From assembly GCA_902806345.1 (NCBI GenBank), contig CADCWF010000296.1, positions 1-60,577 on the forward strand: DNA of 60,577 nucleotides, read 5' to 3'. This DNA comes from an uncultured Thermomicrobiales bacterium. Its GTDB lineage: Bacteria > Chloroflexota > Chloroflexia > Thermomicrobiales > UBA6265. Below the pieces are notes generated by a model, which saw nothing but the letters and a program-made list of their open reading frames with translations, searched no databases and had not been told where the DNA came from. Both the position numbers and the translations under genes were made by a program. Of the stretch, positions 1 to 60,577 are shown piece by piece (position 1 is the first letter of the stretch; each line of letters begins with the position of its first letter).

Positions 1-805
1 TGGGGTCGGCAAAGGTCTGGGAGAAGGACGCGCCGGGGTCGAAGATGCCGGAGTCGAACGCGCCGTCGAGCGCGGTGGCGGTGTGCGGCACGGCGTCGTC
101 GTTTGTCCAGGCGACGGTCGTCCCGGTCGGGACGGTGAGCGAGGCGGGCTCGAAGGCGAGGTTGGCGATCCGGACCGCCGTCGCGCCCGCTGGTGGCGCC
201 GCGGCCGCGGCCTGCAGGGGGACGACCCCGGAGGCGTCGCGGACGGCGATGCGGCCGGTCATCTCGGGGTGAATCTGGCAGGCGTAGGCGAAGGTGCCGG
301 GTTCGTCGAGGACGACGGTCGCCAGGGTTCCGGGCTGGATGATGCCGGTGTCGAAGCCGGAGCCGGTGGCGGTGTGCTCGTCGTCGTGGGCGTTGACGAA
401 GGTGACCGACTGGCCGAGATCGACCTCCAGTTCGCCGGGGACGAAGCCGCCGGCGTCGTCGGAGACGATCCGGACCTCGATCGAACCAGCCGGCACCTCG
501 CCGACGATGGCCACGGTCTCCTCGGCCGCTTCGGCCGCTTCTTCGGCGGCCTCCTCGGCGGCTTCGGCGGCTTCCTCGGCGGCCTCCTCGGCGGCTTCGG
601 CCGCCTCCTCGGCCGCGTCGTCCCCGCCACCCGGACCGCTGTTGTCCCCGCGGTGGTTGTCGCTGGCGTGGACGGGGCCGCGGGTGCCGACCGCCGCGAC
701 CAGCAGGGCCGTGCCGGTGGCCCCGGCTAGCGCCCCAAGGAGGCGCCGGCGCGAACGGGGAAGCGCGGCAGGAGGGGCGATCGCGTCGGGTCGAACGTCC
801 GCCAT
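1..805 (-). CDS. Tandem cupredoxin-domain exported protein (partial, C-terminus off the window)
   Basis: Exported copper-binding protein that probably carries electrons or stores copper outside the membrane. Residues 17-24 (RSRRRLLG) followed by a hydrophobic stretch form a twin-arginine signal. Residues 63-97 are an almost pure Ala/Glu repeat, likely a rigid helical spacer. A first cupredoxin fold spans about 108-190 and shows the full type-1 copper set: H144, C176, H179 and M182. A second cupredoxin starts near 209 (TNDDAVPHTATAL) and is cut by the window edge, so its Cys-His-Met loop is not visible. The ATG at 805 has GAGGAG upstream. The family is secure; the redox partner is unknown. Confidence 0.85.
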   Translation of the reverse strand, partial: MADVRPDAIAPPAALPRSRRRLLGALAGATGTALLVAAVGTRGPVHASDNHRGDNSGPGGGDDAAEEAAEAAEEAAEEAAEAAEEAAEEAAEAAEETVAIVGEVPAGSIEVRIVSDDAGGFVPGELEVDLGQSVTFVNAHDDEHTATGSGFDTGIIQPGTLATVVLDEPGTFAYACQIHPEMTGRIAVRDASGVVPLQAAAAAPPAGATAVRIANLAFEPASLTVPTGTTVAWTNDDAVPHTATALDGAFDSGIFDPGASFSQTFADP

Positions 806-1050
806 GGCATGATCTCCTCGGATGGTTCGGCTCGGGCGTCGGCCGTTCGGTGCCGATTGCGGCGGATGCTAGGCGCTGGCAGGGGCGGCAGGCAAGGCGA
901 CAAAGCGTCGGGACACGGAAGGAGCGCGGCCGGTAGGGACGCTCCCCGGTGAATTCCGGGCGATCACGTCCGGCTCGCGGGGAACGGGCCCCTCGCCAAC
1001 CCCGGCGAACAGGGTCCGGCGGCCGCGTTCCACGGACGCCGGACCGCAAT

Positions 1051-1086
1051 CCTCACCCCCTCGCCCGCTGCGCGGGAGAGGGGGAC
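1051..1086. repeat. Dispersed palindromic repeat, family B
   Basis: The motif CCTCACCCCC followed by a C/T-rich arm and GCGGGAGAGGGGG recurs in the window near 29221, 33624, 43810, 53189, 53359 and 56432, in both orientations and always between genes. The arms are partly self-complementary. Confidence 0.6.
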
Positions 1087-1235
1087 CGCGCCCGGATCTC
1101 TCGCCTCCGCTGCGGTGCCTGCTCCTGTCGGCCGATCGGGGGAGGCGGGTAGGATCGAGATCGGCCTGCCTGCTGCCAGGGTTCGTTTGCCGTAGGGAGC
1201 GCGCTGGAAAGCCGGACCGAACGGGATCGCGCCCG

Positions 1236-1454
1236 TCACGGCTTCGCCGCGACCGAGGCCAGCGCGCCGAGCAGCACCCGCCGCATCGCGTCGGCCAAGA
1301 GACCGAGCGCCCGTACCAGCGCCCAGCCGTCACGGCCGTCGGCGCCGAGCCACACCCCGTCGGGGTCCGGCGCGGGTGCCAGGGGCGGCACGGCGTAGCC
1401 GACCAGCAGCAGCGTGCCGACGCAGCCGAAGCCGCCGCCACAGCCGATGCCGCC
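1236..1454 (-). pseudogene. Startless remnant of a small glycine-rich membrane protein
   Basis: An open frame of 72 codons follows a TAG at 1455-1457 and ends with TGA at 1236. It has no ATG or good ribosome site. It reads as a Gly/Cys-rich start, a hydrophobic stretch (VGTLLLVGYAVPPLAP) and a helical Leu/Ala-rich end. It looks more protein-like than the other frames but matches no family I recognise. It may simply be GC-driven open frame. Confidence 0.22.
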
Positions 1455-1526
1455 CTAGGGAACTTGGGCCGGTGTCGTGGTGACCACCCACCAGAACGAC
1501 GAGGTGAAGCGAGGAGAACGCCTCCT

Positions 1527-1991
1527 ATGGCCCTAACCGCTCGGGACAGCGACGCATCGCTCAGGCCGCGATGGCCCGATGTGCCGTTTGCCCTGGATCG
1601 GTCCTACATGCACTACGGTGCCTTTGCCGACGAGCCTGTGCTCTTCTTCTCGCTTGAGCCGGTTGCGTCCTACGTCTCGGGGATCGGCGTTCCCGAGGAT
1701 GACGTTGCCGCCATCATGGTCGGCCTTGGGCCGGATGACGAAGGCACCGGCGAGGTCGTCGGCATCCACGTCTATCCCCTGCTGGCCGAGGCCGCCAGAA
1801 AGCCCGCCCATTGGCGCCGCCTCGCCGAGCCCGACCCGCCGGCCGAGCTGGTCGCCGCCTTTGTCGCCGAGGTGAGCGGGCTGTTCGAGCGGTACTGGCG
1901 GCCAGCGCCGCCAATCGACGAGCAGTTCGCTCGGACAGGTCGGATTATGGGGACGGCGCCGGACGCACCGACTGGCAACCCGACACCGTAG
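1527..1991 (+). CDS. Hypothetical protein, 154 aa
   Basis: I do not recognise the family. The protein is acidic and soluble, with no signal or membrane segment. A central stretch (residues about 68-90: valines and glycines ending in GEVVGIHVYPLL) looks like the VVGIEI hairpin of DUF2283-type proteins, but that is a weak resemblance. The ATG at 1527 is chosen because GAGGAGA lies 9 nt upstream and the protein-like composition begins there; the frame is open further upstream. It stands alone between a divergent exported cupredoxin and a convergent ATPase. Confidence 0.6.
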   Translation: MALTARDSDASLRPRWPDVPFALDRSYMHYGAFADEPVLFFSLEPVASYVSGIGVPEDDVAAIMVGLGPDDEGTGEVVGIHVYPLLAEAARKPAHWRRLAEPDPPAELVAAFVAEVSGLFERYWRPAPPIDEQFARTGRIMGTAPDAPTGNPTP

Positions 1992-2057
1992 CCGGCTCAA
2001 ACCGGGAGCGTGGATGCCGGCCCGTCGGGGTGCACGCGGTGGCCGGGCCGCGGAGGC

Positions 2058-2870
2058 TCACAGGTGGCGGAAGAACGCCTCCGGGTCGTTGAGGAACTGG
2101 CGGGTGACGCGGACGTGGTCGAGGTCGTCCCAGGCGACAGGGCGGACGCTCCCCTCGTCCAGGCTGAGGATCGTGGCGCCCGGGAGCGCCGTCAGGATCG
2201 GCGAGTGGGTGGCGACCAGGAACTGGCTCTCGCCGGGGCCGCTCGCTTCGATCAGCAGCGCCAGGAGCGCCAGTTGGCGCAGCGGCGAGAGGGGCGCCTC
2301 CGGTTCGTCCAGCAGATAGAGCCCGCGCGGGATGAGCCGGTCGCGGAAGAGCGCCAGGAAGGTCTCGCCGTGGGAGCGGGCGTCGGCGCCGGCGCCGTAG
2401 CGACGGCGCAGCTCGGCCAGCTCCCGCGCGTAGGCCATCTGGCCGAGGCCGCGCGCCTTGTCTGAGAGGGATGCGTCCTCGGCGATCACCCGGCGGTCGG
2501 CCTCCAGGTCGTCGCGAGTGCGGTCGACGAGCTTGGCGAAGCCGAAGACATCCTCCGCCCGCAGGAAGAAGCCGGTCCGAGTCCGCGCCCGCCAGGTGAG
2601 CTTGAGCGTCGCCGCCAGCTGCCGCGCCGGGGCCAGCGACGGATCGCTGCCAAGCGGGGCGCTGCCGAGGGCGATCGAGCCGGCGGCGCAGGCGATCGCC
2701 TCCAGCAGGGTGCTCTTGCCGCTGCCATTCTCGCCGACGAGGAAGGTGACCGGCCGGTCGAAGGAGAGCGGCGCCTGGCGCAGCGCGGCGATGGCCGGCA
2801 CCGCGAACGGGTAGCGCTCGTCCTCGTCGGTCCCTTCGCGCCAGGCCACGGAGCGCAGGTGGACGACCAT
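2058..2870 (-). CDS. AAA family ATPase (COG3910-like), 270 aa
   Basis: Soluble ABC/SMC-like ATPase of the predicted ATPase family COG3910. Walker A is GENGSGKST at residues 46-54, followed by a helical insertion, a short signature (SHGE), Walker B (GLYLLDEPEAPLSP) and an H-loop histidine in VATHSP. The length fits the family. Such proteins often belong to toxin or repair systems, but no partner gene is adjacent, so the role is open. The ATG at 2870 has GGGGAGG directly upstream; the frame remains open further but that part is Arg/Pro-rich and looks non-coding. Confidence 0.85.
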   Translation of the reverse strand: MVVHLRSVAWREGTDEDERYPFAVPAIAALRQAPLSFDRPVTFLVGENGSGKSTLLEAIACAAGSIALGSAPLGSDPSLAPARQLAATLKLTWRARTRTGFFLRAEDVFGFAKLVDRTRDDLEADRRVIAEDASLSDKARGLGQMAYARELAELRRRYGAGADARSHGETFLALFRDRLIPRGLYLLDEPEAPLSPLRQLALLALLIEASGPGESQFLVATHSPILTALPGATILSLDEGSVRPVAWDDLDHVRVTRQFLNDPEAFFRHL

Positions 2871-3138
2871 CGCCTCCCCTCTCCCGTCTTTCGACGTCGC
2901 CCGCCGCGACGGGGCAAGCCGGGCAGCACGCCGACGAGCGATGGTTGGGCTTCGAGCCTCTGCTCTGAGGGAGACGGCAACCCTCGCCGTCTGTCGTACC
3001 ATCCCCGGTCGGAGCCGGCTCGGCAAGGGCCGCACCCGGCAGACCGCTCCGATCGACGTGCCACGGGGCCGGTACGGGGCAGACCGGACCGACGTTGCGC
3101 GGTCTCGGTTCGGCCGCTCGGCCCTGCGGGAGGCGAAC

Positions 3139-3516
3139 GTGACCGAGACGGTCGGCGACGGCGGGCCGCATGGCGAGCGCCTCCACCCGGCCAGGGTCGG
3201 GTCGCCCCGGCTCGAAGGCGCTGAATTGGCGGCGCTTGCCGCCGAGATCCCAGAGTGGCGGGTGGTCGCGGAGGACGGCGTCGAGCGTCTCGAGCGGACC
3301 TTCCGGATGCCGTCCTACCGGGCTGCGCTCGGATTCACGCTCGCCGTCGGCCGCCTCGCCGAGGCCGCCGACCACCACCCCGCGATCCTGACCGAGTTCG
3401 GCCGGGTCACGGTCCGCTGGTGGACGTGGACGGTCCGCGGGCTGCACCGCAACGACATCGTCATGGCCGCCAAGACCGACCGCCTCTTCGAGGCTCGGCA
3501 ATGGGAGGCGGGGTAG
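3139..3516 (+). CDS. 4a-hydroxytetrahydrobiopterin dehydratase (pterin carbinolamine dehydratase)
   Basis: Dehydrates 4a-hydroxytetrahydrobiopterin, recycling the cofactor of aromatic amino acid hydroxylases. The 125-aa product carries the family signature: HHP at 79-81, an aromatic cluster (RWWTWTV, 93-99), H103 and D114. A GTG start at 3139 with GGGAGG 5 nt upstream gives a length typical of the family plus a short N-terminal tail. No phenylalanine hydroxylase is nearby, so its substrate here could be another pterin. It is divergent from the ATPase gene. Confidence 0.9.
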   Translation: MTETVGDGGPHGERLHPARVGSPRLEGAELAALAAEIPEWRVVAEDGVERLERTFRMPSYRAALGFTLAVGRLAEAADHHPAILTEFGRVTVRWWTWTVRGLHRNDIVMAAKTDRLFEARQWEAG

Positions 3517-3537
3517 TGGTCGTGGTTCGACACCGCC

Positions 3538-4131
3538 CTACGCCTCGTCGTCGGTCGGGAGGTCAGCGCCGACGAAGAGCGCCGAGACGGGGAATTTCGC
3601 CGCCGCCGGCAGCAGCGACGACCGCACCGGGTCGACGCCCGAGGCCGTCTGGTGGCCGCGGAGGGCGTCGCCGTCGAGGACGAGGATCTCGAGCGCGCGC
3701 GCCTCGGGGTCGACAATCCAGTACTCGCGGACGCCGGCGCGGGCGTAGAGGGCCGGCTTGCTCAGCAGGTCGTGGCCGCGGTTCGACGGGCTGAGCACTT
3801 CAATCACGAGGTCGGGAGGCCCCTGAACGCCACGCCGCACCGGCTTGGCCCGCCCCCCGGAGAGCAGGACGACGATGTCCGGTTGGACGGGGTCCGCCCC
3901 GGGAAAGAAGACATCGAGCGACGCGGTCCGGATCAACCCGCCGAGCGCCTGGACGATCGGCCCCAGGAGCAGCATCAGGTTGGCAATAACGGTCGCGTGG
4001 GCCCAGGCCGGCGCCGGCGTCTCGTAGAGCACCCCCTCGATGATCTCGTAGCGCTTGCCGTCGTCGGGCAGGGCCAGGAGGTCGTCGTAGGTCCAGGTGC
4101 CGGGGGCCGGGGTCGGTCGGACGAGCGCCAT
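3538..4131 (-). CDS. Uma2 family restriction-endonuclease-fold protein, 197 aa
   Basis: Member of the Uma2/DUF820 family, a PD-(D/E)XK nuclease fold often present in many copies per genome. The order of motifs is as expected: TYDDLLALPDDGKRYEIIEG at the N-terminus, QPDIVVL, PDLVIEVLSPSN, then YWIVDPE. The acidic active-site residues appear intact. Physiological role is unknown. The stop lies 21 bp from the end of the convergent pterin dehydratase gene. Confidence 0.92.
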   Translation of the reverse strand: MALVRPTPAPGTWTYDDLLALPDDGKRYEIIEGVLYETPAPAWAHATVIANLMLLLGPIVQALGGLIRTASLDVFFPGADPVQPDIVVLLSGGRAKPVRRGVQGPPDLVIEVLSPSNRGHDLLSKPALYARAGVREYWIVDPEARALEILVLDGDALRGHQTASGVDPVRSSLLPAAAKFPVSALFVGADLPTDDEA

Positions 4132-4172
4132 CGGGCATCCCTCCTCAGTGTGGCCGGGAGTCTAGCAGCGAC

Positions 4173-4478
4173 TCACGAAGGGGGGATCAGGAGAATCTTG
4201 CCGCGGAGCCAGCCGGCCGCGCTCCGCTCATGCACCAGCGCGGCCTCAGACAGCGGGGACCTGTCGCCGATATCGACGCGCACCGTCCCGTCATTCTTCC
4301 GGGCCACGTTGGCGGCGAGTTGTCCGGCAGCGCCGCGGACGAACATACCGATCGTCCACCCTCCGCGAGGGGGCTCCGGCGCCGGGGTGGTGGTCGTGTA
4401 GGGGCCCCCGGCGGCGCGGACCAGCCCGCCGCGCCCCGCAATTGCCTCGTCGGATGTCCGAACCACGGTCGGCCGGAC
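4173..4478 (-). pseudogene. C-terminal remnant of a zinc-binding/quinone oxidoreductase
   Basis: About 100 codons read like the tail of a medium-chain dehydrogenase: a glycine-rich turn ending the nucleotide fold (LVRAAGGPYTTTTP), a MFVRG strand, an NDGTVRVDIGDRSPLSEAA segment and the terminal GKILLIPP. The N-terminal catalytic domain and zinc ligands are absent; upstream sequence is the neighbouring oxidoreductase. No start codon or ribosome site fits. I read it as decay or a truncated insertion; a chance frame is possible but the order of motifs matches the family well. Confidence 0.55.
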
Positions 4479-4528
4479 GTCGAGCGAAGCGCCTTCATTC
4501 CCGACATTCGGCCGGTACCGCCGTGGCT

Positions 4529-5527
4529 TCAATGCTGGTCGAGCCGTTCCAGCACCGGCGCGAACGCCTCGATCCCGGCCAGGCTGTTCGGCGCCAACAA
4601 GACCTGGACCTCGCCGATCCCGGCACGGGCGAACCCCCGCAACGATTCGGCCATCTCGTCCGGGGTGCCCCGCAGAGGCTCCTCGCCCGGCGCCTGGCTG
4701 GTTGCGGCGCGGTCGAGTAACGCCACCTTGATCGCGACCGTCCGCCCCAGGGTCGACGGATCTCGGTCGTACGCCAGGCACGCTCCGTCGACCGCCTCCC
4801 GGAGCGGGGGAATCCGGTCCGGGTGGCTGCGCTCGAAGGCGAGGCCGGCATTCCAGTAGTCCGCGTACTCCGCCACCAGCCGCAGCATCCGCGGACCCTG
4901 CCCGAGCGCGCCGATCAACAGCGGCGGCCCTTCCGGCCGGGGTCCCCGGAGGCGCAACACGCAGTCGGGCGCCGCGTACCACTCCACCGCGAAATCCACC
5001 TGGCCGTGCCGCAGCAACCCCGCGACGATCGCCAGCGCCTCTTCGAACCGGCCGATCCGGTGATCTACGGGGACCCCGAGCGACCGGTGTTCGTCCTCGT
5101 AGTTGCCCGCGCCGAGCCCCAACACCAACCGCCCGCCGCTGACCTCGTCCAGGGTTACCGCCATGTTGGCCAGCACCACCGGGTTGCGGTAGCCCGTGCA
5201 ACTCACCAGCGTCCCGAGCCGGATCCTACTGGTGACGGCGGCGAGCGCGGCGAGTAGCGTCCAGCAATCCCGGAAGCCTTGGGGCGGCTCGGCGGCCAGA
5301 TCTGGCGACACCGGCAAGCCGAACTGCGCGGCGACCGCCGCCGGGCGCACGAGTAGGTGATCGACCGTCCACAGGGAATCGAACCCCGCGTCCTCGGCGC
5401 GCCGGGCGAAGGCGCGAAAGTCGGCCCAGCCGGCCGTGCGGCCGTCGAACTCGCCCTCACCGTTCGGCAGCAGCAAGCCGACCTTCAGCGGGCGTCGGGC
5501 GCCTGCCAGGAGATCCTCGATCGGCAT
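4529..5527 (-). CDS. LLM class flavin/F420-dependent oxidoreductase, 332 aa
   Basis: Luciferase-like TIM-barrel monooxygenase or F420-dependent dehydrogenase. It has the family opening (LKVGLLLPNGEGEF), the W-TVDHLL strand near 50, the GTLVSCTGYRNP segment, and the SGGRLVLGLGAGNYEDEH loop that binds the flavin phosphate. C-terminal part is shorter in motif conservation but complete. The ATG at 5527 is the only good start. Substrate cannot be told from sequence. It follows the membrane-protein gene at 5702 in the same direction, with 174 bp between them. Confidence 0.88.
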   Translation of the reverse strand: MPIEDLLAGARRPLKVGLLLPNGEGEFDGRTAGWADFRAFARRAEDAGFDSLWTVDHLLVRPAAVAAQFGLPVSPDLAAEPPQGFRDCWTLLAALAAVTSRIRLGTLVSCTGYRNPVVLANMAVTLDEVSGGRLVLGLGAGNYEDEHRSLGVPVDHRIGRFEEALAIVAGLLRHGQVDFAVEWYAAPDCVLRLRGPRPEGPPLLIGALGQGPRMLRLVAEYADYWNAGLAFERSHPDRIPPLREAVDGACLAYDRDPSTLGRTVAIKVALLDRAATSQAPGEEPLRGTPDEMAESLRGFARAGIGEVQVLLAPNSLAGIEAFAPVLERLDQH

Positions 5528-5701
5528 GAATACGGCATCCTTCGCGCGAACCGCCGGTCATGGTGAGCACCGGCGCGGGCATTCCGGCAAAGGGCCGATC
5601 CACCTTGCCTCCGTTCGGGTCTTGACCTGGCCCGAGTGGCTTGGTCATGCTGTCTCCGGCGCAGGGGGCGAGGAACGCGATGGGACGCCGGATCCAACGA
5701 G

Positions 5702-6109
5702 TCAGCCCGGGTTGGCGGCGATGAGGGACCAGGCCAGGAACAGCAGCGACGCCGCGATCAACGCGGCGCCGACGGTCGTGATGGTCGTCCCGACCGACGG
5801 GGCGTCCGGGCGACCGACGGCCATGTGGACGAAGAACCCGCCGGACTGGGCGAGGATGCCGAGCACGAGCACGGCGCAGGCCGCCCACTTGAGCCCGTCG
5901 GCGGCGCTCGTCTGGGCCAGGTACTGGTAGTAGACGAGGGCGAGGATCTGCAGCACCCCGGCGTGGGCGTGGCCGGCCCGGAAGTAGGTCCGCCGGAACT
6001 CGGTCAGTTCCTCGCCGCTCTCAAGCAGGCGCCGCAGGGCGTAGCCGCCGTACATCACCGTCGGCAGCGCGATCAGCGAGATGATGGCGAACAGGCGGGT
6101 CGGCTCCAC
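5702..6109 (-). CDS. Four-helix membrane protein of unknown function, 135 aa
   Basis: Four predicted membrane segments: about 7-27, 48-66, 75-97 and 108-128. The first loop (RRTYFRAGHAHAGVLQILALVYYQYL) carries a histidine-rich motif that could bind a metal or heme at the membrane face, as in small DUF-type membrane proteins of Chloroflexota and Actinobacteria. The ATG at 6109 gives a short charged N-terminus. I cannot name the family. It lies between the broken hydrolase and the LLM oxidoreductase on the same strand. Confidence 0.7.
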   Translation of the reverse strand: MEPTRLFAIISLIALPTVMYGGYALRRLLESGEELTEFRRTYFRAGHAHAGVLQILALVYYQYLAQTSAADGLKWAACAVLVLGILAQSGGFFVHMAVGRPDAPSVGTTITTVGAALIAASLLFLAWSLIAANPG

Positions 6110-6172
6110 GGCGTTCCCCCTTCGTTCTCGACAGCGGTCACAGGCCGGTCGCGCCGCGGCCCGCGGATGGGT

Positions 6173-7151
6173 TCAGGTGCTCGACGCCGGGGCGGACCCG
6201 AGCATTCTACCGACCCACTGGGTCCGCGTCTCGCGGGCGGCCACCGACGGCGCGGCGGCGGGGGCGGCGCCGTCGAGGATGCGGAACCCGCCCGGCCAGG
6301 CGTGCGGCTCGGCCTGGACGCCGGCCGCCCAGGGCCGGCCGGCGGAGGCGACCGCCCCGTCCCGGAAGACCTCGGCCGACCCAACGTCGACGAACGCCGG
6401 CAGCAGCCCGCCCGGGTCGGTCGCCCGCGACGGCGCGGCGGCGGCGGCGACGCGGCCGGCCCGGCGCCGGTCCCCGAGCAGGGCGTCCCAGCCGGTGTCG
6501 TTGCGTTCCCGGCTCCAGGAGCCGGTCCTCGTGTACTGCCGGCCGGAGACGGTCCCGTTGCGGTCGTCGAGCATCGGGCTCATCGGGAGCTGGGCGAACG
6601 GCGCCGGCCCGCCTTGGTCCCGCGCCAGCAGGGCCACGCCCGCCGCCAGGCCGCCGCCCGCCGACGTGCCCGCGAGGAGGACCCGAGCGGGGGCGATGCC
6701 GAGCTGGGCGGCGTGCTCGACCGTCCAGACCAGGCCGGCGTAGCCGTCCTCGACCGGCGCCGGGTCGGGGTGCTCCGGCGCCAACCGGTCGTCGGGCGAG
6801 ACGACCGTGGCCCCGAAGGCCTCGGCACAGTTGAGGACCTGCTCGATGCCGGTGAACCGGTCGCCAACGATCATGCCGCCCCCGTGCGGGAAGCAGACCC
6901 CGGGGCCGGGGCCGGGCCGGGTTCGGGGTTGGAAGACCGCGACGCCGAGGTCGCCCGCCGGACCAACGACCGAGCGGTCGTGGTGGTCGATCGGGCGGGT
7001 CCGCAGGAGCTCCGCGATCGGCGCGGCGAACGGCACCGCCCGGAGCCCGGGGATCATGCCCGGGGTGACGACGGACGGGAGGGGGCTCGCCTCGAGCGCG
7101 GCGGCGAGCTCGCGGTCGTACGGGGGCCGGGGCAGCGTGGCGAGGGGGGCA
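6173..7151 (-). pseudogene. Alpha/beta hydrolase (HSL/lipase type) with start frameshift and lost catalytic His
   Basis: Hormone-sensitive-lipase family esterase. HGGGM (oxyanion hole), GTSAGGG (nucleophile Ser) and the Asp in AFVDVGSAEVFRD are present. Two faults are visible. The ATG at 7151 has a perfect GAGGAG site, but a run of six G on the plus strand (7143-7148) puts it one base out of frame; seven would restore MPPLATLPRPPYDREL. Also the usual WPGGFH reads WPGGFR, so the catalytic His is gone. Without the ATG no clear start fits the hydrolase frame. Two independent lesions favour a pseudogene over a sequencing slip. Confidence 0.7.
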
Positions 7152-7371
7152 TGTCGTCTCCTCGGGTGGGGGCGGCTGGTCGTGACCCGGTCGCCTGCGA
7201 CGGCCCTCGCGGCGCCAGACGGCGTGCCCGCCGGACGTCGCGACGGGGAGACGCGGGCGTTCCGTCGTGGCGTGCCGACGCGGGAAGTTCGGGTGTGGGA
7301 AGCGCCCCGGGCGGTTGGGCCAAGCCGGGCATCGGCGTCACGGGACACGACCGGTGGCCCCGGGGCTCGGG

Positions 7372-7920
7372 TCAGGGCAGGAGCAGCTCCGACCGGTACC
7401 GCGGCGCCAGCTCCAGCGTCTTGGCCATCAGCGCCGCCCGGTCCGCCTCGTCGAGGGGCGGTGGCGGCGTCGTCCGGGTCGCCACCGGCAGGCCGACCGC
7501 CAGGAAGAACTCCTCCTGCCCTGCCGGCGCGCAGAGGCAGAGCAGCCGGGCCGGCGCGGCCGAGACGTTCTCGAACCGGTGCGGCGCGTTGGCCGGGATG
7601 TTGACCGTCTCGCCGGCCCGGGCGACGGAGACCTCCCCCCGGAAGGTGACCTCGATCTCGCCGGCGAGGACGGTGAACGCCTCCTCGAAGTCGTGGCGGT
7701 GGGGCGGCGGCCCGCCGCCGGGGGGGACGTGCATGTCGATCAGGCAGAAGCGGCCGGCGGTGTCGGCGCCCGAGAGCAGGACGGTGTAGGTGTCGCCGAC
7801 GAGGCCGACGTGGGGGAGCGACCCCGCGTCGTCCGGCCGGGCGACGACCAGCTGGCGCCGCCGGTCGTCGGTCGGGATCGGCGCGGTGGCAGCGGCGGGT
7901 TGGTCGGCGCGGTCCGTCAT
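7372..7920 (-). CDS. Cupin domain protein, 182 aa
   Basis: Single-domain cupin with the metal-binding motif PPHRHDFEEAFTVLAGEIEV and the second motif ending NAPHRFENV. Such proteins bind a metal and act as dioxygenases, isomerases or sensors; the activity here is not determined. The N-terminal part (about 1-60) has a DTYTVLLSGADTAGRFCLID strand set usual in this group. Start ATG at 7920 has GGGAGA upstream. It is divergent from a LysR regulator across a 194-bp AT-richer gap, which makes it the likely target of that regulator, together with the downstream hydrolase. Confidence 0.85.
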   Translation of the reverse strand: MTDRADQPAAATAPIPTDDRRRQLVVARPDDAGSLPHVGLVGDTYTVLLSGADTAGRFCLIDMHVPPGGGPPPHRHDFEEAFTVLAGEIEVTFRGEVSVARAGETVNIPANAPHRFENVSAAPARLLCLCAPAGQEEFFLAVGLPVATRTTPPPPLDEADRAALMAKTLELAPRYRSELLLP

Positions 7921-8054
7921 GATCTGTCTCCCGATGACCGCCCGGGCGCCATCTTCGGCTCCCGAAACGGCGACCGACCGGCTTCTCCTGGCGGGCGACC
8001 CGCCGAATGGCGATCCCGTCTGAGCGTACCCTATGATGCGGCGAGTGATGCCGT

Positions 8055-8068
8055 CAATGCATGAATTG
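8055..8068. promoter_or_regulatory. Candidate LysR operator in divergent promoter
   Basis: The imperfect palindrome CAATGCATGAATTG sits in the AT-rich part of the gap between the cupin and lysR genes, followed by a second one, TATCGTGATA, at 8070-8079. The position and symmetry suit a LysR-type box; the match to T-N11-A is loose. Confidence 0.4.
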
Positions 8069-8114
8069 GTATCGTGATATAGCTCAAACGACATGAACGA
8101 TCCGGGAGATACCG

Positions 8115-9086
8115 ATGGAACTGCTGCAGCTCTCGTTCTTCCGGGTCGTCGCTCGGCTCGAACACATGACCCGGGCGGCCGAGGAACTCAACCTCACCCA
8201 GCCATCGCTGAGCCGTGCCATCGCCCGGCTGGAGCGCGAGGTCGGCGTCCCCCTGTTCGACCGGCAGGGGCGCGGCCTACGCTTGAACGGTTACGGTACT
8301 GCCTTCCTCGGGCACGTCGAGCGGGTCTTCCGGGAGCTGGACGACGCAACCGCCCAGCTCCGCGACATGGGAGGGCTGGAACAGGGGAGCGTCTCGCTCG
8401 CGGCCGGGGCGCTCCACTGGCTGCCGGAGGTGCTGGAGCCCTTCCTGGCGGCCCACCCCGAGGTCCGGTTCCGTCTGGCGCAGCGGTCGCTGCCGGAGAT
8501 GATCCGTCTGGTGGAGGACGGGGAGGTCGACTACTGCTTCCTGCCCGGCATCCCAGAGGGGCCCCGCACGAGATGGCGGCATCTGCGCACCGCCCCGATC
8601 TCGCTGATGGTCCCGTCGTCGCACCGGTTGGCCGGACGGGCGAGCGTCCGGCTGGGCGAGCTGGCGGGGGAGGAGATGATCCTGGGCAAGCCAGGTGACG
8701 TCCTGCGGGAGACCATGGACGGCTACTTCCGGCAGGCCGGGATCGCCCCGGTCGTCGCCTGCGAGGCCGACGAGCCGGCCGCCGTCGAGGACTTCGTCGC
8801 GGCCGGGCTGGGGGTGGCGTTCATCCCCGGTCTCCTGAAGCCGACGCCGAGGCACGCCCTGACGGCGTGGGTCGCGATCACCGACCCGGCCTGCGAACTG
8901 AGGCTCGGCATCGCCTGGAACGAGACCCGCTACCTCTCCTTGGCAGCTCAAGCGTTCCGGGACCAGGTGGTCTCGCATTTCGGGGCGGGATTGCCGGACG
9001 TCGATCCCGGAGGCCGAGCCGCGGTCGTCGGAGGCGGAGCCAACCGCGCCCGGTTGCAGGGAGAAAACGACCGGATGCACGGCTAA
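8115..9086 (+). CDS. LysR family transcriptional regulator, 323 aa
   Basis: N-terminal winged helix-turn-helix at about 1-60 (FFRVVARLEHMTRAAEELNLTQPSLSRAI split across the recognition helix), linker helix to about 85, then a periplasmic-binding-like effector domain to about 290. An unusual 30-residue Gly/Asp-rich tail follows. Start ATG with GGGAGA upstream. Transcribed away from the cupin and hydrolase genes, as in classic LysR divergent pairs. Effector unknown. Confidence 0.93.
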   Translation: MELLQLSFFRVVARLEHMTRAAEELNLTQPSLSRAIARLEREVGVPLFDRQGRGLRLNGYGTAFLGHVERVFRELDDATAQLRDMGGLEQGSVSLAAGALHWLPEVLEPFLAAHPEVRFRLAQRSLPEMIRLVEDGEVDYCFLPGIPEGPRTRWRHLRTAPISLMVPSSHRLAGRASVRLGELAGEEMILGKPGDVLRETMDGYFRQAGIAPVVACEADEPAAVEDFVAAGLGVAFIPGLLKPTPRHALTAWVAITDPACELRLGIAWNETRYLSLAAQAFRDQVVSHFGAGLPDVDPGGRAAVVGGGANRARLQGENDRMHG

Positions 9087-9133
9087 CGGGTCCGCCCTCC
9101 CCGGCGATCGCGCGTCGCGGTCGCCCACCCGTC

Positions 9134-9925
9134 CTAGGCCGATCGGTCCGCCTGCCGGTCGCGCCAGTCGATGAGCTTCCGCAGCGGCGCCAGGTCGTAG
9201 TCGGGTCCGCCCGCGTCGCAAATGAAGTGGGTGATCCCTTCGGCGAGGTACTCGTCCAACCGGTCGAGCTGCTCGCCGAAGATCTGGGCGGACCGCTCGA
9301 TCTCACGCGGATCCCGACCGACCTTGGCGCACCATTCGTCGAGGATCCGGTTCTTGCGCCCGAGCACGTCCGGCTCCCCCTGGCCGTTCCAGATGGTGGC
9401 GTGCTGGGCGACGATCCGGAGGGTCACCTTTTCGCCGCCGCCGCCGATGAGAATCGGCAGCGATCCCCGGACCGGGCCGGGGTTCAGCTTCGCGAGGCGG
9501 TCGACGATGGTCGGCATGTCGCGGTCGAGGTCCCGCAGCCGCGAGGCGGCGGTGCCGAACTCGTAGCCGTACTCTTCGTAGTCGCGCTCGTTCCAGCCGC
9601 TGCCGATGCCGAGGATGAAGCGGCCCCCGGAGATGTGGTCGAGCGTCCGGGCCATGTCGGCGAGCAGGTTGGGGTTGCGGTAGGAGTTGGCGGCAACGAG
9701 GCACCCGATCTCGACCCGCTCGGTGACCTCGGCCATCGCCCCGAGGGCGGTCCAGTTGTCGAGGTGGGCCCCGTCCGGATCGCCCGAGAGCGGGAAGAAG
9801 TGGTCCCAGTTGAACAGGGTGTCGGCGCCGCTGGCGTCCACGGCCTGCCAGGCCTGGCGGATCTGGCGGTAGGTCGCGTGCTGCTGCTGGATCTGGATCC
9901 CGACGCGGACGGTGGGCGCGGCCAA
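9134..9925 (-). CDS. LLM class F420-dependent oxidoreductase, 263 aa
   Basis: F420-type luciferase-like enzyme: [14 protein letters not shown] at the start, [29 protein letters not shown], then the phosphate-binding [24 protein letters not shown]-terminal part ([20 protein letters not shown]) also fits. No ATG lies at the protein-like start; TTG at 9925 has GAAGGAG 6 nt upstream and gives the family length, so I use it. It is transcribed in the same direction as glnA, 148 bp downstream of it. Confidence 0.88.
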
Positions 9926-10073
9926 GCGGTGCTCCTTCTCAGCGGGGCGGGGCGAAATCCGGCGACGGCCCGGCGGGGCATGCCGCCGGGCTGTCGCATT
10001 CTCTCGCAACCGTCGCCGACGTGGCCGGCGCTCCGCCGCGGCGTCCCCGGCGGTTCGCCCGACCGTCGGCGGC

Positions 10074-11462
10074 CTAGTAGATCTCCAGGTAGCGGTCACG
10101 CTCCCAGGTCGAGACGTGCTTGCGGAAGGCATCCCACTCGGCGGTCTGGGCCTCGGTCAGACGGTCGAAGACGTGGTCGCCCAGCGCCTCGCGGACGACC
10201 GGGTCGGCGTGCATCTCCTGGACCGCCTCGCCGAGCGTGGCCGGCAGGGTCGGGATGTTGCGCCGCTTCAGGTCCTCGTCGGTGAAGTGGTAGAGGTTCT
10301 CCTCGACCGGCTCCGACAGCTCCAGCTCGTTGACGATGCCATCCATGCCGGCGGCCAGCATCACCGCGAAGGCGAGGTAGGGGTTGCACGACGGGTCCGG
10401 GCAGCGCAGCTCGACCCGGGTCGCCCCCGTCTGGCCCTTGCGGATCGCTGGCACCCGGATCAGGGCCGAGCGGTTGGTCCGCGCCCAGGCGACGTAGACC
10501 GGCGCCTCGTAGCCTGGCACCAGGCGGCGGTAGGAGTTGACCAGGGGGGCGATCACCCCGCAGAGGGCGCGGGCGTGCTTGAGCTGACCGGCGATGAAGT
10601 GCTTGGCCACCTTCGACAGCCCGTACGGGTCGTCGCCGTCGACGAAGGCGTTGCCCTTCCTGTCGAGGAAGCCGAGGCTCTGGTGGACGTGCATGCCGGA
10701 GCCGTTGATCCCCTCGACCGGCTTCGGCATGAAGGTGGCGTGCAGGCCGTGGCTGGCGGCAACCGCCTTCAGGGTGTACTTGAAGGCGGTGGCGCGGTCG
10801 GCGGTGTTGACCGCCGCCCCGTACTCGAAGTCGATCTCGTGCTGGCCGATCGCCACCTCGTGGTGGCTGGCCTCGACCTCGATCCCCATCTCCTCGAGCG
10901 CCCGGACCATGTCCTTGCGGACGGTGTAGCCGAGGTCGGTCGAGAAGTCGAAGTAGCCGGCGCCATCGTGCGGGTCGGTCTGGATCCGATTGCCCTCCTT
11001 CGGGAAGAGGAAGAACTCCAGCTCCGGCCCGGTGTTGTAGGTGTAGCCGAGGGCCGCCAGCTTCTCGAGCTGGCGGAGGAGGACGCCACGGGGGTCGCCG
11101 GCGAACGGATCGCCGTTCGGGCTGTTGACCCAGCAGATGATCCGCGCCGTGGTGTGCTCGCCCCGCGTCCAGGGGAGGACGGCGTAGGTCGAGAGGTCCG
11201 TCTCCAGGAACATGTCCGACTCGGCGATCCGGGTGAAGCCGGCGATCGACGAGCCGTCGATCCACTGCCCGTCGTCGATGACGTGGGGGAGGATGCTGAC
11301 CGGCAGGGTGACGCTCTTGACGAGCCCCATCACGTCGGTGAACTGGAGGTCGATGAACTCGACGCCGTCCCGCTGCGTCCGCTCCAGGATCTCCTCCTTG
11401 GACGGACTCTTGCCGAGGATCGTCTCCCGCGAGACGCCGTTGAGCACCTGCTGCGCCGCCAT
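10074..11462 (-). CDS. glnA: Glutamine synthetase type I (alpha subtype), 462 aa
   Basis: Makes glutamine from glutamate, ammonia and ATP in the cytoplasm as a dodecamer. All signature blocks are visible: DGSSIAGF near residue 70, the metal-ligand region [25 protein letters not shown], the ATP-site [17 protein letters not shown], and NRSALIRVP. The length and the absence of the NLYDLP adenylylation loop (here [10 protein letters not shown]) point to the GSI-alpha type regulated by feedback. Start ATG at 11462 has GGGGAG upstream. The gap to the divergent Excalibur gene holds a small palindrome that might be an operator. Confidence 0.97.
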
Positions 11463-11837
11463 CGACCGCTCCCCTTTTGCCGCGCGTGCCGCGGCCCCTC
11501 GGCCGGGGCGCACTTCGCCCCGGCGCCGACCCCCAACGCCCAAATCGGATGGGTCTTGTACCCGCGGAACCGTACCCGCCCGCCGCGGCCCGTGTCATCG
11601 TGCGGAACGCATCGACCCGGCACCGGTTTTTGTGCAATCTGCACGGATCTGGCTGGCGAAACCCAGGGCGGTGGCCGCGCGTTCCTGAGCGGGGAAGGGA
11701 TCTCCACCCGGCCGCCGAGGCCGTGCCTCGACGCGCCCGCCGCCGTTCCGTATCATCCAAGCGCGGTTCCGGCACACCGACGCCGGGCCGGCAATGGTCC
11801 ACCCGAGCGACCATCGGGACGGACCGGGGAGGACACG
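11463..11837. promoter_or_regulatory. Divergent promoter region of glnA with palindrome
   Basis: A 375-bp gap with no gene. The symmetric element GTGCAATCTGCAC at 11632-11644 follows a T-run (TTTTTGTGCA), the only AT-rich spot here, and could be an operator for glnA or the Excalibur gene. It does not match the known GlnR/TnrA box. Confidence 0.35.
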
Positions 11838-12461
11838 ATGCTCCGCCTGACCCGACCGCTCGCGGTCGCCGCCTTGGGGTGCGCCCTGGCGCTCTCCACC
11901 TCGTCCGCCGCGCTTGCCCAGGAGCCCGGCACCGACGAGCGGGAGGTCGCCGTCGGCGACGACGTCGGCAACATCGCCGTCGACGCCGCCGACGTCGACC
12001 CGGCGCCGGACAGCCCGACGACCATCGCCGTCGGCGGCGACTCCAACGAGACCGTCCCCCAGCCCGACCTGAGCAGCGTACCTACCTCCGGCGGCGACGG
12101 CGTTTTTAGCGCCCCGACCGGGATCGCCCAGGCTCCGACCGGCGTCATCGAGCCGGCGACGATCGCCGCCGCCCCGGCGGCTCCGGTCGAGGCGGCACCG
12201 GTCGAGGCGGCCCCGGCCGAGACCGCTCCCGTCGAAGCGGCGCCGGCTGAGGCCGCGCCGGCCGAGTCGGCACCGGTCGAGGCTGCCCCCGTGGAGGCAG
12301 CGCCGGCTGCAGCGCCGGCCGAGTCGGCGCCGGCACCGGGTCCGGCCTGCGGCTACCCGAGCTGGTACGACGCCCAGCTCGCGCTCGAGGCCGACGCCGC
12401 CCTCGCCGCCACGCTCGACGCCGACAACGACGGGATCGCCTGCGAAGAGGCGATGTCCTAG
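11838..12461 (+). CDS. Secreted Excalibur-domain protein with Ala/Pro/Glu stalk, 207 aa
   Basis: Signal peptide at 1-27 (cleavage after ALA). Residues about 105-165 are a low-complexity stalk built from EAAPVEAAPAE-like units. The C-terminus is an Excalibur calcium-binding module: CGYPSWYDAQLALEADAALA then DADNDGIACEEAM, which holds the DxDxDGxxCE signature and a probable Cys-Cys disulfide. Likely exposed outside the cell and attached by its stalk; function of the family is unclear. Start ATG has GGGGAGG 5 nt upstream. A paralog lies 222 bp downstream with a hairpin between them. Confidence 0.88.
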   Translation: MLRLTRPLAVAALGCALALSTSSAALAQEPGTDEREVAVGDDVGNIAVDAADVDPAPDSPTTIAVGGDSNETVPQPDLSSVPTSGGDGVFSAPTGIAQAPTGVIEPATIAAAPAAPVEAAPVEAAPAETAPVEAAPAEAAPAESAPVEAAPVEAAPAAAPAESAPAPGPACGYPSWYDAQLALEADAALAATLDADNDGIACEEAMS

Positions 12462-12487
12462 GCCACCCCCCCCGCGACCGCCTAGTT

Positions 12488-12541
12488 CTCCCGGAATCTG
12501 CCGTGGCCGTCCAAATGGGCGGCCACGGCGGCGTCCGGGAG
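12488..12541. terminator. Strong two-part hairpin between Excalibur paralogs
   Basis: Outer arms CTCCCGGA (12488-12495) and TCCGGGAG (12534-12541) enclose inner 13-bp arms starting GCCGTGGCCG with an AAAT loop. There is no T-run, so termination would be of the GC-hairpin type; a structured 5' leader for the next gene is an alternative. Confidence 0.55.
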
Positions 12542-12683
12542 GTCGTCACCGGCACTCCGCCCGGCCGGATCGTCCGGCTGCCATCGGGGTGTCTCCGGGG
12601 GAGGTCGTGGGGCATACTGGGACGGCGCGTGCTGGCCGGACACGGGAAGCCGGGCAGCAGGGGATCGAGGGGAGGGAGTTCCG

Positions 12684-13418
12684 ATGGACCGTCGCGTGAC
12701 GGCGCTGGCCGCGCTCGTGCTGGGGGCGGCGCTGGCGCTGCCGGGGGCGGGCGGCACAGCCGCCCAGGAAGACCAGGAGCTGACCGGGCCGACCCAGACC
12801 GGGGGGCTCGGCGACATCGCCGCCAGCCTCAGCGCCGGCCCGGCCAGCGATTCCGATGTCGGCACCGACGGCAACATCGTCGGCCCGAACGGCGAGGTGG
12901 GGGTGGCCGGGATCCCCGGCGTCGGGGTCCGGGTGCCGGGGGCGGACTCCGCGATCGGCACCGCGCCGGGGACCGCCTCGACGATCACCGGCGCCCCCGA
13001 GACGGCGACGGCGCCCGGCGCGATGGCGCCGACGGTGACCGAGGAGACGACCGATCCACTCGGCTCGGTGCTCGACGAGGTCGCCGGCGAGGGCGTCGGC
13101 AACCGCGGCAACGCCGGCGCCGACGGCACCGATTCGGCCGTGGCCGGTCCCGCAGGCAGCGTGCCCGAGCCGGAGACGCCGGCCGAGCCCGCGCCGGCCC
13201 CAGCGGCCGATCCGGCAGACGGCGGCGACGAATCCGCCGCCCCGGTCGAGGCTGCGCCGGCCGCGCCTGCCGAGGGATCGGCGGCGGCACCGGCCGGGGA
13301 CGCCTGCGGCTACCCGGCCTGGCTGGATGCCCAACTCGCTCTCGAAGCCGACGCCGCGCTGGCGTCAACGCTTGACCCGGACGGTGACGGCATCGCCTGC
13401 GAAGAGGCGATGTACTAG
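12684..13418 (+). CDS. Secreted Excalibur-domain protein, 244 aa (paralog of the preceding gene)
   Basis: Signal peptide at 1-27, a Gly/Ala/Asp-rich middle with no recognisable fold, a shorter Ala/Pro/Glu stalk (about 165-205), and an Excalibur end: CGYPAWLDAQLALEADAALA then DPDGDGIACEEAMY. The final 40 residues are nearly identical to the paralog while the middle is unrelated, which indicates duplication with fast change of the stalk. ATG at 12684 with GGGAGG upstream. A hairpin follows the stop. Confidence 0.87.
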   Translation: MDRRVTALAALVLGAALALPGAGGTAAQEDQELTGPTQTGGLGDIAASLSAGPASDSDVGTDGNIVGPNGEVGVAGIPGVGVRVPGADSAIGTAPGTASTITGAPETATAPGAMAPTVTEETTDPLGSVLDEVAGEGVGNRGNAGADGTDSAVAGPAGSVPEPETPAEPAPAPAADPADGGDESAAPVEAAPAAPAEGSAAAPAGDACGYPAWLDAQLALEADAALASTLDPDGDGIACEEAMY

Positions 13419-13440
13419 GGCCGAACCGAAGACCTGCCGA

Positions 13441-13483
13441 ACGGCCGCCGCCCCCGATCGACTTCGGGAGCGGCGGTCGTTTG
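13441..13483 (+). terminator. Rho-independent-like terminator
   Basis: Arms ACGGCCGCCGCCCCCGA and TTCGGGAGCGGCGGTCGT form a long GC-rich stem 22 bp after the Excalibur stop, followed by a short T-rich end (TTTGT). Confidence 0.65.
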
Positions 13484-13521
13484 TCGTCAACCAGGGAGGT
13501 ACACGAGCGAGGGGAACCCCG

Positions 13522-13690
13522 ATGTCCGCCCGGCCGGCGCACCCCGTCGGCGGCCGCGATGTCGTCTCGGACCTGGGCCGCCCCGTCCCCTAAACCGCCC
13601 TCGTCAAGGCCGACGTCGCCGGGCGGATCGCCGCCACCATCGGCGGGTGCGGATGGAACCGACGGACAGCCAGGGACGCCCCGGGTCTGA
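13522..13690 (+). pseudogene. Degraded XRE/HTH_37-type antitoxin
   Basis: From ATG 13522 (GAGGGG upstream) the frame reads DVVSDLGRPVP, stops at TAA 13591, then continues in frame with TALVKADVAGRIAATI. That is the order seen in HigA/HTH_37 antitoxins (xVFADLGxPDPEEALxKAxLAxxIAxxI). The helix-turn-helix that should follow is scrambled. No toxin gene is beside it. It is a remnant by inference from motif order only. Confidence 0.45.
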
Positions 13691-13770
13691 GTCTCCAAGG
13701 GCTCGAACAGTGGGCGGAGCCGACTCCGCGGCGTCTCGCGAGGACGTCTGTTGAAGCGACGCCGCGATGG

Positions 13771-14823
13771 CTAGCCTCCCCCGGCTTCCGACCGTGGAGC
13801 GGCAGGGTCCAAGGGACCCGCCGACGCTTGTTCGAGGCGGCTGAGGAATCCCGGTTCGCCGACGGCGGCGATCACGTCGCCCTCCCGCAACACCAGGTCC
13901 GACGGCGGAGGCACCATCGTCTCCAGGCCACGTCGCAAGGCGACGAGCGACAGGTCCGGCAAGAGGTGGCGGGCCTCGACCACCGAGCAGCCGAGGAGCG
14001 GCGACGCCGCCGAGAGCCGGATGTCTTCGATCAGCGGCCCCCGTTCTCCCTGAAACAGATTCTCGACGAAGGCGACCGTGGCCGGCCGCCGCACCAGACG
14101 CGCCATCTGCCGACCGGCCATATCGTACGGCGAAACCACCTGGCTGGCGCCGGCGCGGTACAACTTGGCGACCGTCTCGTCGTGACTTGCCCGGGCCACG
14201 ATCGGGAGATCGGCCGCCAGCGACCGGGCGGAGAGGACCACGAAGACGTTGTCGGCGTCGGTGGCGACGGCCGTGATCAGACCGCTGGCCGAGTCGATCC
14301 GTGCCCGGAGCAACGTGGCGTCGCTGGTGGCGTCGCCGCCGACCGCGAGGAAGCCGGCGGCGGCGGCGGTGGCGAGTGGCTCCGCGTCGTGGTCGACCAC
14401 GACGACCGATTGGCCGTCCCGCTGGAGCTGCTCGGCGATCTCGCGACCGACGCGGCCGTAACCGCAGACGACGTAGTGCTCGCGCAGCCGTTCGAGCTTC
14501 CGTTCCATCCGCGACCGCTCCCACTCCCGTCCCAATTCGCCCCCGGCGACGATGGCGACCAGCACGCTCAACCCGTACCAGAGCAGGGCCAGCCCGACGG
14601 CGATCAGGAGCAACGTCCAGGCGCGCCCGGCCGGCGAGAGCGGCCGGACCTCGCCGAACCCGACCGTGGTGATCGTCGTCGCGGCCATGAAGAGGGCGTC
14701 GTCGACCGACCATCCCTCGACGAGGACGTAGCCGACGGTGCCGACCAGGAGCAGCGCGAGGAGCGCGCCCAGCGGAACCCCGAGTCGCCGCGTCAGCACC
14801 CTCCGGCCGTGGCCTTGACCCAT
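13771..14823 (-). CDS. Potassium channel with RCK/TrkA domains, 350 aa
   Basis: Two-membrane-segment ion channel with cytoplasmic regulatory domains. Membrane segments at about 14-36 and 67-93 flank the pore loop with the selectivity filter TTVGFG (52-57). An RCK/TrkA-N nucleotide-binding domain follows (GYGRVG at 121-126, then VVVDHD), and a TrkA-C domain at about 260-335. This is the MthK/Kch-type layout. GFG instead of GYG in the filter is a known variant. Start ATG at 14823 has a G-rich site upstream. Stands alone; ligand is probably NAD(H), a nucleotide or Ca2+, not determined. Confidence 0.92.
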   Translation of the reverse strand: MGQGHGRRVLTRRLGVPLGALLALLLVGTVGYVLVEGWSVDDALFMAATTITTVGFGEVRPLSPAGRAWTLLLIAVGLALLWYGLSVLVAIVAGGELGREWERSRMERKLERLREHYVVCGYGRVGREIAEQLQRDGQSVVVVDHDAEPLATAAAAGFLAVGGDATSDATLLRARIDSASGLITAVATDADNVFVVLSARSLAADLPIVARASHDETVAKLYRAGASQVVSPYDMAGRQMARLVRRPATVAFVENLFQGERGPLIEDIRLSAASPLLGCSVVEARHLLPDLSLVALRRGLETMVPPPSDLVLREGDVIAAVGEPGFLSRLEQASAGPLDPAAPRSEAGGG

Positions 14824-15242
14824 GGGTCCCCCCCGCACCGGCTCCGGCGAGCGGTCGGCCTGCCGCCGAGACATCCAGGCCGCCCTCGAGCCCGCCGCGC
14901 CGTTCCGGGCAACACGGCCGCGCCGTATGGTACGACCCCGACCCTTGCTCGGGGTCTCGGAGGAGCGCGCCGCGTCGTCGGTTGATCGACGGGGTGGCGA
15001 TTCGTGGGGCAGCCGGCCGCTCAATGTCGCCGCGCCGCCTGCTCGACCCCGCCCCGTCCAGGCCTGGAACGCGATCCGGAGATGCCCCGAGCCACCGGCG
15101 CCACCGGGCTGGATCACCTGATCGCCGCGACAGTAGCCGACACTCGACAGCATTTCGAGGATCCGCCATGGATCCGGCCGTGGACCTGGAGTGGCCCGGA
15201 CCGGCTGAACGGTCGCCGGAACGTTGCCGGCCGAGTCCCCCC
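14824..15242. other. Intergenic stretch, no gene seen
   Basis: This gap lies between the start of the channel gene and the end of the transporter operon. Open frames on the plus strand are Arg/Pro-rich and look non-coding. I see no repeat or clear promoter. Confidence 0.4.
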
Positions 15243-16142
15243 TCAGTCGCTCGTGGCGTGCTTGCCCAGCCCGGCCGGCGGCTGCGAGTTGCGGACCAGA
15301 CCCGTCACCGCCAGCAGCGTCACCAGGTACGGCAGGGCGATCAGGAGGTCCTGCGGGATCGGCCAGTTCAGCGCCTGGACCTGGAACCGCAGCGCCTGGG
15401 CGAAGCCGAAGAGCAGCGCCGCGCCGAGGGTGCCGAGCGGCGTCCAGTTGCCGAAGATCACCGCCGCCAGGGCGATGAAGCCGCGGCCGGCGGTCATGTT
15501 CGTCGTGAACTGGGAGAGGTCGCCGATCGAGAGGTACGCCCCCCCCAGCCCGGCCAGGAGGCCGCTCGCCAGCACGGCAGCGTAGCGGTATCGGGGGACG
15601 TCGATGCCGACGCTCTCGGCCGCCCGCGGCGACTCGCCGGCCGCCATCAGCCGCAGGCCGCCGGTCGTCTTGAACAGCACCCAGTGGACCACCGGCACCG
15701 CCAGGAAGGCGAGCGGCACCAGCACGTTGAGGGTGCTGCCGCCGACCTCGAACGACGGCAGGCGGGCGACCGAAGGGGAGCCCCCGGCCTGGTTCCAGAT
15801 GCGCTGGACGAGGAACGCCGTCAGGCCGAGGCCGAGCAGGTTGATCGCCGTGCCGGCGACGATCTGGTCGGCCCGGAGGCCGATTGCCCAGAGCCCGAAG
15901 ACGACGGCCCCGAGCATCCCGGCGAGGACGCCGACGAGCAACCCGAGCAGCGCGTTACCGGTGAACCAGGCGCCGGCGGCCGCGGCGAAGGCGCCGAGCA
16001 ACATCAGCCCCTCGAGGGCGATGTTGGTCACCCCGGAGCGCTCCGAGAGCAGCCCGCCCATCGCCGCGAAGACCAGCGGCGCGGCCGAGCGCAGCGTCGC
16101 CGTCAGCAGCGCGACCGAGAAGAAGCCGACGATCGCGTCCAC
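15243..16142 (-). CDS. BMP-type (nucleoside) ABC transporter permease, 299 aa
   Basis: Inner-membrane permease of the BPD_transp_2 family, second of the pair used by BMP/nucleoside importers (like NupQ/YufQ). About nine membrane segments; the conserved coupling region reads AMGGLLSERSGVTNIALEG near residues 26-44, typical of this group. It is the last gene of an operon running binding protein, ATPase, permease, permease on the minus strand, 113 bp after the other permease with a hairpin repeat in the gap. Confidence 0.92.
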   Translation of the reverse strand: MDAIVGFFSVALLTATLRSAAPLVFAAMGGLLSERSGVTNIALEGLMLLGAFAAAAGAWFTGNALLGLLVGVLAGMLGAVVFGLWAIGLRADQIVAGTAINLLGLGLTAFLVQRIWNQAGGSPSVARLPSFEVGGSTLNVLVPLAFLAVPVVHWVLFKTTGGLRLMAAGESPRAAESVGIDVPRYRYAAVLASGLLAGLGGAYLSIGDLSQFTTNMTAGRGFIALAAVIFGNWTPLGTLGAALLFGFAQALRFQVQALNWPIPQDLLIALPYLVTLLAVTGLVRNSQPPAGLGKHATSD

Positions 16143-16155
16143 GACACCTCCCGAG

Positions 16156-16250
16156 CGGATAGGCCATAGAAGATAGGGGATAGGAGACTGGAGTTCGCGC
16201 CGCCGTGTCGTCGCCTCTCTCCTATCCTCTATCTCCTAAGACCTGTCCCC
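16156..16250. repeat. Intergenic hairpin repeat, family C
   Basis: Left arm AGATAGGGGATAGGAGA and right arm TCTCCTATCCTCTATCTCC pair across a 30-bp loop. The same GGGGATAG/CTATCCCC text recurs at 27427-27566 and 46704-46787, each time between minus-strand genes. Confidence 0.7.
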
Positions 16251-16255
16251 TCCGT

Positions 16256-17446
16256 TCACACCGCCGGCTGCGGCGGCCGCGATTCCAGCTCCGGTTCGTC
16301 GGCGGTGGCCGCGGTGCGGTCGCGGCCGGGACCACCGGGGCCAGCCGCCGCGGCGAGCTGGCGGCGGCGGCGGAACTGGTCGAAGACGGCGAAGGCGGAG
16401 ACCGAGAGGATCACCAGCCCCAGCAGCACCGAGACCAGATCGCGGCTGGTGCCCGCCGTGTTCTGCATCCGGGTCGCCCCGGCGCTGAGGGCGCCGAAGA
16501 GGAGCCCGGCCAGGACCACCCCGAACGGGTGGTTGCGGCCGACCAGGCCGACTGCGATCGAGGTGAAGCCGTAGCCGGCGGCGACGTTGTAGTAGCGCCC
16601 CTGGAGGCCGAGCGTATCGGCGGCGCCGCCGAGCCCGGCGAGGACGCCGCTCATCGCCATCGCCAGGGTGATCGTCGCCCCCCAGGCGATGCCGGCGTAG
16701 GCGGCGGCCCCCCGGCTGAGGCCGACGGTCCGCAGCCGGTAGCCGAGCGTCGTCTTGTAGAGGAGGTACCAGAGGACGGCCGCCATCAGCAGCGCCAGCA
16801 GGAAGCCGGCGTGCATCCGGGTGCCCTCGACGAAGCGGGGCAGGCGGGCGCCCGCTTCGGCGGCGTTGGTCGCCTGCAGATTCGGGTTGACCGGGAGGCG
16901 GTCTTCGAGGTCGATCACCACCGTGCTGACCCGGAACGCCAGGTAGTTGAGCATGATCGTGGTGATCACCTCGTGGGCGCCGGTGCGGGCCTTGAGGAAA
17001 CCGGGGATGCCGCCCCAGATGCCGCCGGCGACGACCGCCGCCAGCAGCGCCAGCGGCAGGTGGACCACGGCCGGCAGCCCGAGCGGGAGGGCGGCGACCA
17101 GCCCGGCGGCGAGCCCGCCGAGCACGAGCTGCCCCTCGATCCCGATGTTGAACAGCCCGGCCTGGGCCGCCACCGCGAAGGCCAGGCCACCGAGGATCAG
17201 CGGCGTCGCCGCGACCAGCGTTTCGGTGATCGGCTCGACGCCTCCGAGCGCGCCTTCGAAGAGGGCGACGTAGGCGACGAGGGGGTTCTGCCCCGAGAGC
17301 AGGATGACGACCGCCCCGATCAGCAGCGCGATCGCCACGGCGCCGGCCGAGGAGAGGGCCGTCGGCAGGGCGCCGCGCAGCCGGTCGAGCGGCCCGGGGA
17401 TCGCCGGCCCGGTCACCCTGCCGTTAGGCGACGCGGACGTGCTCAT
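16256..17446 (-). CDS. BMP-type (nucleoside) ABC transporter permease, 396 aa
   Basis: First permease of the importer (like NupP/YufP). Has a hydrophobic N-terminal helix after a 35-residue cytoplasmic lead, then the coupling motif AVAAQAGLFNIGIEGQLVLGG and further membrane segments to about 360. A 35-residue Arg/Pro-rich tail faces the cytoplasm. Its start overlaps the end of the ATPase gene by 23 bp, so translation is coupled. Confidence 0.92.
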   Translation of the reverse strand: MSTSASPNGRVTGPAIPGPLDRLRGALPTALSSAGAVAIALLIGAVVILLSGQNPLVAYVALFEGALGGVEPITETLVAATPLILGGLAFAVAAQAGLFNIGIEGQLVLGGLAAGLVAALPLGLPAVVHLPLALLAAVVAGGIWGGIPGFLKARTGAHEVITTIMLNYLAFRVSTVVIDLEDRLPVNPNLQATNAAEAGARLPRFVEGTRMHAGFLLALLMAAVLWYLLYKTTLGYRLRTVGLSRGAAAYAGIAWGATITLAMAMSGVLAGLGGAADTLGLQGRYYNVAAGYGFTSIAVGLVGRNHPFGVVLAGLLFGALSAGATRMQNTAGTSRDLVSVLLGLVILSVSAFAVFDQFRRRRQLAAAAGPGGPGRDRTAATADEPELESRPPQPAV

Positions 17447-18992
17447 CGACGCCGACCCCCTCGCCCGTCTCGCCGGTCTTGTCCTTGCCGCCCATCAGCA
17501 GCCCCAGCTCCGTCCGGCTGACCCCGCCGCTGGCGAACTCGCCGACGATCCGGCCGCCGAAGATGACCAGGATGCGGTCGCTCAGGTCGAGGATCTCGTC
17601 GAGGTCGAACGAGACGAGGAGGACGCCGCGCCCCTTGTCACGCTCGGCGACGAGTTGCTTGTGGACGAACTCGATGGCGCCGACATCGAGCCCACGGGTT
17701 GGCTGCACCGCCAGCACCAGCTCCGGCTCGCGGTGCAGCTCGCGGGCGCAGATCAGCTTCTGCTGGTTGCCGCCGGAGAGGGCGGCGGCGGGCGTCGCGG
17801 CCGAGGGAGCGCGGACGTCGAAGGCGGCCATCAGCCGCTCGGTCAGCGCGGCCGTCGCCGGGTAGTCGATCCGGCCGCCGTGGCTGAAGGGCGGGTGGTC
17901 GACGTTGCCGAGCAGGACGTTCTCGGTCAGCGAGAAGGGCAGCACCAGGCCGCGGCCGTGGCGGTCCTCGGGGATGTAGGCGAGCCCGACCTGGCGGATC
18001 GCCTCCGGGTTCTGGCCGGTAACCTCCCGGCCGGCGAGGGTCACCCGGCCCCGCTCCGGCCGCCGCAGCCCGGCGATCGTCTCGACCAGCTCGGCCTGGC
18101 CGTTGCCTTCCACCCCGCAGATGCCGACGATCTCGCCCCGACGGACGGCGAGGCTGAGACCGCGGAGGGCAGCCTCGCCGCGGGTGCCGGTGACCTCCAG
18201 CCCCTCGGCGGTCAGCACCGGCTCGCCGGGGGTGGCGGGGGGGCGCTCGACCCGGAGGTTCACCTCGCGGCCGACCATCAGCTCGGCCAGCTCGTCGGCC
18301 GTCGTCTCGCTCGTCTGCCGGGTGCCGATGGTGCGGCCGCGGCGGATGACCGTGACCCGGTCGGAGACGGCGGCGACCTCCCGCAGCTTGTGGGTGATGA
18401 AGACGATGGTGCTCCCGCCCTCGCGCAGGCGGTTCAGGATGGCGTAGAGATCCTCAACCTCCTGGGGCGTCAGGAGGGCGGTCGGTTCGTCCAGGATCAG
18501 CGTCCGGCCGCCCTGGTAGAGCGCCCGCAGGATCTCGACCCGCTGCTGGACGCCGACCGGCAGGTCGCCGACCGTCGCCGTCGGGTCAACCCGCAAGCCG
18601 TACCGCTCGGCCAGCTCGCCGACCCGCCGGGCGGCGGCCGCCCGGTCGAGCCGGACGCCCGTCCCCTCGGAGCCGAGGACGACGTTCTCGGCGACGGTGA
18701 AGCGGGGGATGAGCATGAAGTGCTGGTGGACCATGCCGAGGCCGGCGTCGACGGCGTCGCGCGGGCCGTGGAAGCGGACCGGTCGGCCGGCGACGCGGAT
18801 CTCTCCCTCGTCCGGGTGGTAGAGCCCGAAGAGGACGTTCATCAGGGTCGACTTGCCGGCGCCGTTCTCGCCGAGCAGGGCATGGATCTCGCCCGGCTCG
18901 ACGACGAAGGTGATGCCGTCGTTGGCAACCACGCCGGGGAACCGCTTGACGATCCCCAGCATCTCGATCGCGGGAGGCCCTGCCGGCGCCAT
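17424..18992 (-). CDS. BMP-type (nucleoside) ABC transporter ATP-binding protein, 522 aa
   Basis: Double ATPase subunit (like NupO/YufO) in which two ABC domains are fused. First domain: Walker A GENGAGKST near residue 39 and signature VGVQQRVEILRAL. Second domain: degenerate Walker A GVEGNGQAE and signature LSGGNQQKLICARE, as is usual in this family, where the second site is structural. Length matches the family. Follows the binding-protein gene after a 500-bp gap that contains palindromic repeats, so it may have its own promoter or depend on readthrough. Confidence 0.94.
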   Translation of the reverse strand: MAPAGPPAIEMLGIVKRFPGVVANDGITFVVEPGEIHALLGENGAGKSTLMNVLFGLYHPDEGEIRVAGRPVRFHGPRDAVDAGLGMVHQHFMLIPRFTVAENVVLGSEGTGVRLDRAAAARRVGELAERYGLRVDPTATVGDLPVGVQQRVEILRALYQGGRTLILDEPTALLTPQEVEDLYAILNRLREGGSTIVFITHKLREVAAVSDRVTVIRRGRTIGTRQTSETTADELAELMVGREVNLRVERPPATPGEPVLTAEGLEVTGTRGEAALRGLSLAVRRGEIVGICGVEGNGQAELVETIAGLRRPERGRVTLAGREVTGQNPEAIRQVGLAYIPEDRHGRGLVLPFSLTENVLLGNVDHPPFSHGGRIDYPATAALTERLMAAFDVRAPSAATPAAALSGGNQQKLICARELHREPELVLAVQPTRGLDVGAIEFVHKQLVAERDKGRGVLLVSFDLDEILDLSDRILVIFGGRIVGEFASGGVSRTELGLLMGGKDKTGETGEGVGVDEHVRVA

Positions 18993-19492
18993 CGCGCTCC
19001 CATGGCTAGAACGGCTGGCGCCGGGGGAAGTTCCCGGGGCGGTTGCCGGCCGCGATGCCGGCGCTGCCGTGGCGGTCTGGCGTCAGTGCCACCTGGTGGG
19101 GATCGACCGGCGGACCAGGGCGACCGGGCACGATGGTCGATCCGGGTGTTCGGTGCGGACTCGGGTGAACCCGGACCCGGCCCTCAAGGGACCGGGCTCA
19201 AGCGACGAAGGGTCCTGGGCACTGCGTGCCTTAGGTTCCGGGCAAGCTCCACATCCTCCTCGATCGGGCCACGGTCGGGAGTGACGGCCTGTATCTGCCA
19301 GATCGGAGCAAACGGCTGCCCGATCCTCGGTATCGGTCCAGATGCGAACGAACTCGGGCTCAGGGCCCTTCAGAGTCCTTTGTCGGTGAGCCCGGCCCCT
19401 CGAGGGCCGGGCACGGGTGGGGTCGGTCCGAATCGTTCGGGGGTCGGCTACCGCCGCACCCGCCAACGGTGCGGCGGCATTGTGGGATCGTC
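18993..19492. repeat. Two inverted copies of palindromic repeat family A
   Basis: No gene fits in this gap. A copy at about 19171-19225 reads CCCGGCCCTCAAGGGACCGGGCT then AAGCGACGAAGG. A second, in opposite orientation, at about 19345-19411 ends in the perfect palindrome GCCCGGCCC-CTCGA-GGGCCGGGC (19390-19411 region). Further copies lie at 32576, 35495, 35659 and 48415. In this place they could separate expression of the binding protein from the ATPase and permeases. Confidence 0.7.
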
Positions 19493-20599
19493 CTACGCCG
19501 CCGGGGTGGCCCCTGCCGCCGGCGTGGCGGCGGCGGCCGGCAGCGCGTCCGGCGCCGTCGGCGTGTAGGCGGCCAGCTCCTCTTCGTCGGCCGGGACCGT
19601 GATGGCGCCGTCGATGATCGCCTGCTTGTAGCGCTCGACGATGGCCATCACCTCCTCGGGCACGAAGCCGCCGGGGTTGAGGAGGTCGACGCCGCCCTCG
19701 GCCAGGCCGAGGCTCTGCTCGCCGCCGGCGAAGGCGCCGTTGACCACCTGCTCGGAAAGCGCGTAGACGGCGGTGTCGACGCCCTTGGCCGCGACGGCGA
19801 GCTGCTGCTCGGCGCCGAGCTGGCTCTGGTCGGCGTCGGCGGCGATCACCCAGAACCCCTCGCCCTGCTCCTTGGCGGCATCGAACGAACCGATGCCGGT
19901 GGCGCCGGCGACCGGGAAGGCGATGTCGGCGCCCTGGTTGTACTGGGCCAGGGTCAACTCCTTGCCGAGCGCCGGGTCGCTGAAGGAGTCGGCGTAGGCG
20001 ACGATCACCTCGGCCTCGGGGTTGACCGACGTGACGCCGGCCTCGAACCCGACCGCGTAACGGATCACGGGCGGGATGGCGATGCCGCCGACGACGCCGA
20101 CGGTGTTGGTCTCGGTCATCAGGCCGGCGACGACGCCGGCCAGGAATGCCCCCTCGTGCTCGCGGAAGGTGACGCCGGCGACGTTGGGCGCCTCGGAGAC
20201 GGCGTCGATCAGGAGGAAGTTGTCGTCCGGGTACTGGTTGGCGACCTCGGTGATCGCCTCGGTCAGGAGGAAGCCGACGCCGACGGTGAGGTCGCCCTGC
20301 TCGGCGGCCTGGGTCAGGTTGGGGATGTAGGCGGCGGCGTCGCGGCTCTCGATGACGCGGGGGTCGATGCCGAGTTCGGCGGCGGCGCGGTCGAGGCCGC
20401 GCTTGGCGAGGTCGTTGAAGTTCTGGTCGCCGAGGCCGGCGGTGTCGGTCACCATGGTGACGACAACCGGCTCCTGGGCGCCCAGGCGGCCGACGACCAC
20501 GCCGCCGAAGACCGCGGCGAGCGGCGCGGCGGCGGCCACCTTAAGGACGGCGCGGCGGGACGCGGGCGCGGCGGACGCGGTCTTAAACCGGGGCGACAT
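19493..20599 (-). CDS. BMP family ABC transporter substrate-binding protein, 368 aa
   Basis: Periplasmic-type binding protein of the basic membrane protein family (PnrA/TmpC/NupN), which bind nucleosides. A twin-arginine signal (SRRAVLKVAAAAPLA, about residues 14-28) replaces the lipobox usual in this family. The mature part opens with VVVTMVTDTAGLGDQNFND, holds GVGFLLTEAI and NFLLIDAV strands, and ends with an Ala/Thr/Pro tail. Nucleosides are the likely cargo from family knowledge; the adjacent split opine dehydrogenase hints that an amino-acid-like ligand is possible. Confidence 0.93.
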   Translation of the reverse strand: MSPRFKTASAAPASRRAVLKVAAAAPLAAVFGGVVVGRLGAQEPVVVTMVTDTAGLGDQNFNDLAKRGLDRAAAELGIDPRVIESRDAAAYIPNLTQAAEQGDLTVGVGFLLTEAITEVANQYPDDNFLLIDAVSEAPNVAGVTFREHEGAFLAGVVAGLMTETNTVGVVGGIAIPPVIRYAVGFEAGVTSVNPEAEVIVAYADSFSDPALGKELTLAQYNQGADIAFPVAGATGIGSFDAAKEQGEGFWVIAADADQSQLGAEQQLAVAAKGVDTAVYALSEQVVNGAFAGGEQSLGLAEGGVDLLNPGGFVPEEVMAIVERYKQAIIDGAITVPADEEELAAYTPTAPDALPAAAATPAAGATPAA

Positions 20600-20852
20600 G
20601 GGCGGCTCCCTTGCTTTCTGCCTGCGGCGGACGTGGTGTCGGCGGTTTCGCCGGGTCGTGATTCTGCCCCTGGGGGCGACCGCCGCATGGTAGCAGGATT
20701 GGGGGCACGGCAGATGGCAAGAGCCATCGTGGCCCGACCGCTGGTCATGAACGGCTCCAGGCTGGTCAGGAGCGGGGCGAATGCAAAGCCCTTCGCGTGA
20801 TGGTTCGGGGCAGAGCGGTTCTCCGAGCCAGACGAGGGGTGACCGGAACCAA

Positions 20853-21107
20853 CTACCCGCGCGCCGCCGCCACCATCCCCGCGGCGTCCTGACCGGCCAG
20901 CCCCAACTCGTCCAGACCCCGCGCCACCGCCCGGAAGTCCGTCCGCAGCACGGCCGAGGCGAGCGTTACCAGGGCGTCGATCGTCGGCGTCTCGACACCC
21001 AGCGCGTCCCCGATCAGTCCCCAGGTCGCCAGTCCGTAGGGCACGTCCTCCGTGAGCCAGTGGGTGTCGAGCCCCCCGGGGGCCCGCAACGCGGTCAGCA
21101 TCCGGCT
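20853..21107 (-). pseudogene. C-terminal part of a split opine dehydrogenase
   Basis: Eighty-four codons in the order of the octopine/nopaline dehydrogenase C-terminal domain: SRMLTALRAPGG, DTHWLTEDVPYGLATWGL, then a helical end (TPTIDALVTLASAVL, ARGLDELGLAG). It has no ribosome site or start of its own. The matching N-terminal 281 codons lie at 26549-27415 on the same strand. Both parts share the 9 bp encoding SRM, in the same codon phase, so removing 21108-26581 restores a 362-aa gene. Confidence 0.8.
21099..21107. repeat. 9-bp direct repeat, left copy (target-site duplication)
   Basis: CATCCGGCT, identical to 26573-26581. The copies lie exactly at the junctions of the two halves of the opine dehydrogenase. 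Confidence 0.75.
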
Positions 21108-21335
21108 CTCCTTGCTGACCAAGGATCTCTCCTGGGGAGTGTGGTTGGGCGTTGGCCCATGCCTTTCGAGGACTTCGACCAAGTAGCCGACCTGGAGGTA
21201 GCCCCAGTGGCGGCCGAATGGCTTGCCTCGGCGCGTCGATATCGACGAGATGGCTGCAACACGACGCCCGGTTCGTGCGGGTGCCGTACCGAGCGCCAGG
21301 CAACGGGCTTTCCCTTCGCCGCCCTCGTCCCCAGT

Positions 21336-22439
21336 CTTAGAGCGCGTTGCAAAACCGGTGAGACGCTGCCGAGCAGACGGAGCCGGCGGTGGTCCCGCCG
21401 GTCGGTGGTCCGGCCGCGCTCGGGGATTGACCGGGGGGGACGCCCCCACTAGCATCCGTCTCCCCCCTGCCTCGGCCGGGGATCCGAGGAGGAGCGACCC
21501 GCCAACGGGAGCGGACCGTGGGCCGTCGGTCGTTCGCGTCCGTCGTCGCCGGCGGCGGAACCTTCGCGATGGGCCCGCGAGAGGTTCCGGGCGGCCACAG
21601 CATCGTCGGCGAGGACCCGCGGGGCGCGGAATGCGCGCTCGTCGGAAAAGCCCGAACCCAAAGGAGAGCGACATGTCCGACAAGCTCGTGATCTGCTTGT
21701 GGTTCGACAAAGGCGAGGCGCGCCGGGCCGCCGAGTTCTACGCGTCCGTGTTCCCGGACACCCGCGTGGGACCGACGCACGAAGCCGCCTCCGACTATCC
21801 CGGCGGCGAGCTGGGAGACGAGCTGACGGTCGAGTTCTCCGTCCTCGGGCGGCCCTTTATCGGCCTCAACGGCGGCCCGACCTTCACGCCGAACGAAGCC
21901 GTCAGCTTCATGGTCATGACCGAGGACCAGGAGGAAACCGACCGCTACTGGAACGCGATCACCCGGAACGGCGGAGAAGAGAGCGCGTGCGGCTGGTGCA
22001 GGGACAGGTGGGGCTTCTCGTGGCAGATCACCCCCCGGCGGCTGCTCGAGCTGACGGGCGAAGGCGGCGAGCGCGCAAAGCGGGCCTTCGAAGCGATGAT
22101 GGGCATGCAAAAGATCGACGTCGCGGCGCTCGATCGGGCGGTCGAAGGCGTGCCGGCGACGTTGACGTAGCGACGCCGCGGCGCGAGCGTGCGCTTGACG
22201 GGCAGGCTCTGGCGGTCGACCCGAGCGATCACGTTCCGGGCAAGCCCACCGGCCGGGTCGATGGCGATGAGGGGAACGTTCAGGCTCAGATCGGCGGGCA
22301 TAAGAGCGTGCTGCAACACCTCTCGGAGGCTCCTCGGGTAGCCGCCGATGGTCGGCATCTCCCGTGTCCCGACGGGTGATCCGCATGCCGTCGTCCGCGG
22401 GCGAGGCGGATGGGGGAGGGTTTTGCAACACGCTCTAAG
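21336..22439. mobile_element. 1.1-kb element with 21-bp terminal inverted repeats, no transposase
   Basis: The left end CTTAGAGCGCGTTGCAAAAC and the right end, reversed, CTTAGAGCGTGTTGCAAAAC differ by one base over 21 positions. Ends of this look are known from IS5/IS4-like elements (from memory). Inside lies only the VOC-protein gene and its leader; no DDE transposase is readable. No flanking target duplication is seen beyond the symmetric CTTA/TAAG. It could be a nonautonomous element carrying a passenger gene. Confidence 0.6.
21673..22170 (+). CDS. VOC family protein (PhnB/3-demethylubiquinone methyltransferase-like), 165 aa
   Basis: Glyoxalase/VOC fold of the PhnB-like group: starts KLVICLWFDKGEARRAAEFYASVFPDT in pieces, then GELTVEFSVLGRPFIGLNGG-type strand, FMVMTEDQEETDRYW, and WGFSWQITPRRLLEL. 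Members bind a metal and small ligands; catalytic role is usually unknown. ATG at 21673 has AAGGAG 6 nt upstream. The gene is complete and well preserved even though it is the only gene inside the inverted-repeat element, so it may be a passenger. Confidence 0.87.
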   Translation: MSDKLVICLWFDKGEARRAAEFYASVFPDTRVGPTHEAASDYPGGELGDELTVEFSVLGRPFIGLNGGPTFTPNEAVSFMVMTEDQEETDRYWNAITRNGGEESACGWCRDRWGFSWQITPRRLLELTGEGGERAKRAFEAMMGMQKIDVAALDRAVEGVPATLT

Positions 22440-22855
22440 GCCGTGGCCCACCCTCCTCCGTCACGATGCTTTGCCCGAAGAAGCACACTACCTGCCCGCA
22501 ACGCCAGCTAGATCCCAATCGGGATCGAACGCCCGGGCCGGGGGGGTGGCGGGAACGCCCTGGACTGGGGGCACTGGCGACGGTGAAGCACGAACTGGCG
22601 CGAGCATCCGGGTAGAGCAATCGCTTTACTCCCAGCACAAACACCCCTGGAGAAGCCAGGCATCGATCGGGCTTCGAGGGGAGCGCCCGCCGCATGCGCG
22701 TGGTAGATCCGCTCACCACCCCCTGCCGAACGGGGATCGCCTCATGTACGCTTAACATCCCCCTCGGAGCGTTGCTCCCGGGGCGATTTCGACGTGGGCT
22801 CGCCCTGCACTCCGCAACACGCCGGGCGAGGTCGACGTGCGGGGCGGGGGGGCAC
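22440..22855. other. Leader of the GGDEF-EAL gene, no gene seen
   Basis: Together with 22171-22418 this stretch holds no supported gene. Its base composition is more mixed than the neighbours (AT-rich patches at 22620-22640, AATCGCTTTACTCC), consistent with a promoter for the downstream gene or with foreign DNA. Confidence 0.35.
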
Positions 22856-25750
22856 GTGGAGGACTCCGAGCGCACGGAGCCCGAGGCAGGCGGGACTGTC
22901 GACGAGCTCCGGGTCTGGGGGAATGCCCTCGGGATCCTGGCCAAGCAGTTGCCGGCCATCCTCTGGACGGTCGACGCCGAGCTGCGCTTCACCTCCTCCT
23001 TCGGGGCGGGCCTCCGGGCCCTCGGCCTACGTCCGGGGGAGGCGGTTGGCCAGACCCTCGCCGAGTTCTTCGGGGTCGGCGACCGCGACCACCCCTCGAT
23101 CGCCGCCCACCGCCGTGCGCTGCGCGGCGAGCCGGTCGTCTACCACGAGGCGTGGGCGGGCCTCTCCTACCGCGTCCACCTTTCGCCGGTGCGCGGCCCC
23201 GATGGCGCGATCGACGGCGTCCTCGGACTCGCCTTGGACGTCACCGGGCAGGCGGCGGCCGAGGAGCGGTACCGGCGGAGCGACGAGCGCCTCGGGCTGG
23301 CCCTGGCCGCCGTCGGGATGGGGACCTGGGACTACGATATCCGGTCCGGCGAGGTCGCGTGCTCGCCGACGACGGCCGCCCTCCTTGGCCTCCCACCCGG
23401 CACCGCCCGTTACCCCTATGCGGCGACGCTCGCGCGCATCCTGCCCGAGGACCGGCGGCGGCTCGAGGAGGCCGATCGGCGGTCGGTCGAGGCCGGGGCA
23501 GTCTACGAGGTCGAGTACCGTTTCCTCCTGCCCGACGGCCGCGTTCGCTGGCTGGCGGAGCGGGGGGAAGATTCCGAACGCGGCGCGGACGGCCGCGCCA
23601 CGGTGATGCGCGGCGTCATCTTCGACGTCACCGAGCGCCACGAGGCGGAGGAGGAGCTGCGGCTCAGCCAAGACCGCCTTGCCACGGTCTTCCGCGCCAG
23701 CCCGGTCGCGATCGTCGTCCGGTCCCTGATCGACGGCCGGTTCCGGGACGTCAACGACCGCTTCCTCGAGATGACCGGGTACGCGCGGGAGGAGGTGATC
23801 GGCCGGACGCCCGCCGAAGTCGGCGTCTGGGCGGGGTCGTCCGAGGACGACCGGAACCTGGTCGCGGGGCAAGTGCGGGCGAACGGCAGCGTCCGGAACC
23901 ACGAGGGCACCTTCCGCACCAAGGCCGGGAACATCCGGCGCGTGCTGCTGTCCCTGGAGAGGATCGAGCTGGAGGGGGAGCCCTGCCTCCTCGGGTTCGG
24001 CTACGACGTCACAGAGCGCAAGCGGATGGAGGAGGAGCTGCGCCGGAGCGAGGAGCGTTTCCGGGCCCTGGTGGCCAACGCCTCCGACGTCATCACCGTT
24101 CTCGACGCCGAGGGCACGATCCGCTACGAGAGCCCGGCGGTCGAGCGTATGCTCGGATACTCCCCCGAGGAACTCGTCGGCTCCGACCCCATCGCCCTGG
24201 TCCACCCCGACGACGCGGCGGCGGCACAGGACTTCTTCGCGGAGATCCTGCGCTCACCCGAGACCAACGTCCCGTCGACCGCGCGCTTTCAGCACAAGGA
24301 TGGGTCGTGGCGCTGGCTGCAGGCGGTCGGCACCAACATGCTCGACGACCCGGCGGTCGGCGGGGTCGTCGTCAACGCCCGCGACGTCACCGAGCGCCGA
24401 GAGGTGGAGGCGCTGTTGGAGCACCGGGCCTTCCACGACCCCCTGACCGACCTTCCCAATCGGGCCCGCTTCATCGAGCGGCTCGAGCAAGCGATTGCCG
24501 CTACCGGTCGTCATGGCAACCCCATCGCGATCCTCCTGGTCGACCTCGACGGCTTCAAGGTCGTCAACGACAGTCTCGGCCACGTCTCCGGTGACGCGCT
24601 CCTGGTCGCCGTTGCCGCACGTTTGCGGGCCGCGCTGGCCCCGGAGGCGCTGCTCGCCCGCTTCGGTGGCGACGAGTTCGCCGTCCTGCTCGCGGGACTC
24701 GGTTGCCCGGATGCGGCGACCCGCGTGGCGAAGGAACTGGTCGAAGTGCTGGATGCCCCGTTCCTCGTCGACGGGCGCGAGACGTACGTCACCGCCAGCG
24801 TGGGCATTGCCCGACGGACGCCCCGACGAGCCGACCCGAATGACCTCCTGCGCGACGCCGACACCGCGCTCTACCGCGCAAAGGCAGCCGGGCGCGGCGG
24901 GTACGCCGTCTTCGTGCCGCGGATGCGGGCGGACGCGGTGGCGCGGCTGGAGCGGGAGACGGCGTTGCGGCGGGCGGTCGAGCGGGATGAGTTGGTCCTC
25001 CACTACCAGCCGGTCGTCGAGCTGGCAACCGGCGGCATCATCGGGGCGGAGGCGCTGCTGCGGTGGCGGCAACCCGGGGGTGGGCTGCTGCCGCCGGCCG
25101 AGTTCATCGGGCTGGCGGAGGAGACCGGGCTGGTCGTCCCGCTCGGGCGCTGGGTGCTGCGGGAGGCGTGCCGCCAAGCGGCGGCCTGGCTTGCCGCCGC
25201 GGAGGAGGGGTTGCCATTCGTCATCGGCGTCAACGTGTCGGCCCGCCAACTCCAGCACGTTGGGTTCGTACAGGAGGTGGCGACGGCGCTGGACGAAGCC
25301 GGGCTGGCACCTTGGCGGTTGGAACTGGAGGTCACCGAGGGCGTGGCGACGGCGGACGCCGAGACAACCCGAAGGGCGCTGGCGGCGCTGCGCAAGCTCG
25401 GCGTTCGCCTTGCGATCGACGACTTCGGGACCGGCCAGTCGTCGCTGGGTCGCCTGCACGCACTGCCCTTCGCGACGCTCAAGATTGACGGCTCGTTCGT
25501 CGCCGGGCTGGGACGTGACCGGGCCGGTCTGGCCGTGGTCCGGGCAGTGACCGGGCTGGCCCACGACCTCGGGATTGCCACAACCGCGGAGGGCGTCGAG
25601 ACGGCCGAGCAGGCGGCGGCCCTACGGGACCTGGGGGTCGACCGTGCCCAGGGGTACCATTTCGCGCCGCCGCTGGACGCCGACCGCGTCGGCGTGCACC
25701 TGGCCCGGCACGACCGGTCGCTCGGGGGATCCGATGCCACGCCGGGCTGA
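22856..25750 (+). CDS. PAS-PAS-PAS-PAS-GGDEF-EAL protein (cyclic di-GMP turnover), 964 aa
   Basis: Soluble sensor that makes and/or degrades cyclic di-GMP. Four PAS domains at about 28-135, 139-262, 268-390 and 395-520 (each ending in a DVTE/DVT-type PAC motif). The GGDEF domain (about 524-690) has an intact active site [11 protein letters not shown]. The EAL domain (about 706-950) has [30 protein letters not shown] and EGVE, the residues needed for phosphodiesterase activity. I chose GTG 22856; ATG 22694 in frame would add 54 residues of non-coding character. No membrane segment, so the signal is sensed in the cytoplasm. Located inside the insertion. Confidence 0.92.
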
Positions 25751-26548
25751 CGGGGTGGGAGGGCACGAGGCGCGGGTCGGCGTCGGGCAGCGTGGCCGGA
25801 CCCGAGCCCGGCGGCGATGCGCCCGGAGCGACGGGCAGGGGTCGAGCCGAGCCCGAGTCCTTCCAGCCTGACTCCGGCGCAGCAGCGGTTCCTTCGCTTG
25901 GAAGGAGAGGCGCTGGCGTGGCCGCCCCTGCCGCTCCCCTACGTCGTACCTGGAAGGCGGCCACAAGAAGCAACGAAGCCGATTCACCGCCTCGTGCGCG
26001 GCACGATTCGGTACCGCGGCTAGGACGCATCGCCGCGAGCGCAACCAAGGAGAGCGGCCCGAGGCGAGGAACCGATCGGATCCCTGCGGCTGCGTCACTG
26101 ACACTCCGCCTGTCCCAGCAACCGGCATATGCCCACCCGCATGGGCCTGCTTCTGCCCGCAGGCGAGGGCGGGGCTTCGGCCGCCGCGTCGGCGGCGCGG
26201 CGGCATCCAACTGCACATTAGGACCGACTGCCACGGCCAGAACTACTCCAGCCACCAGCCGTCGGCGATGCTGCCAACGGTCCAGGAGCAGCGCCAGGTC
26301 TACCTGGCAACCTTCCGCCTCCCGGCGAAGACGGTGGCCGAGGTCGTCCGGCGGGAGCCTCGCCCCTGGCCACCCCAATCGATTGAATCGCACCGCGTGT
26401 CGGAGCCGACGATTGGCGTAACCGAGCGCGCGGCAGGGTGCTGGTCGAGCGGCGATTGTTGCCGGGGAGGACTCAGCGCTAGCGGCTCGCGGGCACGCCC
26501 TAGCTACTCCCGGAGGTCGGGTTCTTCTCCTCGGACGACCACCACAAT
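25751..26548. other. Right part of the insertion, no recognisable gene
   Basis: Eight hundred bases without a supported gene. A plus-strand frame around 26200-26400 (LPTVQEQRQVYLATFRLPAKTV) is somewhat protein-like but has no family I know and runs into non-coding text. AT content is slightly higher than in flanking genes. It may be decayed mobile DNA. Confidence 0.4.
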
Positions 26549-27415
26549 TCAAGCAGCGGCGGATTGCGTTCCCATCCGGCTGCCGTTGATGACCGCCCAG
26601 AGGTCTGCCGAGGCGGGACCGAACCCCGCCCGGGCGAACGCCTCCGCTACCGGCGCCAACTCCAGCCCGAGCGCCGCCCCCAGTGCCCGCCGCTCGCCGT
26701 CAACCGCCCCGATCGCGGCGACGACGCCGGGCGTCACCCCTTCCTCGTAGAACCAGAACTCGCCGCGGCTGCGCTCGATCCGGCCGGCGTTGAGGAGTAC
26801 CCCGGCCGGGTGAACGACCGGGTTGAGCGCCGAGAGCCCCGCCTCCAGGGCGTGGCCGTAGGCGACCGCGCCGGGGAACAGCGACCCCAGCCTGGTCATC
26901 GCCCACGCCGTCTGCCGCGCCGGCCGGACGCCGATCCCCAGCCCGGTCACCGTCCCCCAGATCACCGCCGCGTCCGGCGCCGTCTTGCGGCAGACGTAGG
27001 GCGCCGTGTCCGACTCGGCGACGACGACCTCGGCAACCCCGGCGGCGGCCAGCCCCCGGCCGAGCGCCAGCGCGCCGAAGTTCCCCGGCAACAGGGCCAG
27101 GAGGTGGCCGGGGCGCAGGAACGGCAGGATCTGGCGGAGGATCGGGGCGTGGGCGAAGCTGGGGACGGAGCAGAGCAGGGTGTCGGACCAGGCCAGCGCC
27201 TCGGCGGGGTCGGTCGTCGCCCCGGCCAACCGCGCCCGGCCGGTCCGCGCCGCCCCCTCGAGCCGGATCTCCCGGCCGTGCCGGATCGGCTCGAGCCCGG
27301 CGGCGTGGTCGGGGTGCTCCCAAAGGAGCACCGCGTGCCCGGCCAGCGCCAGGTCGGCCGCCATCGCGACGCCCGTGTTGCCGACCCCAAGGACCGCGAT
27401 CCGGTCTCCGCCCAC
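26549..27415 (-). pseudogene. N-terminal part of a split opine dehydrogenase
   Basis: NAD/NADP octopine/nopaline dehydrogenase family, which reductively joins an amino acid and a keto acid. GTG start at 27415 with GGAGG 5 nt upstream. Rossmann motif GVGNTGVAMAADLALAGH near residues 10-27, then LLPGNFGALALGR and VVVAESDTAPYVCR, and the C-domain helix region NPVVHPAGVLLNAGRIE. After the codons for NGSRM (end at 26573) it runs into 7 foreign residues and a stop. The missing 81 residues are at 20853-21098. Before the insertion it stood just upstream of the BMP transporter operon. Confidence 0.82.
26573..26581. repeat. 9-bp direct repeat, right copy (target-site duplication)
   Basis: CATCCGGCT, identical to 21099-21107. 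It encodes SRM on the minus strand in the same frame as the other copy. Confidence 0.75.
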
Positions 27416-27426
27416 GACCGCCTCCG

Positions 27427-27566
27427 AGGGGATAGGGGACAGGAGAACGTTATCGGGCGGCCCGGGTGTTCCTTTGCCGCTGGCCGCGCCGAGGTTGAGC
27501 ACTATCTCCTACGCCCCATCCCCTGTCCCCTATCTCCGATACCCGATGCCCTATCCCCAATCCCCT
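27427..27566. repeat. Intergenic hairpin repeat, family C
   Basis: GGGGATAGGGGACAGGAGA at the left and CTATCTCCT plus several CCCTATCCCC-like units at the right. It fills almost the whole gap between the response regulator and the opine dehydrogenase start. Confidence 0.65.
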
Positions 27567-27587
27567 CGTAGGCTCGCTACGGCGGCG

Positions 27588-28304
27588 CTACGAGCTGGCG
27601 CGGAGCACGTAGCCGACGCCGCGGACGGTCTGCAGCAGGCGCGGCTCTCGGTTCGCCTCAAGGGCCCGGCGGACGGCGGCGACGGTGACGGCCAGGACGT
27701 TCGACTCACCGAAAAAATCGTCGCCCCAGATGCGCTTCATTAGGGTGTCGTGGGTGAGCACCTGGTTGGGGTGGCGAACGAAGAAGTGCAGCAGGTCGAA
27801 CTCGCGCGCCGTCAGCGTCACCTCGCGGCTGCCGCGGGTGACGATCCGGCTGCTGGGGTCGAGGGTCAGGTCCTCGTAGCGAAGTGCCTCGGTCGGGGCG
27901 CCATTCGGGGCGGCGGGGGTGGGGGCCTGGGCCCGCCGCAGCAGCGCCTTGACGCGGGCGATCAGCTCGGTGATGGCGAAGGGCTTCGGCAGGTAGTCGT
28001 CGGCCCCCGCCTCGAGGCCGGAGACGCGGTCGGTGACGGCGTCGAGCGCGGTCAGCATCAGGATCGGCGTCGGCGGCAGGCCGGCCGCATCCTCCATCGC
28101 CCGGATCCGCTTGCAGATCTCGATCCCGTTGATGTCGGGCAGCATCAGGTCGAGCAGGATCAACTCCGGCGGCTGGTCGCGCACCGCCGCCAGGGCCGCC
28201 TTGCCGTCGTTGGCGATATCGACCTGGTGCCCTTCCAGGAGAAGGCTGCGCTGAACCAGCCGGACGATTTCCGGCGTGTCCTCGACCACCAATACCCGCG
28301 CCAT
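27588..28304 (-). CDS. OmpR/PhoB-type response regulator, 238 aa
   Basis: Two-component output protein. The receiver domain (1-118) has E8, D9, phospho-acceptor D52 and the conserved Thr and Lys in MLTALD and LPKPF. A winged-helix DNA-binding domain follows (about 140-236) with LTAREFDLLHFFVRHPNQVL and a final TVRGVGYVL. No histidine kinase is adjacent, so it is an orphan here. Start ATG at 28304. It is upstream of the split opine dehydrogenase on the same strand. Confidence 0.95.
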   Translation of the reverse strand: MARVLVVEDTPEIVRLVQRSLLLEGHQVDIANDGKAALAAVRDQPPELILLDLMLPDINGIEICKRIRAMEDAAGLPPTPILMLTALDAVTDRVSGLEAGADDYLPKPFAITELIARVKALLRRAQAPTPAAPNGAPTEALRYEDLTLDPSSRIVTRGSREVTLTAREFDLLHFFVRHPNQVLTHDTLMKRIWGDDFFGESNVLAVTVAAVRRALEANREPRLLQTVRGVGYVLRASS

Positions 28305-28781
28305 CGCGTCGGCCCCCTTGCGCCCGGCGGCGCGGGGACCGTCCCGCGGCGCCTTCCGGTGGAGTCTATCGTAGACGGTTCGGCGAGCGAGCCTGGCCAG
28401 GGGCGGGTGGCATCCGCGGCGGAACGTCCTGAATCCGCCGCGGACGGCACCGCCGGCGGCAATCCTACCGTGCCCGAAGCGCGAGGCGGACCGGCGTCAC
28501 ATCGCGAGCGGCGCACCATCCAGAGCCGCCCGATTCTCCGCCTTCCCGATACCCGCCGGCCGAACCCTTCGCTCCCTCACCCCACCGGTACCGGGCACCC
28601 GGCTTCACCATGCAGGACTGGCGGGGGCGAGGGCTCGCCCCCGCCGGACCGACGACGCGATCGCGGATCTCGGACGGGGGTCGCCAGCGGCGAGGGCGTA
28701 CAATCGGATGGTCGGGGAGGGGACGTCCGTCCCGTCCGCCCCCGTTCGCGCCGGACAGACCGCTCGCCGGAGGTGCCCTCC
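28305..28781. other. Intergenic stretch, no gene seen
   Basis: Divergent gap between the response regulator and a small secreted protein. Contains C/G-rich text without a convincing promoter; the TCACCCCACCGG stretch at 28577-28590 faintly resembles repeat family B. Confidence 0.35.
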
Positions 28782-29105
28782 ATGAACGATCGTTTCCCGC
28801 GCCGCCTGGGCGTGGTCGCCCCAGCCCTGGCCCTGGCCACCGCGCTCGGATGCGCCGTGGCGGTCGCCGCCGAGGAGGCCCCCGTCGCGGGGCCGGCGGT
28901 CGCGGCCGCCGAACCCGCGGCCGTCCCCGCAACCGTGCCGCTGGCCGGCTCGGCGTCGGTGGCGGCGACGACGTTCATCGCCACGAGCGGACCGGTCGCG
29001 GTCAACAGCGACGGCCTGACGGCGGCCTCGGGCACCGTCGCGGTGCCTTCGGGCAGTCCCCTCGGCCCGGTCACGGGGTCGGCGCCGGCGGCCGTGGTTC
29101 CGTAG
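28782..29105 (+). CDS. Small secreted Ala/Val-rich protein, 107 aa
   Basis: Signal peptide at 1-29 (FPRRLGVVAPALALATALGCAVAVAAEE, shown in part by charge then hydrophobic core). The mature part is low-complexity Ala/Val/Thr/Pro/Gly without Cys. No family recognised. Composition resembles the middle parts of the two Excalibur proteins, so it may be a wall-associated stalk that lacks the calcium module. ATG has GGAGG 8 nt upstream. Confidence 0.6.
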   Translation: MNDRFPRRLGVVAPALALATALGCAVAVAAEEAPVAGPAVAAAEPAAVPATVPLAGSASVAATTFIATSGPVAVNSDGLTAASGTVAVPSGSPLGPVTGSAPAAVVP

Positions 29106-29220
29106 GTGCGGGGTGCGGACGCGAGGCGCCGCGACCGAACCGTCCTCGCCCCCGGCCCTCTCTCCCGCTTCGGCCCGACAAGGGTTCCAATCCAAGTGGA
29201 GGTGGCTGGTCCACGCCTGG

Positions 29221-29284
29221 CCCTCACCCCCCTGCCGCCACCTGCTCCGCGGGTACCCGGCCCGATGCGCGGGAGAGGGGGAGA
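29221..29284. repeat. Dispersed palindromic repeat, family B (with inner palindrome)
   Basis: CCCTCACCCC, an inner GCGGGTACCCGGCCCGATGCGC block and GGGAGAGGGG. Lies in the 338-bp gap before the fluoride channel gene; no gene is seen in that gap. Confidence 0.6.
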
Positions 29285-29405
29285 GCTGGCCTCGCCGCCT
29301 CGATTGCGTCCCGATCCCCGACCCTGTCGGGCGCGGCGGGAGCCGGGGGGCGGGTTCCGACCGCACCGTCGCGTGGTACGGAGGTCGGTGCTTGTTGTGC
29401 TTGAC

Positions 29406-29438
29406 CCCACCCAATCGGTAACGGCATCGTTGGGTGGG
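29406..29438 (+). promoter_or_regulatory. Leader hairpin covering the ribosome site of the fluoride channel gene
   Basis: Perfect 9-bp arms CCCACCCAA (29406-29414) and TTGGGTGGG (29430-29438) with a 15-nt loop. The right arm contains the only G-rich sequence that could act as ribosome site and ends 5 nt before the GTG start. Pairing would hide it. It does not match the conserved fluoride riboswitch core. Confidence 0.5.
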
Positions 29439-29443
29439 CGGCG

Positions 29444-29818
29444 GTGACGGCCGTCGTCTGGGTCGCGCTCGGGGGGGCGCTGGGGTCGGTTGCCCGCTAC
29501 GGCGTCTCGCTGATCGGCGCCCGCCTCGGCGCCGCCTTCGCGCTGCCGACGTTCGCCGTCAACGTCACCGGCTCGTTCGCCATCGGCCTCGCCATGGCGC
29601 TGCTGCTGGGGCGGGCGGCGGACCCCGCCTGGCGGTTCTTCCTCGTGACCGGGTTCCTCGGCGGCTACACCACCTTCAGCACCTTCGCCTTCGACGCCCT
29701 CCGCCTGACCCACGAGGGCCGCCCGGCCCAGGCGGCCCTGTACGTCGTCGGCACGACTGTGGTCGGGTTGCTGGCGTGCGCCGCTGGCGTCGCGCTTGGC
29801 CGTCTGCTGGCCCGCTAA
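29444..29818 (+). CDS. crcB: Fluoride channel CrcB/Fluc, 124 aa
   Basis: Dual-topology fluoride exporter that works as a dimer in the inner membrane. Four membrane segments. Signature parts are intact: GGALGSVARYG (10-20), N40 in FAVNVTGSF, and the Phe/Thr-lined pore helix GFLGGYTTFSTF (70-81) that includes the central sodium site. One gene for a single, self-pairing type. The GTG start at 29444 sits right after a leader hairpin. No other ion gene nearby. Confidence 0.95.
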   Translation: MTAVVWVALGGALGSVARYGVSLIGARLGAAFALPTFAVNVTGSFAIGLAMALLLGRAADPAWRFFLVTGFLGGYTTFSTFAFDALRLTHEGRPAQAALYVVGTTVVGLLACAAGVALGRLLAR

Positions 29819-30254
29819 CGAGGCCGGGAGACGGGAAGACTCGTCGAGAGGCAAGCAGGCACCCGCGCTCACCGACCCGTGACGACGGTTGCCCCCTTCG
29901 TTATCTCGCACCAGACATCCAACCGATGCGGAATCCGGCGGGACGGGTCCGGTATCCGGGGCCGGGCCCTCGCCCTACTCGGGGACCCGACCGCCGCCCG
30001 TTCCGCGGGCACCCGGCCTGACGCGCGGTTCCCCGAGCTGAGCGGGGGCTCGTGCCGACCTGCGAGCAGAAGCATCCAAGCGGATGTCGCATGAACGATC
30101 CCGCGTGGGCGAGTGCCATGCGGCATGGGGCAGCAATCGGAGCCGGAGTGGGCGTGTCCGTAGGGCCGGGCGAACGACCATCGACCGTCGGCTCGGACAG
30201 ACGGCAAACCGGGCGGTCGCTCTCTGGCCTGGCGACTTGGGGCCGAACGCCGCT
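29819..30254. other. Intergenic stretch with degenerate repeat
   Basis: Between the convergent fluoride channel and kinase genes. The text at about 29962-30050 (GGGGACCCGACCGCC, CGCGGGCACCCGGCC) is a degenerate copy of the family B repeat. No gene is supported. Confidence 0.45.
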
Positions 30255-31676
30255 TCATGCCCCGCGCAGCAGCGCCACCACCTCGGCCAGCGTCTCCGGG
30301 CCGCCGACGTTGCCGGGGAAGACGACGTAGGGCAGGCCCGGGTAGCGCGTCTCCGGCCCCAGCCGCCAGACGGGCACCCCCGGCCGCACCTGGCCGAGCA
30401 CGATCGCCCGCCGTGCCCCGAGTGCCTCCGTCCCCACGTCCGAGGAGGTGATGCCGCCCTTGCCGACCACCCAACCGGGGACGCCGCCTTGGGCACCCCC
30501 AAGGCCGCGGACCGCCGACACGAGGGCAGCCGAGACGCTCCGGCTGATCCGCAACTGGTCCTCCGGTCCGTCGCCCTGGACGACCTCGCGGGTGGTGGCG
30601 AGGACCGGCGTCTCCCCCCGGCCCAGCGCCTCCCGCGCCGCCCGGCTCGCCGCCGTGATGGCCGCGCCGCGCCGCGCCGGGTCGAGCACGGCCGGCACCG
30701 AGAGCCCGACCGCGACGACCCCCGGCTGTTCCACCAGCGCCGCCAACTGCTGCCCCGTCCGCCCGACGTGGGAGCCGACGACGACGAAGCCGGGCAGGGG
30801 GGCGGGGGCATCCGGGCCGAGCAGGTCGTCCCGCGAGAGCAGGGGCCGCGCCTCCTGCCCGGCCCGGATCCGGACGAACGAGGCGGCGGTGCGGGCCAGC
30901 AGCCGGATCCCCGCCGCCTCGGCCAGGAGCGACCCGAGGGCGACGACCTCCAGGTCGCGGTCGGCGACGGCGTTGACGACGACCACCTGCCCGCCCGCGC
31001 AGGCCCGGAGCGCCCGCGCCACGCCGTCCGGCCCCTCGCCACGGATGAGGTCGAGCCCGAGCGAGGCGACCTCGGCCGCCGGAATCCGCCCTCCCGTCCG
31101 CTCCTCGACCCAGGCACGCAGGTCGGACGAGCGGTAGCCGAACGAGGCGTCGAGGGCGAACTCGCTCTCGGCCGCCGCTATCCATTGCTCGCCGTCGCGC
31201 ACCCAGTGGGTGTCGCCGACGGTGAGGCGGCCGCCCTCGACGAAGGCCGGGGCCAGCAGCAGGGCGTCGACGCCGCCGAGCACCTCTGCCAGGGCGTCCG
31301 TCTCGGCCGGGAAGTGGCCGCGCAGGGTCGAGTCGCTCCGGCTGAGCACCGTGGCCTCAATCCCCGCCTCCCGACTGGCGGCCAGCAGGTTGGCGGCGAT
31401 CTCCCGGTTCAGCGCGGCCGCGTCGGCCTCTGGCAGCGAGCGGCTGTTGGTCAGGACGAAGCAGAGCGGGCCCGGATCGCGCAGCTCGGCGGCGAGGTCG
31501 GGAACCTCCCAGCGGGCCAGCACCGGCGTCTGGGAGACGGTCTGGACGCCGGTCGGGTCGTCGTCGAGGGCGACCAGCTTGCGGCCGGAGCGCGCCTGGG
31601 CCCCCCGGATCCAGGGGAGGAGCGGTTTGGGCCATTCTGGCGGCAGACCGGCGAAGGGGCCGGTCGGGGCTGCCAC
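30255..31676 (-). CDS. Four-carbon acid sugar kinase family protein (DUF1537/OtnK-like), 473 aa
   Basis: Kinase of the OtnK/DtnK type, which phosphorylates erythronate-, threonate- or related acid sugars. N-terminal domain holds the substrate motif LDDDPTGVQTV and SRSDSTLRGHFPAE; the C-terminal nucleotide-binding domain holds GKGGITSSDVGTEAL. GTG start at 31676 shares its G with the TAG stop of the upstream dehydrogenase (TAGTG), so the two genes are translated together. No aldolase or decarboxylase partner is adjacent, unlike typical otn clusters. Confidence 0.88.
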   Translation of the reverse strand: MAAPTGPFAGLPPEWPKPLLPWIRGAQARSGRKLVALDDDPTGVQTVSQTPVLARWEVPDLAAELRDPGPLCFVLTNSRSLPEADAAALNREIAANLLAASREAGIEATVLSRSDSTLRGHFPAETDALAEVLGGVDALLLAPAFVEGGRLTVGDTHWVRDGEQWIAAAESEFALDASFGYRSSDLRAWVEERTGGRIPAAEVASLGLDLIRGEGPDGVARALRACAGGQVVVVNAVADRDLEVVALGSLLAEAAGIRLLARTAASFVRIRAGQEARPLLSRDDLLGPDAPAPLPGFVVVGSHVGRTGQQLAALVEQPGVVAVGLSVPAVLDPARRGAAITAASRAAREALGRGETPVLATTREVVQGDGPEDQLRISRSVSAALVSAVRGLGGAQGGVPGWVVGKGGITSSDVGTEALGARRAIVLGQVRPGVPVWRLGPETRYPGLPYVVFPGNVGGPETLAEVVALLRGA

Positions 31677-32461
31677 TACTGGGCCAGGAAGCCGCCGTCG
31701 ACCGGCAGGATGGCGCCGGTGACGAAGGAGGCCTCGTCGGAGGCGAGGAAGAGGATCGCCCGCGCCACCTCGTCCGGTTCGCCGATCCGGCCCATCGGGT
31801 GGGCTTGTTCGATGGTGGCCAAGTACTCGGCGCCGCCCGGTTCGTCCGGCAGTTGCTTGACGCGGTCGGTGCGGATGGTGCCGGGGGCGACGGCGTTGAC
31901 CCGGATGCCCCGGTCGGCCCACTCGATGGCGAGGTGCTTGGTGATGCCGGAGGCGACGAACTTGGCCGGGCCGTAGGCGGCCTGCCGTTTCTGGCCGGCG
32001 AGGCCGGAGATGGAGGAGAGGCAGACGATGCTCCCGCCGCCGGTCTCAAGCATGGCGGCGATGGCGTGCTTGCAGGAGAGGAACATGCCCCGCCCGTCGA
32101 TCGCCATCACCGCGTCCCACTCCTCGGGCGTCGTCTCCAGCGCGTCGGAGAGGGGGATGATGCCGGCGTTGGCGACGAGGACATCGAGCCGCCCGAACCG
32201 GCCGACGGCGGCGTCCACCGCCTGCCGCACGTCGGCGTCCTGGGAGACGTCGCCGGCGACGGTCGTCACCTCGGCGCCGGACGCCGTCAGCTCGTCGGCC
32301 AGTCGCTCTAGCGCCGCCGCGTTGACATCGAAGAGCGCCAGCCGCGCCCCCTCGCGGGCGAACAGCTCGGCGGTGGCGCGGCCGATGCCGGCGGCGGCAC
32401 CGGTGACGAGACAGGCCTTGCCGCGGAGGCGGCCGAGTGCTTGGGGAGCGGGGTCGGTCAC
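31676..32461 (-). CDS. Short-chain dehydrogenase/reductase, 261 aa
   Basis: Classical SDR. TGAAAGIGRA cofactor motif near residue 20, D43 after the second strand (preference for NAD), NAG, catalytic Ser in SSIS, and YGPAK with Tyr and Lys. Ends PVDGGFLAQ. Directly upstream of and coupled to the acid sugar kinase, so it probably oxidises a sugar acid that the kinase then phosphorylates. ATG at 32461 with AGGAGG upstream. Confidence 0.93.
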   Translation of the reverse strand: MTDPAPQALGRLRGKACLVTGAAAGIGRATAELFAREGARLALFDVNAAALERLADELTASGAEVTTVAGDVSQDADVRQAVDAAVGRFGRLDVLVANAGIIPLSDALETTPEEWDAVMAIDGRGMFLSCKHAIAAMLETGGGSIVCLSSISGLAGQKRQAAYGPAKFVASGITKHLAIEWADRGIRVNAVAPGTIRTDRVKQLPDEPGGAEYLATIEQAHPMGRIGEPDEVARAILFLASDEASFVTGAILPVDGGFLAQ

Positions 32462-32575
32462 GGGGTCCTCCTGAGCGGTGCCGCCGGCATCGCGAACGGT
32501 AGGGTCGCCGCCGCCGATCGGCCTGCTCCACGGCCATCAATCCGAGCGGCTAAACAAGACCGGCAGCTGCGCCGC

Positions 32576-32636
32576 CGAGTCCGGCGCTGAAGCACCGGGC
32601 TGAAGCCACGAAGGACCCTTAAGGGCCCTGAGCACG
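32576..32636. repeat. Palindromic repeat, family A
   Basis: CCGAGTCCGGCGCTGAAGCACCGGGCTGAAGC followed by CACGAAGGACCC and TTAAGGGCCCTGAG. Second hairpin GGACCCTTAAGGGCCC is nearly perfect. Lies between the cyclase and SDR genes. Confidence 0.65.
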
Positions 32637-32692
32637 GGGTGGTGGTCGGGTCGCGTCTCGTCTCCTCGTCTCCTCGTCTTCCCGACTCACGA

Positions 32693-33514
32693 CTACCGAC
32701 TCCCCGGCCCTCGTTGCCGCGGCACCAGCCCGATCGCCCGCGCCGGGCCGGCCGAGCCGCCGGCGATCTTGAGCGGCAGGCAGACGAAGAGGGCGCCGCG
32801 GGGCGGCAGCTTGTCCAGGTTGGCGAGCAGCTCGACGAAGACCATGTTGCGGCCGAGGCCGAAGACGTGGGGGGGCACCCCGGCGTGGCTGGCGCCGACG
32901 CTGACGCCGTCGAGGCCGACGACGGTGGCGCCGCGGTCGAGCAGCAATCGCAGCGTCGGCACGCCGGGGGTCGGCCAGCCGGGGCCGCGGCCCAACAGGA
33001 ACGGCTCGCGGGCGTAGCGGTCGCCCTCCGGCGGCGGCTGGTAGAAGCGGTCCCAGCCGGAGGCGAAGAGGACGATGTCGCCGGGCCGGAGGGCGCCGTG
33101 CTCGGCCTCCCACGCCTCGACCATCCCCGGGGTGATCTCGGGGCTCTCGCCGTGCTCGCCCTGGCCGGTCAGGTGCGAGACGTCGATGACGGCGGCGGGG
33201 CCGATCAGGCGGGAGAGATCGAGCTTGTCGACGGTGAGGGTGCCCAGCTCGCCTTCGTGCGGGAGGCCGGAGCCGGGCGGCGGGACGAAGTGGGCCGGGG
33301 CGTCGACGTGGGTGCCGCAGTGCTCGTCGAGGAGGACGAAGCCGGTGTGGTAGGGGCCGATGGGGCCGAACCAGTTGAAGACCTTGCGCTGGAACGGCAC
33401 GTGGGTCGGCCAGGCGCCGGGCAGCTCCTCGGCCAGGGTGACGGTGAGGTCGACGACCTCGCTGGTGGCGAGGGCGGCGGTCAGGGCGGCGAGGGAGGGG
33501 GCGGCGTCGGGCAC
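32693..33514 (-). CDS. Cyclase family protein (kynurenine formamidase-like metal hydrolase), 273 aa
   Basis: Metal-dependent amide/lactone hydrolase of the cyclase family (PF04199). The defining HCGTHVDAPAHF motif at about 64-75 gives His, Asp and His ligands, and a later GLDGVSVGASHAG block supplies the rest. Some relatives open lactones, fitting a place in sugar-acid breakdown upstream of the SDR and kinase on the same strand. Kynurenine formamidase activity is possible but there are no tryptophan genes near. ATG at 33514. Confidence 0.9.
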   Translation of the reverse strand: MPDAAPSLAALTAALATSEVVDLTVTLAEELPGAWPTHVPFQRKVFNWFGPIGPYHTGFVLLDEHCGTHVDAPAHFVPPPGSGLPHEGELGTLTVDKLDLSRLIGPAAVIDVSHLTGQGEHGESPEITPGMVEAWEAEHGALRPGDIVLFASGWDRFYQPPPEGDRYAREPFLLGRGPGWPTPGVPTLRLLLDRGATVVGLDGVSVGASHAGVPPHVFGLGRNMVFVELLANLDKLPPRGALFVCLPLKIAGGSAGPARAIGLVPRQRGPGSR

Positions 33515-33623
33515 GGGCGGCTCCGGGGCAGGGCGGCAGGTCGATGGGGGGGAGGCTAGCAGAACCGGGGGAGGGGGTGGAACCTGGCGTCAAGCAGGTT
33601 CGCTCCGGACATGGGAACGCCGG

Positions 33624-33670
33624 CCCTCACCCCCCAGCCCCCTCTCCCGATGCGCGGGAGAGGGGGTGCA
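33624..33670. repeat. Dispersed palindromic repeat, family B
   Basis: CCCTCACCCCCCAGCCCCCT then CTCCCGATGCGCGGGAGAGGGGG. The CTCCCG-ATGC-GCGGGAG core can form a hairpin. Confidence 0.65.
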
Positions 33671-33702
33671 GCCTCCCGTTGTTGGGGAACCCAATTGCCA
33701 TA

Positions 33703-33880
33703 TCACGTCCACGACTCACGAGAGCGTGGGAGCGCCGTCTCCAGGCGGCCGACGAACTCGGCCAACGTGATCCCGAGGGCGGGGCAGAGGGCGCCGGCTT
33801 CGAGCAGATCGAAGCGGCCTTCGCCAGCCTCGATCTTGGAAATGACGGGGGGGGACGCCGAGGCGGGTGGGACCAGGTAC
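33703..33880 (-). pseudogene. Truncated XRE-type helix-turn-helix antitoxin
   Basis: The frame reads PPVISKIEAGEGRFDLLEAG then LCPALGITLAEFVGRLE, the second half of an XRE HTH domain (VSKxExGxRRxDxxEL, CxALGI, EFxxxLE). The first two helices are missing; upstream is the end of the GH4 gene. No start or toxin partner. It is a remnant. Confidence 0.5.
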
Positions 33881-33890
33881 TCATCGCGGT

Positions 33891-35336
33891 TCACGCCAGC
33901 GCCGGCATCATCTCTCCGTGGGCCGCGAGCAGGTCGTCCACCAGGGAGACGATTTGCTCCGGGTCGAGCTCGGCAGCGGTGTGGGGGTCGAGCAGCGCGG
34001 CCTGATAGACGTGCTCGCGCTTGCCGGTCAGCGCGGCCTCGACGGTCAGCTCCTGGACGCCGATGTTGGTCCGCATCAGGGCCGCCAGTTGGGGCGGCAG
34101 CGCCCCGACGACCGTCGGCTGGACGCCGAGGCGGTCGACCAGACAAGGGACCTCGACGCAGCAGCCGGCCGGCAAGTTGGTGATGGGACCCGGGTACCGG
34201 TTCGGCACGTTGCCGTAGACGACCCGGGGCTCACCGGTCTCGGCGCTGTGGATGATCAGCGTGCCGTACTCCCCAGAGTGGCCGCCGGCGTGCTCGGCCT
34301 CGGCGGCCAGCTCGGCCTGCCGCAGGCGGTCCGCCCGCGACGGGTCCTCCTTGGCCACCATCGCCAGGCGCCGCTCGGTCATCCCGTGGAGCTGGCCCGC
34401 CCGGGCTGCCTCGTAGCGGGGCAGCGCGTCCGGGTCGGCGGCGGTCAGCGCCTCTCGGAACTCGCCCCACTCGGCGATCTGGTCGACGCAGCGGGCCGGG
34501 TACTCGTCGAGCGGGACGTTGTAGCGGTCGATCAGATCGGCCCGGCCCGGCTTGATGAACCAGGGGACGTACTCGGAGAAGTGCTCGCTCGACTCCGTGA
34601 CGAAATGGCCGAAGCGGCGGAAGACCTCGAACCGGACCCGCTCCCAGGCGGGGTAGTCGCCCGATTCGGCCAAGGCCCGGAGGGCCGGGTAGAGGTCCTC
34701 CCCGTCCCGCTCGAACCGCAGGTAGAAGGCGACGTGGTTGATCCCGGCGCAGAGGTAGTCGACCTCGTCGAACGGGACGTCGAGCCACCCCGCGAGGTCG
34801 GCGGCGGTGCCCTGGACGCTGTGGCAGAGGCCGACGGTGCGGATGGTGGTCGCCCGCTCCATCGCCATGCAGAGCATCGCCATCGGGTTGGAGTAGTTGA
34901 GGAAGAGGACGTCCGGGCAGACCTCCTCCATCCGGCGGCCCATCTCCAGCATGACGGGGATCGTCCGCAGGGCGCGCATGATGCCGCCGATGCCGAGGGT
35001 GTCGCCGATGGTCTGCCGCAGGCCGTACTTCTTCGGGATCTCGAAGTCGGTGACGGTGGCCGGCTTGTAGCCGCCGACCTGGATCATGTTGACGGCGTAG
35101 TCGGCCCCGTCCAGCGCCCGCCGGAGGTCGGTCGTCGCCTCGACGGTGGGGGAGGCGCCGGCGTCGTCCGCCAGCTTGCGGGCGACCCCCTCGGTGTCCG
35201 CCAGCCGCCCGGGGTCGATGTCCATCAGGGCGATGGTCGAGCCGTGCAGCTCCGGGAAGGTGAAGAGGTCCTGGAGCAGGTTGCGGGCGAAGACGGTGCT
35301 GCCCGCCCCGATGAACGCGATCTTGGCCTTGGCCAT
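33891..35336 (-). CDS. Glycoside hydrolase family 4, alpha-galactosidase-like, 481 aa
   Basis: NAD- and Mn-dependent glycosidase that works by oxidation and elimination. Dinucleotide motif GAGSTVFARNLLQDLF at residues 10-25, MDIDPGRL strand end, NYSNPMAM, and the metal-binding Cys-His in GLCHSVQGT with the partner His in AGINHVAFYL. The CHSVQGT form is typical of alpha-galactosidases (MelA) in the family. Start ATG at 35336. It is part of the group with a second GH4, an amidohydrolase and a sugar ABC importer, which points to uptake and splitting of alpha-linked glycosides. Confidence 0.93.
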   Translation of the reverse strand: MAKAKIAFIGAGSTVFARNLLQDLFTFPELHGSTIALMDIDPGRLADTEGVARKLADDAGASPTVEATTDLRRALDGADYAVNMIQVGGYKPATVTDFEIPKKYGLRQTIGDTLGIGGIMRALRTIPVMLEMGRRMEEVCPDVLFLNYSNPMAMLCMAMERATTIRTVGLCHSVQGTAADLAGWLDVPFDEVDYLCAGINHVAFYLRFERDGEDLYPALRALAESGDYPAWERVRFEVFRRFGHFVTESSEHFSEYVPWFIKPGRADLIDRYNVPLDEYPARCVDQIAEWGEFREALTAADPDALPRYEAARAGQLHGMTERRLAMVAKEDPSRADRLRQAELAAEAEHAGGHSGEYGTLIIHSAETGEPRVVYGNVPNRYPGPITNLPAGCCVEVPCLVDRLGVQPTVVGALPPQLAALMRTNIGVQELTVEAALTGKREHVYQAALLDPHTAAELDPEQIVSLVDDLLAAHGEMMPALA

Positions 35337-35494
35337 GCTGGTGTTCTCCCTCGTCGTGCGTTCTCGCTCGGGTGATGGGGGCGAATGTGTGCCGCTTGTC
35401 CCGCCATCCTACTCGGGAGCGGCGAGGGCGGCTCGCGATCCGCACCCCGGAGTCGGCGCGCCGAGCCCGGCGATGCATCACCGACGCGGCCCCG

Positions 35495-35549
35495 CGCCCG
35501 GCCCTAAAGGGACCGGGCTGAACGGTCGAAGGACCCTGAAGGGCCCTGA
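35495..35549. repeat. Palindromic repeat, family A
   Basis: GCCCGGCCCTAAAGGGACCGGGCTGAA, then GTCGAAGGACCCTGAAGGGCCCTGA. It lies in a 357-bp gap that holds no other feature. Confidence 0.7.
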
Positions 35550-35658
35550 TGACGGATGGCGCGGGAGGGCATCGGGTTGCGGATGAGTCGACGACCTTGG
35601 GTCTGCTAGCGGCCGGCTGGCGGTTGCCCCACCGTCGTTCTCAGCCCGATTCATCGGG

Positions 35659-35707
35659 CTTCGTTGCCTTAGCCCGGTCCCTGTAGGGCCGGGCTAAGGC
35701 AACGAAG
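35659..35707. repeat. Near-perfect 49-bp hairpin, family A, containing a stop codon
   Basis: Arms of 23-24 bp: CTTCGTTGCCTTAGCCCGG and, inverted, CCGGGCTAAGGCAACGAAG, around CCCT-GT-AGGG. The TTA/TAA of the arm provides the minus-strand stop of the amidohydrolase gene at 35694-35696. It probably also acts as a transcription terminator for that gene. Confidence 0.75.
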
Positions 35708-36920
35708 CCGCCGTACCGCGGGCGACATTGAACCCCGAATCGAGCGCTCGGGACGGCGGGCGCGGAGTTGTCCCTGGCGCCGACGGTCTCTCCACTCTCC
35801 CAGTTCGGCCGCCGCTACCGAACGACATCGCAGGGACACCTCCCTGCCAAATCAGCCGGAGCGCATTCTCCCGGTACACCTTCCGCAGCACGTCGTCCGG
35901 CAGGTCCAGCGCGGAGACGTTCCAGCGGCCCTGACCTCCGCCGTAGTCGAAATACTCGTCGCGGGTCTCGAGGAACCGGTACCAGCGCCGGTACGCCGCC
36001 AGGTTCGGCGCCGCGTCGCTGCCGAAGAGGATGCGGTCCTGCCAGCGGAGGAAGAAGTCCCGGGCGGAATAGGGCTGCCGCCCCAGCTCCGCCATCCGGG
36101 CCGATGGGTCGACGTGGAAGTTGGGGAACGCCGCCAGGGCCTCCCCCACCCAGGCCAGGTTCTCGGCGTAGCAGCCGACGTGGGCGCCGATGAAGACGGT
36201 CCGCGGGTGGCGGCCGAGGAGGCCGGCGAACTGCTCCATGATCTCCTCGAAGGGCGGGAAACCGGGGTAGGCGGGGTCGGGTTCGGGCCGGGTCGGGAAG
36301 AAGTGCCAGTCGGGGTGTGCCGCCAGCTCCTCAATGCGCTCGTTGAAGCGGTCGGCCGGTTGGAAGAACGCGACCGGGTCGGCGACGTGGATCATGACCG
36401 GCAGCCCAAGGTCGGCCGCCGCCGCCCAGAGCGGATCGAGGCGCTCGTCGTCGACCGCGATCAGGTGGTCGCGCCCGTCGCGCAGGCGGAGGCCGAGGGT
36501 CTTCCAGACCTTGAGGCCGCGGGCGCCGGCGGCGGCCGATGCCCGCAGCCGCCGCGCCTCGGTCTCGCCGAACGCCGGGTCGGTCGCGAAGGTTCCGTCG
36601 TCCAGCCCGCAGAAGACCGCGAACCGGTCCGGGTGGGGCGCCTGCAAGCGAGCGATCTCGCGGGCCAGGGCGTCCCCGAAGCGGCCGTCGAGGTCGACGA
36701 TCCGCTCGACGCCGGCCTCGTCCATCAGCGCCAGCAGCTCACCGACCGGCCGCCCCGGCCAGTCGCCGCTGGCGTCGCCGAAGGCGCCGCCGAGGTGGTT
36801 GTGGGCGTCGATCGCGGGGAACCGTGGCCGGTCCGGTGCCCCCGCACGGGCGAGGCGCAGCTCCGGCCGGGGCGCGAAGTCGCGCAGGAGCAGCGTATCC
36901 AAATCGACGGACCGGCTCAC
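35694..36920 (-). CDS. Amidohydrolase (amidohydrolase_2 family), 408 aa
   Basis: TIM-barrel metal hydrolase or decarboxylase. IDAHNHLGG gives the N-terminal HxH motif, MIHVADP and FIGAHVGCYAEN give further His ligands, and LFGSDAAPNL gives the Asp. About 360 residues form the barrel; the last 45 are a Gly/Ser/Pro/Arg-rich tail that ends inside the palindromic repeat, so the original C-terminus was probably changed by repeat insertion. Start ATG overlaps the TGA of the upstream GH4 gene by 4 nt. Substrate unknown; perhaps a lactone or acyl sugar from the same pathway. Confidence 0.87.
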   Translation of the reverse strand: MSRSVDLDTLLLRDFAPRPELRLARAGAPDRPRFPAIDAHNHLGGAFGDASGDWPGRPVGELLALMDEAGVERIVDLDGRFGDALAREIARLQAPHPDRFAVFCGLDDGTFATDPAFGETEARRLRASAAAGARGLKVWKTLGLRLRDGRDHLIAVDDERLDPLWAAAADLGLPVMIHVADPVAFFQPADRFNERIEELAAHPDWHFFPTRPEPDPAYPGFPPFEEIMEQFAGLLGRHPRTVFIGAHVGCYAENLAWVGEALAAFPNFHVDPSARMAELGRQPYSARDFFLRWQDRILFGSDAAPNLAAYRRWYRFLETRDEYFDYGGGQGRWNVSALDLPDDVLRKVYRENALRLIWQGGVPAMSFGSGGRTGRVERPSAPGTTPRPPSRALDSGFNVARGTAASLP

Positions 36921-38254
36921 GCGGCGAACCGGGGCAGGAACGGCGCGTGCGCTGCCAGCGCCTCGTCCAGCATCGCTTCAGCCGTCTCGACCGAGGGAAC
37001 CAGCGGGTCGGCGAGCAGCGCCTGGAGCGCCAGGGCGCGGTCGCCGGCGAGCGCCGCGTCGACGGTCAGCTCCTGCTGGTGGACGCGGGCGGCGAGGAGG
37101 GCGGCGATGCCGTCCGGCAGGCGGCCGACCGCGACGCCGTGGACGCCGCGGCCGTCGACCAGCCCGGGGACTTCCACCACCGCCTCGGGCGGCAGGTTGG
37201 GGACCAGCCCGTCGTTGCGGACGTTGACCGCCAGCTCGGTCAGCGGCTCGCCCGTCGCCATCGCCTCGACGATGCCGACCAGCCGCTCGCCCTCGCGGGC
37301 TTCGTCGAAGAGGGCGCGGTCCAGCTCGGCCTGTCCCGCCGCCTGCTCGGCGATCCGGTCCCACCGCTCGTCGCGGGAGGCGAGGATCCGGTTCGTCATG
37401 TCCAGCCCGGTTTGGGTGCCGTAGGCGAGACCGGCGCCGTCCTCGGTCCGCCGCAGGAAGTAGGGGAAGAACTCGGCGACATGGCGGTCGCCCGGCGACG
37501 GGTAGAAGCCGTACAGCGCCATCAGGCGGGCGCTGACCTCCTGGAACCCCTCGTAGGGATCGCCGGAAGTCGGCGGCGGCGACGCTTGCCAGCCGTGGAC
37601 GAGTTCCCGGAAGCTGGGGTAGACATCCTCCCCGCCGTGGCGCAGGTCGAGCACCCAGGCCAGGTGGTTGAGTCCGGCCGCGGTCAGGCCGAGGTCGGCC
37701 GGGCGGAGCCCGAGGTCGTGGGCGATCGCGGCCCGGGTGTGGAGCACGCCGTGGCAGAGGCCGACGCACTTGATCGGACTCGTCTTGTGGACGGCACGGA
37801 CCAGCGGCGTCAGCGGGTTGGTGTAGTTGAAGAGCCAGGCGTCCGGGCAGAGATCCTCCATGTCCCGCGCGATGGCGACCAACTCCGGCACGTGCCGCAG
37901 CGCCCGGAAGACGCCGCCGGGGCCGACGCTGTCGCCGACGGTCTGCCAGACCCCGTGCCCCTCGGGGATGCGGACATCGCGCTCCCAGGCCCGCGCCCCG
38001 CCGACGGCGATGGTGACGGTGACGATGTCGGCCCCGGCCAGCACCCGCCGCCGGTCGGCCGCGTGCTCGACCCGCAGCCCGACGCCGCGCTCGCGGGCGA
38101 CCCGCTCGGCGTAGCGAGCCATCGTCGTCGCCGCCCGCTCGTTGATGTCGACGAGGGCGACCGTCGCGTCCGCGAAACGCGCCGAGCCCGTCAAGTCGGC
38201 GATCAGGCCGGGGGTGAAGACGGTGCTGCCGGCCCCGATAATGACGATTTTCAC
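36917..38254 (-). CDS. Glycoside hydrolase family 4 (alpha-glucosidase/galactosidase-like), 445 aa
   Basis: Second GH4 enzyme. Motifs: KIVIIGAGSTVFTPGLIADL at the N-terminus, LVDIN, NYTNPLTP, GLCHGVLHT (metal Cys-His) and AGLNHLAWV. The CHG form differs from the CHS of the neighbour, so the two probably have different substrates. Shorter than the other by 36 residues. Stop overlaps the start of the amidohydrolase (ATGA), so they form an operon. ATG at 38254; the gap upstream holds repeats. Confidence 0.92.
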   Translation of the reverse strand: MKIVIIGAGSTVFTPGLIADLTGSARFADATVALVDINERAATTMARYAERVARERGVGLRVEHAADRRRVLAGADIVTVTIAVGGARAWERDVRIPEGHGVWQTVGDSVGPGGVFRALRHVPELVAIARDMEDLCPDAWLFNYTNPLTPLVRAVHKTSPIKCVGLCHGVLHTRAAIAHDLGLRPADLGLTAAGLNHLAWVLDLRHGGEDVYPSFRELVHGWQASPPPTSGDPYEGFQEVSARLMALYGFYPSPGDRHVAEFFPYFLRRTEDGAGLAYGTQTGLDMTNRILASRDERWDRIAEQAAGQAELDRALFDEAREGERLVGIVEAMATGEPLTELAVNVRNDGLVPNLPPEAVVEVPGLVDGRGVHGVAVGRLPDGIAALLAARVHQQELTVDAALAGDRALALQALLADPLVPSVETAEAMLDEALAAHAPFLPRFAA

Positions 38255-38582
38255 GAAGCAACCCCCCGATTACGGAATCCAGGTGAACGGTGGGCATTGG
38301 CGCGCGGCGGCGTACCCCGCAACTCTGAGGCGAAGCCGATGAATCCCTTTCCGACTGGGCCGACCACCAGCGGACGGCCGCTGCGGCGGCGGGTCCTCCC
38401 CGAGAACCCGAGGAGAGATCCTTCGCCTGCGGGCTCAGGATGACTTGGGGGCAGGCAAGCCTCCTACCGGATTCTCGTATAACGTGTCTCGTCTCGAAGG
38501 AAACACCCATCATCGCCCCACGGTTCCCTTCCCCTGTCGCCGCGGCGGGCGGCCTCGGGGCGGCGAGTCGGGGGTGAGGGCA
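38255..38582. repeat. Gap with repeat families D and B
   Basis: GAGATCCTTCGCCTGCGGGCTCAGGATGAC at 38415-38444 recurs at 45120-45149 (family D, given here in two joined halves of 15). At 38521-38581 a degenerate family B copy ends GGGGGTGAGGGC. No gene is supported. Confidence 0.6.
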
Positions 38583-39434
38583 TCACTTCATCCCGGCCAG
38601 GACCAAGGCCTTGACGATCTGGCGCTGGAAGATCAGGAAGACGACCAACACCGGCACCACCGCCATCGTCGCCGCCGCCATCACCAGGTCGTAGCGGGTG
38701 GCGTTGACGCTGTTGAAGAAGGTCAGCGCCAGCGGCAGGGTGCTCTTCTCGAGGTCGTTGATCGCCACCAGCGGCCAGAGGTAGTCGTTCCAGGAGGCGA
38801 GGAAGGTGAAGACGCCGAGGGCGGCCAGGGCCGGCCGCACCAGCGGCACCACGATCCGCAGGAAGATCGCCCACTCCGAGGCGCCGTCGAGGCGGGCCGC
38901 CTCGATCAGGTCGCTCGGGATCCCGGCGACGAACTGGCGGACGAGGAAGATGCCGAAGGCGCTGACCACCCCCGGCAGGATCAGCGCCCAGAGGGAGTTG
39001 AGCAGGCCGAGCCGGTTGGCGACGAGGTAGTTGGGGATCAGCAGCACCGGGAAGGGGATCATCAGGGTCGCCAGGACCAGGGCGAAGAGCGGCTTCTTCA
39101 GCGGGAACTCGAACTTGGCGAAGATGTAGCCGCCGAGGGCGCTGGTCGCCATCGCCAGGAAGGTGACCGCCCCGGCCACGACCAGGCTGTTGCGGTACCA
39201 GGCGCCGTAGGGGGCCTCGGCAAGGACGGTCCGGAAATTGTCCAGCGTCGGCGACTGCGGCAGGAGAGTGGGCGGCGATTGCAGGATCTCGGCCGAGGGC
39301 TTGAAGGCGGCCGCCAGCATCAGCAGCAGCGGCAGCACGAAGACGAGCGAGGCGACGGCGAGGGTCGCCACCAACAGCCACGGCCAGAGGTCGCGCTGCC
39401 GCCGGCCGGGGCGGCTGGGCAAGAGGGTGGCCAT
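38583..39434 (-). CDS. Carbohydrate ABC transporter permease (MalG type), 283 aa
   Basis: Six membrane segments, with the first at about 18-40. The EAA coupling loop reads EAARLDGASEWAIFLRIVVP, followed by NDYLWPLVA as in MalG/CUT1 permeases, and the family C-terminal QRQIVKALVLAG. Pairs with the permease starting 4 bp upstream and the binding protein further up. Likely imports the glycosides split by the adjacent GH4 enzymes, by position. Confidence 0.95.
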   Translation of the reverse strand: MATLLPSRPGRRQRDLWPWLLVATLAVASLVFVLPLLLMLAAAFKPSAEILQSPPTLLPQSPTLDNFRTVLAEAPYGAWYRNSLVVAGAVTFLAMATSALGGYIFAKFEFPLKKPLFALVLATLMIPFPVLLIPNYLVANRLGLLNSLWALILPGVVSAFGIFLVRQFVAGIPSDLIEAARLDGASEWAIFLRIVVPLVRPALAALGVFTFLASWNDYLWPLVAINDLEKSTLPLALTFFNSVNATRYDLVMAAATMAVVPVLVVFLIFQRQIVKALVLAGMK

Positions 39435-39437
39435 CGG

Positions 39438-40379
39438 TCAGTACTCCCAGCGCGTGCGGAGGAACCGGAACTGGGCGAGGGTGACCAGCAGGATGATCGC
39501 CATTAGGACGACCGACATCGCCGAGGCGTAGCCGAGCTGCATGTCGGAGAACGCCTTCGAGTAGACGTAGAGGACCATCGTCTCGGTCGAATGGATCGGG
39601 CCGCCCCCGGTCATCACCTGGACGTAGGTGAACTGCTGGAGGTAGGAGATCATCGTCAGCACCGAGACGAAGAGCAGGGTGCGGCCGAGCAAGGGCAGGG
39701 TAATCCCGACGAAGCGGGCCCAACCCCCGGCGCCGTCGGTCTTAGCCGCGTCGTAGAAGTCGTCGGGGATGCCCTGCAACCCCGCCAGCAGGATCAGGAC
39801 GTTGTAACCAAGATCTTGCCAAACGGCCGTGGCCATGACCGCCCAGAGGGCGGTGGCCGGCTCGGACAGCCAGGAGTGTTCCAGCAACCCGACGGCGCCC
39901 AGCGCCACGTTCAGCCAGCCCGTTTGCGGTTCGTAGATGTAGCGCCAGATCAGCGAGACGGCGACCGCCGAGGCGACGGTCGGTAAGAAGAAGGCGGAGC
40001 GGAAGACCGCCCGCAAGCGGGGCACCGCGTTCAAGCCGAGGGCGATCGGCAGGGCGAACAGGAGGTTGAGCGGCACGGCCACCACCGCGTACTTGAGGGT
40101 GGTGCCGAGGGCGCCGAGGAAGAAGGGGTCCTTGGTAAAGGCGAAGGTGAAGTTGTTGAGCCCGATGAAGGGCGCCGTCGGCGCCAACTGGTTGTAGCGG
40201 TGCAGGCTGAGCCAGAGGACGACGCCGATCGGGAGGAAGGCAAAGACGACGAACATCGCCAAGATCGGGATCAACCCGGTCCAGACGAAGGCCATCTGGC
40301 TGGCGTAGCCCGGCGGCCGGGAGCGGCGTGCCGCCCCCGGCCGGGTCGGGGCCAGGACCGAGGTGGTGGGTGCGGCCAT
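39438..40379 (-). CDS. Carbohydrate ABC transporter permease (MalF type), 313 aa
   Basis: CUT1-family permease with a 28-residue cytoplasmic start, six membrane segments and the EAA-like loop DAAKTDGAGGWARFVGITLP. Ends RFLRTRWEY. Stop and the next start are separated by 3 bp, and the binding-protein gene ends 22 bp upstream, so it is a tight operon. No ATPase gene is in the set; a shared MsmK-type ATPase elsewhere is expected for CUT1 systems. Confidence 0.95.
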   Translation of the reverse strand: MAAPTTSVLAPTRPGAARRSRPPGYASQMAFVWTGLIPILAMFVVFAFLPIGVVLWLSLHRYNQLAPTAPFIGLNNFTFAFTKDPFFLGALGTTLKYAVVAVPLNLLFALPIALGLNAVPRLRAVFRSAFFLPTVASAVAVSLIWRYIYEPQTGWLNVALGAVGLLEHSWLSEPATALWAVMATAVWQDLGYNVLILLAGLQGIPDDFYDAAKTDGAGGWARFVGITLPLLGRTLLFVSVLTMISYLQQFTYVQVMTGGGPIHSTETMVLYVYSKAFSDMQLGYASAMSVVLMAIILLVTLAQFRFLRTRWEY

Positions 40380-40401
40380 GGCGTCGGCCTCCCGCCCGCG
40401 G

Positions 40402-41769
40402 CTACGGGCCGACCGTCTCGTCGATCATGGCGTTGATCTGCTGCTCGGCCTGGACCAGCCCGGTCGCGGCGTCCACCTGGCCGAGGCAAACCGCGGTGAA
40501 GTTGTCGTGGATCGCCTGCCAGAAGCGGTCCCGGTTCTGGACCGGGCCGACCCATTGCCCCAGCGGCAGGACATCGAAGGCCGCCTTGAGGAGGGGGGCG
40601 GCCTCGAGGATGGCCGGGTCGCTCTGGAGCGCCGTCACCGAGGGGATCGTGTAGGTGGCGAGGTTCCAGTCGCGCTGGTTGTCGGGCTGGGCCATGAAGT
40701 CGATGAACCGCCAGGCCGCCTCCTTGTTCTCGGCCGGGGCGGCGGCGTTGACGACCTCGCCCCAGCCCGACTCGGCGGCGAAGCGGTTCTCGGTGCCGGC
40801 GTAGGGCGGCATGTTGACGTAGTCGAAGGCCAACCCGGGGAACTGCTCCTCGCCGACCGGGATCACCCAGGGCCCTCGCATCGCCATCGCCACCTTGCCC
40901 TGGAAGAAAAAGATGAAGCGGGAGTCGTCCGTCCCGTAGGAGGTCTCGTCGTCGACGTGGTGTTTCAGCACCAAGTCGACCTCGTCCTGCCAAGCCTTTT
41001 TGGCGGCGTCGGTCTGGAGGTTGACGTGGACGCCGTCGTCGGCCCAGTAGGTGGCGCCCTGCTGGAGGATCATCGCCAGGAAGAGGAAGGTGATCGAGTC
41101 GTTGTCGGTGAACTGGAAGCCGGCCTGGGTGATCCGGTCCTGGTCGTCGTACTTGGTGGCCTTGACCGCGGCGTCGACCAGCCCCTGCCAGTCCGTCGGC
41201 AGGTCGGTCACCCCGGCCTCCTCCAGCAGGGCCGGGTTGACGAGCATGCAGCCGTTCTCGAGGTTGAACTCCTTGGGCATCCCGTAGAACTGCTCGTTCA
41301 GCCCATAGGCGCCGGCGGCGGCCGGGTAGAAGCGCTCGGCGTAGCCCTCGGCCATCGCCGCCGGCACCGGGTCGAGCAGCCCGAACCCGGCGTACTGGGT
41401 GACCCAGGTGCCGAACATCTGCTGCATGTCGGCGACGTTGCCGGCGTTGTAGCCAGCCTGGAGCTTGCTGATGAAGACCTCGTAGGGGAAGTACTGGTAG
41501 ACGATGTTGACGTCCGGGTTGGCGGCGTGGAAGCGGTCGATCATCGTCGTGTTGGCGTCGACGAAGGCCGGGTTGTTGTGGGTCCACCAGGTGACGTTGA
41601 GCTTGCCCTCGACCGGGGTGGTGACGGTCACCTCCTCCGGCTCGGGCGTCGGGGAGGCGTCCTGCGCCCGCGCCGCCAACTGCCGCTGGAACGCCAGCCC
41701 CGCCGCCAGGGCGGCGGTGCCCCGCAGCACCGCGCGCCGCCCGATCCCGGTCTGCCGTGGCGTCGTCAT
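40402..41769 (-). CDS. Sugar ABC transporter substrate-binding protein, 455 aa
   Basis: Extracellular sugar-binding protein (family 1). A twin-arginine signal (RRAVLRGTAALAAGLAFQ, residues 11-28) with no lipobox; mature part starts after ARAQD with a Thr/Pro/Glu linker. LNVTWWTHNNPAF, PYEVFISKLQAGYNAGNVADM and the C-terminal NKEAAWRFIDFM fit the family. ATG at 41769 has GGAGGG upstream. First gene of the operon with the two permeases. Confidence 0.94.
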   Translation of the reverse strand: MTTPRQTGIGRRAVLRGTAALAAGLAFQRQLAARAQDASPTPEPEEVTVTTPVEGKLNVTWWTHNNPAFVDANTTMIDRFHAANPDVNIVYQYFPYEVFISKLQAGYNAGNVADMQQMFGTWVTQYAGFGLLDPVPAAMAEGYAERFYPAAAGAYGLNEQFYGMPKEFNLENGCMLVNPALLEEAGVTDLPTDWQGLVDAAVKATKYDDQDRITQAGFQFTDNDSITFLFLAMILQQGATYWADDGVHVNLQTDAAKKAWQDEVDLVLKHHVDDETSYGTDDSRFIFFFQGKVAMAMRGPWVIPVGEEQFPGLAFDYVNMPPYAGTENRFAAESGWGEVVNAAAPAENKEAAWRFIDFMAQPDNQRDWNLATYTIPSVTALQSDPAILEAAPLLKAAFDVLPLGQWVGPVQNRDRFWQAIHDNFTAVCLGQVDAATGLVQAEQQINAMIDETVGP

Positions 41770-42010
41770 TGTCGACCCTCCTCGGTCTCGTCGATCGTCC
41801 GACCAATGGGCACGGTAGAGCAGCTAGGCCGGGGCGTCAACATGGAGCCCGGCGGCGGGCGCGGGTGGGCGTTGACCCGCCCCGCCTCGTTCGTCATGAT
41901 CCTGTCGGTGCCGGCCGTCCTGCCGATCGGGCAGCAGCGCTGGCGCTTCGACGACGGGCTCCCCGAGGCCGGGCGGAGTCCGGAGGCGTGCCGCGGGAGG
42001 GTTTCGTCCG

Positions 42011-42640
42011 GTGCCGGTATTCAGGAGCGGGGCGGGTCGCGCCCCGGGGTGGTGCGAACTGACCGCCTTCGAGGTCGTCGCGCTGGGGCCGGGGGACCGC
42101 CGTCGGTTCGAGCGAGAGGCGTCGCGGGAGCGGGTGGTCGTTGGCAGCGGCACGGTCCGCTTCGGTGGTGCCGGGCCGGAGGAGGTCGCCGCGACCGGGG
42201 CGGTCGTCGACCGGCCGCCGGGGGATGTTTGGGAGGTCGAGGCGATCGAGCCGGCGACGCTCGTCCGTCTGGGCGGCCGGTGGGGCGACGAGACCGGGGG
42301 CTGCGGCCTCTTCTCGGTCCGGCCGAGCACCGCCCCGGCCGACCACGGCGACCCGGTGCCGTACGGGAAAGAGACCGACTTCGACAGCCATTTTCACGAC
42401 TGCGACGAGTACTGGATCGTCCTGGAGGGACGGGGCGTTGCGGTCTCCGAAGGCCTCCCCTACGAGGTCGGCCCGGGCGACTGCGTGGCCACCGGGATGG
42501 GTCACCACCACGATTTCCCGAAGGTCGACCGGCCGGTGCGGGCCGTCTACTTCGAGACGACGCTCGGAGGGGCGAAGCGGCGGGGGCACCTCTGGGAGCA
42601 CACCCACGGCCCGGCGGCTCCGCGCCGCGACCGGATCTAG
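42011..42640 (+). CDS. Cupin domain protein, 209 aa
   Basis: Two cupin-like halves. The N-terminal one (about 20-95) is degenerate. The C-terminal one has metal ligands in DSHFHDCDEYWIVLEGRG and MGHHHDFP. GTG start at 42011 with GGGAGG 10 nt upstream. It is followed 68 bp later by a 2-hydroxyacid dehydrogenase on the same strand, and both face the Rbs-type importer, so it may be a sugar or sugar-acid isomerase or sensor of that system. Confidence 0.75.
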   Translation: MPVFRSGAGRAPGWCELTAFEVVALGPGDRRRFEREASRERVVVGSGTVRFGGAGPEEVAATGAVVDRPPGDVWEVEAIEPATLVRLGGRWGDETGGCGLFSVRPSTAPADHGDPVPYGKETDFDSHFHDCDEYWIVLEGRGVAVSEGLPYEVGPGDCVATGMGHHHDFPKVDRPVRAVYFETTLGGAKRRGHLWEHTHGPAAPRRDRI

Positions 42641-42708
42641 GACGGCCGACGGCCGAGACCGCGACCGCGGCGGCCCCGGCCCGACGAGCCAGCGGCGGGG
42701 AGGGGACG

Positions 42709-43785
42709 ATGGAACGGGCGAACGGCGGCGCGCGGGAGGCGACGGTCCTGCTGGTGGAGGCGCCGCCGTTCGGCGCCACCTACGCGGACCCCGAAGGGAC
42801 CGCGCTGGCCGGCATCGGCACACTGCGGCGGGCCGCCTGGTCCGAGGCGACCGCCGAGGCAACGACGACCGAGGCGTTCGATGCGGCGTTGCCCGAGATC
42901 GACGGGATCGTCGTCTCGCCGTGGACGAAACGGCTGCCCGAGTTCACCCCTGAACGGTGGGCCAAGGCGGAGCGGCTCCGGGTGATCGCCGGCACCTTCG
43001 ACCATCGCTACGGCGACTGGATCGATGTTGAGGAGGCCCACCGCCACGGGGTGACGATCGTCGATACCTCGCGCAGCATGACGCCGACCGTGGCGGAGTT
43101 TGCCCTGGCGATGACGCTGAACCTGCTGCGCGACATCCCGACCTCGATCGACCTCGTCCGCGGCGGCGGCTGGAAGGAGTCGGCCTGGGACCAACCGGGG
43201 TTCGTCTACGGCGACCTGACGGGGCGCCGGGTCGGCTTGGCCGGCTTCGGTAGCATCAACCGCCGCTACGCCGAACTGCTCGCCCCGTTCCGCTGCGCCG
43301 TGGCGGCCTACGACCCCTTCGTGGCCGACGCCGACCTCCGGCAGGCCACCATCGCGCGCGCCGAATCGCTCGTCGATCTCGCCGCGGCCAGCGAGATCTT
43401 CGTCGTCGGCATTCCGCCGACCCCGGCCACCAAGGGGATCATCGCCGAGGCGGTCATCGACGCCTTGCCCCGCGGTGCCCTCTTCGTGCTGGTGACCAGG
43501 ATGGCGGTGGTCGAGCAGGCGGCGCTTTGGCGCCGCGCGTTGGCAGGCGAGATCCGGGCCGCGATCGACGTCTTCGAACCGGAGCCGCCGCCGTCGGGGG
43601 CCCCGTTCCGGCGGAGTCCCTTCGTCCAGCCGACGCCTCACATCGCCGGTGGCGCCGCCTATTGCCATCGTCGCTGCTTCGCCACCGCCGCTGCGGACGC
43701 GGTGGCGATCCTGAACGGCGGCGACCCGATCTACGCCGTTACCCCCCGCGACGAACAGCTCTACCAGGGCGAACTGACCACGTAG
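42709..43785 (+). CDS. D-isomer specific 2-hydroxyacid dehydrogenase, 358 aa
   Basis: NAD-dependent dehydrogenase of the phosphoglycerate/glyoxylate reductase type. The nucleotide fold reads GRRVGLAGFGSINRRYAELL: the third Gly of GxGxxG is replaced by Asn. Catalytic Arg is in VLVTRMAVVEQAAL, Glu in DVFEPEPP and His in PTPHIAGG. The start MTPTVAEFALAMTLNLLRDI region (mid protein) fits the substrate lid. ATG at 42709 with GGGGAGGGG 3 nt upstream. Downstream of a cupin in one operon; substrate is perhaps a sugar-derived 2-ketoacid. Confidence 0.88.
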   Translation: MERANGGAREATVLLVEAPPFGATYADPEGTALAGIGTLRRAAWSEATAEATTTEAFDAALPEIDGIVVSPWTKRLPEFTPERWAKAERLRVIAGTFDHRYGDWIDVEEAHRHGVTIVDTSRSMTPTVAEFALAMTLNLLRDIPTSIDLVRGGGWKESAWDQPGFVYGDLTGRRVGLAGFGSINRRYAELLAPFRCAVAAYDPFVADADLRQATIARAESLVDLAAASEIFVVGIPPTPATKGIIAEAVIDALPRGALFVLVTRMAVVEQAALWRRALAGEIRAAIDVFEPEPPPSGAPFRRSPFVQPTPHIAGGAAYCHRRCFATAAADAVAILNGGDPIYAVTPRDEQLYQGELTT

Positions 43786-43809
43786 GCACGACCGATTCCG
43801 CCCGCAACA

Positions 43810-43868
43810 AGCCCCCTCGCCGGCCGCAGCTGGAGCGGGGTCTCCGAGCAGGTCGGGGGGTGAGGGCT
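43810..43868. repeat. Degenerate palindromic repeat, family B
   Basis: GCCCCCTCGCC at the left and GTCGGGGGGTGAGGGC at the right with a CAGCTGGAG core. Lies between the convergent dehydrogenase and permease genes, where it could serve both as terminator. Confidence 0.5.
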
Positions 43869-43875
43869 TCCTGCC

Positions 43876-44919
43876 CTACTCCGTCCGCGCCCGCACCCGC
43901 TCGATCCGCAGGGCGAAGACGTTGAGCAGCAGGGCGGCCAGGAGGACGATCCCCTGCAGGGCCTGCTTGAAGGTGATCGGGATGTTCGGCAGCAGGTTCA
44001 GCCCGTTGTTGAGGATGCCGAAGATGAGCAGGCCGAGGATCGTGTTGCGGATGCCGCCCTCGCCGCCGAAGAGGGAGGTGCCGCCGAGGACGACCGCCGC
44101 GATCGTGAAGATCAGGACGTCCTCGCCGGCCGCGGGGTTGGCGCTGGAGAGGCGGCCGATGAAGAGCAGCCCGGTCATCCCGGCGGTCACCGCCGAGATC
44201 GCCAGCGAGACCATGATCACCCGCCGGGTGTCGACGCCGCTCATCTCCGCCGCCTCGCGGTTGGCGCCGGTCATGTAGACGTAGCGGCCGAACTTGGTGT
44301 AGCCGAGGACGAACTCGCCGAGCAGCAGCACCGCCAGCGCGAACAGCCCGATGACCGGGATGCCGAGGACCTGGCTGGAGACGCTGCCGAGCGCCTTCAA
44401 CACCGGCGGCACGTCGAAGATGGGCTTCCCCTCGCTGACGTAGACCGAGAGGCCGCGGGCGATCGTCAGCATCGCCAGGGTCATCATGAACGAGGGGATG
44501 CCGACGTAGGCGACCAGGAAGCCGTTCAGCAGCCCCAGCGCCAGGGCGATCAGGAGGGCGACCGGGATCCCCCAGGTGCCGAGGGCGACCGCGTCGCCGA
44601 CGAAGAAGAAGGCGCCGAGGACGCCGGTGAAGGTCGCGATCGAGGCGATCGAGAGGTCGATCTCGGCGCAGAGGAGGACGAAGGTGATGCCCACCGCCGC
44701 GACCGCGATCGGGGCGATCTGGGTGACGATGTTCTGGAGGTTCTGCGGCGTCAGGAAGACGTCGGTGACCAGGCTGAAGAAGATGAAGAGGAAGACGAAG
44801 GTCAGCAGCGGCGCCAGCAGGCGGGCGTTGCGGCTGGCCCAGTCGAGGGCGCTGCCCGTGGATCTCGGCTGTGCCGTTTGCCCGCCGACCGGGGCCCCGA
44901 CCGGAACCTGCTGTGCCAT
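43876..44919 (-). CDS. Sugar ABC transporter permease (RbsC type), 347 aa
   Basis: CUT2-family permease. About nine membrane segments; ITFVLLCAEIDLSIASIATF contains the conserved EIDLS motif of RbsC, and GGTSLFGGEGG the later glycine loop. N-terminal 30 residues are a polar tail. Together with the ATPase and binding protein upstream it forms an importer for a monosaccharide such as ribose or xylose. A repeat pair sits in the gap to the ATPase gene. Confidence 0.94.
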   Translation of the reverse strand: MAQQVPVGAPVGGQTAQPRSTGSALDWASRNARLLAPLLTFVFLFIFFSLVTDVFLTPQNLQNIVTQIAPIAVAAVGITFVLLCAEIDLSIASIATFTGVLGAFFFVGDAVALGTWGIPVALLIALALGLLNGFLVAYVGIPSFMMTLAMLTIARGLSVYVSEGKPIFDVPPVLKALGSVSSQVLGIPVIGLFALAVLLLGEFVLGYTKFGRYVYMTGANREAAEMSGVDTRRVIMVSLAISAVTAGMTGLLFIGRLSSANPAAGEDVLIFTIAAVVLGGTSLFGGEGGIRNTILGLLIFGILNNGLNLLPNIPITFKQALQGIVLLAALLLNVFALRIERVRARTE

Positions 44920-45026
44920 TCCCGCTCCCCTGTTGGACCCGGGGCGAAAGACCCCGGGCAGACATCACGAGGCCCCGTGAACGGGGCTGAGCACGGACGT
45001 CGCCCCCGTCCGCCCGACCTTCTCCG

Positions 45027-45149
45027 TCATCCTGAGCGACGCCGAAGGATCCCGCTCCGCCTCGGCCACCCACGGGCCATTGACGCCGCCACGGCGGATC
45101 CGCCTCCGATCCCCGACTCGAGATCCTTCGCCTGCGGGCTCAGGATGAC
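45027..45149. repeat. Inverted pair of repeat family D
   Basis: TCATCCTGAGCGACGCCGAAGGATC (45027-45051, split here as TCATCCTGAGCG plus ACGCCGAAGGATC) and GATCCTTCGCCTGCGGGCTC-AGGATGA face each other 70 bp apart in the gap between ATPase and permease. They could fold into one large hairpin in the operon message. Confidence 0.6.
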
Positions 45150-45155
45150 AGGGGG

Positions 45156-46691
45156 CTAGGCGAACTCCATCAGCCGGTCCTTGCTGACCGTCTCGCCGGC
45201 GAACTCGCGGGTGATCCGGCCGCGGCTGAGGACCAGGATCCGGTCCGACTCGGCGAGCACCGTCTCCGGTTCGGTCGAGAGGAGGAGGATCGCCACGCCC
45301 TCCGCCTTGAGGGCCTTGACCAGGTCGAGCACCTCGCGCTTGGCGCCGACGTCCATCCCCCGCGTCGGCTCGTTCAGGATCAGCACCTTCGGCCGTTTGG
45401 TGAGCCACTTCGCAAGGACCACCTTCTGCTGGTTGCCGCCGGAGAGGTTGCCGGCGTTCAGCAGCGGGTTGGCCGGCCGCACCCCCGTCCGGCCGACCTG
45501 CTCCCGCGCGATCGCCACCTCCGGCCCCGGCCGCAGGACCGGGCCGAGCAGGGTGTCGAGGTGGGCCAGCGAGATGTTCTTGTAGACCTCGTGGCGAGGG
45601 AAGATGGTCTTGCGGCGGTTCTCCGAGAGGTAGGCGATGCCGAGCCGCTTGGACTCGCGGGTGGTGCGCGGCCGGATCGGCTTGCCGTCGAGCGCGATCT
45701 CGCCCGCCGCCGGCACGACCTGGCCGAAGAGGGCGCGGGCGATCTCGGTCATGCCGGCGCCGAGGTTGCCGAAGAGGCCGAGGATCTCGCCGGCGTGGAG
45801 GTCGAACGAGATGTCCGAGAAGCTGCCCGGCGCCTCCAGCCCGCGCAGCGAGAGGACGGTCTTGCCCGCGGCCGGCGGTGGCAGATCGATGCCGGTGGCG
45901 GCGTAGCTCTCGGCCAGGGCGTCGGCGTCGCGGCCGATCATCAGCTCGATCAGCTTCGCCTTGGTCAGCCCCGCGTTCGCCAGGGTCGCCACCTTGCGCG
46001 AGTTCTTGAGGACCGTGATCCGGTCGGCGACGGCGAGCACGTCCTCCAGGAAGTGGGAGATGAAGACGAGGCTGGCGCCCTGCGCCTTGAGCCGCGCCAT
46101 CGCCGCGAAGAGTCGCTCCGACTCCGGCCCGGAGAGGGCCGAGGTCGGCTCGTCGAGGACGACGATGCCGGCGCCCGAGAAGACGACCCGGGCGATCTCG
46201 ACCATCTGCTGGGAACCGAGCGAGAGCGACCCCAACGGCGCCCGCGGGTCGACCTTCAGCCCGAGGGAACCGAGTTGCTCGGCGGCGGCGGCCCGCATCG
46301 CCTTCCAGGAGACGACGCCGCCGCTCGTCGGTTGGCGGCCGAGGAAGACGTTCTCGGCGATCGAGAGCTGGGGCATGCAGGAGAGTTCCTGGTAGATCAT
46401 GCCGACGCCGCGCGCCTTGGCCTCGGCCGGGGAGGCGAAGCGGACCGCCTCGCCGCGCAGCGCGATCTCCCCCTCGTCCGGGGCGTGGACCCCGGAGAGG
46501 ATCTTCATTAGGGTCGACTTGCCGGCGCCGTTCTCGCCGATCAGCCCGTGGATCTCGCCCGGGCGCAGGTCGAAGTCGACGTTGTCGAGCGCGGTCGCGC
46601 CGCCGAACCGCTTGGTGACCCCGCCGAGGCGCAGGATCGGCGCGTCGGCCGTGCTGGACACGGCGGTCGGCTCGGGGGCGAGGCTGGCCAT
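45156..46691 (-). CDS. Sugar ABC transporter ATP-binding protein (RbsA type), 511 aa
   Basis: Fused double ATPase of the CUT2 family. First domain: GENGAGKSTLMKILSG near residues 53-68 and signature LSLGSQQMVEIARVV. Second: GNLGAGMTEIARALFG and LSGGNQQKVVLAKWL. The length is standard. Upstream binding protein and downstream permease complete the importer. Start ATG at 46691 lies next to the family C repeat that fills the gap to the binding-protein gene. Confidence 0.95.
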   Translation of the reverse strand: MASLAPEPTAVSSTADAPILRLGGVTKRFGGATALDNVDFDLRPGEIHGLIGENGAGKSTLMKILSGVHAPDEGEIALRGEAVRFASPAEAKARGVGMIYQELSCMPQLSIAENVFLGRQPTSGGVVSWKAMRAAAAEQLGSLGLKVDPRAPLGSLSLGSQQMVEIARVVFSGAGIVVLDEPTSALSGPESERLFAAMARLKAQGASLVFISHFLEDVLAVADRITVLKNSRKVATLANAGLTKAKLIELMIGRDADALAESYAATGIDLPPPAAGKTVLSLRGLEAPGSFSDISFDLHAGEILGLFGNLGAGMTEIARALFGQVVPAAGEIALDGKPIRPRTTRESKRLGIAYLSENRRKTIFPRHEVYKNISLAHLDTLLGPVLRPGPEVAIAREQVGRTGVRPANPLLNAGNLSGGNQQKVVLAKWLTKRPKVLILNEPTRGMDVGAKREVLDLVKALKAEGVAILLLSTEPETVLAESDRILVLSRGRITREFAGETVSKDRLMEFA

Positions 46692-46703
46692 GGAACTCCC
46701 GCA

Positions 46704-46787
46704 GGGGAGAGGGGATAGCGAATAGGAGACCGATGCCGGCGGCGCCGACCGTCCTCCTATCCGCTATCCCCTACGCCCTATCCCCTA
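46704..46787. repeat. Intergenic hairpin repeat, family C, containing a stop codon
   Basis: GAGGGGATAGCGAATAGGAGA and TCCTCCTATCCGCTATCCCC (split from a longer text) form long arms. The final CTA provides the minus-strand TAG stop of the binding-protein gene (46785-46787). Confidence 0.7.
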
Positions 46788-47897
46788 GTACTGCATGTTG
46801 TCGTGCAGCCAGATGTAGCCGGCGGCGTTGTCGGCGGTGATCGGGCCGCCGTCGGTGCGGATGAACTTCGGCACCCCGCCCGGGGCCATGTCGGTCTCGG
46901 AGACGGTCAGGTAGCCGGCCCAGATGGCGCCGCCGTGGATGCGGCCGCTGGGGTTGATGACCGAGGCCAGGAGGCGGCCCTCCATGATCGCCTCGGAGGC
47001 GTTCTTCAGCCCGTCGACGCCGACCAGTTGGATGGCGTCCTGCTTGCCGGCCGCCTCGATCACCGAGGCCGCCGCCAGCGCCATGTCGTCGGAGTGGAAG
47101 AAGCCGCCCTTGACATCCGGGTACCGCTGGAGAAGGTCCTGCCAGAGGGAGGCGACCTGGTCGATCTCCCAGTCGCCGGGGGTCTCGTCGACGACCTCGA
47201 TGTTCGGGTACTGCTCGAGCATGTTGGCGAAGCCCTGGGCGCGGCCCTGGGCGCCGGTGTGGGCGAGGGCGCCCTGGGTGTGGATCACCTGGCCCTCGCC
47301 GCCGATGGCGTCGAAGAGCTGCTTGGCGACCGTTTCGCCCATGTAGATGTTGTCCGGCTCCAGGTAGGTCAGGTAATCGAAGGTCGCGAACTCCTCCGGA
47401 TCCTGGATCAGCCGGGTGTCCATGACGATCAGCGGCGTGCCGGCGGAGACGATCTGGGTCGCCGCGTCGACCAAGGCATCGGAGGCCGAGGGGTGGACGG
47501 CGACGAAGTCGAAGCCCTGGGAGGAGATCGTCTGCAGATCCTGGAGCTGCTTCTCGGTGCTGAACTCGCCGTCGAAGGAGGTCACCTCGACACCGAGGAG
47601 GTCGCCGAAGAACTTGGCAACGTCCATCCCGTGGGCGACCCAGGTCGAGCCTGCGCCGACCTCGGAGGTGGCAGCGGTGAACTGCTTGGCGGGCAGGTCC
47701 TCCGGCAGGAGGCCGAGCGAGGCGACGGCCGAGGCCGCCGAGGTGCCCTTGCCGACGCCGGTGGCCACCGCCAGGGCGCCGAGCATCGCGAAGCTGCCCT
47801 TGAAGGCGTCCCGCCGCTTGATCCCCTTCTTCAGGCGGTCGCCGATCAGCTCCAGTTCGAGCCCGGCCAGCGGGCCGCGCTGCGCGATATCTCCCAT
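46785..47897 (-). CDS. Sugar ABC transporter substrate-binding protein (RbsB/periplasmic-binding type 1), 370 aa
   Basis: Binding protein of the Rbs-type importer. ATG at 47897 has GGAGG 9 nt upstream. An unusually long polar N-terminus precedes the twin-arginine motif KRRDAFKGSF at 27-36 and its hydrophobic stretch; no lipobox. Two-lobe sugar-binding fold: FDFVAVHPSASDALVDAA, TPLIVMDTRL, HTQGALAHTGAQGRAQGF and GGFFHSDDMALAAASVIEAAG in pieces. Ends IWLHDNMQY. A TAT substrate with extended n-region is an inference. Confidence 0.92.
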   Translation of the reverse strand: MGDIAQRGPLAGLELELIGDRLKKGIKRRDAFKGSFAMLGALAVATGVGKGTSAASAVASLGLLPEDLPAKQFTAATSEVGAGSTWVAHGMDVAKFFGDLLGVEVTSFDGEFSTEKQLQDLQTISSQGFDFVAVHPSASDALVDAATQIVSAGTPLIVMDTRLIQDPEEFATFDYLTYLEPDNIYMGETVAKQLFDAIGGEGQVIHTQGALAHTGAQGRAQGFANMLEQYPNIEVVDETPGDWEIDQVASLWQDLLQRYPDVKGGFFHSDDMALAAASVIEAAGKQDAIQLVGVDGLKNASEAIMEGRLLASVINPSGRIHGGAIWAGYLTVSETDMAPGGVPKFIRTDGGPITADNAAGYIWLHDNMQY

Positions 47898-48205
47898 CGT
47901 TGTTTGCCTCCGTCGTGGACGTTCGTTGTCCGCGCCGGCGTCCATCGCCGGCGTTTCCGAGTGCCGCGGCCGCGGCCGCCATCGGGCCGGGGCGAACGAG
48001 GCCGAGGGTAGGGGGAGCGGGCGCGACCGAGGGACCGCGTGCGACGGCGGCCTCCGGGATTGCCCGCAGCATTGCGGGGTCGGGTCACCTCCGGGGCCGC
48101 CGGGAAGGCGGCTGGGGACGGGCACAGGCAATTCGGCGAGCGAAGTGCGCCGCACGGTAGCACAAGGTCGGGAGGTGGTCAACAGCGCCGTGCGACTGTC
48201 GTCTA
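47898..48205. other. Intergenic stretch upstream of the Rbs-type operon
   Basis: Probable promoter region of the minus-strand operon. I see no convincing operator; GTCGTCTAGTGGACG at 48198-48211 is weakly symmetric. No gene. Confidence 0.35.
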
Positions 48206-48388
48206 GTGGACGATTGGGCGGGGACGTTGACCGCAAGCGATGCCCCCGCTACCGTCTCCGCCAACCCGGGCGTTTCCTGGGGGCTACTGACGGCGGCGAT
48301 CGCGCTCGGCACGCGGCCGACGCTGCTGGTGGTGGTCCCGGTCTAGCGGCTGATGGTGCGGGGGCTGACGGCGGGGGCGGTGCGATAG
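48206..48388 (+). pseudogene. C-terminal remnant of a MalG-type sugar permease
   Basis: The frame reads ANPGVSWGLLTAAIALGTRPTLLVVVPV, an in-frame TAG at 48344, then RLMVRGLTAGAVR and a stop at 48386. This is the last membrane segment and tail of CUT1 permeases (W-LLxAAxxLxxxPxLLVxxxxQRxxVRGLTAGAVK), with the usual Gln codon CAG changed to TAG. All of the rest is missing. Confidence 0.6.
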
Positions 48389-48414
48389 GGACGGAGCACT
48401 CGCGGCACCGCCGC

Positions 48415-48470
48415 CGAGCCCGGCATTGCAGTGCCGGGCTGAGGCGACGAAGTCTCTCCGGGTCCGAGAC
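48415..48470. repeat. Palindromic repeat, family A
   Basis: GAGCCCGGCATTGCAGTGCCGGGCTGAGGC, then GACGAAG and CTCTCCGGGTCCGAGAC. The GCCCGGCA-TTGCAG-TGCCGGGC stem is perfect over 8 bp. Confidence 0.65.
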
Positions 48471-48542
48471 CGTGGGCAATCTGCGGCGGTATCCGCGAAT
48501 CGGGGTTGATGCACCACGAGGGCGGAGGAAGGGGGCGGGGCG

Positions 48543-49367
48543 GTGGCCGAGGAGCCGGGGGTCGAACTGGCGAAGATGACCTCGCCGCAGGCGGCGGCGG
48601 CGCTGGCGGCCGCCGAGGTCGCAATCGTCCCGGTCGGCGCCACCGAGCAGCACGGTCCGAACCTCAGCCTGGAGACCGACACCGCCATCGCCGACGCCCT
48701 GGCGCGCCGGATCGCGGCGGCGGTTTTCCCGCGGGCGGTCGTCACCCCGCCGCTGCCGTTCGGCGTCAGCCACCACCACCTGCGCTTCCCCGGCACCCTG
48801 ACCCTCTCGCCAGACACGTTCCAGGCGGTGCTCCTGGACTTGGCCGAGAGCCTGCGTCGCCACGGCGTGCCGCGCCTGTTCGTCGTCGACGGCCACGCCG
48901 GCAACCAGGGCGCGCTCGACGTGCTGATGACCAAGCTCCGCTTCGAGCGCGGCATCCCGGCCGCCTACCTCTTCCCCTTCGCGATCGCCGGCGACGCGAT
49001 CCGGGAGGGGGTCGGGAGCGAGCGCTGGGGCCACGCCTGCGAGGTGGAGGCGTCGCTCGGACTCGCCCTGCGGCCGGAGATCGTCCACGCCGAATCGCTC
49101 GAAGCGGGGGCGATCCTGCCGCCGCTGCTGCCGTTCGCCGACCCGCGGCAGCCGCACCGGATCGCGGCGCCGCTCTGGTTCGACGAGATCACCGCCAACG
49201 GCGCCCTCGGCGACGCCCGGCGGGCGAGCTCCGGTTTCGGCGAATCGGTCGCCTCGACGGTCGTCGCCCGGGCGGTCGCCTTCCTCGAGCGGTTCGTCGA
49301 GCTGGAGCCGGGCGACGACCGCTGGCCGGAGGCGGGCCCGCCGTCCGCTGCCTGGGGCAACGGCTGA
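48543..49367 (+). CDS. Creatininase family protein, 274 aa
   Basis: Metal-dependent amidohydrolase of the creatininase/MftE fold. VGATEQHGPNLSLETDT supplies E35, H37 and D46 as metal ligands; FGVSHHHLRFPGT follows; the usual NGHGGN reads DGHAGN. Related enzymes act on creatinine, cyclic amides in riboflavin/F420 pathways, or the mycofactocin peptide; no such partner is near. GTG start at 48543. Divergent from the Rbs-type operon. Confidence 0.88.
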   Translation: MAEEPGVELAKMTSPQAAAALAAAEVAIVPVGATEQHGPNLSLETDTAIADALARRIAAAVFPRAVVTPPLPFGVSHHHLRFPGTLTLSPDTFQAVLLDLAESLRRHGVPRLFVVDGHAGNQGALDVLMTKLRFERGIPAAYLFPFAIAGDAIREGVGSERWGHACEVEASLGLALRPEIVHAESLEAGAILPPLLPFADPRQPHRIAAPLWFDEITANGALGDARRASSGFGESVASTVVARAVAFLERFVELEPGDDRWPEAGPPSAAWGNG

Positions 49368-49451
49368 TACCGGCTTCGGGGCGGTGACTGCACGTATCCG
49401 GCCGAACGGCCCTCACCGCCGGATTTCGGGCCTGTTCGGTCGGATCCCGGT

Positions 49452-49742
49452 TCAGACCCCCTCGACCACCGTTAGGAAGTTGGTCCGGGCGTGGCCCTGG
49501 CGGATCGGCAGGATCTCGGCGTAGGCTGGCGAGGCGTGCCAAGCCTTGGCGGTGGCCAGGTCCGGGAACTCGATGACCACCACCCGCTGCGGCCACCAGT
49601 CGCCCTCCAGCGTCTCCGACCTGCCGCCGCGGACCAGGAAGCGGCCGCCGAAGGGCTCCAACGTAGCCGGCACCCGGCTGGTGTAGGCCGTGTACGCGTC
49701 CGGGTCGTGGACCTCGACGTCGACGATCACGTAGGCCGCCAT
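49452..49742 (-). CDS. DUF1330 family protein, 96 aa
   Basis: Small ferredoxin-like alpha-beta barrel protein. AAYVIVDVEVHDPDAYTAY at the start, GGRFLVRGG in the middle and the RVVVIEFPDLATAKAWHASPAYAEI block define the family. ATG at 49742 has AAGGAG 8 nt upstream. Function of DUF1330 is unknown; often near dehydrogenases. Downstream of a decayed hydroxyisobutyrate dehydrogenase gene. Confidence 0.9.
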   Translation of the reverse strand: MAAYVIVDVEVHDPDAYTAYTSRVPATLEPFGGRFLVRGGRSETLEGDWWPQRVVVIEFPDLATAKAWHASPAYAEILPIRQGHARTNFLTVVEGV

Positions 49743-49905
49743 CGCGCCGCTCCTTCCGCCTCGGCGGTCGCACGCCTGCTGCTCGTTGCCCGGACGATAG
49801 CCGATCGCCGCCGCCGCCGCTGGTCGCCTCCCCGACCTCCGAGCGGCAGGCATCCTCCTCGTCAACCTGACTGGAGGGAGGGGGCTCCCGCCAAGACGCC
49901 GCCCT

Positions 49906-50651
49906 TCATCTGTCGGGTTGAGACGGCGGGAGGGGAGTCATCGTCTTTGCTCGGGACGACGCGGGAGTGACCGCTCCTCGCTCCGTCAGCCCTGCCAGCT
50001 CCTCCATCGGCAGAGCGGCCGAGAAGTCCAGCTCACCCTCGCCGGTCGCGTTCGCGGCCACGGTCGTCGCGTGGATGGCCGCGGGAACCGGCATCGCCAC
50101 CCCCAGATCGTTGGCCAGCCCGAGGTCCCTCCGCATGAGCCCAAGGGTGAAGGCGGCCGGCCGGGAGGTCCGTCCAGAGGTGGTTACCGCCTTGGTCGAC
50201 ACGACCGGCGCTCTACGGCCGAGGAGCCGGCGGGCACGGCGCAGATCGCGGGCGGCTCCGGCCCGCCTTCTCGCCGAGCGTCACCCCCTCGTACAGCACC
50301 TGGACGACCCCTGTGAGGAGCGCGTTCGCGGCGACCTTCATCGCCGCCTGGCTGCCGACTGGGTCCTGGTGGCGGGTTGCCTTTGCGAAGGCGGCGGAGA
50401 CGGGCGCGTACCGCTCGAGGGCGGTGTGGCCGGAGCCGGCCATCACCGCCCCTCGACGGCCGCTTTGACGGAGCCCGCCACCAGCGGGTCGAGGACCGTC
50501 GCCCCGCCATTCCGCCGCGTCCGTCAGCCGCCGCGAGAGCGCTGGCGCCACGGTGCCGCAATCGACCAGGACCAGCCTGCTCCCCGGTCAGCAGGCCGTC
50601 CGCCGCAAGGTAGACCGCCTCGCTACCAAGCCGGTGCCCACCTGTGGGCAC
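49906..50651 (-). pseudogene. Decayed 3-hydroxyisobutyrate dehydrogenase family gene
   Basis: Homology runs through all three minus frames. Near 50620-50580: AADGLLTGEQAG. Then APALSRRLTDAA and, in a second frame, PVGSQAAMKVAANALLTGVVQVLYEGVTLGEKAG, which holds the catalytic-Lys helix. In a third frame, FTLGLMRRDLGLANDLGVAMPVPA and the final ELAGL helix. At least two frameshifts, and the whole N-terminal Rossmann part is missing because the PRC-barrel gene starts there. It is a clear pseudogene. Confidence 0.75.
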
Positions 50652-50657
50652 TCCGCC

Positions 50658-51224
50658 CTAGCCGGCCAGACGGCGCCCGCCGCCCGGCTCGACCACGTAG
50701 ACGAGGCGGTCGGGGACGGCGTGCGGCGCGGACCCCGTGGCGGCGCCGCCCTCCGCCACCACGATCAGGTCCTCCCCGATCGTCGCCACCGCCCCCCCCG
50801 CCACCTCGTGGTGCTCCTGGAGCGGGCCGGGCGAGACATCGAGCGCCAACAGGCGAAAGCTCTCCTCGCCGAAGCGGACGCCGGCGACGCTGCCGAGCGC
50901 GACCCCGGCCTCGGTGACAACCTTGCGCCCGACCAGACTGCCGAGCTCGACCAGTTCGTCGCGGCGGGCGCCGACGGCGAACTCGCTCCGCACCGCCGCC
51001 GCGTCGTTGATGGTGACGGCGTCCGGCCCGAAAGCGTGGACGTCGCCGACCTCGACCAGGCCGACCATCGTGCCGCCGAAGAAGCCGCCCTTGTGGACGG
51101 TGAACCCGACGATCTCTTTCCGCGCCGGGTCCAGATAGACCCGCTCGACGGCGCCGATCTCCGCCCCGTCGGCCAGACTGACGACCGTGGTGCCCTTGGA
51201 CAGCCGAAGACCGTGGCCGTTCAC
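50658..51224 (-). CDS. PRC-barrel domain protein, 188 aa
   Basis: Two PRC-barrel repeats: residues about 5-80 (VVSLADGAEIGAVERVYLDP) and about 95-170 (LVGRKVVTEAGVALGSVAGV), each a small beta-barrel seen in photosynthetic reaction centre H subunits, RimM and stress proteins. GTG start at 51224 with AGGAGG 7 nt upstream. No signal or membrane segment. The role is unknown; it may bind another protein or RNA. Divergent from the ssu operon. Confidence 0.8.
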   Translation of the reverse strand: MNGHGLRLSKGTTVVSLADGAEIGAVERVYLDPARKEIVGFTVHKGGFFGGTMVGLVEVGDVHAFGPDAVTINDAAAVRSEFAVGARRDELVELGSLVGRKVVTEAGVALGSVAGVRFGEESFRLLALDVSPGPLQEHHEVAGGAVATIGEDLIVVAEGGAATGSAPHAVPDRLVYVVEPGGGRRLAG

Positions 51225-51491
51225 GCCGTTCCTCCTGGGTGCTTGGGTTCGACGCGGGGCACCACGAACGATGCACGAGATGTGCCAGGAGGTCAAGCGG
51301 CCTACGCGACGCCCGGACCGGGTGCCCGAGAGGCTTCGGTGAGGGGGCGAGCGGCAGGCATCGGGGACGCCCGCGCGGGCGTCCCCCCCGGCTGTCGTCC
51401 ATGGCCGCACGAGCGCCCCGAGCGCGGCTCAGCGGGGAGCGGCAACGAGACGGCGGGCCCGGCGATCGAGCGGCCAGCGGCTGGGAGGGCC

Positions 51492-51549
51492 TTGACAGAA
51501 CCTCCGCTCGGTCCTATTGTCCATATTGTCCACTGATTTAATGGACAAT
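51492..51549 (+). promoter_or_regulatory. Promoter of the ssu operon with triple half-site operator
   Basis: A -35 TTGACA (51492-51497), 17-bp spacer and -10 TATTGT (51515-51520) form a good sigma-70-type promoter. The half-site TTGTCCA occurs at 51517-51523 and 51526-51532 (tandem 9-bp repeat TATTGTCCA) and inverted TGGACAA at 51542-51548, with 9 bp between the inner pair. A bound regulator would cover the -10. The same element precedes the sulfate-type binding protein gene and the YqeB-like gene. Confidence 0.75.
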
Positions 51550-51590
51550 GAGAGATGGGCGAGGATCGCCCGGAGGAGGAGCCCCCACCC

Positions 51591-52187
51591 ATGCCCGATA
51601 TCGTCACCGTCGGCGGCAGCCCGGCCAGCCCATCGCGCTGCGCCACCACCCTCGGCCACGTCCGCCGATCCATGGCCGGACGCGGCTTCACCACCGACGC
51701 GGTCGAGGTCCGCGACCTCGATGCCCAGGGGCTGGTCTGGGCCAGCTTCGACGAGCCGACCATCCGCACCGCCATCGACGCCGTCCAGGAGGCCCGCGCC
51801 CTAGTCGTCGCCACCCCCGTCTACAAGGCCGCCTACTCCGGCGTCCTCAAGCTGTTCCTCGACCTCCTGCCGCCCGGCTCGCTCGCCGACAAACCGGTCC
51901 TGCCGGTGACGACGGCCGGCTCGCTGGCCCACTGCCTGGCGCTCGATTACGCGCTCAAGCCGGTGCTCGCCGCGCTCGGCGCCCGCCACATCCTGCAGGG
52001 CGTCTGCCTGCTCGACTCCGACTTCGAGTACGGCCCGGACGGCGCCGTCGTCGCCCTCAACCCCGCCTCCGCCGAGCGGCTGCACCAGGCGATCGACGCC
52101 CTCGCCCAGCCGCTCGGCAAGCCGCACCCCCAGCCCCAGTCCGACCCCCTGGCCCCCGTCGCGATCCTCGAGGAGGTCCCGGCATGA
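51591..52187 (+). CDS. ssuE: NADPH-dependent FMN reductase, 198 aa
   Basis: Supplies reduced FMN to the sulfonate monooxygenase SsuD. Flavodoxin-like fold: IVTVGGSPASPSRCATTL (phosphate loop), ALVVATPVYKAAYSGVLKLFLDLLP (the SsuE-type flavin motif), and KPVLPVTTAGSLAH. ATG at 51591 follows GGAGGAGG after an 11-nt spacer. First gene in ssuEADCB, the same order as in E. coli. Its stop overlaps the ssuA start (ATGA). Confidence 0.93.
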   Translation: MPDIVTVGGSPASPSRCATTLGHVRRSMAGRGFTTDAVEVRDLDAQGLVWASFDEPTIRTAIDAVQEARALVVATPVYKAAYSGVLKLFLDLLPPGSLADKPVLPVTTAGSLAHCLALDYALKPVLAALGARHILQGVCLLDSDFEYGPDGAVVALNPASAERLHQAIDALAQPLGKPHPQPQSDPLAPVAILEEVPA

Positions 52188-53179
52188 CGCTCGCGTCCCG
52201 TTCCCTCTCCCGCCGTTCGACCCTGCTCGCCGTCGCCGCCGCCCTGGCCGCGTCCGCGGCGCCCCCGCTTGCCCGCCCTAGCGGCGCCCAGGGGGGCGGC
52301 AAGCTGCGGGTCGGCTTCCAGAAGGGCTCGGCCAGCCTGCTGGTGCTGAAGTCGCAGTCGGCCCTCGAGGAGAAACTGGCCCCGCTCGGCTACTCCGTCT
52401 CCTGGGCCGAGTTCACCTCCGGGCCGCCGCTGCTGGAGGCGCTCAACGCCGGCAGCCTCGACTTCGGCAGCACCGGGGCCCCGCCCCCGATCTTCGCCCA
52501 GGCCGCCGGCGCCGACCTCGTCTACGCCCTGGCCGCCAAGCCCTCCCCCCGGACCCAGGCGATCGTCGTCCCCGAAGGCTCCGCGATCGCCACCCCGGCC
52601 GACCTCGCCGGCAAGCAGGTGGCGGTCGCCAAGGGGTCGAGCGCCCACGCCCTCCTGATCTGGGCGCTGCGCTCGGCCGGGCTCGACTGGGACGCCGTCG
52701 AGCCGGTCTACCTGCAGCCGGCCGACGCCAAGGCCGCCTTCGAGGGCGGCGACGTCGCCGCCTGGTCGATCTGGGATCCCTACTACGCCGCCGAGGAGGC
52801 GGCCACCGGCGCCCGCACCCTGATCACCGACGAGGTCGCCGGCGCCCCCAACCGCTCCTTCTACCTGGCCGCCCGCCCCTTCGCCGAGGGTCACGCCGAG
52901 GCGCTCGCGGTCGTCCGCGACGCCCTGGTCGAGACAGACGGCTGGGCGGCGGGGCACCCGGCCGAGGTGGCGGACATGCTCGCCGAGCAGACCGGCCTCG
53001 ACGCCGCCGTCCTCCGCACCGTCGAGGCCCGCCGTGCCTACGGCCTGGAACCGGTGACGGCGGCGATCATCGCCGACCAGCAGGCGTTGGCCGACGTCTT
53101 CTTCGAGCTGGAGCTGATCCCGGAGCGGATCGACGTGTCGTCCGCCTTCGTCGAGCTGCCGGAGCCGGCGCAGGTCTGA
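52184..53179 (+). CDS. ssuA: Aliphatic sulfonate ABC transporter substrate-binding protein, 331 aa
   Basis: Binds sulfonates outside the membrane. Twin-arginine signal SRRSTLLAVAAALAASAAPPL (in part, from residue 9). LRVGFQKGSASLLVLKSQ, the GAPPPIFAQAAG loop, VAVAKGSSAHALLIWAL, and AWSIWDPYYAAEEA are the SsuA-type ligand-binding parts. Coupled to ssuE by ATGA overlap. A pair of inverted repeats lies between it and ssuD, which may lower expression downstream. Confidence 0.93.
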   Translation: MTLASRSLSRRSTLLAVAAALAASAAPPLARPSGAQGGGKLRVGFQKGSASLLVLKSQSALEEKLAPLGYSVSWAEFTSGPPLLEALNAGSLDFGSTGAPPPIFAQAAGADLVYALAAKPSPRTQAIVVPEGSAIATPADLAGKQVAVAKGSSAHALLIWALRSAGLDWDAVEPVYLQPADAKAAFEGGDVAAWSIWDPYYAAEEAATGARTLITDEVAGAPNRSFYLAARPFAEGHAEALAVVRDALVETDGWAAGHPAEVADMLAEQTGLDAAVLRTVEARRAYGLEPVTAAIIADQQALADVFFELELIPERIDVSSAFVELPEPAQV

Positions 53180-53188
53180 GCCAGGGTT

Positions 53189-53401
53189 CCCTCACCCCCC
53201 GCCCCCTCTTCCGCTGCGGCAGGAGAGGGGGAACCAGCCCCGTACGATCGCTCCCATTGCGAAACCTGCCCTTGTCGGGGTGTTGCGGGAGAGAGGGAAT
53301 CCCGGGTGATTGCCGCCAATCGCCAGTGGCCGGCGGACCTGAAGGCGGCGGACCGTGCTCCCCTCTCCAGCCGCGGCTGGAGAGGGGCTGGGGGTGAGGG
53401 A
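53189..53401. repeat. Inverted pair of repeat family B inside the ssu operon
   Basis: CCCTCACCCCCCGCCCCCTC (53189-53208 region) and GAGAGGGGCTGGGGGTGAGGG (ending 53400) face each other 150 bp apart in the 291-bp gap between ssuA and ssuD, and the inner CCTCTCCAGC-GCTGGAGAGG forms its own hairpin. Such a structure could stabilise the ssuEA message or attenuate ssuDCB. Confidence 0.65.
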
Positions 53402-53470
53402 GTCTCGGCCGCAACCGCCCCCTGAACCCAACATCCACACAACACTTGAACGAAGGAGTACCTACCCACC

Positions 53471-54655
53471 ATGACCCCCACCGCCGAAACCACCGACGTC
53501 TTCTGGTTCATCCCGACCCACGGCGACGGCCGCTACCTCGGCGCGGCAGAGGCCGGCCGCAGCACGAGCCTGGCCTACATGCGGCAGATCGCCCAGGCCG
53601 CCGACGACCTCGGCTACGGCGGCGTCCTGCTGCCGACCGGCGCCTCCTGCGAGGACGCCTGGCTGGTCGCCTCCGCCCTGATCCCCGCCACCAGGCGGCT
53701 GAAGTTCCTGGTCGCGATCCGGCCGGGGTTGATGTCGCCGACGCTGGCCGCCCGAATGACCGCCACGTTCGACCGCCTCTCGGAGGGGCGGCTCCTGATC
53801 AACGTCGTCACCGGCGGCGACCCGGTCGAGCTGGCTGCCGACGGCCTCCACCTCGACCACGACACCCGCTACGACCTGACCGACGAGTTCCTCTCCGTAT
53901 GGCGGCAGGTGCTGGCCGGCGAGACGGTCACCCTCCACGGCGAGCACCTGACCATCGACGGCGCCCGGATGCTGATCCCCGGCGTCCAGAAGCCCCACCC
54001 GCCGCTCTACTTCGGCGGCTCCTCGCCGGCGGCCCAGGCCGTCGCCGCCCGCCACGTCGACCTCTACCTGACCTGGGGCGAGCCGCCGGCCCTCGTCGCC
54101 GAAAAGATCGCCAGCGTCCGCGCCCGCGCCGAGGAGGAGGGGCGGCAGATGCGCTTCGGCCTCCGCCTCCACGTGATCGTCCGCGAGACGGAGGGCGAGG
54201 CCTGGGAGGACGCCGAGCGGCTGATCTCCCGGCTCGACGAGGCGACCGTCGCCCGCGCCCAGGCCGTCTTCGCCCGGATGGACTCCCATGGCCAGGCGCG
54301 GATGCGGCGCCTTCACGGCGGCAGCCGCGAGCAACTGGAGATCAGCCCGAACCTGTGGGCCGGCGTCGGCCTGGTCCGCGGCGGCGCCGGCACCGCCCTC
54401 GTCGGCGACCCGGAGACGGTCGAGGCCCGGATGCGGGAGTACATGGACCTCGGGATCGACACGTTCATCCTCAGCGGCTACCCCCACCTGGAGGAGGCCT
54501 ACCGCTTCGCCGAGCTGATGTTCCCCCGCCTCGGCGTCGTCCCGGCCGGGGTCGGCGAGGCCACCGACGCCTTCTCGACCGTCTTCGGCACCGGCCGCGG
54601 CGAGTTCGTCGGGCACCTGGAGCGGCCGTTGGCGGGCGCCCGGGTGGCGGGCTGA
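53471..54655 (+). CDS. ssuD: FMNH2-dependent alkanesulfonate monooxygenase, 394 aa
   Basis: Splits alkanesulfonates to aldehyde and sulfite with reduced FMN and oxygen. LLM TIM barrel with the SsuD-type features: [14 protein letters not shown] at the start, [14 protein letters not shown] (active-site Cys), [33 protein letters not shown], and [10 protein letters not shown]. The C-terminus contains the [15 protein letters not shown] segment. A little longer than E. coli SsuD. ATG at 53471 with GAAGGAG upstream. Reaction is inferred from family and operon. Confidence 0.94.
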
Positions 54656-54658
54656 TCG

Positions 54659-55465
54659 ATGGCGACCCTGCGCCTTTCCCCCTCCCCCGCTCGGCCGACC
54701 GACCCCGCCGCCACACTGGTGCCGTGGTTGGTGCCGGCGCTGGTCCTCCTGCTCTGGCAGGTGCTCGCGGCGAACGAGATCATCCCGCCCCGGATGCTGC
54801 CCGCCCCGCTCGCGGTCGGCCAGGCGGCGGCCGAGATGGCGGCCGAGGGCAAGCTGGTGCCGCACGTGCTGGCCAGCGCCCAGCGGGCCCTGCTGGGGTT
54901 CGCCATCGGCGGCGGTCTCGGCTTCCTGCTCGGTCTGGCCAACGGCTCCTTCGCCTGGAGCGGCCGCCTCCTCGACTCCAGCATGCAGATGCTGCGGACG
55001 ATCCCCCACCTGGCGCTGATCCCGCTGGTCATCCTCTGGTTCGGCATCGGCGAGACGGCGCGCGTCTTCCTGGTCGCCCTGGGGGTCCTCTTCCCGGTCT
55101 ACCTGAACACCTACCACGGGGTCCGCACCGTCGACGCCGGGCTGCTGGAGATGGCTCGCAACTACGGCCTCTCCCGCTGGCAGACCTTTCGCCAGGTGAT
55201 CCTGCCGGGGGCGCTGCCCTCGATCCTGGTCGGGGTCCGCTACGCGCTGGGGATCATGTGGCTGACGCTGATCGTGGCCGAGACGATCGCCGCCTCGTCC
55301 GGCATCGGCAAGGTGACGATGGACGCCCGCGAGTTCCTCCAGACCGACGTCCTGGTCTTCGGCATCCTCCTCTACGCCGGCCTCGGCAAGCTCGCCGATG
55401 TCGCCGCAAAGGGACTGGAGAAGCGGCTGCTGGCTTGGCACCCGAGCTACGTCCGGGCACGGTGA
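54659..55465 (+). CDS. ssuC: Aliphatic sulfonate ABC transporter permease, 268 aa
   Basis: BPD_transp_1 permease with about six membrane segments. [12 protein letters not shown]-type N-terminal loop, [22 protein letters not shown], and the EAA coupling loop [19 protein letters not shown] are typical of SsuC/TauC. ATG 3 bp after the ssuD stop, so translation is coupled. Ends at 55465, with 71 bp to ssuB. Confidence 0.95.
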
Positions 55466-55536
55466 GAGTTTTCCGGTCTGTGTCGGCGAACCTGCATGCC
55501 GAAGATCAACCCATCCGACGAAAGGAGACGTCCCCC

Positions 55537-56382
55537 ATGGCCCCCATGGCCCTCGCCGCTCCCCCCCGCCCTGACGCCCCTACCCCCGCCTCCGCAACCC
55601 CGGCCGCCGCCCGCGGCGTCGCCGTGGCAGCCCGCGGCGTCGCCAAGGCGTTCGGTCAGCGCGGCGTCCTCCGGGCGCTCGACCTGGCCGCCGCCCCCGG
55701 GGAGTTCGTCGCCATCGTCGGCCGCTCCGGCTGCGGCAAGTCGACCGTGCTGCGGCTGCTCTCCGGGCTGGAGGGGGCCGACGCCGGGACGCTGACGATC
55801 GACGGCGCGGCCCCTTTCTCCGGCAACCCGCTGGCCCGGATGATGTTCCAGGACGCCCGCCTGCTGCCCTGGCGGTCGGCGGCAGAGAACGTCGCCCTGG
55901 CGGTCGGCGGCGACCGCGCGCGGGCCGCCGCGGCGCTGGCCGAGGTCGGCCTCGGCGACCGCGGTGGCGACTGGCCGGGCGTCCTCTCCGGCGGCCAGAA
56001 GCAGCGGGTGGCGCTGGCCCGCGCCCTCGTCGCCCAGCCCCGCCTGCTGCTCCTCGACGAGCCGCTGGGCGCCCTCGACGCGCTGACCCGGATCGAGATG
56101 CAGGGCCTGATCGAGCGGGTCTGGACGGAGCACGGCTTCACCGCCCTGCTGGTCACCCACGACGTGGCCGAGGCGGTCCGCCTGGCCGACCGCGTCGTCG
56201 TCCTCGACGGCGGCCGGGTCGCCCTCGACCTGGCGGTCGGCCTGCCACGGCCCCGCCACCGCGGCCACCACGTCTTCGGCGAGATCGAGGCGGCGGTGCT
56301 GGACCGGGTGCTCGGCGTCGCCGCCGATCCGGCCGCGCTCCACGAGATCCCCGCCCCCTGCGGACTGGCCCGGACGGCGTAG
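55537..56382 (+). CDS. ssuB: Aliphatic sulfonate ABC transporter ATP-binding protein, 281 aa
   Basis: ATPase of the sulfonate importer. After a 30-residue Ala/Pro-rich lead: [10 protein letters not shown] (Walker A, about 64-73), [18 protein letters not shown] (Q-loop of the SsuB/TauB type), [15 protein letters not shown] (signature), [16 protein letters not shown] (Walker B) and [14 protein letters not shown] (H-loop). ATG at 55537 has AAAGGAGA upstream. Last gene of ssuEADCB. Confidence 0.96.
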
Positions 56383-56431
56383 GCAGCCGCTGATACGAAA
56401 ATCGCTTGAATACTTCTGCTTCCGGGTCGGC

Positions 56432-56510
56432 CAGAGCCCCCTCTCTGCTCGGGGACCCGCGCATCGGGCCGGGTACCCGCGGAGCGGGTGGCGGTTGGGG
56501 GTGAGGGCGG
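56432..56510. repeat. Degenerate palindromic repeat, family B
   Basis: GAGCCCCCTCTCTGCTCGGG, inner CGGGTACCCGCGGAGCGGG and GGTTGGGGGTGAGGGCGG. It is flanked by ATACGAAAAT (56393) and, inverted, ATTTCGTAT (56540), so the unit may be larger. Fills the gap between ssuB and the rhodanese gene; probable terminator of ssu. Confidence 0.55.
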
Positions 56511-56660
56511 GCCGTTCGGTACCGTAGTTGTTTACCCGTATTTCGTATGAGAGACCGCGAACGGCGGCTGTCCCTGCCTCCGGCGCGGCGCGGCGCTCCG
56601 TGCCGGAGGCCCCGTCTCGAGACACCCTCCCGATCGAGCCGTCCGCCGAGGAGCAACCCG

Positions 56661-57029
56661 ATGAACGACCGGCGCCAGAGCGACCGCCTGGTGAGTCCCG
56701 ATCGGCTCCATGCCAGACTGGGGTCCGAACCGCCACAGGTGGTCGATGTCCGGAGCGCGGCCGAGTTCGCCGCCGACCACCTGCCCGACGCCGTCCACAT
56801 CCCGCTGGACGAGCTGCCGGCCCGCCTGGGCGAGCTGTCAGCGGGGCAGTCCGTCGTCACCTACTGAGCGATGGGTCACCCCGGTGCATCCCGCAGCGAG
56901 CGGGCCGCCGCGCTGCTCCGTGCGAGCGGCTTCGACGCCAACGCCCTCGCGGGCGGCCTCCCGGCCTGGGAGGCCGCGGGATTGCCGATGGCTCGGGAGG
57001 AGGCCGAGGCCCGCACCGCCGATGGGTGA
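56661..57029 (+). CDS. Rhodanese-domain protein with in-frame UGA at the catalytic Cys position, 122 codons
   Basis: Sulfurtransferase of the rhodanese fold. Residues 1-68 run from MNDRRQSDRL through VVDVRSAAEFAADHLPDAVHIPLDEL to SAGQSVVTY. Codon 69 (56865-56867) is TGA, exactly where relatives have the active-site Cys (VVTYCxMxHPGxSRxERAA). The same frame then continues intact: AMGHPGASRSERAAALLRASG, ALAGGLPAWEAAGLP, stop at 57027. Either selenocysteine, a nonsense mutation (TGC or TGT to TGA), or a base error. A short stem (GATG/CATC and CAC/GTG with a GGT bulge, 56870-56890) follows; its loop is closer to UGA than in standard bacterial SECIS. ATG has GAGGAG 7 nt upstream. Confidence 0.65.
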
Positions 57030-57056
57030 CGAGGAGGGCGTGGTCGGCTGCCGACG

Positions 57057-58283
57057 CTACCGCGCTCCCTGCCAGAGCACCAGACCGACCGCGGCGGCGG
57101 CAAGCACAAGGAGGGGCTCCGGCACCTTGAACCGCCAGAGCACGGCCAGGCTGCCGAGGGCGATCGCGGCCGTCGGCAGGTCGTAGATCGCCCGGCCGGC
57201 GAGGACGACCACCGCCCCGGCGATCGCCCCGCTCGCCGCCGCCGTCGCCCCGTCCGAAAAGGCGCGGAGCTGGGCGTTGTGGCGGTGGCGGACGAACCAC
57301 GGCGCGGGGACCACCGTCAGCACCCAGACCGGCAGGAAGATGCCGATCGCGGCCAGGGTCGCGCCCGGCAACCCGGCGACGAGGAACCCGATGAAGGCGA
57401 CCGTGATGACGACCGGCCCCGGGGTGATCATCGCCACCGCGACCGCGTCGAGGAACTGCTGCTCGGTCAGCCAGCCGTACCCTTCGACGACGCCTTGCTG
57501 GAGGAAGGGGACGATCGCCAGGCCGCTGCCGAAGACGAAGGAGCCGGCCTTGGCGAAGAAGAGCAGGATCTCCCAGAGGACGTTCGTGCCGGCCTGGGCG
57601 GCGACGAGCAGCGGGAGGACGAGCACGGCGGGGCTCAGCCCGAGGAACGGCAGGCGGGTCTTGAGCCAGCGCGGCGGCGCCTTGACCACCAGCACGACGA
57701 GCCCGGCGAGGAGGAAGAACTCGGCCAGCTCGGCCTGGGCGAGCGCGGTGACGACGAACAGCAGCGCGAAGACCCCCCACAGCAGGGGGTCGCGCCCGTT
57801 GACCTTGCGGGCCAGTTTGTAGGCGGCGATCGCGATGATCCCGATGACGGCGGCCGAGACGCCGTAGAAGGCGGCCTGCATCCACCAGAGACCGTCGTAG
57901 GCGACGTAGACCGCCGAGACCGCGAGCACCATCAGGAACGAGGGGAGGACGAAGGCGATCCCGGCCAGGGTGGCGCCGAGGACGCCGTGGGCGAAGTAGC
58001 CGATCGCGATCGCGAGCTGGGCGGCGAGCGGCCCCGGCATGATCTGGGCGAGGGCGAGCCCGAGCTTGTACTCCTCGTCGTCGATCCAGCGGCGGCGCTC
58101 GACGAGGTCGCGCTGCATGTAGCCGACGAGGGCAACCGGGCCGCCGAAGCCGACCGTGCCGAGCCGGAGGAAGTAGGCGACGAAGGGCCAGAGGCCGACG
58201 GCGGCCACCGGGCGTGACGCCAGGTTCTCCGCTTCGACGGTCGCTCCCCCGTCGGCGGTTGCGCTCTGGGCGCGGGTAGTCAC
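57057..58283 (-). CDS. chrA: ChrA family chromate/anion transporter, 408 aa
   Basis: Membrane transporter with two homologous CHR domains: first LRLGTVGFGGPVALVGYM (about 42-59) and second AKAGSFVFGSGLAIVPFL (about 240-257), each followed by a QIMPGPLA / MITPGPVV loop. About ten membrane segments. Known members export chromate and are often tied to sulfate status. GTG start at 58283 overlaps the TGA of the upstream phosphatase gene (GTGA). Starts upstream of this would read through the phosphatase gene and are unlikely. Confidence 0.92.
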   Translation of the reverse strand: MTTRAQSATADGGATVEAENLASRPVAAVGLWPFVAYFLRLGTVGFGGPVALVGYMQRDLVERRRWIDDEEYKLGLALAQIMPGPLAAQLAIAIGYFAHGVLGATLAGIAFVLPSFLMVLAVSAVYVAYDGLWWMQAAFYGVSAAVIGIIAIAAYKLARKVNGRDPLLWGVFALLFVVTALAQAELAEFFLLAGLVVLVVKAPPRWLKTRLPFLGLSPAVLVLPLLVAAQAGTNVLWEILLFFAKAGSFVFGSGLAIVPFLQQGVVEGYGWLTEQQFLDAVAVAMITPGPVVITVAFIGFLVAGLPGATLAAIGIFLPVWVLTVVPAPWFVRHRHNAQLRAFSDGATAAASGAIAGAVVVLAGRAIYDLPTAAIALGSLAVLWRFKVPEPLLVLAAAAVGLVLWQGAR

Positions 58284-58693
58284 GCCCCCGCGTTCCGTCG
58301 GAGGTCGTCGACCAAGCCTTCGACGTGGCGGCGGATCGCGGCCCGCGCCGCGGCGAGGTCGGCGCTCGCCGGTGGCACGTCGTCCCACCGGTCGATCGCG
58401 CCCCCCGAAGGCAGGAGCGTTCCCGGATCGCAGCCGAGCGAGACAACGCGGGAAGCCGAGGCCAGATCGGCGGCGGTCACCCGCCGCGGGCGGTGCGCCG
58501 AGACATCCACGCCCTCCGCGGCCAGCACCGCGACGACGGCCGCCGAGGGCGCGGCGGCCGGGTCCGTGCCGGCGGTGGCGGCCCGGAGCGGCAGACCCCG
58601 CTCGCGGGCGAGGCGGTCGAACTCGGCGGCGGCGAGCAGGCTCTTGGCCGCGTTGTGCGGGCAGAGGAAGAGGACGGTCCCCGTCGTCGACAC
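58280..58693 (-). CDS. Low-molecular-weight phosphatase / ArsC-like protein, 137 aa
   Basis: LMW-PTP fold as in thioredoxin-coupled arsenate reductase. The P-loop reads C11-PHNAA-K17-S, so the anion-binding Arg of CX5R is Lys, and the resolving cysteines of ArsC are not clear (only one further Cys, in SLGCDPGTLLP). That makes plain arsenate reduction doubtful; phosphatase or anion binding is possible. Its stop overlaps the chrA start, so the pair is co-translated. It is convergent with the rhodanese gene through chrA and divergent from the YqeB-like remnant. Confidence 0.82.
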   Translation of the reverse strand: MSTTGTVLFLCPHNAAKSLLAAAEFDRLARERGLPLRAATAGTDPAAAPSAAVVAVLAAEGVDVSAHRPRRVTAADLASASRVVSLGCDPGTLLPSGGAIDRWDDVPPASADLAAARAAIRRHVEGLVDDLRRNAGA

Positions 58694-58751
58694 CGAGCCA
58701 CGCTCCCTTCACGGTTCGCCTCGCACCGGGTCCGCACACCGGCAGCACGAT

Positions 58752-58775
58752 TCGGTCCAGTATGATAGTGGACAA
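58752..58775 (+). promoter_or_regulatory. Third copy of the sulfur-region operator
   Basis: CGGTCCA (58753-58759), 9 bp, TGGACAA (58769-58775). The possible -10 TATGAT (58761-58766) lies in the spacer. The left half-site keeps only GTCCA. Located 23 bp before the GTG of the YqeB-like gene. Confidence 0.55.
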
Positions 58776-58797
58776 AGAAGACATCGGGGAGGGCACC

Positions 58798-59787
58798 GTG
58801 CGCGTCGTGGCGCGGGGGCTGGGGGATGTCGGGTCGGCGATGGCCCACCGGCCGTTCGGCGCCGGCCACGCGGTCGTCCTGCACGACGGGCCGCGGCCTC
58901 GCGACAACCTGGCGGCGGACGGCATTCGTCGACGCGGTCGTCGACGGGCAGGCCGAGCTCGCGGGGGTGCGGACCGTCCGGGTCAACGACCCGGAGGCGG
59001 TGCGCTCGGTCATCGCGGCCGGTACCGCCGTGCCAGTGGCCCCTCACGGGTAGCGCGGCACTCCTGGCGTTGGTCCGGCCGGACGTGCTGGTCGACGCCC
59101 GGATGCCCAAGCGGGCGGAGCCGGAGGACGGGCGCGCTCTGGCCGCCAGTGATGGTCGGCCTCGGTCCGGGCTTCGTCGCGGACGGCAATGTCGACATCG
59201 CCGTCGAGACGGGATGGGACGCCTTGGGCGGGATCGTCCGCACCGGGCCGACGCGGCCGTTGGCCGGGGAGCTACGGCCGATCAGCGGCGTCGCCCACGA
59301 CCGCAACGTCCAGGCCCCGGTCGCCGGGATCGTTCGCACCCGGCGGGACGCGGGCGAGCCGGTGCGGGCCAGCGACGGGGTCGCCCGCACCGGCGAGACG
59401 CCCCTCTCGGCCCCGGTCGCCCGCATCCTGGGCGCGATCGTCCGCGACGGGGTGCTTGTGGAGGCGGGAGCCAAGGTGGTCGAGGTCGCCCCCCGCGGCG
59501 CGGCGGAGGTGGCGGGGATCGGCGAGCGGCCGGGCCGGATCGCCGCCGGCGTGCCGGCGGTCGCGCGCGCGTTTGGAGGCGACCGCGGCGGGGCACCGAC
59601 GGTGAACGGTTCCCCGCTGGGAGCTTGCCCCCGGCCCACGGGTGGCTCGGCCCCGCAACGGGATACGCCAGGGATCGGCCAGGCACCCTGGCGAGGCACC
59701 GACCTTTGGGGGGGAGGTCGGGGCGATCGCTCGTGTCCGGACATGCGCCCGCCGCAAGGCCTTGCCAACCCGGCCGAGGGCTGGTAG
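58798..59787 (+). pseudogene. Frameshifted YqeB-like (EF2563, selenium-dependent molybdenum hydroxylase accessory) gene
   Basis: The family is linked to selenium-dependent molybdenum hydroxylases. GTG at 58798 has GGGGAGG upstream and opens VRVVARGLGDVGSAMAHRPF. Homology then shifts frame near 58915 (AFVDAVVDGQAELAGV), again near 59045 (ALLALVRPDVLVDARMPKRA), and back near 59150 (MVGLGPGFVADGNVDIAVET, VYAPVAG-like QAPVAGIVRTRRD, GTKVVEV-like GAKVVEVAPRG). Family homology ends near 59560. Three shifts make it non-functional unless the assembly is poor here. Confidence 0.7.
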
Positions 59788-59826
59788 AGTCCGGTTGTCC
59801 ACAAAAACAGTGGAATTAACGGACAA
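59762..59826 (+). promoter_or_regulatory. Promoter and operator of the sulfate-type binding protein gene
   Basis: A candidate -35 TTGCCA (59762-59767), 16 bp, -10 TAGAGT (59784-59789). TTGTCCA at 59795-59801, then after 9 bp the weak inverted half-site TGGAATT (59811-59817), and after another 9-bp step CGGACAA (59820-59826). The layout mirrors the ssu promoter: there the extra half-site is on the left, here on the right. Confidence 0.65.
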
Positions 59827-59853
59827 AGTCGGGTTAGTCGGGAAGGGGAACAG

Positions 59854-60577
59854 ATGCGCTCGCTCGCCACCACGCCCGCCGCGGCCACCGCCTCGCGGCG
59901 TTCGGTCCTCCGGTTCGCCGCCCTTGGCGCGGCGTCCGTCTCTGCCGCCGGCCTCGGCCTCGCCGCGCCCCGCCGCGCCGCGGCCCAAGACGTCACCCTC
60001 ACCCTCGTCGCCTACTCCACCCCGCGCGAGGCGTACGAGGCGATCATCCCCCTCTTCCAGGCCAGCGAGGGCGGGGCGGGGGTCACTTTCGACCAGTCCT
60101 ACGGCGCCTCCGGCGACCAGTCCCGCGCCGTCGAGGCGGGGCTGCCGGCCGACATCGTCGCCCTTTCGCTGGAGCCCGACGTCACCCGCCTGATCGAGCC
60201 CGGGCTGATCGCCGAGGACTGGAACGCCGGCGAGCACAAGGGGATGGTGACCGACTCCGTCGTCGCCCTCGCCGTCCGCCCCGGCAACCCAAAGGGGATC
60301 GCCGGCTGGGACGACCTCCAGCGCGATGACGTCCAGACGATCACCCCCAACCCGCTCACCTCCGGCGGCGCCCGCTGGAACGTGATGGCCGCCTGGGGCG
60401 CCCAGCTCGAGCAGGGCAAAACCGAGGACGATGCCAAGGCGTATCTGCGCGGTCTCTTCCAACGGGTGCCGGTCCAGGACAAGAGCGCCCGCGAGAGCTT
60501 GCAGACCTTCATCGGCGGTCTCGGCGACGTCCTTCTCGGCTACGAGAACGAGTTCCTCCTGGCGCAGGCCAACGGCG
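59854..60577 (+). CDS. Sulfate-type ABC transporter substrate-binding protein (partial, cut by window end)
   Basis: Binding protein of the Sbp/CysP family for sulfate or thiosulfate. Twin-arginine signal SRRSVLRFAALGAASVSAAG (residues 14-33). Mature part: LTLVAYSTPREAYEAIIPLF, the anion-loop YGASGDQSRAVEAGLPADIV, LALSLEPDV-type strand, and PNPLTSGGARWNVMAAWGAQ, all family hallmarks. ATG at 59854 has GGAAGGGG upstream. Permease and ATPase genes are expected past the window edge. Confidence 0.93.
   Translation, partial: MRSLATTPAAATASRRSVLRFAALGAASVSAAGLGLAAPRRAAAQDVTLTLVAYSTPREAYEAIIPLFQASEGGAGVTFDQSYGASGDQSRAVEAGLPADIVALSLEPDVTRLIEPGLIAEDWNAGEHKGMVTDSVVALAVRPGNPKGIAGWDDLQRDDVQTITPNPLTSGGARWNVMAAWGAQLEQGKTEDDAKAYLRGLFQRVPVQDKSARESLQTFIGGLGDVLLGYENEFLLAQANG

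Follow-up and report, generated by a model that had tools for sequence, protein, structure and literature searches.

Does an in-frame TGA at the catalytic position of a small rhodanese gene represent a nonsense mutation, or is it read as selenocysteine (Sec)? The question is raised by a locus close to the end of the window, that is, the whole stretch of 60,577 nucleotides that was analysed, which derives from an uncultured Thermomicrobiales bacterium of the phylum Chloroflexota. A preliminary description, made from the sequence alone, had put forward a selenoprotein and proposed that the genome be searched for the Sec machinery, that orthologs be compared and that a bacterial SECIS element be evaluated; it named other disabling mutations in relatives as evidence to the contrary. 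The features concerned are as follows.

56661–57029, plus strand: gene of a predicted rhodanese selenoprotein (122 aa, residue 69 being Sec), ending in TGA at 57027–57029
56865–56867, plus strand: in-frame TGA, codon 69, predicted to encode Sec at the catalytic site within the rhodanese loop
56648–56653, plus strand: GAGGAG, Shine-Dalgarno-like as read from the sequence and likely to serve the rhodanese gene as ribosome-binding site
56868–56897, plus strand: active-site loop region AMGHPGASRS, with a four-residue insertion relative to canonical CxxGxR loops in the alignment

The GAGGAG motif is separated from the ATG by 7 nt. Translation of the frame encountered a single internal stop, the TGA of codon 69, and the 122-aa product obtained by reading through it matched PF00581 over positions 1–102 of 102 (E 2.6e-17, 63.6 bits against a gathering threshold of 22.2). 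In alignments this TGA coincides with the TGC or TGT encoding the catalytic Cys of dozens of homologs. The preliminary description had noted both an otherwise intact frame and the placement of its only stop at the catalytic cysteine, and both points were borne out. An AlphaFold2 model (mean pLDDT 81) adopted the rhodanese fold when compared with 3tp9 (Z 18.4, rmsd 2.3, 107 aligned residues). The six-residue loop CxxGxR/S is not present, the alignment placing four extra residues within the loop, and the subfamily motif reads V-x-Y-U/C-x-M-x-H-x-G-x-S-R-x-E. By Pfam score and fold the window protein is a member of the rhodanese superfamily, though not of the canonical-loop type. The longer loop suggests that thiosulfate is not the substrate.

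The host genome assembly (5.08 Mb, 90% complete) encodes a tRNA-Sec with anticodon UCA (65 bits), together with selB (336.6 bits) and selD (346 bits), all three above their cut-offs. The selA gene was recovered as an N-terminal fragment only, covering the first 179 positions at a contig end and scoring 164 bits, below cut-off. A match on contig C283 was considered as the missing C-terminal half of selA and rejected, since by eye it resembles a different PLP enzyme. The selD gene (L019, 1500–2470) itself carries a TGA at the Sec site within the motif SCAG-U-AAKM, and host SelD is accordingly a predicted selenoprotein. A further gene of this kind was located elsewhere in the genome.

L074, 782–2528, host contig C206: fusion of a K+/H+ antiporter and a CxU-type rhodanese in which TGA occupies the Sec site, LSCA-U-PDEYTSARGALLL

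Despite its truncation, L074 scored 84 bits against NF041203, and a strong hairpin was found with its loop 22 nt past the UGA. The presence of tRNA-Sec, selB, selD and a selA fragment, with TGA codons in SelD and L074, indicates that Sec insertion is apparently in use in this genome. These findings also bear on whether a suppressor tRNA or near-cognate decoding might place Cys, Trp or some other residue at the UGA. Orthologs do carry Cys at this site and the residue inserted is invisible in DNA; however, a canonical tRNA-Sec with anticodon UCA is present alongside SelB, and UGA serves as a stop elsewhere, for example as the terminal TGA of the window gene and of its orthologs. PMC5424206, consulted on alternative decoding, contains nothing on UGA. 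We regard decoding as a residue other than Sec as highly improbable.

TGA occupies codon 69 in the window gene and in four other genes, L108 (genome G084), L121 (G342), L123 (G244) and L126 (G370), whose products share 57%, 57%, 54% and 49% identity with the window protein, respectively. The four genomes span three other families of the phylum. About a dozen orthologs (L122, L124, L125 and L127–L134) have TGC or TGT at this codon. Neither TAA nor TAG was found at codon 69 in any of the TGA- or Cys-bearing subfamily members examined, and no other disabling mutations were found in these orthologs. All four of the additional TGA genomes possess selB and three possess tRNA-Sec; for the fourth, G370, a fragmented bin, no tRNA-Sec match was found. 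Indeed, selB was present in every subfamily genome examined, including those carrying the Cys form, and tRNA-Sec in most, so that exchange of Cys and Sec occurs within Sec-using lineages. In a phylogenetic tree the extended-loop genes other than the window gene formed one supported clade (17 rows, support 98/97), with the window gene placed only loosely beside it. No ortholog was present in the nearest genomes of the host genus and family, where other rhodaneses occur; the subfamily emerges clearly at the level of class and phylum.

In nine of ten pairs of Sec genes the stretch following the TGA showed a lower rate of non-synonymous substitution (dN) than the stretch preceding it, the exception being L123–L126, for which the values were equal at 0.41. 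For the window gene and L108, dN and dS were 0.26 and 1.11 after the TGA and 0.52 and 1.36 before it; dS is about 1 or above in the Sec-gene pairs, with synonymous sites near saturation. These substitution patterns indicate that purifying selection at the protein level persists past the TGA, and a random nonsense mutation cannot account for lower dN downstream of a shared stop. A disrupted Cys rhodanese, whether a pseudogene or an assembly error, might otherwise have been entertained, since the yqeB-like gene nearby is split among several frames and local decay or errors therefore exist. Against this stand the selection past the TGA, the recurrence of TGA at codon 69 in four further lineages and the Sec machinery of the host, and we consider a nonsense mutation or base error improbable; with the TGA conserved across lineages, an erroneous base call at 56865–56867 in particular is very unlikely. 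Under the standard code the locus contains an ORF of 68 codons, and the UGA might simply terminate translation of a short functional protein of 68 aa. The strongest protein conservation nevertheless falls past the TGA, where dN is lower and where GASRSERAAALLRASG is identical between the window gene and L108, making a functional short product scarcely credible.

A hairpin of the type expected to direct Sec insertion was sought downstream of codon 69.

56890–56904, plus strand: candidate SECIS apical hairpin, CCCGC-AGCGA-GCGGG, -8.2 kcal/mol

The published bSECIS model calls for a loop of 3–9 nt, a stem of 4–16 bp, a G in the first two loop positions, a spacing of 16–37 nt and a minimum free energy of -7.5 or lower (PMC13188914). 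The apical loop of the candidate (56895–56899) lies 27 nt past the UGA and is the best loop of bSECIS type; that remarked upon in the preliminary description, about 13 nt past the UGA, is not the relevant one. The SECIS evaluation gave a divided answer, the hairpin satisfying the model yet not exceeding chance for the window gene alone: between 15 and 18% of random window positions match or beat it, comparison with synonymous recodings returned P 0.32, and the structure z-score of the gene was -0.78. Where GG or GU is usual, the loop reads GC. The hairpin is ordinary for sequence this rich in G+C, and its unexceptional character is a further point that would sit comfortably with a nonsense mutation or base error. 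Considered together, the Sec genes present a different picture. Over the 51 nt past codon 69, three of the five are structured beyond their recodings (P ≤0.008), and the Sec genes are more structured than their Cys orthologs (Mann-Whitney p 0.0016), including when the contrast is restricted to high-GC Cys genes (p 0.009). RNAalifold predicted a consensus hairpin for the Sec set, the loop lying 25 nt away from the UGA, and none for the Cys set.

The window gene therefore very probably encodes a single-domain rhodanese whose catalytic Cys is replaced by Sec at UGA 56865–56867 through the Sec system of the host. The selenoprotein proposed in the preliminary description is supported by the Sec machinery (selA being present as a contig-edge fragment), by the orthologs with TGA at the same codon and Cys in others, and by selection past the TGA; the disabling mutations looked for in orthologs did not materialise. 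An apparent pseudogene would thereby be corrected. Automated annotation would cut the rhodanese at residue 68. In the proposed mechanism, SelA, SelB, tRNA-Sec and SelD of the host would insert Sec at the UGA, with the mRNA hairpin just past this codon guiding SelB. The Sec selenolate would take the place of the thiolate that forms a persulfide, giving a perselenosulfide (R-Se-S), or might alternatively work as a reducing selenolate.

The genomic neighbourhood provides some indication of function. Directly downstream lies an intact and convergent gene.

57060–58262, minus strand: chrA, chromate efflux transporter (TIGR00937, 371 bits)

A chrA gene was found within 1.5 kb at 7 of 16 subfamily loci, against none among 61 rhodanese loci outside the subfamily (p 5e-6, a value uncorrected for the relatedness of loci). 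One of the seven, L130 (genome G475, f30), is a fusion in which a Cys rhodanese is joined to ChrA at the N-terminus of the transporter. By analogy with the ChrE-type rhodaneses of chromate operons, the rhodanese and ChrA may together handle sulfur or chromate oxyanion stress, and we infer a role for the rhodanese, through sulfur transfer or reduction by its Sec selenolate, in chromate or sulfur-oxyanion defence coupled to ChrA. Use of Sec by a ChrA-linked rhodanese, as suggested here, would offer a testable link between selenium and the handling of chromate or sulfur oxyanions. Upstream is the ssu sulfonate operon noted previously, comprising ssuE and ssuA with ssuD- and ssuC-like genes identified by Pfam. 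The yqeB-like gene, previously described as the neighbour on the other side, is further off than chrA (58798–59784, plus strand; TIGR03309, 71.7 bits against a cut-off of 220). Its coding sequence is split among three or more frames, and it is a pseudogene or the product of assembly errors. The argument for selenium that had been drawn from it is weak, the gene being frame-broken and not a Sec-insertion gene. A second ChrA fragment, in three frames and approximately 64–72% identical to the window ChrA, was observed in G244 (L140 9679–10925), where the Sec rhodanese lies some 4 kb downstream of it.

Rhodanese selenoproteins have been described previously. Reviews list forms with U at the catalytic site as well as CxU forms (PMC13188914, PMC9312934), the former including form 1 (UxxS) and forms 2 and 4 (UxxG) (PMC13188914), and a report on the Sargasso Sea set includes a rhodanese-related selenoprotein (PMC1088965). 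Forms 1, 2 and 4 resemble the window gene in that Sec replaces the catalytic Cys of a rhodanese domain. Compared by motif only, UAMG of the window protein is formally UxxG, as in forms 2 and 4 (MBM9537886.1, MCY3690685.1); the window subfamily differs in its U/CxMxHxGxSR motif and in a loop that is four residues longer, and its other Sec members have UNMR or UNMQ, so that UxxG is not conserved. NF041203 (rhodanese_LYCAU; CxU, form 3), which in the host genome is fused to the K+/H+ antiporter, is also a Sec rhodanese, but it keeps the catalytic Cys and has its Sec two residues further on, whereas that of the window protein is at the Cys itself. The window protein scored 33.3 bits against this model (cut-off 115) and lacks the CxU motif, and is not a member. 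ChrE (NF033833), a rhodanese-family chromate resistance protein, is chrA-linked, as is the window rhodanese, and was the second-best NCBIfam match by E-value; at 41.7 bits against a cut-off of 120, the window protein is not a member of this family either. No NCBIfam model covers the window subfamily at cut-off. A literature search retrieved no paper joining selenoprotein, rhodanese and chromate, nor a description of a Sec form of ChrE.

The window gene thus looks like a ChrA-linked variant of an established class. The loop insertion, the link to ChrA and the phylum-wide alternation of Sec and Cys appear to be new features, the UxxG forms having been compared by motif only. It is conceivable, and we propose it tentatively, that these genes constitute an undescribed selenoprotein subfamily of extended-loop rhodaneses in a ChrE-like context, paired with ChrA and in one genome fused to it, in which Cys was repeatedly replaced by Sec in Chloroflexota lineages. 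If true, selenium would thereby be linked to the homeostasis of chromate or of sulfur oxyanions. A well-supported series of Sec/Cys pairs is in any case added for a phylum in which descriptions of selenoproteins are sparse.

Two sets of stop codons were examined and set aside. TAG and TAA stops in several relatives were rejected as recoded codons, being C-terminal stops or lying outside codon 69, and the TGA of the closest same-family rhodaneses was rejected as an orthologous Sec site, since it occurs two codons later and is of the CxU type. CxU sites with TGA, similar to that of L074, were also seen in L024, L037, L038, L039 and L040. A scan of GTDB contigs returned canonical-loop Cys rhodaneses only, and a plasmid search returned a homolog from Deinococcus deserti (52%) with no chrA nearby. 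In L124, L127, L129 and L131–L134 the Cys ortholog is fused behind an N-terminal region of approximately 180–280 aa, which may resemble DinB-like domains.
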